Part shown: positions 1 through 27,933 of the stretch, piece after piece
How positions within the stretch are numbered: the first letter of the stretch is position 1
Layout of the letters: each line of letters begins with the position of its first letter
From: a virus
Direction: 5' to 3' (one strand)
DNA: 27,933 nt
IMG/VR virus record: IMGVR_UViG_3300035698_010282
Span: 1-27,933 of that record
The notes under the pieces: generated by a model
Seen by the model: only the letters and a program-made list of their open reading frames with translations
What the model was told of the DNA's origin: nothing
The model's database searches: none
Position numbers and translations under genes: made by a program

Positions 1-2
1 AG

Positions 3-275
3 GATCGGAATTTACCTTTCAAGGTGTCTATCAAATATGCGTGGGAGTTGTTTGAGAAACAAGACAGGAAATGTGCTTTGTCTGGCCTATCAATTGAATT
101 TGGTCGAATTCGATATAAAGAGCAGACCGCATCACTAGATCGTATTGATTCGTCTAAGGGATATGTTCGAGGCAACGTCCAATGGATTCACAAGGATGTC
201 AACTGGATGAAAACAAAATTCCATCAAGACTATTTCATAGAGTTGTGTAATTTAGTGTCATCGAATTGTTCTTAG
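3..275 (+). CDS. HNH homing-type endonuclease, 5'-truncated by window edge
   Basis: The reading frame is open from the first base, and 90 residues are visible. The sequence shows a CALSG segment, then SLDRIDSSKGYVRGNVQWIH and a following NWMK. This is the Cys/DRID/GY-x-x-GN/H pattern of small HNH endonucleases found as free-standing homing enzymes in phages. A GTG at 24 could be read as a start, but nothing like a ribosome binding site precedes it. The residues upstream in the same frame (DRNLPFKVSIKYAWELFEKQ) also fit the helix that normally precedes the first Cys of this family, so I read the gene as continuing to the left of the window. The stop lies inside the Shine-Dalgarno region of the following dut gene, so the two are probably co-transcribed. 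Its cleavage target is unknown. Confidence 0.75.
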   Translation, partial: DRNLPFKVSIKYAWELFEKQDRKCALSGLSIEFGRIRYKEQTASLDRIDSSKGYVRGNVQWIHKDVNWMKTKFHQDYFIELCNLVSSNCS

Positions 276-284
276 GAGTGAAAA

Positions 285-752
285 ATGAAAATCAAAGTAA
301 AGAAGTTGCATCCTGATGCTGTATTGCCTGTTGCTGCCACACCAACTGATGCAGGGTTTGATCTGGTAGCAATTGATGACGGAGAGATCAAAGATACGTA
401 CATTCAGTACAAGACTGGCATTGCTGTTGAGACCCCGCCAGGATTTCATACTGAAATCTTTCCTCGATCCAGCGTAAGCAAAACCAACCTAGTGCTTGCC
501 AATAGTATTGGCCTGATTGATGAGGGCTACCGTGGTGAGCTTTTGGTGCGATTTAAGATTGTCACAGAACAAGAAGAATCGTTTGTCGAAGGACAGCGAG
601 TAGTTAAAAACTTCGATCTCAAGAAATTCAAAAAAGGTGATCGAATAGCACAACTCGTGCTACGCAAGACTGAGCAAGCAGAATACGAATGGTCCGATGA
701 GTTGTCAGATACCCATCGAGGCACTGGAGGACTTGGGTCAACTGGTAGTTGA
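285..752 (+). CDS. dut: dUTP diphosphatase (dUTPase)
   Basis: This 155-residue protein has all five conserved motifs of trimeric dUTPases: motif 1 DAGFDL (22-27), motif 2 PRSS (60-63), motif 3 GLIDEGYRGE (76-85, with the catalytic Asp at 79), motif 4 GDRIAQL (118-124), and the C-terminal Gly-rich motif 5 RGTGGLG (145-151) that closes over the active site. The length is normal for the family. The enzyme hydrolyses dUTP to dUMP and pyrophosphate in the cytoplasm, keeping uracil out of phage DNA and feeding dTMP synthesis. The ATG is preceded by a good AGGAG eight bases upstream, overlapping the end of the HNH gene. A rho-independent terminator follows, so this is the last gene of the leftmost transcription unit. 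Confidence 0.97.
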   Translation: MKIKVKKLHPDAVLPVAATPTDAGFDLVAIDDGEIKDTYIQYKTGIAVETPPGFHTEIFPRSSVSKTNLVLANSIGLIDEGYRGELLVRFKIVTEQEESFVEGQRVVKNFDLKKFKKGDRIAQLVLRKTEQAEYEWSDELSDTHRGTGGLGSTGS

Positions 753-776
753 TACCGTCTTTCTCTCTTTTCCATA

Positions 777-812
777 AGCCCGCATGGTTTGGCCGCCATG
801 CGGGCTTTTTTT
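777..812 (+). terminator. Rho-independent terminator after dut
   Basis: A perfect 11-bp stem (AGCCCGCATGG paired with CCATGCGGGCT), an 8-base loop and a run of seven T form a classical intrinsic terminator 24 bases after the dut stop. The left flank has no A-run, so it should act only on + strand transcription. It separates the HNH-dut unit from the structural run that starts at 913. Confidence 0.93.
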
Positions 813-834
813 GTGCATATAGAAGGATGAGACG

Positions 835-864
835 TTCTTTTTCCTGTATGATTGAGGGTACAAT
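835..864 (+). promoter_or_regulatory. Possible promoter between dut terminator and structural genes
   Basis: TACAAT at 859-864 is a reasonable -10 box, and TTCTTT at 835-840 is a poor -35 box 18 bases upstream. The position, directly after a strong terminator and about 50 bases before the first gene of the head module, is where a promoter is expected. The -35 match is only about half, and a phage-specific late promoter could look different, so this is a candidate only. Confidence 0.3.
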
Positions 865-912
865 AGAAGTGCGCGATGAGTTTTAGAAAATATTTTAACA
901 CGAAAGTAAAGC

Positions 913-2760
913 ATGGCACTGACTAGCAGGCTGGGATTTGAACCGACACAACATGCTATTTTCCCAGAGAAGGTAGTATTCTGCTACCGGTCTGGAGATG
1001 CAGATTCGGTGGAAGTTGCAGAATATTACAAAACCAAACGTGGTTTGCCTGATAACAACTTAGTCGCTTTACCATGCAGTGATAGCAACCTCATTACCGA
1101 AGCAGAGTTTGAGTCAACCATAGAAACTCCTCTGCTTTCAGCCTTATCTACTATTGGTCAGGAGTTTTCATCTGGTGGAGATCGCCCTATCTGGGCCGTT
1201 ATATTAGGACACCACGTACCACACGCCTATACAATGCCATCTGGACAGGTTATTGCGGTTGCCAGCCGACTTCATCGCCTTGGTTTTTCTATGGAAGAAA
1301 AACTAGCTAACTTTTCTTATGACAGACGGGGAGACTGGCGTTTCTTCGATCCAGATGATGCGAATGAACTGTTGATTACAGCAGTCATTGATGGACCTAC
1401 AAAAGAATCTGCTTTAGCCTTAATAGATCGTGCCCAAGATGTTGACAATCAAGTTTTCATTACAGGCAAAGTATACATTGATCCTTATGGGAACAAAGAG
1501 TCTGCGGATCAGTTGAGTTACCAAGCAGACATACTCGACTGGGTTAGCAACTCTGTCAATGGTCTGGGGTTGCAAACAGAAGTAACCGTGGACATAGACG
1601 ATCCCTATCGTGATCCTCTGGTACAATTCTTCCAGAGCGATTCATTCTATTGGGGTTGGTATACTCCCAGATACTCACGGTTGTTATTTCTAAATCAGAA
1701 TGAACGAAGGGTTTTCCTATACAATGCTGATGACGATGCAGCGGCAGACATCACCTTGGATTTCGATGCTAATGGCAGTGATCCGTGGTGCAATATAGCT
1801 ATCGGACTTGATCCTGGCTATGCTTCTTGCGCTGGTGCGGTAGATGCCCCTGATGAAGATGCATATTTGCGTCCTCGCCCATTCTTTGAGTCGATGCACA
1901 GGCAGGCTTCTCTAGGTGAATGCTTTTTGTATTCAACTCCGTTTGTGAATTGGAAACTAATACTTGTGGGCGATCCTTTGTTGGTTGTTAATTTTCCAAC
2001 CAACCTTCCTCCAGACCAAGACTTGGGTGACACTTCACTTCCGAACACTGAAGTCATACGCAGAGCAATTGGTGATTTGGAAACTGCAATAGCATGGTCC
2101 AATAGACAACAGAATATCCTATCTGACACAGTAGATACCGTAGTAGCTTCTGAAAACTTTGCCGAAGAGATTCCACTGTTGTCTCCCGTTAATCAATGGA
2201 ACAATGCAAAGAGTATAAACTCTATATACTGGTTGTTTAACCGACCAGTCGTGGGTTTGTTAAACTACGTTTTGAAAACCACAGGTATAACACTAGATGA
2301 CTGGCTGGATTTGCATGATGAAAAAATCAGCGAGCTATTGGCAGATGTTATTGACGCCTCAGAAGGTGACTCAATAACTGCCACTTTCATACATCCAGAA
2401 GGTCATTGGAATTATGATTTTGTATACACACATGTTAGAAACACGTTGGAAAACGTACATTTTCGAGTTCAAGTAGCAACTGACAGTGCTTTCACCAGCA
2501 TTTCGGTAGATACCAACAGTTATCTCGAAGTGACCGGATGGCAGTATGAGTCGGAAGCCTACGGAGGATTTATCTCTGTATTGAGTGATGGTTTCCCTTC
2601 TAATTTTTCGGGAAGACGCCTTCGATATGAATCAACAGAGGCGAATTACCTAATCCAGACTGGTGTATATTACACCAGATGGAGAGCATTGGATGCCAGT
2701 GGAAACAACCTGACATCTGATTGGAATACAGATAGTGATAGGATGATCGTTAAGAGATAA
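913..2760 (+). CDS. TIGR03790-like protein with C-terminal Fn3-like domain
   Basis: A 615-residue protein. Residues 1-360 resemble my memory of the TIGR03790 family: an opening hydrophobic strand followed by a YY-x-x-KRG-hP segment, a strand ending in GHHVPH (99-104), an LLITAVIDG segment followed by a helix with ALIDRA, and a late segment ending WKLILVGDPLL (347-357). The arrangement of strand-GHH and later strand-ASCAGA (Cys306) recalls caspase/gingipain-type folds, but I cannot show catalysis. A helical stretch follows, then a terminal region with FRVQVATDSAFTS and YYTRWRALDASG, typical of fibronectin-III-like domains. There is no signal peptide or membrane segment. The ATG has only a weak upstream purine stretch. 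It is the first gene after the terminator, three genes before the packaging genes in sequence order, so a virion role is possible. It could be a different family. Confidence 0.55.
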   Translation: MALTSRLGFEPTQHAIFPEKVVFCYRSGDADSVEVAEYYKTKRGLPDNNLVALPCSDSNLITEAEFESTIETPLLSALSTIGQEFSSGGDRPIWAVILGHHVPHAYTMPSGQVIAVASRLHRLGFSMEEKLANFSYDRRGDWRFFDPDDANELLITAVIDGPTKESALALIDRAQDVDNQVFITGKVYIDPYGNKESADQLSYQADILDWVSNSVNGLGLQTEVTVDIDDPYRDPLVQFFQSDSFYWGWYTPRYSRLLFLNQNERRVFLYNADDDAAADITLDFDANGSDPWCNIAIGLDPGYASCAGAVDAPDEDAYLRPRPFFESMHRQASLGECFLYSTPFVNWKLILVGDPLLVVNFPTNLPPDQDLGDTSLPNTEVIRRAIGDLETAIAWSNRQQNILSDTVDTVVASENFAEEIPLLSPVNQWNNAKSINSIYWLFNRPVVGLLNYVLKTTGITLDDWLDLHDEKISELLADVIDASEGDSITATFIHPEGHWNYDFVYTHVRNTLENVHFRVQVATDSAFTSISVDTNSYLEVTGWQYESEAYGGFISVLSDGFPSNFSGRRLRYESTEANYLIQTGVYYTRWRALDASGNNLTSDWNTDSDRMIVKR

Positions 2761-2762
2761 CT

Positions 2763-3176
2763 ATGGCAACCAACAATCATCAAATTAGTAATGCAGAGTT
2801 CTTGTACTATCAAGAGCAATTTGCCGAAGCTGCTTTAGCGGGGATCACCAGTGATGATCCACTACGTACTGCGGCTGCTACAGTTCAGTCTGTAGACACG
2901 ACTACATTTACCCCATCTCAATATGCTGAAGTTGTAGTGGCACGGAATGGTTTTGTGCAAGATTTACTACAAACAGCAGAGCAAGTGGACATAGATGCTA
3001 TATCACTTGCCCCAATGCAACCCGCTTTTGAGGGTTTGTCGGCTCATATTAGGGAATGGACAGGAGGAACCTTGGACGAATATTTAACCGACCAAGGACT
3101 TCAAGTTCACCCAACGTTTGCTGCGATTGCTGCATTGTCTGGAGAACCCATAAGTACAGCGAATATTGAAACGTAA
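2763..3176 (+). CDS. Small phage protein of unknown function
   Basis: A 137-residue mildly acidic protein, predicted mostly helical, without a recognisable domain, signal peptide or membrane segment. It starts two bases after the preceding stop, with a weak AAGAGA upstream, and ends just before the Shine-Dalgarno of TerL. Translation is therefore probably coupled on both sides. The C-terminal part contains TLDEYL, resembling TLDDWL in the preceding 615-residue protein; this may be a shared small module. The position directly before TerL would suit a small terminase subunit, but I see no helix-turn-helix and no sequence support for that. Confidence 0.75.
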   Translation: MATNNHQISNAEFLYYQEQFAEAALAGITSDDPLRTAAATVQSVDTTTFTPSQYAEVVVARNGFVQDLLQTAEQVDIDAISLAPMQPAFEGLSAHIREWTGGTLDEYLTDQGLQVHPTFAAIAALSGEPISTANIET

Positions 3177-3186
3177 GGAGCAAACG

Positions 3187-5091
3187 ATGCCGAAGAAGAA
3201 ATTAGAACACGCATCAAGTAGTATATTTAGCAAACTCAAGGAGAAAATATTACTTGATTCTGCCACAGATGAAGCATACCTACCGAGTATTATCGAGTTT
3301 TGTGAACATAAGAAATATCTAGATTTGGGAGCGCAAGATATTACTCTATTCCCAATGCAGCGTATTATTCTCAAAACGTTCTATAGAGGACAAATTGGAA
3401 ATGAGAAGCTTGGTCTTACAGAAGATGAGATCGAGTATCTGCATGACCACAAGATGGAGAACATTGCAGAAAAGTATCGCAGTGGAACTCTGTTTAGAGA
3501 GTTAGTACTTGTGTTGGGTCGTCGTAGTGGTAAAGACTTTTTGACCGCTCTTATGGCTTTGTACGAAGCATTGTGGTTGTTAGAAGTTCCTGGCGGAAGT
3601 CCATTCAAGTATTATAAGATGGCAGCCGGTAACCCAATTTACATTCTAACCATTGCTACATCAAGCGACCAGGCTCGAATTCTGTTTAATGAAATGAAAA
3701 CTCGTATTCAGTTGAGTGATTATTTCAAAAACAAAATAGGCAAGGTTGAGAGTGACCGTATTTGGTTGCTTACTCCTGAAGACAAGGCTAATAACAAGAA
3801 ATTGATAGAAGGTGGACTAGAGACCGCAACCACACCGGGAAGCGTGGTTGTGTTGTCCGGTCACTCTAACTCTGAAGGTTTGCGTGGAAAACGTATATTT
3901 GCCCTGCTGTTGGACGAGGTTGCTTCTTTTAAGTCAACGGGTGCTGTTCAGTCCGGTGACTTGATCTATCAGGCTTTGATACCTGCAACGGCAGACTTCA
4001 AGGCACCCGGAGGCAAGATTAAGCCTAACTCCAGAACTGAAGAATGCCCCGATGGTCTTCCACTTTTGGACTCGAAGATTATCAGTATTTCTTCACCACG
4101 AGCAGAAGAGGGTATTTTGTACAAGATGTACAAGGGTGCAAAAGAAGTACCAGAGAGACTTGTGTTTAAGGCTCCCACTTGGAAAGTAAACCTGAAGTTT
4201 ACTGAATCCATGTTGCGTCATGAGTTTAAGTTGATGAGTCCGGTTATGTTTGCAATGGAGTTTGGGGCTGAGTTTTCTGGTACCGCTGGTGAACTATTCA
4301 TTCCTGCAAAATATGTCGATCAAGCTCGTGAAATGGGTGCAAACATGGGGTTGTCGCAACGTATTGCAGGCAAGCCAGGATTGATATACTATGCTCACTT
4401 GGACCCTGCTGCCACTTCTCATAATTATGCCCTTATAGTTCTTCATATTGAAGATCGTATTCGAGTTAGAGAGAATGACAAGGGTATGAGGATACAAGAA
4501 AAGGTAAAGATGTTTGTTGTTGACCATATAATGGCGTGGCAACCATCGCTTGCTGATTCTATTAAGGTTGCCAAGATAGATGATTATATCATTCAGCTTG
4601 CTAAGCGGTTTAGATTTGCAATGGTATCCTATGACAGTTGGAATTCACTGTCAAGTATTCAAAAGCTACGAGCTAAGGGAATACCGAGCAAGATGACTCA
4701 ATTCCGCAAGCAGTACAAGATGCATATTTACGATCATCTTGAGCATTTATTGGTGAATAATCAGCTTGCATTACCAATTACAGGCCCGTGGGCAACCTAT
4801 ATGGAGCAGGAGTTGAAGCATCTGCAACGGGCTTATGGTCCACAGGGTTTCAAAATCAAGCCTGATGACGAAGCACCAGTGAATACGGATGATCTGTGTG
4901 ATGCGTTGGCAGGAGCATGTGGTATTGCTGTTGAGGCCACTTTTGCAGGATATCCGAAGGGTGGGACAGTATATGTTCCACAGAATCGCACTGTTGGGGA
5001 ACAGCAGTGGAAAGTAGGCGGTGGCGTCTACACCGGAGATCAGTGGAAATTTATGCATAGGAAGTTTGGCTATAATCCTGGTATGTCATAA
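3187..5091 (+). CDS. Terminase large subunit (TerL)
   Basis: This 634-residue protein is the ATPase-nuclease motor that packages DNA into the prohead through the portal. The ATPase half has a Walker A GRRSGKD (111-117), a Walker B ALLLDE (239-244, with Asp243 and the catalytic Glu244), and a coupling motif ISISSPR. The RNase H-like nuclease half shows three acidic positions in the expected order: HLDP (Asp406), VSYD (Asp483) and NTDDLCDA (Asp572). Length and order are normal for TerL. I chose ATG 3187 because AAGGAG lies six bases upstream; a TTG at 3166 in the same frame would overlap the previous gene and put the ribosome site inside the coding region. No intein is present, unlike in the portal gene downstream. 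Confidence 0.95.
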   Translation: MPKKKLEHASSSIFSKLKEKILLDSATDEAYLPSIIEFCEHKKYLDLGAQDITLFPMQRIILKTFYRGQIGNEKLGLTEDEIEYLHDHKMENIAEKYRSGTLFRELVLVLGRRSGKDFLTALMALYEALWLLEVPGGSPFKYYKMAAGNPIYILTIATSSDQARILFNEMKTRIQLSDYFKNKIGKVESDRIWLLTPEDKANNKKLIEGGLETATTPGSVVVLSGHSNSEGLRGKRIFALLLDEVASFKSTGAVQSGDLIYQALIPATADFKAPGGKIKPNSRTEECPDGLPLLDSKIISISSPRAEEGILYKMYKGAKEVPERLVFKAPTWKVNLKFTESMLRHEFKLMSPVMFAMEFGAEFSGTAGELFIPAKYVDQAREMGANMGLSQRIAGKPGLIYYAHLDPAATSHNYALIVLHIEDRIRVRENDKGMRIQEKVKMFVVDHIMAWQPSLADSIKVAKIDDYIIQLAKRFRFAMVSYDSWNSLSSIQKLRAKGIPSKMTQFRKQYKMHIYDHLEHLLVNNQLALPITGPWATYMEQELKHLQRAYGPQGFKIKPDDEAPVNTDDLCDALAGACGIAVEATFAGYPKGGTVYVPQNRTVGEQQWKVGGGVYTGDQWKFMHRKFGYNPGMS

Positions 5092-5102
5092 AGGACTTCG
5101 CC

Positions 5103-5128
5103 GGACATTTTGCGAAATATAAGTGTCC
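5103..5128 (+). other. Inverted repeat upstream of gene 5144
   Basis: GGACA at 5103-5107 pairs with TGTCC at 5124-5128, and ATTT/AAAT inside can extend the pairing around a TGCG loop. It lies between TerL and the Shine-Dalgarno AAGGAG of the next gene. There is no T-run after it, so it is not a standard terminator. It could be an RNA processing or translational control hairpin, or chance. Confidence 0.3.
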
Positions 5129-5143
5129 AGAAGGAGAAAATTA

Positions 5144-5866
5144 ATGTACAATCATAAAAAAGCTCAAATAAAAACCCATGAGAAGATGCTAAGGGATCAT
5201 TCTGTTGATCCAAAGGCTGACGATGGACAGGCTATTTGGGATAAAGAGTTGAAGCATAGAAGTGGTGTCTTGGAAACAACAACTGAGGACCAGATGACCA
5301 ACAGAGCAAGTTCAGACGTTCCTATCATAGAAAAAGTTCTGAATGAAGCTAAGAGTTATACTGTCCACCGCACCGATGCCGCTGATATTGCAGTCCCACC
5401 TATGAGCGCTTTAGTAGAATTCAACCGCCAAGAGCGAATGGCAGACTGGGAAACCAGCAAAAAGCCTCATTGGAGTCAAACTTCCAACGAAAAGAAACAG
5501 CAAGGGTCATTGCCTAAGCTGAAGAAAAACGTGGGTCAGCATGATAAAGTAGTTCTTAATAACGATCCGCGCAGATTCCAAGACGCGGGCAATTTGCCAA
5601 CAAGTACCATTCAATCGGAGAATGATTCTGGTCATGGCAAGAAACCAAAGATCAAACCACTGGTAGGCAACATTACCACAGCCGACATCCATGTGATTGC
5701 TGAAAAGATTAAGACTGGATATTCGGTTGAATATGATGCCGCCATTGTTGCTATTTTGAGGGATGCCGAAAGGGATCGTCGCGAACTAAGTAATATAGAG
5801 CAACGCACCATTGCTAATCTCAAAATAGCGAGAACAAAGGCAATGTCAAAGCAATGCTACGGATAA
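5144..5866 (+). CDS. Hydrophilic protein of unknown function
   Basis: This 240-residue protein is highly charged, with a Lys/Gln/Asn-rich, probably disordered middle (roughly residues 80-165) and a helical C-terminal part rich in Arg, Glu and Ala (EYDAAIVAILRDAERDRREL). There is no recognised domain, signal or membrane segment. I chose ATG 5144 because AAGGAG sits seven bases before it; a GTG at 5123 would place that ribosome site within the gene. The stop overlaps the start of the next gene by 13 bases, so the two are translationally coupled. The position directly after TerL suggests a head-assembly or packaging accessory role, by context only. Confidence 0.8.
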   Translation: MYNHKKAQIKTHEKMLRDHSVDPKADDGQAIWDKELKHRSGVLETTTEDQMTNRASSDVPIIEKVLNEAKSYTVHRTDAADIAVPPMSALVEFNRQERMADWETSKKPHWSQTSNEKKQQGSLPKLKKNVGQHDKVVLNNDPRRFQDAGNLPTSTIQSENDSGHGKKPKIKPLVGNITTADIHVIAEKIKTGYSVEYDAAIVAILRDAERDRRELSNIEQRTIANLKIARTKAMSKQCYG

Positions 5867-6387
5867 TAAGCAAACAAGTAGTCGCACTCAAAGGTACGCC
5901 GTTGATCTATGAACAGTTGTTTGATCAAGTTCAGAATCGATTAAATGGTATACATCCTGGCTATCAAAAGAAATATGACTCTGGGAAGCAAAAGCAAACT
6001 AACTTCGATGCTTTCCTGGGGCTAGACTCTCAGAATGAACGTGGTGCCAATCCGGGCGCAGGTTCTAGTTTGGGTCGTGACCCCAATGAAAGTAAAGACC
6101 ATAGGATGAGTTCTGGGTATAATGACGGAGAAAGAGCCGATGATGAGACAGCACCAGGACACAAAACTATCTTTAATCCCAAGGGTGAAAACAATGCACC
6201 TTATTATGGAGCCGAGGAGGGTAATCCAGTGTTTATGGAACATAAACTCAATGATACTGGCAGAGACTCACCTACGGATCATATGAGAAAGATTAGAACT
6301 TCTACTCCTGTCACATTGCCTCATCGAAGATATAAAGTAGATAACCAACTGGAGCGAGCAGCATCGCTCCGGCAACAACTGAACTAG
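5854..6387 (+). CDS. Hydrophilic protein of unknown function
   Basis: A 177-residue protein, Gly/Asn/Asp/Ser-rich and probably disordered over most of its length (about 45-150), with a short ordered N-terminus (LIYEQLFDQVQNRLNG) and a basic C-terminal helix (LERAASLRQQLN). I recognise no family. It starts within the end of the preceding gene (13-base overlap) without a strong ribosome site, consistent with coupled translation. It ends ten bases before the next start, and its stop overlaps that gene's AGGAG. Confidence 0.75.
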   Translation: MLRIISKQVVALKGTPLIYEQLFDQVQNRLNGIHPGYQKKYDSGKQKQTNFDAFLGLDSQNERGANPGAGSSLGRDPNESKDHRMSSGYNDGERADDETAPGHKTIFNPKGENNAPYYGAEEGNPVFMEHKLNDTGRDSPTDHMRKIRTSTPVTLPHRRYKVDNQLERAASLRQQLN

Positions 6388-6397
6388 GAGACTGAAA

Positions 6398-7366
6398 ATG
6401 GTTACCATTCAAGGAACTGAAAACATTAAAAGCGTGCTAGATTTAGGCAGTATCAAGCAACAGCTTGTGAAGGGTCAAACCTTACATTTAAGGGATGATG
6501 ATTTTTGGAAGCCGGATGTACAAACTGCTCTGAAGATGGGGTGGATTGTTACCAAGAATAGCCCCGGCAGCCCACAAGAAGTCAAGGCTGTGCCTGGAAG
6601 TAGACAGATCAAATGCGTCAACAATCACTACCGATCTATCAGTATGCGAGAAAATGACAGGGAAATTAGGCCCGGTCAAGTATTTACGCTAAAAGAATCA
6701 GACATGGACACTCCTGCTATCCGTGCAGCAATATCCAAAGGAATGATTAAGCCTCTGGGTGTTGCCGATGGTGTGGTAGACGATTCAACTGAAGGCAAAG
6801 TCCATGTATCAAAGAGAATACAAGAGCCAGATGTCGATGTGGTAAACGATGCAGCAGAAATAGAAGAAACAGAAACCAAAGACCACCCAGTTGATGGTGA
6901 AGGTGTGGTGAAGGTCGATCTTGAGGTGCCAGCAGTACAAGACAACAAGGGTGTGGTATGGAACAAAGAAGTACAAGTAGATTCCCTAACATCTGTTATC
7001 GATGATGAAAATCCTGATCCTGTTGACTCCAATGCTGGTGATCCGCGGCGTGGTTCTGTAGTTGTCGATCCCAACAAGACAAGATTGAGTGAATATATTG
7101 CGAATCAAGATAACATCACTTTTGTAGACAACGAAGAAAAGGTTGAGCGTAGGGCGGCACATCCTAAGTTGAAAGACAAGCCTCTTGACGAAGAGGAAAG
7201 TACGATCATGTTAGACCTTGACGACGACGACGAAGCACGAATTGCTGCTCACCCAATTCTTGGAAGGCAGCCGAGTCATGATGGTGTAGATTTTATTGAC
7301 GATCTCGATACCATTGAACGTATAGAAAAACACCCTGTTTTGAGTAAACACGTACTAGAGGAATAG
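6398..7366 (+). CDS. Acidic protein with duplicated N-terminal module and HP-L repeats
   Basis: This 322-residue protein is very acidic from about residue 125 on. The N-terminal part holds two ungapped 25-residue copies of one module, at 26-50 (GQTLHLRDDD...) and 93-117 (GQVFTLKESD...). They share the G-Q, L, D, P, A and G-x-I positions (8 identities). The C-terminal part carries three copies of an acidic stretch followed by R-x3-HP-x-L or a close variant, with the HP pairs at 255, 285 and 312. No known family is recognised. A strong AGGAG lies seven bases before the ATG. The highly charged tail with short linear repeats suggests a scaffold-like or peptide-docking protein, which is inference. 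Confidence 0.8.
   Translation: MVTIQGTENIKSVLDLGSIKQQLVKGQTLHLRDDDFWKPDVQTALKMGWIVTKNSPGSPQEVKAVPGSRQIKCVNNHYRSISMRENDREIRPGQVFTLKESDMDTPAIRAAISKGMIKPLGVADGVVDDSTEGKVHVSKRIQEPDVDVVNDAAEIEETETKDHPVDGEGVVKVDLEVPAVQDNKGVVWNKEVQVDSLTSVIDDENPDPVDSNAGDPRRGSVVVDPNKTRLSEYIANQDNITFVDNEEKVERRAAHPKLKDKPLDEEESTIMLDLDDDDEARIAAHPILGRQPSHDGVDFIDDLDTIERIEKHPVLSKHVLEE
7142..7342 (+). repeat. Three copies of an acidic-R-x3-HP-x-L peptide repeat
   Basis: Within the acidic protein, VERRAAHPKL (249-258), EARIAAHPIL (279-288) and IERIEKHPVL (306-315) recur at 30- and 27-residue spacing. Each is preceded by a hydrophobic-Asp-acidic stretch. The repeat is at protein level; the DNA copies are diverged. Confidence 0.7.
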
Positions 7367-7368
7367 AG

Positions 7369-7557
7369 TTGGATAAAATAATCCAGTTTTCTCCCCAGCA
7401 TTGGCTGTGTATCTTTGCAGGATTATCGGGCAAGAACAAGAAATATCTAAAGAGGTATTTCAGCACGATTTATCCACGTTCATACGTTCGTAAACTCGTT
7501 GCTACCTTAGAGGGTGATAATGTTCAATCTAAAACAGCACAGCGTCGGAGAAGATGA
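7369..7557 (+). CDS. Small basic protein, TTG start
   Basis: A 62-residue basic protein (C-terminus ends in four Arg) that fills the 153-base gap between two better supported genes. The only in-frame start is a TTG, with AGGA eight bases upstream, two bases after the previous stop. Composition is protein-like, with aromatic residues and a helix rich in Lys/Tyr (KNKKYLKRYF). It overlaps the next gene by 38 bases. No family is recognised. It could be spurious, but gene density here and the ribosome site favour it being real. Confidence 0.5.
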   Translation: MDKIIQFSPQHWLCIFAGLSGKNKKYLKRYFSTIYPRSYVRKLVATLEGDNVQSKTAQRRRR

Positions 7558-8290
7558 TGGCATACAACTCTTAGAGAGTGAGCTAAGTGCTTTTGATATC
7601 TATTCTACTAAGGGTGGTCGAGTTAGTATCCATGTAGGTGACGAATGTGTTAAAGTAAAGAATATGGATGAAGCCCTATCGTTAGTTCAAGATGGGGTTT
7701 ATGAACTTACCACACACATATGGGGTAAATGGAGTCAACTCAAAGATGTGGCAGAGTTGATTACCCACAACGACGCCGGTAATAACGGTGGATTAGAAAA
7801 CATACTATTCCTAGCTAATGTCAGAAAAAGCTTCGTACTGTCATCTTTATTCTCAGACCTTGATGAAATCAGAGATGTTGTACGGGTTTTATTCAACCAA
7901 GATGCATCTGATATTAGCGATCAACTTATTTCCCAATTCAATAAAACATACTTATCTATCAAATTACTGCATCGCATGATAATGCGAGAGTTGTATCGAA
8001 TTAAGCTTATCGTTCGCTTCAAAACTTTGCATAAATCTGCACAGATATCAGGCCCGTGGGCAAACCTTGATTTACCAATGAAGGAGCGAGCATGGGAGTG
8101 GGATGAGGGAGAGGACGAATACTTCTCACTGCGTCAAAAGTCTAGACGAGAGCAAGTACGATACAACCCCGAGTATACTAAGGATGGGTATTTCTATGTG
8201 TGGCAAGATTTAACTAGAGACCCATACAAGTTTGAGGATATGCAAAAGGACAGCCCGTACAAGAGCAGGCTGCTTTTAAGTGTGCCATAA
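7520..8290 (+). CDS. Unknown protein beginning with an FNLK tag
   Basis: A 256-residue protein. The N-terminus reads MFNLKQHSVGEDD, like the start and internal segments of the 831-residue protein at 15499. The middle (about 85-175) is helical and Leu/Ile-rich but too charged for membrane segments, and the C-terminus is rich in aromatic and charged residues (WEWDEGEDEYFSLRQKSRRE). No known family is recognised. ATG 7520 is preferred over the in-frame GTG 7514 because GAGG lies six bases before it. The stop and the next start share TAATG, implying translational coupling to the nucleotidyltransferase downstream. Confidence 0.8.
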   Translation: MFNLKQHSVGEDDGIQLLESELSAFDIYSTKGGRVSIHVGDECVKVKNMDEALSLVQDGVYELTTHIWGKWSQLKDVAELITHNDAGNNGGLENILFLANVRKSFVLSSLFSDLDEIRDVVRVLFNQDASDISDQLISQFNKTYLSIKLLHRMIMRELYRIKLIVRFKTLHKSAQISGPWANLDLPMKERAWEWDEGEDEYFSLRQKSRREQVRYNPEYTKDGYFYVWQDLTRDPYKFEDMQKDSPYKSRLLLSVP

Positions 8291-9090
8291 TGGATAAAAA
8301 CGACTCTATGAAAGAAATTCTCATCTATGAGGCTGTGGCAAAGCTGAAGTACTTTGCCAGGCTGTACGGCATAGAGTCTCTATTCATAGTGGGCGGCTTT
8401 TGTAGAGAGTTGTATTACAGAACGCTGTGGAGAACGAATGACATAGATGTGGCATCATCTTTTCATGAACAAGCAATTCAACTGGGTAATCTATTTGCTT
8501 CAGAGGTGTTGAATACTTCACCAGAGATTCACAGGACATCAGGAGCGTCAACAGTCACTTTCAAAAGTGATGCAGGTGAAATACGCATTGACTTCCAAGG
8601 TCAAAGCATTTGTCAGTATATGCACAACCAAGAAGTGCGACAATGGATGCACGACAATGGAATTGATGATGTCCCCTTAATGAATAACATATTTGGGCGT
8701 GACTTTACAATGAACTCGCTCATATATTCTATAGATGATGAAAAAGTTTATGATCCTACTGATTTAGGTGTCAAGGACTTGGAAAGAAAAGTTGTATCTT
8801 CGTTGTTGCCATCACATCTCCTAGTTAAGTACAACCCCATCGCCATACTGAGAGCAATTAGGTTTGCCCTTACCTATGATTTTCATATTGATGATGAAAT
8901 GCGATCAGCTATGAAAGATGGCAAAGATATTCTGTGTAAATCAATATCTACAGAGAGGATCATCAAGGAGATAGTGCGAATATTAAAGGTTGATGCAGAG
9001 CAAGGCATTGAAATGCTCCAGAAATACAATCTGGGCAAAATGCTGTTAGTGCCAGAGATTAAGCAGTATCTAGGAGATGGAGATGATTAA
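8290..9090 (+). CDS. Poly(A) polymerase / CCA-adding tRNA nucleotidyltransferase family
   Basis: This 266-residue protein belongs to the class II nucleotidyltransferase superfamily (PcnB/Cca), which adds nucleotides to RNA 3' ends without a template. Motifs appear in order: VGGFCRE (34-40), the metal-binding NDIDV (Asp51 and Asp53), RDFTMNSL (from Arg137), YDPTDLGVKDLERK, NPIAILRAIRFA, and STERIIKEI. It is shorter than bacterial enzymes (about 400 residues or more), keeping the catalytic head and neck but lacking most of the C-terminal RNA-binding part. Whether it adds CCA or poly(A) cannot be decided by eye. It overlaps its upstream neighbour by one base (TAATG) and has no strong ribosome site, so translation is probably coupled. 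Its place inside a head-gene cluster is odd. Confidence 0.9.
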   Translation: MDKNDSMKEILIYEAVAKLKYFARLYGIESLFIVGGFCRELYYRTLWRTNDIDVASSFHEQAIQLGNLFASEVLNTSPEIHRTSGASTVTFKSDAGEIRIDFQGQSICQYMHNQEVRQWMHDNGIDDVPLMNNIFGRDFTMNSLIYSIDDEKVYDPTDLGVKDLERKVVSSLLPSHLLVKYNPIAILRAIRFALTYDFHIDDEMRSAMKDGKDILCKSISTERIIKEIVRILKVDAEQGIEMLQKYNLGKMLLVPEIKQYLGDGDD

Positions 9091-9847
9091 AGCAGGCCAG
9101 TCTATACTGGATTTCATAAACTTTTTCCCGTTGCAATCGGTCAATGTAAATCGTGCGCCTATTACTAATAAGGAAGCCGATGCGATCTATGCAATTTGGG
9201 AAGGGGATCGTGATACTCGTGGCAATCCCTTGGTTCCAGCCGAAGTAGATTCAGGAATCGTTGCTGGTCTTATCACCAAAGGATACTTGGAAGGCACTCG
9301 CAACGTGGCATCCGTGCTTGAGTCTGGAAATCGTTCTGTAGGTATCACCCGAAAGGGACAAGATATCATCAAAAACATAGTGTTGCTTACTGAGACAAAC
9401 TCATTCGATGAAACTTCTGGATACAAGAAGATTATCGACTATGAAGGAATACATCGTGCTCTTAACGAGAGTCCTCCGGTTTTGGCTGAGGGGAAGACTG
9501 CATCATCTAATTGGCTCCAGAGAGTTACCAAGCAATCTCAGATGGGCAACGATTTTGCTGATGTAGATGTAAGAAGATTGCATGGTGAGTTATATGAATT
9601 GAAGCAATATGCCGAGCAGGCTGTTGCGTCAATGGATGAATTGAGAGAAAGAGAAGTTGAATCAAGAATAATGGCCGACCCCGAAGAAGGTACTGAAGAA
9701 TTAATGGCATCTTTATCAGATTGCATTAATGCAGTTGGTGAATACCAACTACAACAGATGTCTACACTTGGTAAGTATATCGATCATGTTCTGACATCGG
9801 GACGGTCGCAGGGGATTGACAATGGAAGTGGTGCTCCAATCGCATAA
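9083..9847 (+). CDS. Unknown protein with winged-helix-like N-terminal segment
   Basis: A 254-residue protein. Residues 25-100 have the look of a winged helix: a helix with EADAIYAIWEG, a segment GIVAGLITKGYLEG and a later VGITRKGQDIIKNIV, as seen in MarR/phage-type wings. The rest is helical and acidic (about 155-245), likely coiled coil. The function is unknown. ATG 9083 is chosen because AGGAG lies six bases upstream; ATG 9077 directly abuts that site. The start overlaps the end of the nucleotidyltransferase gene by eight bases. The end overlaps the next gene by 26 bases. Confidence 0.75.
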   Translation: MIKAGQSILDFINFFPLQSVNVNRAPITNKEADAIYAIWEGDRDTRGNPLVPAEVDSGIVAGLITKGYLEGTRNVASVLESGNRSVGITRKGQDIIKNIVLLTETNSFDETSGYKKIIDYEGIHRALNESPPVLAEGKTASSNWLQRVTKQSQMGNDFADVDVRRLHGELYELKQYAEQAVASMDELREREVESRIMADPEEGTEELMASLSDCINAVGEYQLQQMSTLGKYIDHVLTSGRSQGIDNGSGAPIA

Positions 9848-10283
9848 CCGAATGCTCAAGGGTAAAGTAGAGAAGGATCACTACTGGTATGACCAGATTA
9901 GAAAAGTGATGTTTCATGGTAAGGGTGGAAGGTTGGAATATACCTATGATCCGATATCGAAGAGATCAGTACCCAGCATCGTAGACCACGAAGAGGAAAT
10001 GTGGCAGAATGACTACCCATTGCTTAAGGAGTGGGTAGAGAGCAAACAAGAAGAATACGGGTTTACTGTAGAAAGTGATACTGGTAAAAACATAGTCTTA
10101 AGCGTAGATGTCAGACGATTTGAAGAGATGTCTAGAGACTTGTTCGACAATAACATAATTTCAGATCATGATGCAACAGTGTTGCGTAGCGAGACAAAAC
10201 TAGCAGAGGGAAAACATGGCAGACTTGACAGTCACAATCGCAGACGATCCGTTTACCTTGGCGAAAGGGTTAATGGGAGTTAA
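9822..10283 (+). CDS. Unknown protein overlapping the DUF192-like gene
   Basis: A 153-residue charged protein, with a Tyr/Trp/His-rich N-terminal third (KDHYWYDQIRKVMFHGKGG) and an acidic helical middle. No family is recognised. ATG 9822 has GGGGA six bases upstream; a TTG at 9816 is less likely. The last 22 codons overlap the following gene by 68 bases in another frame, longer than any other overlap here, and encode a very basic tail (GRLDSHNRRRSVYLGERVNG). This suggests loss of an older upstream stop. Confidence 0.7.
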   Translation: MEVVLQSHNRMLKGKVEKDHYWYDQIRKVMFHGKGGRLEYTYDPISKRSVPSIVDHEEEMWQNDYPLLKEWVESKQEEYGFTVESDTGKNIVLSVDVRRFEEMSRDLFDNNIISDHDATVLRSETKLAEGKHGRLDSHNRRRSVYLGERVNGS

Positions 10284-10584
10284 AAAGATGCCTGCCGATG
10301 AAGGTATGCTCTTCAAATTTCCCATGTTCCTAGAAGCAGGCTTCTGGGGAAAAGACACATATATTCCTTTGGATATCGCATTTATAGATGACAACAATAA
10401 GATTACATCTATCCGTGAGATTACCCCTATGTCAACTAGGTCGGTTAGAAGTGAAGGCAAGTGTGTAATGGCTATAGAAGCCAACCTTGGTTTCTTCAAA
10501 CGTAATGGAATTGACGTTGGACAAAAAGTAATAGTTGTGTCCAAGGACGACAATACCGCAGAGATTTCTTTCAAAGAGGGCTAA
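10216..10584 (+). CDS. DUF192-family protein
   Basis: This 122-residue protein matches the DUF192 pattern: KGLMGVKKMPADEGMLFKF, then FWGKDTYIPLDIAFID, then ITSIREITPMS, and a C-terminal VMAIEANLGFFKRNGIDVGQKV. In the usual family the second segment reads fWMknT-x-hPLDhhFhd, so Met is replaced by Gly here. DUF192 proteins are small beta-rich proteins of uncertain function, often exported in bacteria. This copy has no signal peptide, so it acts in the cytoplasm or virion. AGAGGG lies five bases before the ATG. It lies inside the overlapping phage gene run and is not an obvious cargo insertion. Confidence 0.8.
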   Translation: MADLTVTIADDPFTLAKGLMGVKKMPADEGMLFKFPMFLEAGFWGKDTYIPLDIAFIDDNNKITSIREITPMSTRSVRSEGKCVMAIEANLGFFKRNGIDVGQKVIVVSKDDNTAEISFKEG

Positions 10585-10586
10585 AA

Positions 10587-11153
10587 ATGCTCCGCATCGT
10601 GAATTCAAGTTTAATCAAATCATCCCAGTCTTGGATAGAAGATATCGAAGATGTTGATTGGGGTGATGAGTCTTCAGATAAGTTGGTTGATGAAAACAAC
10701 TTGAATGATTATTTGTCTGATGATGTAGACGAAGTACATAAACCAGAACACGAGCCAAAACATCCACAGCCAGAAATACCAGAATCACCTGAAGCACCAC
10801 CTGTTGAAGATTACAGGGACGAGATTCCGACAATAAATGAAATATTAACCCCAAATGCTACTCGTGAAGTTATTTACCCAACAGCAACGGAAATGATTTC
10901 TGATGCTATTTCAAGACGAGAGGCGATAGGATTTGATTACATCAATCGCCACGGGGCATACGCAGGATGGAGGACGGTAGAACCTCATTACACCTTCCAT
11001 GCCTACACGACAGGAAACATGATTCTAGTAACATGGGATCGTGACATTAGCGACATTCGGGCTTTCATTATAGGAAACATCCAGCCGAATGGAGTAAGAT
11101 ATGAGGATGAATTATTCGATCCTAAGAACGAGATTATGATCGGTATAGTATGA
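10587..11153 (+). CDS. Protein with acidic linker and WYL-like C-terminal domain
   Basis: A 188-residue protein. Residues 15-85 are acidic and Pro/Glu-rich, probably disordered. The C-terminal 80 residues (ISDAISRREAIGFDYINRHG, then WRTVEPHYTF, ILVTWDRD, IRAFIIGNI) follow the order of a WYL domain: helix, strand with Y, R-x-V-x-P segment, strand, R-x-F segment. The WYL signature itself is not literal, so this is a fold-level guess. WYL domains bind ligands or nucleic acids in bacterial regulators. No DNA-binding domain is visible here. GAGGG is properly spaced before the ATG, two bases after the previous stop. Confidence 0.6.
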   Translation: MLRIVNSSLIKSSQSWIEDIEDVDWGDESSDKLVDENNLNDYLSDDVDEVHKPEHEPKHPQPEIPESPEAPPVEDYRDEIPTINEILTPNATREVIYPTATEMISDAISRREAIGFDYINRHGAYAGWRTVEPHYTFHAYTTGNMILVTWDRDISDIRAFIIGNIQPNGVRYEDELFDPKNEIMIGIV

Positions 11154-11165
11154 CCGGGAGGAATT

Positions 11166-13085
11166 ATGGCTAATCTACAAAATTACTTGATAGAACTAGC
11201 CGACCAACTAGACAAGACGGGTAAGAAAAAGAGCGCTGATGCGGTCGATAAATTGATCAAAACATCATCTTTAGATAAAGTTGCCCAGTACGTCGGAGTT
11301 ATCGGATATGTTCTAAAACAAGAACGAGCAATGTCCAATTGTGTTCGTCGCAAAAGAGCGAAGACAAGTGGACCAATGCAAGAAGTTATTCTGTCTTGCC
11401 TGAAAGAATATCAGGATGGTCAGGACTACCACAATGATGAGTGGACTTCCAAGTACGCTCAAGTGGTACAACATCGACCTGAGTTATTCAAACAAGCCCA
11501 CCTATCATTTTTGAGCAGGCTGGGTCATGAGTGGAGTATGGAAGATCACATCAATGCTGTTAGAGTTGCTGCAAGCAGCTTAGAAGAAGAGCAGGTTGAT
11601 GAGGAAAAGATCAACATGATCCTATCTCATATTGATTTATTGGGCGAAATACTTAGCAAGGAGGCCAACGTAAACCGCCCTTTTAAGGTAGCCGCACCGT
11701 CTCAAAGAAGTTGGTGGAGTCGCTTTCTAACCCCCGGAAAAGAGAACTTTAGTCCGTTCGGATGGGGAGACAAAGGAAAGCGTCGGAGACGGTACGGCGA
11801 CGATTTAGACTTAGTTAGTGAGGTTCAATTCCTTGCTCAGAAGATTTCGCATATATCCTCCATTGCTCGCTCAATGCGCCGAAACATACAGCGCATTCAG
11901 CGAGATAGTCGAAATCTAGTAGAAGAAACGCAATATTACTCTCCTGAGAATGTTGACGTTGCTCAACGGGTGAAGCAAACCATTGAAGGGTTAGATGCTT
12001 CTAACTGGGATCAAACGTCCCAGCAAATTCTTGGATTAGCCAAAGAAGTACATGGCACAAAAACCTACAATTCCAAGGTATTCAACAAAGCGATTGAGCT
12101 TGCTAACCAGCTTAGCAAGTCCAGAATGGAAATAGATGAAGCAGTAGAAGATGTTTCTTCCGCAGCACATGATATCCGATCTCACGAAGCCATGATGGGG
12201 ACCAGACCCGGTGGTGCAAAAAACCAAGGGGAGTTGATCGCTGGTGAATATGAGGTATTAGGAAGTGTTATAGACGGCATTGCTACCAATCCTCTTGATA
12301 TTCGTGGTCACGAATTGGCATTACGGCAAATCAACCGATTGAATGACACACTGACAACAAGATCAGGAGATGTTGCTCCCATACCGACCGAAGATAACAT
12401 GCACGATTTTGCATTACGCAAACAAATTAACAACTGGTTGGGGGTGGAATCACCCACACCTGCTGATCCAAATATGCCAGAGGGTGATCCTGATACTGGA
12501 GTTGTGCCTGCTGTCGCACCGACGCCCGAAGCTGCACCGGCAGCAGCCGCCCCAGCAGAAGTAGATATTAGTCAAGCTTCCGAGATTGCTGCTAATATTG
12601 CGAAAAACGTGCCTGATGTTTCTAGTGCTTCTACTGCATTGAAAGAATTAAGTATGGCTCGTGAGACAGCAGCAGTGGCACCTCTTATTGATGCTGTGAT
12701 AGAAAACTTAGATATGAGTGCAACCAACAATACACCAGAGAGTCCTGTATCAGAAAATCCTGCCGCCGCAGTAGATGTATTGCCTGCTACTGAGCCAGTT
12801 CAGGATATTTCAACAGGTGGAGATACTTCTGGTATTACCGAACCAGGATCATTAAATGTTCCAGAGGGTTTCTTTGACGCTCCGAAGCCTAAAAAGACTC
12901 AGTGGGAGAGAGGCCCCACAAGATCGATGTCTAAAAATGAGTTGTTAGTTAAAATAGCTGATGTTGTTGACCCAATTACAAAGGACTTAGCAGATGCTAT
13001 CGACCAATATATAGCAGAGCACGGAGATGTGAGTCTCCCGAAATTACCAGAATTCGGTGTTCTTCTGAAAGAAAAAGAGGAATAA
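11166..13085 (+). CDS. Large probable structural protein, unknown family
   Basis: A 639-residue protein. The N-terminus (7-35) carries a helix pair, L-x-x-LADQLDKTGKKKSADAVDKL, that recurs in looser form at 592-620 of the same protein and at the C-terminus of the 1250-residue protein at 23697. A basic, Trp-rich stretch (RSWWSRF, then KGKRRRRYGDD) lies near 180-215, a long helical region at about 215-420, and an Ala/Pro-rich low-complexity linker at about 435-465. There is no recognised enzyme motif, signal peptide or membrane segment. GGGAGG lies a few bases before the ATG. Its size, helical content and linkers suggest a virion or scaffold protein; this is inference. Confidence 0.75.
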   Translation: MANLQNYLIELADQLDKTGKKKSADAVDKLIKTSSLDKVAQYVGVIGYVLKQERAMSNCVRRKRAKTSGPMQEVILSCLKEYQDGQDYHNDEWTSKYAQVVQHRPELFKQAHLSFLSRLGHEWSMEDHINAVRVAASSLEEEQVDEEKINMILSHIDLLGEILSKEANVNRPFKVAAPSQRSWWSRFLTPGKENFSPFGWGDKGKRRRRYGDDLDLVSEVQFLAQKISHISSIARSMRRNIQRIQRDSRNLVEETQYYSPENVDVAQRVKQTIEGLDASNWDQTSQQILGLAKEVHGTKTYNSKVFNKAIELANQLSKSRMEIDEAVEDVSSAAHDIRSHEAMMGTRPGGAKNQGELIAGEYEVLGSVIDGIATNPLDIRGHELALRQINRLNDTLTTRSGDVAPIPTEDNMHDFALRKQINNWLGVESPTPADPNMPEGDPDTGVVPAVAPTPEAAPAAAAPAEVDISQASEIAANIAKNVPDVSSASTALKELSMARETAAVAPLIDAVIENLDMSATNNTPESPVSENPAAAVDVLPATEPVQDISTGGDTSGITEPGSLNVPEGFFDAPKPKKTQWERGPTRSMSKNELLVKIADVVDPITKDLADAIDQYIAEHGDVSLPKLPEFGVLLKEKEE

Positions 13086-13189
13086 TAGGATTTTGGTACA
13101 AACTACACATAATGCACGAAGGAATAGGGACAATTTGTGTCCAAGAGTGAAGTAAGTCCTTAGTCCAGTAGAGTTATAGGAGAGATATG
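13086..13189 (+). other. Intergenic gap, possible regulatory region
   Basis: This is the second-longest gap of the structural run (104 bases). It contains CATAAT at 13108-13113 (a -10-like box without a convincing -35) and a short inverted repeat GGACA-ATTTG-TGTCC at 13128-13142. No T-run follows, so it is not an intrinsic terminator. A promoter or processing site for the genes from 13190 on is possible but not demonstrated. Confidence 0.3.
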
Positions 13190-13960
13190 ATGAAGCTCAT
13201 CACTGATAGAATCATGACCCCAGCAGGTGACCAGCCCAAGTGGACTGATTATCTGGCTGATCTGATGAAGGAAGCTGCAAGCAATCAGCAAGTTACGAAA
13301 GTAGCCGCTGAAAAGGCAGAACCCGGTACTGGTATTGACACTGATGGTGACCCTCGCGGTCAGCAACGTGGTCAAGTTATCAATACTGAAGGCGAAGAGG
13401 ACATGACGAATGATCCTGAATGCCCGAAACAAGGCGGCAATGCGCGCCCAGATGACGGTGGAACCACCGATCAAAAGGATAACGAGCAGACCGACAAGGA
13501 AGGTACAGCCGTTGAAGAAGATACCAAAGAAGCCAAATGTGGCAAAGAAATGGGTGAATCTGATGCTGCCGGTAAGGTGACTGAAGATCATACCGATGCT
13601 GCCCCAGGCGACGATGAGAACCCAGAGCCAAAAGTCTTGATTAACAACGATCCCAATTATCAAAAGGGTGAGTCAACTGATCCAGGCAAGGCAAAGGGCG
13701 ACAGCAAGAAGCAGCCAGGCGAGCCTGTCGCTGCTAAACTGAATGCTAAGTTCAGAAAAATTGCTTCGATGGACAGACTACAAAAGCTAGTCTTGTTTGC
13801 TTCTTTATCTTCTAATGAGAAGTACCCGGTGGAATACGCCGAGTCAATGTCAGGGATCAAGGTCGCTAACTTGACCACAGAAGAGAAGTCGTGGTTCAAA
13901 GATTTCTGGCTCACGATGTATCCGCCAGAGTATGTTGAAGAAATGGTATCAGAACGCTAA
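13190..13960 (+). CDS. Acidic, mostly disordered protein of unknown function
   Basis: A 256-residue protein. A short helical N-terminus (WTDYLADLMKEAASNQ) is followed by about 130 residues of low-complexity Asp/Glu/Gly/Lys/Thr sequence (roughly 45-180), then a compact C-terminal domain (KFRKIASMDRLQKLVLFASLSS, later WFKDFWLTMYPPEYVEEM). No family is recognised. Two consecutive ATG codons are possible (13187, 13190); I chose the second because GGAG lies seven bases before it. The architecture of terminal folded parts with a charged disordered middle is common among phage scaffold and core proteins. Confidence 0.75.
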   Translation: MKLITDRIMTPAGDQPKWTDYLADLMKEAASNQQVTKVAAEKAEPGTGIDTDGDPRGQQRGQVINTEGEEDMTNDPECPKQGGNARPDDGGTTDQKDNEQTDKEGTAVEEDTKEAKCGKEMGESDAAGKVTEDHTDAAPGDDENPEPKVLINNDPNYQKGESTDPGKAKGDSKKQPGEPVAAKLNAKFRKIASMDRLQKLVLFASLSSNEKYPVEYAESMSGIKVANLTTEEKSWFKDFWLTMYPPEYVEEMVSER

Positions 13961-13972
13961 TAAGGAGCTACC

Positions 13973-14494
13973 ATGAGCATTGTGCCTGTTGGTAAAAATA
14001 AGCATCAGGTCAATCAGGGTGGCTTCAAACATGAATCCATGCTGAATACTGATGTATTTGCGGGACTTGCGGACAAGATAGCTCTTGCCCCCGGTTCCGT
14101 TGTAGATAAAGTTGAGGAACGCCCCCAAGTGCCGGGGGACTTGCAATCCACAATGGATCAGGGTGGCGGCCTAAAGCCAGGCGGTCATGCAGGCATGCCT
14201 GACGGTGCTGATATGGGTGGTACTTCTGATCCCAACCAAGCACAAGAAATGCAATTTGGAAATCCTGACTCACAAACAACATCTGGCGGTGAAAATCGTG
14301 ATGATTGGCAATTCGACCCAAAGACGGGAGAACCTCTCGCCGGGATGAGTGGACAACAGGCATATCAGAAGGCTTATGAGATATTCTCTCCAGCCAACTT
14401 AACTGTCGAAGTTAAAGGTGAACTATTTGGTGGGATTTGGCAAATCATAATCTCACCGGGTAAAGGTGGCAAAGCCGTAAGCAAGGGAGTTTAA
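13973..14494 (+). CDS. Gly-rich protein of unknown function
   Basis: A 173-residue protein. Residues 60-110 are Gly/Asp/Met/Gln-rich and likely disordered. The C-terminal part (LTVEVKGELFGGIWQIIISPG) looks like a beta hairpin. There is a clear AAGGAG before the ATG, twelve bases after the previous stop. No family is recognised. It belongs to the same cluster of low-complexity head-region proteins as its neighbours. Confidence 0.75.
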   Translation: MSIVPVGKNKHQVNQGGFKHESMLNTDVFAGLADKIALAPGSVVDKVEERPQVPGDLQSTMDQGGGLKPGGHAGMPDGADMGGTSDPNQAQEMQFGNPDSQTTSGGENRDDWQFDPKTGEPLAGMSGQQAYQKAYEIFSPANLTVEVKGELFGGIWQIIISPGKGGKAVSKGV

Positions 14495-14498
14495 TACG

Positions 14499-15497
14499 AT
14501 GAAACTATCAGGACATAGTTACAATAATGATGCGATGAACAGCTTAATGGATAACATTGTGAAAGATGTGGTCTACATGAAAGCTGCTCAGACGAATACT
14601 CAACAACCAGATGCGCCAGTTGGCGGTATGGACATTTTCTCATCTGTTACTGATACAGATTTCAGAAATGTCCAGAACGAAGAACTGCGTAACATTATTG
14701 GTGAGCTTGAATTTGCTGCTGACCGCGCTCATGTGGGCATAGCCCGAGCGCACGTCATAGCATTTGCAAAAGAAGCAATGAGCGATGGGCTACGTGGCAA
14801 GAAACTAGAAATAGCAGCACAGAAGTTCTGCAATAGGATTGCCAGCGACAACGCACCACCAATAGGCGACACCAGAAATTCTCTATCAGCTAATCTCTTG
14901 GACAACGCAAATGACCACGCTGTAGTTCCTGCGGGATACAATACGGAACATGGTCAAAACGATAATAAGACTGGCGGGTATATGGGCCAGTCCATGAACC
15001 CAAATAGCATTTGGGACAGTGGCAAACTAGCTGAGGCAGCAACACAGCCTCGTGGTGATGAAGCCATTAAAGAAAGCAAAGAAGCAAAGCAGCAGTTTGC
15101 TAAAGATCAAAAGCAGCAGTACTGGGAAGAACTACAAAACAAGATGTCCCACAAAGATGTGATCCATGAAAAGGTCGCATCTGTAGCAAATGTATCCACA
15201 GTTGAGCACGTTGGCAACCAGAAGATGCCCGCCAACTCAATGGACATTTGGGGCAAGGATGGTTTTTCTGAGCTTCCTGCTCAAACTACTGGAGAAAGCA
15301 TCAAGCAATCAGAAGAAAATGTTGCTATGAAAAAGCAGGCGGCTCGTGATGAATGGGATAAGTCTGAACCCGCAAAGAAGGCTGAAACCAATTTACTAGA
15401 TGATGTTGCGGGTGATCCTGTTGAAAGAAAGAGCGTCCATCGAGCTTCAGTCGATAAGTTGTTTGACGGGCTGGCAGACTTTTACAACGGGAAATAA
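14499..15497 (+). CDS. Helical charged protein of unknown function
   Basis: A 332-residue protein. Residues 55-115 are helical (LRNIIGELEFAADRAHVGIARAHVIAFAKEA), followed by an Asn/Gly-rich loop and a long Lys/Glu/Gln-rich helix (about 180-215), then alternating short helices with Ala/Lys/Glu. No enzyme motif, signal or membrane segment is visible. GGGAG lies nine bases before the ATG. Its stop is one base from the GTG of the next gene, so translation is coupled. It is a probable structural or scaffold protein by composition and context only. Confidence 0.75.
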   Translation: MKLSGHSYNNDAMNSLMDNIVKDVVYMKAAQTNTQQPDAPVGGMDIFSSVTDTDFRNVQNEELRNIIGELEFAADRAHVGIARAHVIAFAKEAMSDGLRGKKLEIAAQKFCNRIASDNAPPIGDTRNSLSANLLDNANDHAVVPAGYNTEHGQNDNKTGGYMGQSMNPNSIWDSGKLAEAATQPRGDEAIKESKEAKQQFAKDQKQQYWEELQNKMSHKDVIHEKVASVANVSTVEHVGNQKMPANSMDIWGKDGFSELPAQTTGESIKQSEENVAMKKQAARDEWDKSEPAKKAETNLLDDVAGDPVERKSVHRASVDKLFDGLADFYNGK

Positions 15498-15498
15498 T

Positions 15499-17994
15499 GT
15501 GGCATTTAACCTCAAAAAGTATTCAGATAGTGTGCCAGTCGTTGATGCTGGACCTAGCATTCAGGAGGGATTTGATACTCTAGGGGATTTGTATCAGCCA
15601 GATGAGACTGCTAATTTGCATACTCAAGATGTGCTGGATCAGTCCACTAACCCAGACCAAGATCGAATATTGCAGCAATCTCAGAATTTACCTCTGATAC
15701 AAGAGTTGGAAACAATTCTTGCACAGGTTGAACCTGGATATGCTAATGCGATACGGCAACAACCGGAAATCAATGCCTTATTGGAAGCAGATGATTTATC
15801 GGCATTGCGTCAAAAAATTGATGAGGATCAGCTTGGCCCAATAGTTGAACAGTTCGACAAAAATGTTGACAGGGCCATTCAACCTCACGAGTTGCAATCT
15901 TATGTAGACGGTGTTGTGGCCGACATGAGGGCAGCCGAGGAGCAAAAACAGATTCAATTAGAGCAGGCTCAGCAGGCTCAGATGGCTAAAAGAACAACTG
16001 CTCAAATAATGGCTCCTGACCCTGTAGACGAAACAGAGAAGGGGCAATTTATTCAGCGTTATCTTGATCCTCTTTTGTCTTATCAGGGAGGTAAAGGTCC
16101 AAGAGATAGCGCTGCGGAGGAAACGAAGCAGGAAATACTGGGTGCAGTTAGTCCAATGCTTCAGAACGATGCCAATGATGCTTTGGAGTCAATCCAAACA
16201 TTAAACATCCAAGAACGTGACAAAGCAGGACACATACTTGGCTTAGTATTCGAGAACTTCGTTGCCCCTGCTGCATTAGAAACTAGCGCTGTGGAGCAAC
16301 CAGTTATGAGTGAACTTAACCCAAAAGGCATCATCAAGTTTGATTTAAGCGATCATGTCTTAAACAATAAAAAAGAAGCAATGGTCAAAACTGCTGCCGA
16401 CCAGTTTGGTCAGCAATATGTGCTGTATGGCCCAACCGAAAAACGTATCTGCCCCAAGTTAAGAGCTAAGGGCGTAGGTGACGTTGTTTCTGAATACATC
16501 TGTCGCCATCATTGCCTTGATGGTATCGTAATTGATGACAACAAAACTATTTGTGGCGAAGCCTTATGGCGCGCCAATGCTATGGATAAGTTCTCTCGTG
16601 AATACGTCAACGAAGATGGCGATATTCAAGGTGGTTATCTAAACAAGCGGTTTGAGATCAATCGTAACGTCCCTGAAGAAAACAAGATGAGACTCAAGCC
16701 TGGTGAGACGCGCAAGCCCCGACCGGCATCTACTTTCGGCAACATGGAAGCTCGCATGCAAGAGATGCGAGAGAAGGAAGCCAAAAAAAGAGGATACGAG
16801 CCCGATTCAGATACCTCGCCTCCATTTGAGTGGTGCCACGATCAAGATCAAAACAACGTAGAGCAGACGCAATCAACTCGCAATAGCCGAGAAGAAGCTG
16901 CTGGTCACAAACTAGCACCGGGTCAAGGCCCAGAGAATAACCCAAAGAAGGCATTTAACCTCAAGGCATTCAAAACTGCTAAGAGAGATCAACTAGCCAA
17001 AGAGATCAAAGAGACTCACGACGATGACGATCCAGATCAGTTGGCAATAGAAATCAAGAAAACTCACACCGAAGCCAAAGTTGCATCGGCAGTAGAGAAT
17101 GATGATATCAAGAAGGTTGAAACCAAAGATTTTCCCACTGATCCAGTCAAACCTGACAAGCCCTGTGGCACATGCAGAGCCACCGTCAACAAGTCTTTCA
17201 ATATGAAAAGGCATGCAGAAGGTGTGAATACTATTGTCACAGAGGATGGCAAGCCTATAGAGCCAGAAGAAGATGAAATCAGAGACGATAATCATCATTC
17301 CCGAAATAAGAAGGCAGATGCATTTGATTTTTTGAAAAGAAATCCTAAACCCAAAGCATCAGGTGACTGCCCTTCCTGTGGAGAACCATTTGACAACCCT
17401 GATGGAACTTGGAAAATGTGTCGTCACTGCCGAAAACAAGAGTATACACAACCGGATGGTGCATCTAGAGTTGTGAATGACAAAAGCTCCTTTAATCTGA
17501 AGGACTTTAAGCTCGCATCTAAAAAAAAAAACTTAACCACTGCTAATCAGATACAAGTCACTGATCCCTTCGAGCGTGCTGTAGGCAAGGGCAATGCTGT
17601 AGCGCCAGTTGCACGCGGAGTTGGCACAGCACTACAAAAACAAAAGCAGGAGTGGGACAAAAGACAGCAAGAAAAGCAATGGCGTCAGCACATGAATGAC
17701 ATGACTGGCCGCCAACAACGTGGCGAATTAGGTGCAACACCGCAAACACCTCAAGTTGCTCCACCTACCAAATCTAAGCCAATGCAGGCACCCAGAGTCA
17801 AGGTGACTCCAGAGATACTGTCTGTGTTCGAAGGTGATAAAGATGAAGTTCTTGACTTCATTGACTCACTAAACAAGCACGAACTCAGTATAATGGAACG
17901 CAACTGTGATAACCCAGATGTTATCAAAAGACTCAGAATACGGGTCCGTAGTGATATTGAAGAAACAGCCAAAGATTTGGCGATGGAGGATTAG
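15499..17994 (+). CDS. Large multi-segment protein with FNLK tags and Cys clusters
   Basis: This 831-residue protein starts with GTG, directly after the previous stop, with GGGA six bases upstream; the open frame reaches back to 15400, but that part overlaps the previous gene. The N-terminus reads MAFNLKKYSDS, and related tags recur at 485-494 (AFNLKAFKTA), 566-572 (SFNMKRH) and 664-673 (SFNLKDFKLA), as if several ORFs with the same N-terminal tag had been joined. Cys groups suggest metal sites: one cluster near 315-355 containing CRHHC, a CGTC at 556-559, and a four-Cys zinc-ribbon pattern at 624/627/641/644. Long helical Gln/Glu stretches lie at about 50-200. An A11 run lies at codons 675-678. 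No family is recognised. Confidence 0.75.
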   Translation: MAFNLKKYSDSVPVVDAGPSIQEGFDTLGDLYQPDETANLHTQDVLDQSTNPDQDRILQQSQNLPLIQELETILAQVEPGYANAIRQQPEINALLEADDLSALRQKIDEDQLGPIVEQFDKNVDRAIQPHELQSYVDGVVADMRAAEEQKQIQLEQAQQAQMAKRTTAQIMAPDPVDETEKGQFIQRYLDPLLSYQGGKGPRDSAAEETKQEILGAVSPMLQNDANDALESIQTLNIQERDKAGHILGLVFENFVAPAALETSAVEQPVMSELNPKGIIKFDLSDHVLNNKKEAMVKTAADQFGQQYVLYGPTEKRICPKLRAKGVGDVVSEYICRHHCLDGIVIDDNKTICGEALWRANAMDKFSREYVNEDGDIQGGYLNKRFEINRNVPEENKMRLKPGETRKPRPASTFGNMEARMQEMREKEAKKRGYEPDSDTSPPFEWCHDQDQNNVEQTQSTRNSREEAAGHKLAPGQGPENNPKKAFNLKAFKTAKRDQLAKEIKETHDDDDPDQLAIEIKKTHTEAKVASAVENDDIKKVETKDFPTDPVKPDKPCGTCRATVNKSFNMKRHAEGVNTIVTEDGKPIEPEEDEIRDDNHHSRNKKADAFDFLKRNPKPKASGDCPSCGEPFDNPDGTWKMCRHCRKQEYTQPDGASRVVNDKSSFNLKDFKLASKKKNLTTANQIQVTDPFERAVGKGNAVAPVARGVGTALQKQKQEWDKRQQEKQWRQHMNDMTGRQQRGELGATPQTPQVAPPTKSKPMQAPRVKVTPEILSVFEGDKDEVLDFIDSLNKHELSIMERNCDNPDVIKRLRIRVRSDIEETAKDLAMED
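16951..17517 (+). repeat. Internal FNLK-type peptide tags
   Basis: Three internal copies of an F-N-(L/M)-K tag begin at 16951, 17194 and 17485-17488, matching the N-terminus encoded at 15502. The 15502 and 16951 copies share 14 identical bases, GCATTTAACCTCAA. Each is followed within a few residues by basic sequence and preceded by a charged linker. A fifth copy opens the protein at 7520. Confidence 0.6.
17521..17531 (+). other. A11 homopolymer in coding sequence, possible slippage site
   Basis: Eleven consecutive A followed by C sit inside the 831-residue gene. In the reading frame the end of the run reads A-AAA-AAC, a known -1 slippery heptamer. A -1 slip meets TAA at 17544-17546, and a +1 slip meets TAA at 17534-17536. 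Either would give a roughly 680-residue product without the C-terminal 150 residues. Whether slippage happens is not shown. Confidence 0.4.
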
Positions 17995-17995
17995 G

Positions 17996-18793
17996 ATGAG
18001 TCAAAAGAAGAACATATGCACAAAGCTTCTTGAAGACCTCTACGTTGCCAAAAAAATGTCTTCAACAGAAATATCAAAATTCTTGCAAAACCAGGGTGAA
18101 GACATTAAACCTTGGATTGTATCTCGACGACTAAAAGAACTAGGAATGACTCGAAATATGTCACAAGCTCTATTGGTTAAAGATTTTCGGAAACCCACTC
18201 TTAAATTGTCAGGAAAAGAGATAGAAGCTTTGGATGGTTTTTTGTTAGGAGACGGACACATTCAGCGGCGATCCTCAAGATCAGGACGATTATCTTTGAC
18301 TGTGCAACATGCAGAATTTGGTAATTACCTGCTATCTCATTTTAATCGTTATTCTCCCAAAGGCAGACAGCGATATATTAGCTCGAAAAGATACCAAAAA
18401 ACGTTATCTCAATGGTCGGGGGAAACCAAATCGGATCGATGTTTTTTAGATCAGAGAAACAGATGGTATCCTCAGAATGTCAAACGTATTCCTAAAGACG
18501 TACATTTAACACCATTGTCTATGTTGCTGTGGTATCTTGGTGATGGGCATTATGTGCCCCGAGACGGATGCATTTTCCTAAATACTCAAAGTTTTATAAT
18601 TGAAGATGTTAAATTTTTGTGCTCTAAGTTGAACGACATTGGAGTAGATTGTCATAGAGATAAACGAAACAAGATATACATTGGCGCTAAAAGTGCTCAT
18701 CTGTTTCTGAGTTTACTTGCTGACAACCCTGTTCAGTGTTACCAATACAAATTTAGAGCCTTGGAATCGTCTGCCACTTTGGTAGACGGATGA
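17996..18793 (+). CDS. Free-standing LAGLIDADG homing endonuclease
   Basis: This 265-residue protein has two LAGLIDADG motifs, LDGFLLGDG (79-87) and LLWYLGDG (177-184), each ending in the acidic residue that binds the catalytic metal. It is therefore expected to act as a monomeric two-repeat DNA endonuclease. The N-terminal 65 residues (LLEDLYVAKKMSSTEISKFL, then WIVSRRLKELGM) resemble a helix-turn-helix DNA-binding element often added to homing enzymes. ATG 17996 is preceded by GGAGG at six bases; longer in-frame starts overlap the previous gene. No intein splicing motifs flank it. It lies 18 bases before the portal gene, which itself contains two LAGLIDADG inteins. The target is most likely in this neighbourhood in phages lacking the element, which is inference. 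Confidence 0.9.
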   Translation: MSQKKNICTKLLEDLYVAKKMSSTEISKFLQNQGEDIKPWIVSRRLKELGMTRNMSQALLVKDFRKPTLKLSGKEIEALDGFLLGDGHIQRRSSRSGRLSLTVQHAEFGNYLLSHFNRYSPKGRQRYISSKRYQKTLSQWSGETKSDRCFLDQRNRWYPQNVKRIPKDVHLTPLSMLLWYLGDGHYVPRDGCIFLNTQSFIIEDVKFLCSKLNDIGVDCHRDKRNKIYIGAKSAHLFLSLLADNPVQCYQYKFRALESSATLVDG

Positions 18794-18811
18794 TTTTGAA
18801 AGGTGACTTAA

Positions 18812-21800
18812 ATGGGCAATCTAATACTACCAGATGATCCTAATTACAAACAACCCCTGATTATGGGCGACCCATATGCGAATGCATTGACTCCGAAGTT
18901 AGCTCAACAAAAAAGAATTCAAGAGTTAGATGATGAAAGAGGAATGGGAGGCGGAAATTTCAAGTACGCCAGTAGTGCTATAGCTTCCTCTGCTGATGCC
19001 AGATTTACTGGGTTTATGAAAAATGCCCAGATGACTGGCACCAGCAATATGATGGGCCAACCTATGTGGTTCAGCCCTCTGCATACCCCCCAGAACTGGC
19101 AGATTGCCAGTAAGCGACGTGAAATTTATCAGTGGTGCAGGTTCTTCTACGAGAATGAGCCGAAGGTAGCTGCTGCTATTGACTTCTATAGTCGTTTCCC
19201 AATGAATGGGTTTAAGATTGAATGTGAAGACCCCAAGGTTCTGAAGTACTTTGAACGCAAAGTTTCAGGTCGCACTGGAAAACCAGGCCCTCTGGAGTTG
19301 AATGAAAACTTCAAGATGATTTCTTCCGAGTATTTCATGCTCGGTGATGTCTTTGTACATACGGACATTAAATGTCCTGTATGTTCTGGTCAAGGTGCTG
19401 ATCCCGCTACAGGTGAAAGATGTAATCACCCAGGCGGTCTCATTAAGTCAATCAAGATTCTTAATCCAGACTGGATGGAAGTACAACAATCAATTCTCGC
19501 AGATGAGCCATCTATTGTTATGGTTCCAGACGAAGAACTGAAGCGCATTGTATTCTACAAGCAACCCAAGAACGTTTATGACAGCATTCCAGATGCGGTG
19601 AAGAAACTGGTTATCCAGAATAAGCCGATCCCGATGTCCAACAGGACTATATCGCACATCAAGCATATGCCTGTCCCATATGGAACTTACGGCTCGTCGT
19701 TGGTTCGTCGTCTGTTTACTACTCTAGCCTACAAGACTAAGATCATGACTGCCAACTGGATTGTTGCAGAGCGTTTGATCCTTCCGGTCAGAGTTGTCAA
19801 GATTGGTAGTGATAACCGTCCAGCTACTTCCGCAGACATTGCTGATATACAGCAACAAATTGCGGCTACCGCTAACGATCCTAACCTAACCATTGTTACT
19901 CACCACAACTTTGAGTATGAATGGTATGGCGCAGCAGGCAAGATACTCCAAGTAACGCAAGAGATGGAAAATATTGGCAAGGAAATCCTAGACGGTTTCA
20001 TGCTCAACCAATCGTTGCTCAACGGTGAGATGTGCATACCTCAATATGACCGCATGCTCACAAGAGATGGATTGAAATCTTTATCTCAGATTTCTAAGGA
20101 TGACGAGATTGCCACATTTAACAAAGAAACTGGAATGCTTGAGTATCAGAAGCCAAGTGCTATTCATGTCTATGATTATGATGGCGAGTTGATGCATTTC
20201 CAAACTGATCGAATTGATTTTGCTTGCACTCCAAATCATAGAATGTTGTATCAGAAGCGAGACCATGATGAGTGGATTGTCGATACAGCAGATAAGGTCC
20301 GTGATAGAGCAAAATTCAGAAAGACAGTATCATGGGGTGGATCGGATTGGATAAAAGACTTAGATACAACTTGCACTAAAATAGCAGGTAAAGAGGCAAC
20401 ATTCCGTGAGCTTCTAAAAATTGTCGCTTACTATGTATCTGAAGGACATATTCAGAAAGAAACACGTAAAATTAGAAGTACTTATGGAAATCCACAAAGT
20501 GTTCAAATATCCCAAACAGAAAAAGGTAAGGGATGGGATGATCTGTGTGAACTAAGAAAAACATCTCGAATTAAGGTTTCCAAGACACGACACGGGTTTG
20601 CTATACATAATACTGAATTCGCAAAGATAATGCATGATTCATGTGGTCATCTTAGTCACAATAAGTTTGTTCCACAATGGATAAAGCAACAATCTGTAGA
20701 AACACTGCAATTATTCTTGGGATATCTCATCAACGGTGATGGATCGTTACGAACCAGAGATAAGCACGGGCCGAAGAAGTACTATACCTACTACACCAAT
20801 AGTATGCAACTTCGTGATGATGTCATGGAAATTGCTTTGAAGTGTGGCTACTTCCCACGGTTCCGCAAGCGCAGAACTATATGGGAAATAACATTCTCCG
20901 ATTATGATCTTGGCAAAGAAACTATTCCACTTGAGTCCAAAAAACATGATACCATCACCAAGATGCCATACAAAGGCAAGGTGTGGTGTGTAACGGTTCC
21001 AAATAGTTTCATTATTACAGAACGCAACGGAAAGTTGACAATTAGTGGAAACTCAGGTTATCAGTCGGCTCAGGTCGGTGTTGAAACCCTTATTCGTCGT
21101 ATCGAATCGTGGAGAAGTACTCTTGGTGAATGGGCTCACAAGAATATATTCAAGCCTGTAGCAGAGATGCAAGGGTTTGTTGATGAAGAAGAAAGTGAAG
21201 AAACAGGTGAAACTGTCTTCATGTATCCGACCATCAAGTGGAACGATCTAAACCTCAAAGACAAGACGCAATGGTATCAGTTGTTAAACCAACTGCATGA
21301 TAAGCAACTACTTTCTTCCCAGACGCTACTTGAAGAATTAGACCTTGACTACGATCAAGAAGTCAAGAGACAGCGCTTTGAGCAAATGCAGTCCGGTCCT
21401 GCTGGCGCTGCTATGGGTCAACCTCCGGGTGGCATGGACCCAATGGGCGGCATGGGTGGAGCGCCAGGCGGAATGCCGGGTGACCCAGCCGCAGCAGGCA
21501 TGGACCCAATGGGTGGCATGGGCGGAGCCGCAGACGCAGGAATGATGGGTGGAGCCGGTGCGGGTGGAATGGCCCCAGGCGGTATGGCACCAATGGCTGA
21601 AGGTGGCAAGGTGCAGAAGAAAGGTAAGCAAAAATCTCAGCAGCAAGAAGAAATGCCTGCTGAAGCTATGCCTATGATAAAGCTCACAAGTATTGAGCAA
21701 GAGATGGCTGGCATTCTAACAAGTCTTGCCGAAGTGTACCAGCTTAATCCACAATTTATTAAGGCTCAGTTCCCTGTGCAAAACCCAACTGGAGCAAAGC

Positions 21801-23290
21801 CATACGCTATTGATTTCGCGTTACCACACTTGAAAATAGGAGTAGAGTGCCTACATCCAGAACAATTGACAATGACCAAATGTGGGTCAAAGTTTGCTAA
21901 GGACATAACTCATAAAGATGAACTATTAGATAGAAATGGGAAATTCACTAAGATTAAGAATGTAATCCGAAATAAATATGATGATGATCTAATGGTTATT
22001 AAACCCCTTGGATTACGTCCAATCAAAGTGACAAAAAATCACCCGTTCATGGTATGTCATCCTAAAAAATCCAGAGTGCTAAGAGAAGAACCTACAGTAA
22101 CTAGGACTAGATCGTATATATCCCCTGATGGAAGTAATGAATTTGTTAACGCTTCTGAAGTCAAGAAGGGCGATTACTTGATGATTCCTAAAACAAGATG
22201 GAAACGAGAACAATATAGAATCGATTTGCGTGATTATCATGGCAAAGCCCATAATGCTGCAAAGTTGCCACAATGGTTGGCGCTTGATTATGACTTGGGA
22301 TGGTTGCTTGGTATTTATGCAGCGGAAGGATGTGCTAACTACAAGCGATCTGCTATAGAATTTTCGTTTAACATAAAAGAAACGGAGTTAATAGCTAGAA
22401 CGCAAAACATATTAGAATCGAAATTTAACCTGAAATCTCGGGTTGCAAATTATCCAGAAGACAATGTTGCTAAAGTTATTGTATGTTGCAATGGTTTGGC
22501 TAGGTGGTTTGTAGATAACTTTGGTCTGCATGCACCAGAGAAACAATTACCTGCATTCATATTGCATGCACCACGACAAACTCAGGATGGATTTATCCAA
22601 GCCTTTATGGAAGGGGATGGATGCATTCGACCGGAATCAGGAGATTACAGGATGATCTCTTCTTCTGAACGACTGCTTACAGACATGCAATTTTTGGTAT
22701 TTAACATGGGGCATTTTGCCACTCTATCACAAAGCAGAAAACCAAAATTGTCTATGATTCTTGGTCGTGAATGTACCACACGCGGGTTGTGGGAATTAAC
22801 AATTAAGTTTGGTGGTTACACTAAAGCAAAACATCGGGAAGATGAATGCTATTATTACGTTCCAGTTAATGGAATTACTACCGAACGTTATGACGGGGTT
22901 GTAGTTAACTTTGAAACTGAAGATCACACTTACTGTGCTGGTCATGTTGTCACACATAATTGTGATGGTGATGTTTGGCATAGTAATCCTGAACAAAAAG
23001 AGAGTGATAAACAAAGGGATTATTTATTAGCTCAACGTGGATGGACTGTTTTGCGGTTTGATGACAAAGCTATAGAGGATGCAAGGCAGGCTGTTCAGAA
23101 TACTATAGGTACGTATATAGGCAAAGCAATGAAAGGCGGCAGTAAGACTGCCAGTAAGACAGAGATAGTTATTCCGTTGCTTTATACTTTGAAAAAAGAC
23201 AAGTTATTCACAATGGGTAGCCATGCCGAATACTTGGGTAGATTTTACAAGGCTGGCATCAAACACGACGAAGGAAGGCTTACCAAATGA
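18812..23290 (+). CDS. Portal protein with two inteins and C-terminal nuclease-like domain
   Basis: This 1492-residue precursor has exteins 1-407, 748-1012 and 1384-1492, giving a 781-residue mature product. The first extein and the start of the second look like a portal, the dodecameric ring at the head vertex through which DNA enters: MWFSPLHTPQNWQIASKRRE, a YFMLGDVFV strand, SHIKHMPVPYG, LLNGEM joined to SGYQSAQVGVETLIRRIESW, and a stem-like helical segment. A CPVC-x12-C-N-H group (Cys188, Cys191, Cys204, His206) may bind zinc. Then comes a Gly/Met-rich linker (about 866-935) and a C-terminal domain resembling DUF559/Vsr-like nucleases. The ATG has AGGTG upstream. The stop overlaps the next gene (ATGA). 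The portal call rests on motif order and on position between TerL and the protease. Confidence 0.88.
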   Translation: MGNLILPDDPNYKQPLIMGDPYANALTPKLAQQKRIQELDDERGMGGGNFKYASSAIASSADARFTGFMKNAQMTGTSNMMGQPMWFSPLHTPQNWQIASKRREIYQWCRFFYENEPKVAAAIDFYSRFPMNGFKIECEDPKVLKYFERKVSGRTGKPGPLELNENFKMISSEYFMLGDVFVHTDIKCPVCSGQGADPATGERCNHPGGLIKSIKILNPDWMEVQQSILADEPSIVMVPDEELKRIVFYKQPKNVYDSIPDAVKKLVIQNKPIPMSNRTISHIKHMPVPYGTYGSSLVRRLFTTLAYKTKIMTANWIVAERLILPVRVVKIGSDNRPATSADIADIQQQIAATANDPNLTIVTHHNFEYEWYGAAGKILQVTQEMENIGKEILDGFMLNQSLLNGEMCIPQYDRMLTRDGLKSLSQISKDDEIATFNKETGMLEYQKPSAIHVYDYDGELMHFQTDRIDFACTPNHRMLYQKRDHDEWIVDTADKVRDRAKFRKTVSWGGSDWIKDLDTTCTKIAGKEATFRELLKIVAYYVSEGHIQKETRKIRSTYGNPQSVQISQTEKGKGWDDLCELRKTSRIKVSKTRHGFAIHNTEFAKIMHDSCGHLSHNKFVPQWIKQQSVETLQLFLGYLINGDGSLRTRDKHGPKKYYTYYTNSMQLRDDVMEIALKCGYFPRFRKRRTIWEITFSDYDLGKETIPLESKKHDTITKMPYKGKVWCVTVPNSFIITERNGKLTISGNSGYQSAQVGVETLIRRIESWRSTLGEWAHKNIFKPVAEMQGFVDEEESEETGETVFMYPTIKWNDLNLKDKTQWYQLLNQLHDKQLLSSQTLLEELDLDYDQEVKRQRFEQMQSGPAGAAMGQPPGGMDPMGGMGGAPGGMPGDPAAAGMDPMGGMGGAADAGMMGGAGAGGMAPGGMAPMAEGGKVQKKGKQKSQQQEEMPAEAMPMIKLTSIEQEMAGILTSLAEVYQLNPQFIKAQFPVQNPTGAKPYAIDFALPHLKIGVECLHPEQLTMTKCGSKFAKDITHKDELLDRNGKFTKIKNVIRNKYDDDLMVIKPLGLRPIKVTKNHPFMVCHPKKSRVLREEPTVTRTRSYISPDGSNEFVNASEVKKGDYLMIPKTRWKREQYRIDLRDYHGKAHNAAKLPQWLALDYDLGWLLGIYAAEGCANYKRSAIEFSFNIKETELIARTQNILESKFNLKSRVANYPEDNVAKVIVCCNGLARWFVDNFGLHAPEKQLPAFILHAPRQTQDGFIQAFMEGDGCIRPESGDYRMISSSERLLTDMQFLVFNMGHFATLSQSRKPKLSMILGRECTTRGLWELTIKFGGYTKAKHREDECYYYVPVNGITTERYDGVVVNFETEDHTYCAGHVVTHNCDGDVWHSNPEQKESDKQRDYLLAQRGWTVLRFDDKAIEDARQAVQNTIGTYIGKAMKGGSKTASKTEIVIPLLYTLKKDKLFTMGSHAEYLGRFYKAGIKHDEGRLTK
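20033..21052 (+). mobile_element. Intein 1 in portal body, LAGLIDADG type
   Basis: A 340-residue intein (precursor residues 408-747). Block A starts at Cys408 (CIPQYDRMLTRDGLKSL), block B holds TPNH (Thr473-His476), and the end carries block F VWCVTVPNSFIITERNGK and block G ISGN, with Asn747 followed by Ser748 as the +1 nucleophile. The penultimate residue is Gly instead of His, a variant seen in other phage inteins. Two LAGLIDADG motifs (VAYYVSEG 538-545 and LGYLINGDG 636-644) mark an apparently intact homing endonuclease. Splicing would join LLNGEM to SGYQSAQ, restoring a continuous portal segment. The open frame throughout shows it is an intein, not an intron. Confidence 0.92.
21434..21529 (+). 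repeat. Direct repeat in Gly/Met-rich linker
   Basis: Two 30-base copies encoding MDPMGGMGGA, at 21434-21463 and 21500-21529, differ at three bases. They lie in a stretch richer in GC than the flanks and encode the flexible linker between portal body and nuclease-like domain. The repeat explains long antisense reading frames seen here, which are not genes. Confidence 0.8.
21797..23130 (+). other. Nuclease-like domain (DUF559/Vsr-like) split by intein 2
   Basis: After removal of intein 2 the portal C-terminus reads KPYAIDFALPHLKIGVE joined to CDGDVWHSNPEQ, then KQRDYLLAQRGWTVLRF and a helix AIEDARQAVQNTI. This is the order of DUF559-like PD-(D/E)XK enzymes: Asp on a strand, E-x-D-G on the next strand, W-H, a helix with D/R, and G-W-x-V-L-R-F. 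Candidate catalytic residues are Asp661, Glu672 and Asp674 in mature numbering (Asp1001, Glu1012, Asp1385 in the precursor). Members include patch-repair endonucleases and restriction-like nucleases. Activity here is predicted, not shown. Confidence 0.75.
21848..22960 (+). mobile_element. Intein 2 in nuclease-like domain, LAGLIDADG type
   Basis: A 371-residue intein (precursor residues 1013-1383). Block A begins at Cys1013 (CLHPEQLTMTKCG), block B is VTKNHPF (Thr1074, His1077), and the C-terminal blocks read YDGVVVNFETEDHTYCAGHVVTHN, with the classical His-Asn end and Cys1384 as the +1 nucleophile. LAGLIDADG motifs lie at 1162-1173 (LGWLLGIYAAEG) and 1262-1270 (IQAFMEGDG). All parts needed for splicing and homing appear intact. 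It lies between Glu1012 and Cys1384-Asp1385 of the host domain, that is, inside the predicted catalytic E-x-D. By eye it is more AT-rich than the adjacent linker. Confidence 0.93.
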
Positions 23291-23694
23291 TAGAAGTCAC
23301 AGCCGGTCGTAGGCGCATCAAAGAGAAAGGCATTAAATGGGATGAACACTACGGTGAAAAGTCCAAAGATGTCAAGCATAAGTTCGAAAAAATGCTACCG
23401 GGATCATATTTCAGGTGGGTAGGTAAGGACTATGAGGATGCTTGCTGGCGATATGTAGTTGTAGGACCGGCTATTTCCAAAAGGGAAGGCAAGGCTTTTT
23501 TCGCGGGCAACAAGAAGATGCCTGACGATCCAAAGAAGAAAGCATATTCACCTTCAGGAAAATACTTCCCATCAGTACGAGCAGCTATTTCGTATGCAAT
23601 CGAGATGTGGGGAGTACGCATGCCAGAAGATGCAGGGCAATGGACTAAAGATGATTTGGCACCATTGGATATTCCGAAGCACGTTAAGAGTTAA
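23287..23694 (+). CDS. Small basic protein of unknown function
   Basis: A 135-residue protein rich in Lys, Trp and Tyr. It contains RWVGKDYEDACWRYVVVGP, then KKKAYSPSGKYFPSVRAAISYAIEMWG, suggesting a compact alpha/beta fold. No family is recognised. Its ATG overlaps the portal stop (ATGA), so it is translationally coupled to the portal and is probably needed with it. It ends two bases before the next start. Confidence 0.8.
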   Translation: MIEVTAGRRRIKEKGIKWDEHYGEKSKDVKHKFEKMLPGSYFRWVGKDYEDACWRYVVVGPAISKREGKAFFAGNKKMPDDPKKKAYSPSGKYFPSVRAAISYAIEMWGVRMPEDAGQWTKDDLAPLDIPKHVKS

Positions 23695-23696
23695 CT

Positions 23697-26600
23697 ATGA
23701 GTGACAGCAAAATAAAACAACATCTGATTAAGGAAGCATCTCGCAGGGTTGAGTTGGCAAAGAAGAATCATGTGCCAATGACCAATGCAGAGCTAAAGAT
23801 CAAGTTTTTGCGTGATGCTGAGACTCGTTTAGCCAAACTACAGAAACATAGTATGGCTCTCAATACAGGTTACAGCAGTTTGAATACTGCAACTTGGAAC
23901 CTGTCTTGGGAGTATCCAGATGTTGGACCTAAATCTGCTGCCATCAAGCGAGACATCGAGGAAAACTTTCAGCCGTATATGAAAGAGAAGGCTGAAGGTG
24001 GAATACTCAAACCTATCAAGGGTGGACTCTATAGATACGAAGCGCCAAACCTAGAAGGTGATTCTGAGAAATCAAATGAACCTCTAGCAACTCTGGTTAT
24101 GAGATTTAGGTATCGTCGTCACATTAAGCCTACCCACGATGAGGGAGCTTCAGCAATAGCTGATGATGCGATTCAGGAAGTTAGCAAACTGTTGGGGTTT
24201 GATGTCAACGAGTTTATTAGTGATCTTGAAGAAAACAGCGTGTCTTTGAACCCATACTTCCATGCTTCCATACTGTCTGAAGAAAAGGGTGGATCAATCA
24301 GGAATGATGATCTACTAAAATTCCTAGAAGTCGAAAGCGAACGATACCTTTCTTCTCCAAACAGTGATCTGCTTGGGGTTAATAGTCAGAATTTCTATGA
24401 AGACCATCGACACAAAGAGGGAATGCTACAAGTTGCCAAACAAAGACAAAAAGAAGGCAACGGCATGAAGTTTAGTAACGACGAAGTTTCTGAATTAAAC
24501 TACGATAGCTATATACTGCGAGCCATAGCCAACAAAGTCCGTCAGGGATATGCACTGAATGTACAAAATCTAAGAGATCAGATGCATAGAGACATAGAGA
24601 TGCAGATGAGTGTGTCTCAAATGAGTACTGATGAGTTGCAATTAGCACAACTTAAGTCAGGTCAACGTATTAAAGCAATCTGGGACGCATTTGATAATGG
24701 CACGACTTTGGCTGAAATGCCTATGACTCCTGAGCAGAAAGTAAATCTCAAGAGTATGATTGAGGCAATGCAATCGGCTTCAGGTCCAGAAAAAACTAAG
24801 ATAATGAACAGCATTATGAAGTTGGCTGCACCTCCAAAAAGAGACTCCCTATTACATTGGGGAATCCAAATGCGTAACGGTAAGCTCAAATATCGTACCG
24901 GACTAGAAGTTGTAGGTGGTTCGAGCCGCCAGATTAAGAGCAGTCTCAATACAAGTGATCTGCGTCTACTTCTAACCAACTTGACATCTGACGCTCTTGA
25001 CTATTTCACGCAATGGCGTGGTGGTAAAAACATAAATGTACCGCAATTCAACCAAGACTATGTTACTTGGTCTTCTCAACAGAAAGACCAATACAACGTA
25101 GGTCGTAACGAATTTTACGTTCCAAACTTCTCTGTATGGTTCTCATCGAATGGTCTGGATTCTGATCCCGGCACATCAGAGAAAATGCCAGTCGTGCCAA
25201 TGCTACGCAAGCTGCCCGCTTGGAAAGGCGGAAGAGGTGATGTTGTATATGACAGAGATACTGTTAACCTTGGGCGTAATCACCTTGCTAAAAACTGGAA
25301 TAAAGTAGCGGTAGATAATTCTTCTGGAAGAGCACAGAGAGTTATTAAGCCTGCTCTCAGCGCTGTTGTACAAAAGTGGGGACTGGCATCTACTGACGCT
25401 ATACGAAAACTTTCATCCTTGTCTGGTGAGGCACCGTTCAGCGGTAATACAGATGATCCTTCAGTGGCAGATGCAGCTTGGCGTGTTGCTATGGCTAACC
25501 GTACAGGTGCAGAGACCGTCTTTGAGGATTTGATCCAAAAGTATGGCGATGACTATGCATCTCTGGATAAGGATGTACTAGACAGATCGCTGGCGACTGC
25601 GCTGGAAACATACTATGAGTACAATCCAAAGTTAGAAGACAGTGATGAAAACAAGCCGCTTTTCAGAATATTTGCCAATGGACTACCAGACCCACAAGAC
25701 ATGGTTGCTTGGCAGCGTATGGCAGAGGGCATAACAGGACTTGGACGCAGCATGTCTAACAAAAACCCATGCAAAAATGCCATCACCAAATACGTTACAG
25801 CGATGAATGCTGAAGGTGTGGATGATGGAAACAAGCTAAACGAAGCAACCAAGTTAGTTAATAAGGTATACGATCTGTACAAGAACAATTTGCCTAGCAA
25901 TCCTCTCTTGCCAATGATACAAGAGTACAAGCAAACTGGCGAATGGGGTAGGATGGCAAAATACATTGACAACCATATAGATTCCGTCACTGCATCAGAC
26001 CAAGATACTAAGATTGACGAACAAGGATGGAGGATGTTTAGTCAATTTGGTTATGGATTAGCCAAGATGATGGACTTTGTATCTTGTCTCATGCATGCAT
26101 CTTGTGGAGAGAAACTTCCATCTGGTGGACGGGGCATGGAACAGCCTGGCGAAGATGAAATTTTTGGCAGACACTATTCTACCAGTTCTGGCAAAGGTGA
26201 TGGTGGTCAGATTATGATCGGTATTCATTACGCTTTTAATGCAGATGAAGTATCTGCTGACCCAGACGATGCTTCTCTTACAGATGAGCAAAGAGCCGAG
26301 GCTAAAGTTGTTCAGGGAATGATTAACAAAGAGCGTGCTCGCCGTCTTAATTCTTATCACATACGCAAAGGTAATAATACCTATCGCAAGTCCTCATGGT
26401 GGGAACGATTAGAGGATCGCACTGCTGTTGTACGTGGTGAAGAAGTATTGCTAGGTGAGCATACTCCTTGGCCATATGGCGCACCACAGTCTGAGTTGAA
26501 TGAAGAGGCATTGCGACAAGCATATGACACAGGACGTACTGGCACCAAGGTAAGAACAATAAAGGTTATTGAAACCCTTGATTATTTTATTGGTGAAGCA

Positions 26601-27449
26601 GGTAGTGCAGAGGGCATGTTGAAGCGTCTTGTTAAATCCAACAACTGGCAGGATGCATTGAGTGAATTTGAGAACCGGTTCCCAACACTGCAAAAACAAC
26701 TTAACATGGTTATTATGCCGATTAATGCTCGCTTCGATCTATTAGAATTGAGTGCTAAGAGGGCAATCGACAATGTTCGTAAGAAGTTAGAGCAGGAGCC
26801 ACCTCCAGATTTGGCGGGTAAACCTTCTGCTATGAAGACTTCGTTTGAGATTATTCTTGAGCAGGCTAATGGATCAACATCTGTAATGTCAACAGACAAC
26901 TTAGATGGTGATGCAGAAAACTTAAGCAATCGTATTAACGATATCAAGTCTAACAATGGTGATGAGACACTGAGTATTCCTGGCGAGGCTGGGGAAATTG
27001 GCGCTCCACAACCGGGTATGGGTGATGCTGTAGAAGCTCCAGATAGTGGAGCACCGGCAACTGAGCGTATTGAAGACTCGACTGGATCACCGCTGCCGCC
27101 TGTACCGACGCCAAATATTCAGACCACTCAACCTGTGATGCCACCGGCAACTCCGGGTGCTGATGGACCTATTCCAGAACCTCAACCTTCTGTGCCTACG
27201 ACTCAATCTGTGCCGATTCCAGAAGAAAAAAAGGTTCCAAAGTCTATGCCGGTCAATAATACTGATGACCTGTTTATTGGTAAGGACAAATCTAAGCGAC
27301 AGTTGATTAGGAATCCATCGCATAAGTCATCGGTTGTTGACAGATTAGAGAAGGTTTCCAACGAATTAGACAAGCGAGGTATCGCCGTACTGGCCGACAA
27401 AATTGACCTTCTACTATGGAAGTTAAAAAATGCTAATAAAGACAGCTAA
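23697..27449 (+). CDS. Very large probable virion protein, unknown family
   Basis: A 1250-residue protein, the longest unspliced product here. It begins with basic helices (about 1-55), has an ordered mixed region to about 1060, a Pro/Thr/Gly-rich low-complexity linker (about 1100-1190), and a C-terminal helix pair SSVVDRLEKVSNELDKRGIA followed by LADKIDLLLWKL (about 1213-1245). That terminal motif recurs in the protein at 11166. No enzyme motif, signal peptide or membrane segment is visible. The start shares the TAACTATG junction seen at 2763, with only a weak ribosome site, implying coupling. Its position between the portal and the putative prohead protease suggests a head or injected internal protein; this is inference. 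Confidence 0.8.
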   Translation: MSDSKIKQHLIKEASRRVELAKKNHVPMTNAELKIKFLRDAETRLAKLQKHSMALNTGYSSLNTATWNLSWEYPDVGPKSAAIKRDIEENFQPYMKEKAEGGILKPIKGGLYRYEAPNLEGDSEKSNEPLATLVMRFRYRRHIKPTHDEGASAIADDAIQEVSKLLGFDVNEFISDLEENSVSLNPYFHASILSEEKGGSIRNDDLLKFLEVESERYLSSPNSDLLGVNSQNFYEDHRHKEGMLQVAKQRQKEGNGMKFSNDEVSELNYDSYILRAIANKVRQGYALNVQNLRDQMHRDIEMQMSVSQMSTDELQLAQLKSGQRIKAIWDAFDNGTTLAEMPMTPEQKVNLKSMIEAMQSASGPEKTKIMNSIMKLAAPPKRDSLLHWGIQMRNGKLKYRTGLEVVGGSSRQIKSSLNTSDLRLLLTNLTSDALDYFTQWRGGKNINVPQFNQDYVTWSSQQKDQYNVGRNEFYVPNFSVWFSSNGLDSDPGTSEKMPVVPMLRKLPAWKGGRGDVVYDRDTVNLGRNHLAKNWNKVAVDNSSGRAQRVIKPALSAVVQKWGLASTDAIRKLSSLSGEAPFSGNTDDPSVADAAWRVAMANRTGAETVFEDLIQKYGDDYASLDKDVLDRSLATALETYYEYNPKLEDSDENKPLFRIFANGLPDPQDMVAWQRMAEGITGLGRSMSNKNPCKNAITKYVTAMNAEGVDDGNKLNEATKLVNKVYDLYKNNLPSNPLLPMIQEYKQTGEWGRMAKYIDNHIDSVTASDQDTKIDEQGWRMFSQFGYGLAKMMDFVSCLMHASCGEKLPSGGRGMEQPGEDEIFGRHYSTSSGKGDGGQIMIGIHYAFNADEVSADPDDASLTDEQRAEAKVVQGMINKERARRLNSYHIRKGNNTYRKSSWWERLEDRTAVVRGEEVLLGEHTPWPYGAPQSELNEEALRQAYDTGRTGTKVRTIKVIETLDYFIGEAGSAEGMLKRLVKSNNWQDALSEFENRFPTLQKQLNMVIMPINARFDLLELSAKRAIDNVRKKLEQEPPPDLAGKPSAMKTSFEIILEQANGSTSVMSTDNLDGDAENLSNRINDIKSNNGDETLSIPGEAGEIGAPQPGMGDAVEAPDSGAPATERIEDSTGSPLPPVPTPNIQTTQPVMPPATPGADGPIPEPQPSVPTTQSVPIPEEKKVPKSMPVNNTDDLFIGKDKSKRQLIRNPSHKSSVVDRLEKVSNELDKRGIAVLADKIDLLLWKLKNANKDS

Positions 27450-27933
27450 ATATTCACTAATCGATGCACAACCACTGAACATTCCAGTGTTTGAAGGTCA
27501 AACATCTTACCTGAAGGCCGATGTTAATTTGTTTGATAACAATGTCTTACAGGAGACACTGAATGTCATAAAGATGGCATCAAACAAGTCTGCCGAAATG
27601 GAGACTGACGGAGATAGTCCAGATTTTGACCTAGAGGCTGAAATAAAGTCTCATCCCGATTCTCTTTATGTGAAATGTTTCGCTATCAAAGCGGACGAGA
27701 CCAACGATAACGGAGACCATTTCCAGAAGGATGAGTTGAAGAAGGCTACTCCTACATTTATAGGGTGTCCGGTATTCACCAACCATAACAACAGTGATGC
27801 TGAGGAAGCCAGGGGTAAAGTAGTACATTCTTGGTGGACTGATGACAAAAATGGCATCATGATTATTGCTCGTGTGGATGCTGAAGCTTATCCTAAGCTT
27901 GCCCGTGGCATTAAAGAAGAATACATTATGGGA
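27430..27933 (+). CDS. Putative prohead maturation protease, 3' end outside window
   Basis: The first 168 residues are visible, with the frame open to the window end. After a variable N-terminus comes VKCFAIKADETNDNGDHF, KKATPTFIGCPVFTNHNNSD, GKVVHSWW, then GIMIIARVDAEAYPKLARGIKEEYIMG. This matches caudovirus prohead serine proteases: a segment promising a modified allele, a G-x-P-h-x-x-x-H with the catalytic His, a G-x-V strand, and an A-x-x-I-x-x-G-x-h-x segment after which the nucleophilic Ser normally follows within a few residues, here beyond the edge. These enzymes cleave scaffold and capsid N-termini during head maturation. The ATG overlaps the previous gene by 20 bases, with GGAAG upstream. 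The major capsid gene is expected downstream. Confidence 0.75.
   Translation, partial: MLIKTAKYSLIDAQPLNIPVFEGQTSYLKADVNLFDNNVLQETLNVIKMASNKSAEMETDGDSPDFDLEAEIKSHPDSLYVKCFAIKADETNDNGDHFQKDELKKATPTFIGCPVFTNHNNSDAEEARGKVVHSWWTDDKNGIMIIARVDAEAYPKLARGIKEEYIMG

What the first reader, a model, noticed from the sequence alone, without database searches (positions are those of the whole stretch)
18812..23290. Portal protein fused to a PD-(D/E)XK-like nuclease domain
With both inteins removed, the product is a portal body, a Gly/Met-rich flexible linker, and a C-terminal domain with the D...E-x-D-G...W-H...G-W-x-V-L-R-F order of DUF559/Vsr-like nucleases. A nuclease tethered to the DNA-entry ring could trim or nick packaged or injected DNA, attack host or rival DNA, or take part in headful cutting. 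I know of no standard portal with this domain. The domain order is seen in the sequence; family and activity are inferred.
Basis: partly seen in the sequence, partly recalled or inferred. Interest (0 to 1): 0.85.

Follow-up and report, generated by a model that had tools for sequence, protein, structure and literature searches.

The report
Phage portal carrying a DNA-cutting domain
In a group of very large, uncultured bacterial viruses, the ring protein through which DNA enters the virus head carries a conserved, apparently working DNA-cutting enzyme on a flexible tether, an arrangement not found in any annotated phage searched here.

Summary
ORF 18812-23290 encodes a portal with two inteins. 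The mature 781-residue protein is a T4-gp20-type portal, a Gly/Pro/Met-rich linker of about 93 residues, and a C-terminal DUF559/MTES_1575 PD-(D/E)XK domain (both above Pfam cut-offs). AlphaFold gives the alpha-beta-beta-beta-alpha-beta core (pLDDT 90). The nearest solved structures are the I-Bth0305I homing-endonuclease domain, PvuRts1I, AbaSI and Vsr. A portal-only search of IMG/VR found the same tail in 75 of 75 untruncated relatives, on contigs up to 494 kb, many intein-free. Catalytic D, E, H and D are invariant in 78 distinct sequences. dN/dS is about 0.06, and portal and nuclease trees agree (r 0.86). The 81 nuclease-bearing portals form one clade; phage-G-like portals lack the domain, and no annotated phage shows the fusion. 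The window's terminase keeps its own nuclease residues, so this is not a displaced terminase nuclease. By T4 analogy the domain should hang inside the head. Best guess: a housekeeping, portal-tethered endonuclease that nicks or trims DNA during packaging or maturation. A nuclease injected into the host remains possible. Activity, substrate and location are inferred.

The parts
18812..20032 (+). Portal body, first extein (mature residues 1-407)
   Evidence: phrog_16240 portal 2.4e-30; Bacillus phage G gp14 33% identity, 7e-48; fold of the relative L039 matches T4 gp20 and other portals
20033..21052 (+). Intein 1 with LAGLIDADG endonuclease, between NGEM and SGY
   Evidence: Pfam LAGLIDADG_3 4.3e-17; boundaries from the intein-free extein in L002 and L039
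21053..21388 (+). Portal body, second extein, up to about ...RQRFEQM
   Evidence: portal HMM match to residue 859 of the ORF
21389..21667 (+). Gly/Met/Pro/Ala-rich linker (about 93 aa) with the basic GKVQKKGKQK motif
   Evidence: clade linkers are 86-140 aa, median 105, 34% Gly, 12% Pro, 11.5% Met; motif [IV]xK[KR]GK common in the clade
21668..21847 (+). Nuclease domain, N-terminal part with catalytic D (mature D661) and E (E672)
   Evidence: DUF559 / MTES_1575; D and E invariant in 78 sequences
21848..22960 (+). Intein 2, inserted inside the catalytic E|C-D-G motif
   Evidence: Pfam Intein_splicing 2.4e-8; same site occupied in 6 of 81 loci; uninterrupted in L001
22961..23134 (+). Nuclease domain, C-terminal part with D674, H679, D688, R691, D692 and the GWTVLRF strand
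   Evidence: structure of the L001 equivalent
23135..23287 (+). C-terminal extension after the nuclease domain (about 51 aa)
   Evidence: variable in length and sequence among relatives
23287..23694 (+). 135-aa gene overlapping the portal stop; conserved next to the portal across the clade; no known family
   Evidence: found in 136 of 140 fused loci, the other 4 being cut off within 54 bases of the portal end; not found beside nuclease-less portals
3166..5091 (+). Terminase large subunit with its own nuclease acids (D413, D490, D575/D576)
   Evidence: phrog_2 terminase 2.2e-24 over residues 111-592; acids conserved with the LR745208 terminase
27430..27933 (+). Start of a head maturation protease-like gene, cut by the window end
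   Evidence: weak phrog_18299 head maturation protease match 9.9e-4; a similar gene is complete in L006

Best explanation
A phage portal protein has permanently acquired a C-terminal PD-(D/E)XK endonuclease (DUF559/MTES_1575, EDxHD/Vsr-type fold) on a flexible Gly-rich tether. After the inteins are spliced out, up to 12 copies should hang from the portal ring into the head. There they are placed to act on the DNA that passes through or lies at the portal. I think it is a housekeeping enzyme of the virion that nicks or trims DNA at the portal during packaging or head maturation, supplementing the terminase nuclease, which is still present. Shown: the domain architecture, the predicted fold, invariance of the catalytic residues, strong purifying selection, one-clade distribution and co-inheritance with the portal. 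Inferred: catalysis itself, location inside the head (from T4), the substrate, and the step at which it acts.
For: Pfam calls above cut-off; predicted fold and PDB matches. D, E, H and D invariant in 78 distinct sequences. dN/dS median 0.062 for the nuclease against 0.040 for the portal in 15 close pairs. 75 of 75 untruncated portals found by portal-only patterns carry it. 81 fused portals form one clade apart from 16 nuclease-less portals, support 0.83. Portal and nuclease tree distances correlate, r 0.86 against a permutation maximum of 0.22. Universal retention without loss fits a housekeeping role better than an optional weapon. In 6 of 81 loci an intein sits exactly in the catalytic E|C-D-G motif; inteins typically persist at active sites of essential proteins (general knowledge). 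T4 precedent: GFP fused to the portal C-terminus lies inside the prohead, and up to about half of the 12 positions tolerate it (PMC10893049, PMC9958956). T4-like phages also use a separate REase-fold nuclease, gp4, for packaging (PMC7824862).
Against: No activity, virion proteome or structure of the assembled portal exists. A free nuclease inside the head would threaten the packaged genome unless it is specific, gated or limited by its tether; no such control is shown. Release of the domain by a head protease has not been excluded. The full-length portal model is poor (mean pLDDT 62.9), so the position of the C-terminus rests on homology. The second D of E-x-D is E or C in 4 of 78 sequences. 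Monophyly support is moderate (0.83).
Confidence: 0.5

Rival explanations
1. Injected effector: the linker is cut by the head protease, the nuclease is left free in the head, enters the next cell with the DNA and attacks host or competitor DNA, much as MuF toxins are proposed to do.
For: A head protease-like gene lies nearby. MuF head proteins near the portal carry nuclease toxins followed by small downstream ORFs (PMC5576092). Here a 135-aa gene directly follows the portal wherever there is room.
Against: The domain is one conserved type, co-inherited with the portal and never seen lost, unlike polymorphic toxins. No MuF domain was reported. The downstream gene may simply be a clade gene. No conserved protease site was identified.
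Confidence: 0.25
2. Portal-tethered resolvase: the nuclease debranches recombining DNA so packaging does not stall, as T4 endonuclease VII does while bound to gp20.
For: T4 endonuclease VII associates with gp20 and releases stalled branched DNA (PMC10893049, PMC9958956). RuvC was found in phage G (7.7e-23) but in none of nine clade records of 164-494 kb. RusA, RecU and Hjc were not found either.
Against: The portal C-terminus should lie inside the head, whereas branches stall outside it. The records may be incomplete, a weak Endo I match exists in one, and the Endonuclease_7 search had no positive control. To my knowledge DUF559 is not a known resolvase family.
Confidence: 0.12
3. Domesticated or selfish homing endonuclease: the domain came from an EDxHD homing endonuclease and still acts mainly for gene spread or exclusion of rival phages.
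For: Closest PDB match is the I-Bth0305I catalytic domain. Free-standing viral relatives are zinc-finger EDxHD-like proteins or lie inside inteins.
Against: Universal, vertical and co-inherited rather than sporadic. Homing would not need covalent attachment to the portal. This may well be its origin, but probably not its present role.
Confidence: 0.1
4. Non-catalytic DNA-binding or structural module.
For: No activity has been shown. Tethered DNA-binding at the portal could help order DNA.
Against: Invariance of D, E, H and D in 78 sequences is what catalysis, not mere binding, demands.
Confidence: 0.03

Closest known systems
T4-type portal, gp20; Bacillus phage G gp14
   Same: Portal fold; phage G gp14 is the nearest named portal, 33% identity, also with a disordered-looking Gly/Pro-rich tail
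   Different: Phage G gp14 and its relatives carry no nuclease and end in the Gly/Pro-rich tail
EDxHD homing endonuclease I-Bth0305I / Vsr / PvuRts1I nuclease domains
   Same: Same fold and similar order of catalytic residues
   Different: Those are free-standing, intron-linked, repair or restriction enzymes; here the domain is fixed to a virion protein and inherited vertically
T4 gp4 head-completion nuclease
   Same: REase-fold nuclease of the head needed for packaging besides the terminase nuclease (PMC7824862)
   Different: Separate gene and TnsA-like family; not fused to the portal
T4 endonuclease VII bound to gp20
   Same: A nuclease held at the portal (PMC10893049)
   Different: Different family, non-covalent, and acting on DNA that has stalled outside the head
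MuF polymorphic toxins of temperate phages
   Same: Portal-associated head protein with C-terminal nuclease and a small downstream ORF (PMC5576092)
   Different: MuF domain rather than portal; variable toxins rather than one conserved nuclease

Membership tests
Tailed-phage portal | Sequence profile of portal proteins | tested here: met
   phrog_16240 2.4e-30, phrog_2833 1.4e-12
Tailed-phage portal | Portal fold | tested here: met
   L039 relative matches Pakpunavirus, T4, 812 and lambda portals, best E 3.6e-9; the model is low-confidence
Tailed-phage portal | Dodecameric ring at one vertex | not testable with these tools
   needs cryo-EM
DUF559 / MTES_1575 PD-(D/E)XK nuclease | Profile score above curated cut-off | tested here: met
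   42.7 and 37.2 bits against 38.2 and 20.6; all 53 domains match both families
DUF559 / MTES_1575 PD-(D/E)XK nuclease | alpha-beta-beta-beta-alpha-beta core | tested here: met
   L001 domain, pLDDT 90.4
DUF559 / MTES_1575 PD-(D/E)XK nuclease | Catalytic residues D...E-x-D and H | tested here: met
   D, E and H 78/78; second D of E-x-D 74/78
DUF559 / MTES_1575 PD-(D/E)XK nuclease | Metal-dependent DNA cleavage | not testable with these tools
EDxHD homing endonuclease | Catalytic-domain fold | tested here: met
   3r3p, E 2.2e-4, probability 1.00
EDxHD homing endonuclease | Mobile, sporadic distribution | tested here: not met
   75/75 retention, co-inheritance with the portal
MuF polymorphic toxin | MuF domain | tested here: not met
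   no MuF match reported in Pfam scans of the protein
MuF polymorphic toxin | Variable toxin domain | tested here: not met
   same nuclease family in every relative
MuF polymorphic toxin | Small ORF directly downstream | tested here: met
   136 of 140 loci, the rest cut off; its role is unknown
T4 endonuclease VII | Endonuclease_7 domain | tested here: not met
   the fused domain is DUF559/MTES_1575
T4 gp4 head-completion nuclease | Stand-alone TnsA-like head protein | tested here: not met
   the domain is fused to the portal and matches other families

The most novel reading that the evidence does not exclude
A clade of huge phages carries a ring of up to twelve active endonucleases inside the head, tethered to the portal, as an essential part of genome packaging; in some members the nuclease is kept inactive until an intein lodged in its active site splices out.
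Probability: 0.3. Interest if true: 0.9.

Novelty: new variant of a known kind. Interest (0 to 1): 0.78.

Why it matters
Portals are treated as conduits, with cutting left to the terminase. A conserved, fused nuclease in a widespread group of large phages would add an enzymatic step at the portal. It would also give a concrete, expressible domain with which to ask what DNA processing packaging needs beyond the terminase. It may instead reveal a virion-borne nuclease delivered to cells.

Tried and rejected
Displaced terminase nuclease: rejected, since the window's terminase keeps its nuclease acids. Assembly or frame artefact: rejected, since many relatives are single intein-free ORFs. Fusion in annotated phages: none found with tail or whole-protein queries; the Lak phage match inspected is a free-standing Vsr-like protein, not a portal. 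Relatives in GTDB genomes: none in two scans, so no host is known. The Endonuclease_7 search had no positive control, so its negative says little. PDB sequence search with the portal profile gave only a weak SPbeta YonE match, and with the terminase none. Papers: no report of a portal-nuclease fusion turned up in the open-access library, which lacks most subscription journals.

Full report
Observation. The ORF at 18812-23290 encodes 1492 residues. Two inteins, at 20033-21052 and 21848-22960, leave a mature protein of 781 residues. Relatives that lack one or other intein read straight through the junctions, so the splice boundaries are secure. Splicing itself is inferred. Pfam finds MTES_1575 (6e-11) and DUF559 (2.8e-9) in the mature protein, both above cut-off. 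PHROGs finds portal (2.4e-30). Between them lies a Gly/Met/Pro-rich linker.

What the domain is. A 140-residue model of the L001 tail, which has no intein, built with 53 aligned domains, has mean pLDDT 90.4 and the order helix, three strands, helix, strand, helix. Foldseek's best PDB matches include the I-Bth0305I homing-endonuclease catalytic domain (E 2.2e-4), PvuRts1I, AbaSI, NGO0050 and Vsr. A profile search by sequence also finds NGO0050 (2e-10) and I-Bth0305I (1.6e-7), with the D...E-x-D-G...H...D residues aligned in NGO0050. All 53 domains match both Pfam families.

Portal. The nearest named portal is gp14 of Bacillus phage G, 33% identity. The full L039 model is weak overall (62.9) but Foldseek still returns portals of Pakpunavirus P7-1, T4 and phage 812, best E 3.6e-9.

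Distribution. Portal-only patterns were used to scan IMG/VR, so the search did not depend on the nuclease. Of 80 loci kept (the best of 102), 75 have the nuclease in the same ORF and the other 5 run off the stretch held. Contigs reach 494 kb. Of 81 distinct fused proteins, 26 show no intein. Portals without the domain are all outside this group: phage G and its relatives, and more distant portals. In a tree of 81 fused and 16 nuclease-less portals the fused ones form one clade, support 0.83. This points to a single gain with no detected loss. No record among 50,697 annotated phages shows the fusion by the searches made.

Selection. D, E, H and D of the active site are identical in 78 distinct sequences, as are several residues around them; the second D of E-x-D is D in 74, E in 2 and C in 2. 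In 15 close pairs the median dN/dS is 0.062 for the nuclease and 0.040 for the portal; many dS values exceed 1, so these ratios are rough. Portal and nuclease tree distances correlate at r 0.86, permutation maximum 0.22. The nuclease evolves about twice as fast as the portal but with it.

Linker and intein site. Linkers are 86-140 residues, median 105, 34% Gly. A short basic motif, [IV]xK[KR]GK, precedes the nuclease in most. Six of 81 loci, the window included, carry an intein at precisely the same place, between the catalytic E and the C of E-C-D-G. In those genomes the nuclease should not be able to form its active site until splicing (inference).

Neighbours. The terminase large subunit is at 3166-5091 (phrog_2 2.2e-24); its nuclease acids D413, D490 and D575/D576 are kept in the LR745208 terminase. 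A head maturation protease-like gene begins at 27430. The 135-residue gene at 23287-23694 overlaps the portal stop. It was found in 136 of 140 fused loci (duplicate records included), the remaining four being cut off, and not near nuclease-less portals. Because much of the gene order is shared within the clade, this does not prove a functional link.

Location. In T4 the stem, wing and crown lie inside the capsid, and GFP fused to the portal C-terminus lies inside the prohead, with up to about half of the positions occupied without loss of prohead function (PMC9958956, PMC10893049). A tethered nuclease can therefore plausibly be accommodated, and should face the head interior. This is inference by homology.

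Mechanism. I favour a housekeeping DNA-processing role in packaging or maturation because of universal retention, purifying selection and co-inheritance. T4-like phages show that a second REase-fold nuclease, gp4, can be needed for packaging (PMC7824862). The injected-effector reading is the main rival, by analogy with MuF toxins (PMC5576092). A resolvase role is suggested by RuvC in phage G but not in nine clade records and by the failure to find RusA, RecU and Hjc. It is weakened by topology, by possibly incomplete records, and by a weak Endo I match. A homing-endonuclease ancestry is likely from the fold and from free-standing relatives, but the present distribution is not that of a mobile element.

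Verdict. The architecture is established at sequence and predicted-structure level. Catalysis, site and substrate are not. I class it as a new variant of a known kind: a portal with a built-in nuclease.

Noticed in passing
window 20033-21052, 21848-22960; L002, L003, L057, L082: The portal gene is an intein hot spot: 55 of 81 distinct portals carry at least one and four carry four.
   Followed up: partly
L002 3960-5174, L003 3887-5089, L007: The intein at YQW|C appears to begin with D, Q or S rather than Cys, so it may be an unusual class of intein; splicing type not tested.
   Followed up: no
window 17906-18793: Free-standing LAGLIDADG_2 homing endonuclease directly upstream of the portal.
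   Followed up: no
window portal, CPVCSGQGADPATGERCNHPGG segment: Zinc-finger-like insertion present in many fused portals and gapped in phage-G-like portals; some members have lost the cysteines.
   Followed up: no
L093-L113: Free-standing relatives: zinc-finger plus DUF559 proteins that look like EDxHD homing endonucleases; in L102 and L106 the domain lies inside intein-like insertions.
   Followed up: partly
L071, L075, L080, L088: The second D of E-x-D-G is replaced by E or C in these four portals; activity there is doubtful or differently built.
   Followed up: no
records holding L159 and L160: A second DUF559 ORF of 303 aa in two of the large contigs.
   Followed up: no
window 285-752, 8290-9090, 10216-10584: dUTPase, tRNA nucleotidyltransferase and DUF192 genes.
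   Followed up: no

Follow-up and report, generated by a model that had tools for sequence, protein, structure and literature searches.

A LAGLIDADG-type intein in the predicted active-site strand of a nuclease domain fused to a phage portal protein

The window, i.e., the whole stretch of viral DNA analysed here (27,933 nt), carries on its plus strand an open reading frame at 18812-23290, which the translation check confirmed as a single uninterrupted frame of 1492 aa. Its product combines a phage portal protein with a DUF559/Vsr-like nuclease domain at the C-terminus. After subtraction of two inteins, the frame consists of the portal protein, a Gly/Met-rich linker and the C-terminal nuclease domain. 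The features of this frame and the terminase gene of the window are listed below with the evidence for each.

3166..5091, plus strand: terminase large subunit, which retains its ATPase motifs and the Asp residues of its nuclease and is distinct from the portal-fused nuclease (PHROG, motif check)
18812..20032, plus strand: portal protein, N-extein 1, residues 1-407 (PHROG portal families; AF2 model of the homolog L018 against solved portals)
20033..21052, plus strand: intein 1, residues 408-747, 340 aa (LAGLIDADG_3 match; intein-free portals)
21053..21391, plus strand: portal C-terminal part, residues 748-860 (alignment to intein-free portals)
21392..21673, plus strand: Gly/Met/Pro-rich linker from portal to nuclease, residues about 861-954 (predicted to be disordered in L018)
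21674..21847, plus strand: N-part of the nuclease domain with E962, D1001 and E1012 (profile and conservation)
21848..22960, plus strand: intein 2, residues 1013-1383, 371 aa, with a LAGLIDADG homing endonuclease (Pfam, NCBIfam, junction alignment)
22961..23176, plus strand: C-part of the nuclease domain with C1384, D1385, G1386, H1390, D1399, R1402-D1403, W1411 and R1415 (profile and conservation)
23177..23290, plus strand: variable C-terminal tail and stop (translation, homolog comparison)

The portal assignment is based on phrog_16240, matched by the window protein at E 2.4e-30 and by L018, an intein-free homolog of 761 aa from a 548-kb contig, at E 1.8e-43. The AF2 model of L018, built from an alignment of 22 intein-free portals, is weak at full length (mean pLDDT 62.6). 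In a structure search with this modest-confidence model, residues 76-497 matched many solved portals, including those of lambda (8xow; Z 15.8, 5.3 A, 295 aligned) and T4 (6uzc; Z 12.8, 7.1 A, 318 aligned). Residues 496-595, the linker, have pLDDT below 50, and residues 599-707 match 3hrl with Z 13.6.

Relatives were collected in two scans. Scanning viral contigs with the N-part of the portal gave 34 loci, 33 of them with the nuclease domain; the remaining locus (L033) ends upstream of it. An alignment of 28 nuclease domains served as the query for the other scan, which gave 139 relatives, of which the best 80 were analysed. The combined set includes 82 contigs and the window, 83 in total, with some near-identical contigs counted separately, and contains 72 distinct nuclease domains.

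The Pfam families MTES_1575 and DUF559 match the split nuclease domain of the window. Both were also found in 28/28 intein-free homologous domains, and Vsr matched one of these 28 at E 0.01. The AF2 model obtained from the 28 aligned nuclease domains (pLDDT 89.7) is close to 3hrl (Z 13.2, 1.8 A, 94 aligned), to the catalytic domain of I-Bth0305I (3r3p; Z 12.8, 2.5 A, 96 aligned) and to Vsr (1cw0; Z 10.4, 2.4 A, 100 aligned). By profile, fold and catalytic residues, the domain is a predicted DUF559/Vsr-like PD-(D/E)xK nuclease, its activity being deduced from these features.

In the profile-based comparison, all 72 distinct domains have the helix Glu, the Asp of DFA, the Glu of E-x-D, Gly, His, D, R-D, Trp and Arg. 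The Asp of E-x-D is kept in 68/72, being replaced by Glu in two domains and by Cys in two. The sequence-only reading of this locus had taken E-x-D for a conserved motif; these counts bear it out, and intein-free homologs read straight through it. Sequence variation is greater in the nuclease domain than in the core of the portal (mean pairwise difference 0.58 vs 0.46). Invariance of the active-site residues in spite of a 58% mean difference thus indicates strong selection on the active site. It could be supposed that the domain is a DNA-binding relic devoid of catalysis, as the four domains lacking the Asp of E-x-D might suggest; this is quite unlikely, since E, D, E, H, D and R-D are present in every distinct domain despite the divergence. 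The E-x-C and E-x-E variants, two domains each, are found among L058, L071, L063 and L106, with the other catalytic residues intact.

Intein 2 starts with Cys1, contains KVTKNHP, which is presumably the T-x-N-H motif, and ends with His-Asn followed by Cys+1; LLGIYAAEG and FMEGDG are taken here for LAGLIDADG-type motifs. In Pfam, the whole protein matches LAGLIDADG_3 (E 4.3e-17) and Intein_splicing (E 2.4e-8; 34.4 bits at a cut-off of 35.8), and in NCBIfam it matches TIGR01445 (E 4e-4; 21.3 at a cut-off of 24.5). The L017 protein exceeds the cut-offs for both Intein_splicing and TIGR01445, its best Intein_splicing stretch (519-844) lying outside its own intein 2. A scan for the wider intein 2 family gave five loci. 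Two of them, L017 (84% identity) and L009 (about 41-42%), have a similar intein at the same site, that of L009 without the usual penultimate His; the other three reach 24-28%. Judging by the matching intein-free homologs and the terminal motifs, intein 2 is an in-frame LAGLIDADG-type intein. It is most likely self-splicing, and splicing is presumably constitutive. The intein would probably remove itself spontaneously after translation, leaving the unbroken active site GVE-CDGDVWH.

The earlier reading had placed intein 2 between Glu1012 and Cys1384-Asp1385, and these residue numbers are exact (GVE/CLHPE...VTHN/CDGDVWHS, slashes marking the junctions); the span 21797-23130 to which it pointed comprises the split nuclease domain and intein 2. 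It had also expected intein-free homologs to show a continuous IGVECDGD-type sequence. The site is present in 82/83 contigs. It is uninterrupted, as E-x-(D/E/C)-G, in 79 of these 82 and carries an intein in three (window, L009, L017), although the intein frequency among the relatives from the nuclease scan may be too low, because ranking of the best 80 disfavours intein-split domains. With so many unbroken sites, the intein 2 junction is no chance reading. In the portal-scan set alone, two of the 33 loci reaching the site have an intein there. Residue x of E-x-D among the 72 distinct domains is A in 37, T in 12, V in 10, C in 7, S in 4, I in 1 and L in 1. All three intein carriers have Cys at this position, as do some intein-free relatives (L001, L002, L057, L074); thus, the +1 Cys needed for splicing can exist without the intein.

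In the nuclease model, the insertion point follows residue 56 and lies within the strand 53-58. The proposal that intein 2 splits the predicted catalytic E-x-D holds. Since the insertion is inside the active-site strand, the unspliced precursor should be inactive; going by the model, it should have no assembled active site.

The history of intein 2 differs from that of its surroundings. Between the window and L017, dS of intein 2 is 0.64, as against 2.63 for the portal core, 2.56 for intein 1, 2.04 for the portal C-part and 2.06 for the nuclease C-part, values above 2 being near saturation. Third codon positions are identical in 268/371 codons of intein 2 vs 335/645 codons of the flanks (p 1.6e-10; counts rounded from the computed identities), and the third-position identity of intein 1 does not differ from that of the flanks (p 0.95). 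As dS of intein 2 is far below that of the flanks, the intein moved after the host genes of the two phages had diverged. From this indirect dS comparison, it is a horizontally transferred element with signs of recent homing between lineages. Its dN/dS of about 0.14 in the same pair points to an element that has stayed functional. With the L009 copy, identity is as low as about 41-42%; therefore, either the site was invaded repeatedly or the intein has long been present in that lineage.

The sequence-only reading had further proposed that splicing could delay a toxic nuclease until late in infection and so act as its activation switch. In such a scheme, the phage would keep the enzyme dead by letting intein 2 splice slowly or only under certain conditions. 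The insertion does split the predicted active site, and conditional splicing has been reported for some inteins (RadA and DnaB). Retention across the lineage would be expected of such a switch; the intein occurs in just 3/82 site-bearing contigs, and the intein-free relatives keep the same nuclease without this control. Moreover, intein 2 spread horizontally and recently, as a homing element does; the gene family carries inteins at at least seven other sites in the portal part, unconnected to the nuclease; intein 1 interrupts the portal segment of the same protein, so the unspliced precursor would have no intact portal either; and the nuclease belongs to a structural virion protein and is not a free toxin. 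This part of the proposal is thus very improbable. Intein 2 is rather, with a probability of about 0.8, a mobile homing-endonuclease-bearing intein lodged in the coding sequence of the conserved E-x-D-G strand of the portal-fused nuclease, with no sign of selection as a switch. It resembles a transient parasite more than an on/off device, and would be a clean case of a parasite that occupies an active-site codon and continues to spread from lineage to lineage. With one nuclease in three intein states and many intein-free homologs, the system is testable.

The portal gene appears to be a frequent target of such elements. Across the family there are 96 insertions in 52/83 contigs at no fewer than eight sites, with as many as four in a single gene (L009, L017, L033, L051, L056). 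In L018 numbering, 25 insertions are at position 88, 4 at 94, 13 at 107, 1 at 165, 4 at 341, 20 at 347, 26 at 380-384 and 3 at the nuclease site. In this tally, the insert of 823 aa in L022 counts once, and position 471 of L051 is grouped with 380-384. Given so many insertions, the intein at the nuclease site needs no special purpose. Pfam and NCBIfam searches of four of these proteins (L017, L009, L033, L022) gave Hint, intein and LAGLIDADG domains. The idea that insertions choose the most conserved columns is weak: the sites lie at percentiles 62-90, moderately above average, with the nuclease site at 90. Intein 1 (20033-21052) has Cys as its first residue, and its last two residues are Gly-Asn in place of His-Asn; the +1 residue is Ser. 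Unlike intein 2, it has diverged to a similar extent as the flanks.

A free-standing LAGLIDADG_2 homing endonuclease (17906..18793, plus strand; E 5e-22) is encoded just upstream of the portal gene and may cut in or near it. Open frames of about 1000-1200 aa are found around TerL in L132-L135, L137 and L139, the TerL match being split in four of these records, which suggests that their terminases also contain inteins. According to a study on mycobacteriophages (PMC5050341), LAGLIDADG inteins occur there in frame in TerL and portal proteins, at active centres, and one protein can have several insertion sites; splicing of representative TerL inteins is fast, and alleles without an intein are cut by the endonucleases of these inteins. 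The present inteins are likewise in frame, with a homing endonuclease, in a head and packaging protein. Unlike those inteins, one of the sites here, out of at least eight in the portal family, is in a portal-fused nuclease domain.

The extein is a more interesting object than the intein, the novelty being a packaging-associated nuclease fused to the portal. Among the best 80 of the 139 nuclease matches, on contigs of up to 548 kb, 79 are fused in frame to a portal; in the exception (L066), the portal match is elsewhere in the locus. Pairwise distances of the nuclease and portal core are correlated (r 0.758; 0/2000 permutations as high; Mantel test, n=67 distinct contigs in which both are present), which favours a long shared ancestry. 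The nuclease queries matched 6 and 52 annotated phage records, and, as compared by organism tallies, these matches include none of the 213 records of annotated phages in which a related portal was found. The best annotated portal relative, gp14 of Bacillus phage G (32.6% identity), ends, unlike the fused portals, in a Pro/Gly-rich tail without a nuclease. A prophage or host origin was considered and dropped: in one scan, 29 nuclease relatives were found in bacterial and archaeal genomes, 0 of them with a portal match. No description of a portal-nuclease fusion was found in the open-licence PMC literature, and the fusion appears to be unusual and undescribed. Portals are thought of as structural conduits. 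If the conserved nuclease of these portals, seen on contigs of up to 548 kb, is indeed catalytic, the portal would also edit or check DNA during packaging.

Could the nuclease itself be a homing-endonuclease module like I-Bth0305I (EDxHD type) that became attached to the portal gene and persists to promote its own propagation rather than to serve the phage? The catalytic domain of I-Bth0305I is the best characterised match in PDB by fold and sequence, and DUF559-like domains exist in stand-alone phage proteins, such as an ORF of a Lak phage. Homing enzymes are usually patchy in distribution; the nuclease is present in 82/83 contigs, with no empty portal in the group among the relatives found. 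It also tracks the portal phylogeny, its active site is uniformly kept, and no extra DNA-binding modules of the homing type were seen. Such an origin is unlikely. I-Bth0305I (EDxHD) and the Vsr endonucleases share the fold and active-site layout with the portal nuclease; unlike it, they are free or intron-encoded and have no portal part. Motif details of the I-Bth0305I-type EDxHD homing endonucleases are given in PMC3943268. In the Lak-B5 phage, the ORF L116:3942-5765, read with TAG as Q, contains Cys-rich repeats followed by a related, stand-alone nuclease motif (IGIECNGTYWHS).

A function in packaging is suggested by the location of the domain. In structural work (PMC4493910, PMC9958956), the portal crown is inside the capsid, and in P22 an additional extension at the C-terminus of the portal lies within the head. 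The nuclease is expected, by analogy, inside the capsid and beyond the portal crown. Since all DNA enters through the ring that carries the domain, the likeliest role of the latter is DNA processing during packaging. A ring of nucleases flexibly tethered beyond the crown would act on DNA emerging into the head, and might remove branched, nicked or otherwise abnormal structures. Such packaging-linked processing by a crown-tethered ring is advanced tentatively, at slightly worse than even odds. The broader picture, a lineage of huge uncultured phages with a PD-(D/E)xK nuclease on every portal subunit inside the capsid and with packaging coupled to DNA cutting, is possible and falls a little short of an even chance. 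If true, DNA cutting at the channel mouth by the portal itself would be a way of packaging that is not known from phages studied so far. It would be odd for a nuclease to face the packaged DNA without regulation; either substrate specificity or control would be needed.

Alternatively, the domain might be a filter of DNA quality or of self and non-self, cutting unmodified or mismatched DNA that enters the head. Among the neighbouring folds are the mismatch enzyme Vsr and the 5hmC-dependent PvuRts1I/AbaSI; specificity does not follow from a shared fold, and this function is about as improbable as the homing origin.

For packaging-linked processing, several known systems are comparable. HNH packaging nucleases of the HK97 gp74 type were reportedly the subject of Kala et al. 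2014. Enzymes of this type (PMC9410871) are, like the present nuclease, accessory to the packaging machine besides TerL; unlike it, gp74 has the HNH fold, is encoded by a separate gene and works with terminase at cos. T4 endonuclease VII (gp49) is portal-bound and clears branched DNA during packaging, so that, as in the present proposal, a nuclease is held at the portal (gp20; PMC9958956). However, gp49 is a protein on its own and from another family; the domain described here is covalently joined to the portal, is of the PD-(D/E)xK/Vsr type and might be a covalent counterpart of gp49. The T4 gp4/TnsA-like head-completion nuclease (PMC7824862) has the REase fold and is needed for head morphogenesis in large phages; unlike the domain described here, it is a separate protein not fused to the portal.

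Other packaging nucleases were surveyed in nine of the ten contigs above 180 kb among the loci; the tenth, L114, is very similar to L113. All nine large records have the fusion, and eight have no other DUF559 domain. Endonuclease VII was recognised in 1/9 and RusA in 2/9; RuvC and Hjc were found in none of the nine, and T7 endonuclease I in none above the cut-off, with one match below it. Thus, 6/9 have no recognised resolvase of the five families, which is merely permissive, as the records may be fragments. Strict replacement of a packaging resolvase by the fused nuclease is weakened by the recognisable separate resolvase in 3/9. The endonuclease VII homolog of the 548-kb phage is L115 (G001:C1:379405-379662; E 2.8e-19). 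TerL is present in all nine, with the covered ATPase and nuclease positions kept except for one doubtful Asp (Ala in L136). Replacement of a dead TerL nuclease was rejected on these grounds. As TerL keeps its own nuclease residues, the need for another cutter is not obvious.

In the rest of the 27,933-nt window, Rfam gave no match and no tRNA genes were found. Its structural gene region also encodes a dUTPase (285-752), a protein similar to tRNA nucleotidyltransferase/poly(A) polymerase (8290-9090) and a DUF192 protein (10216-10584).
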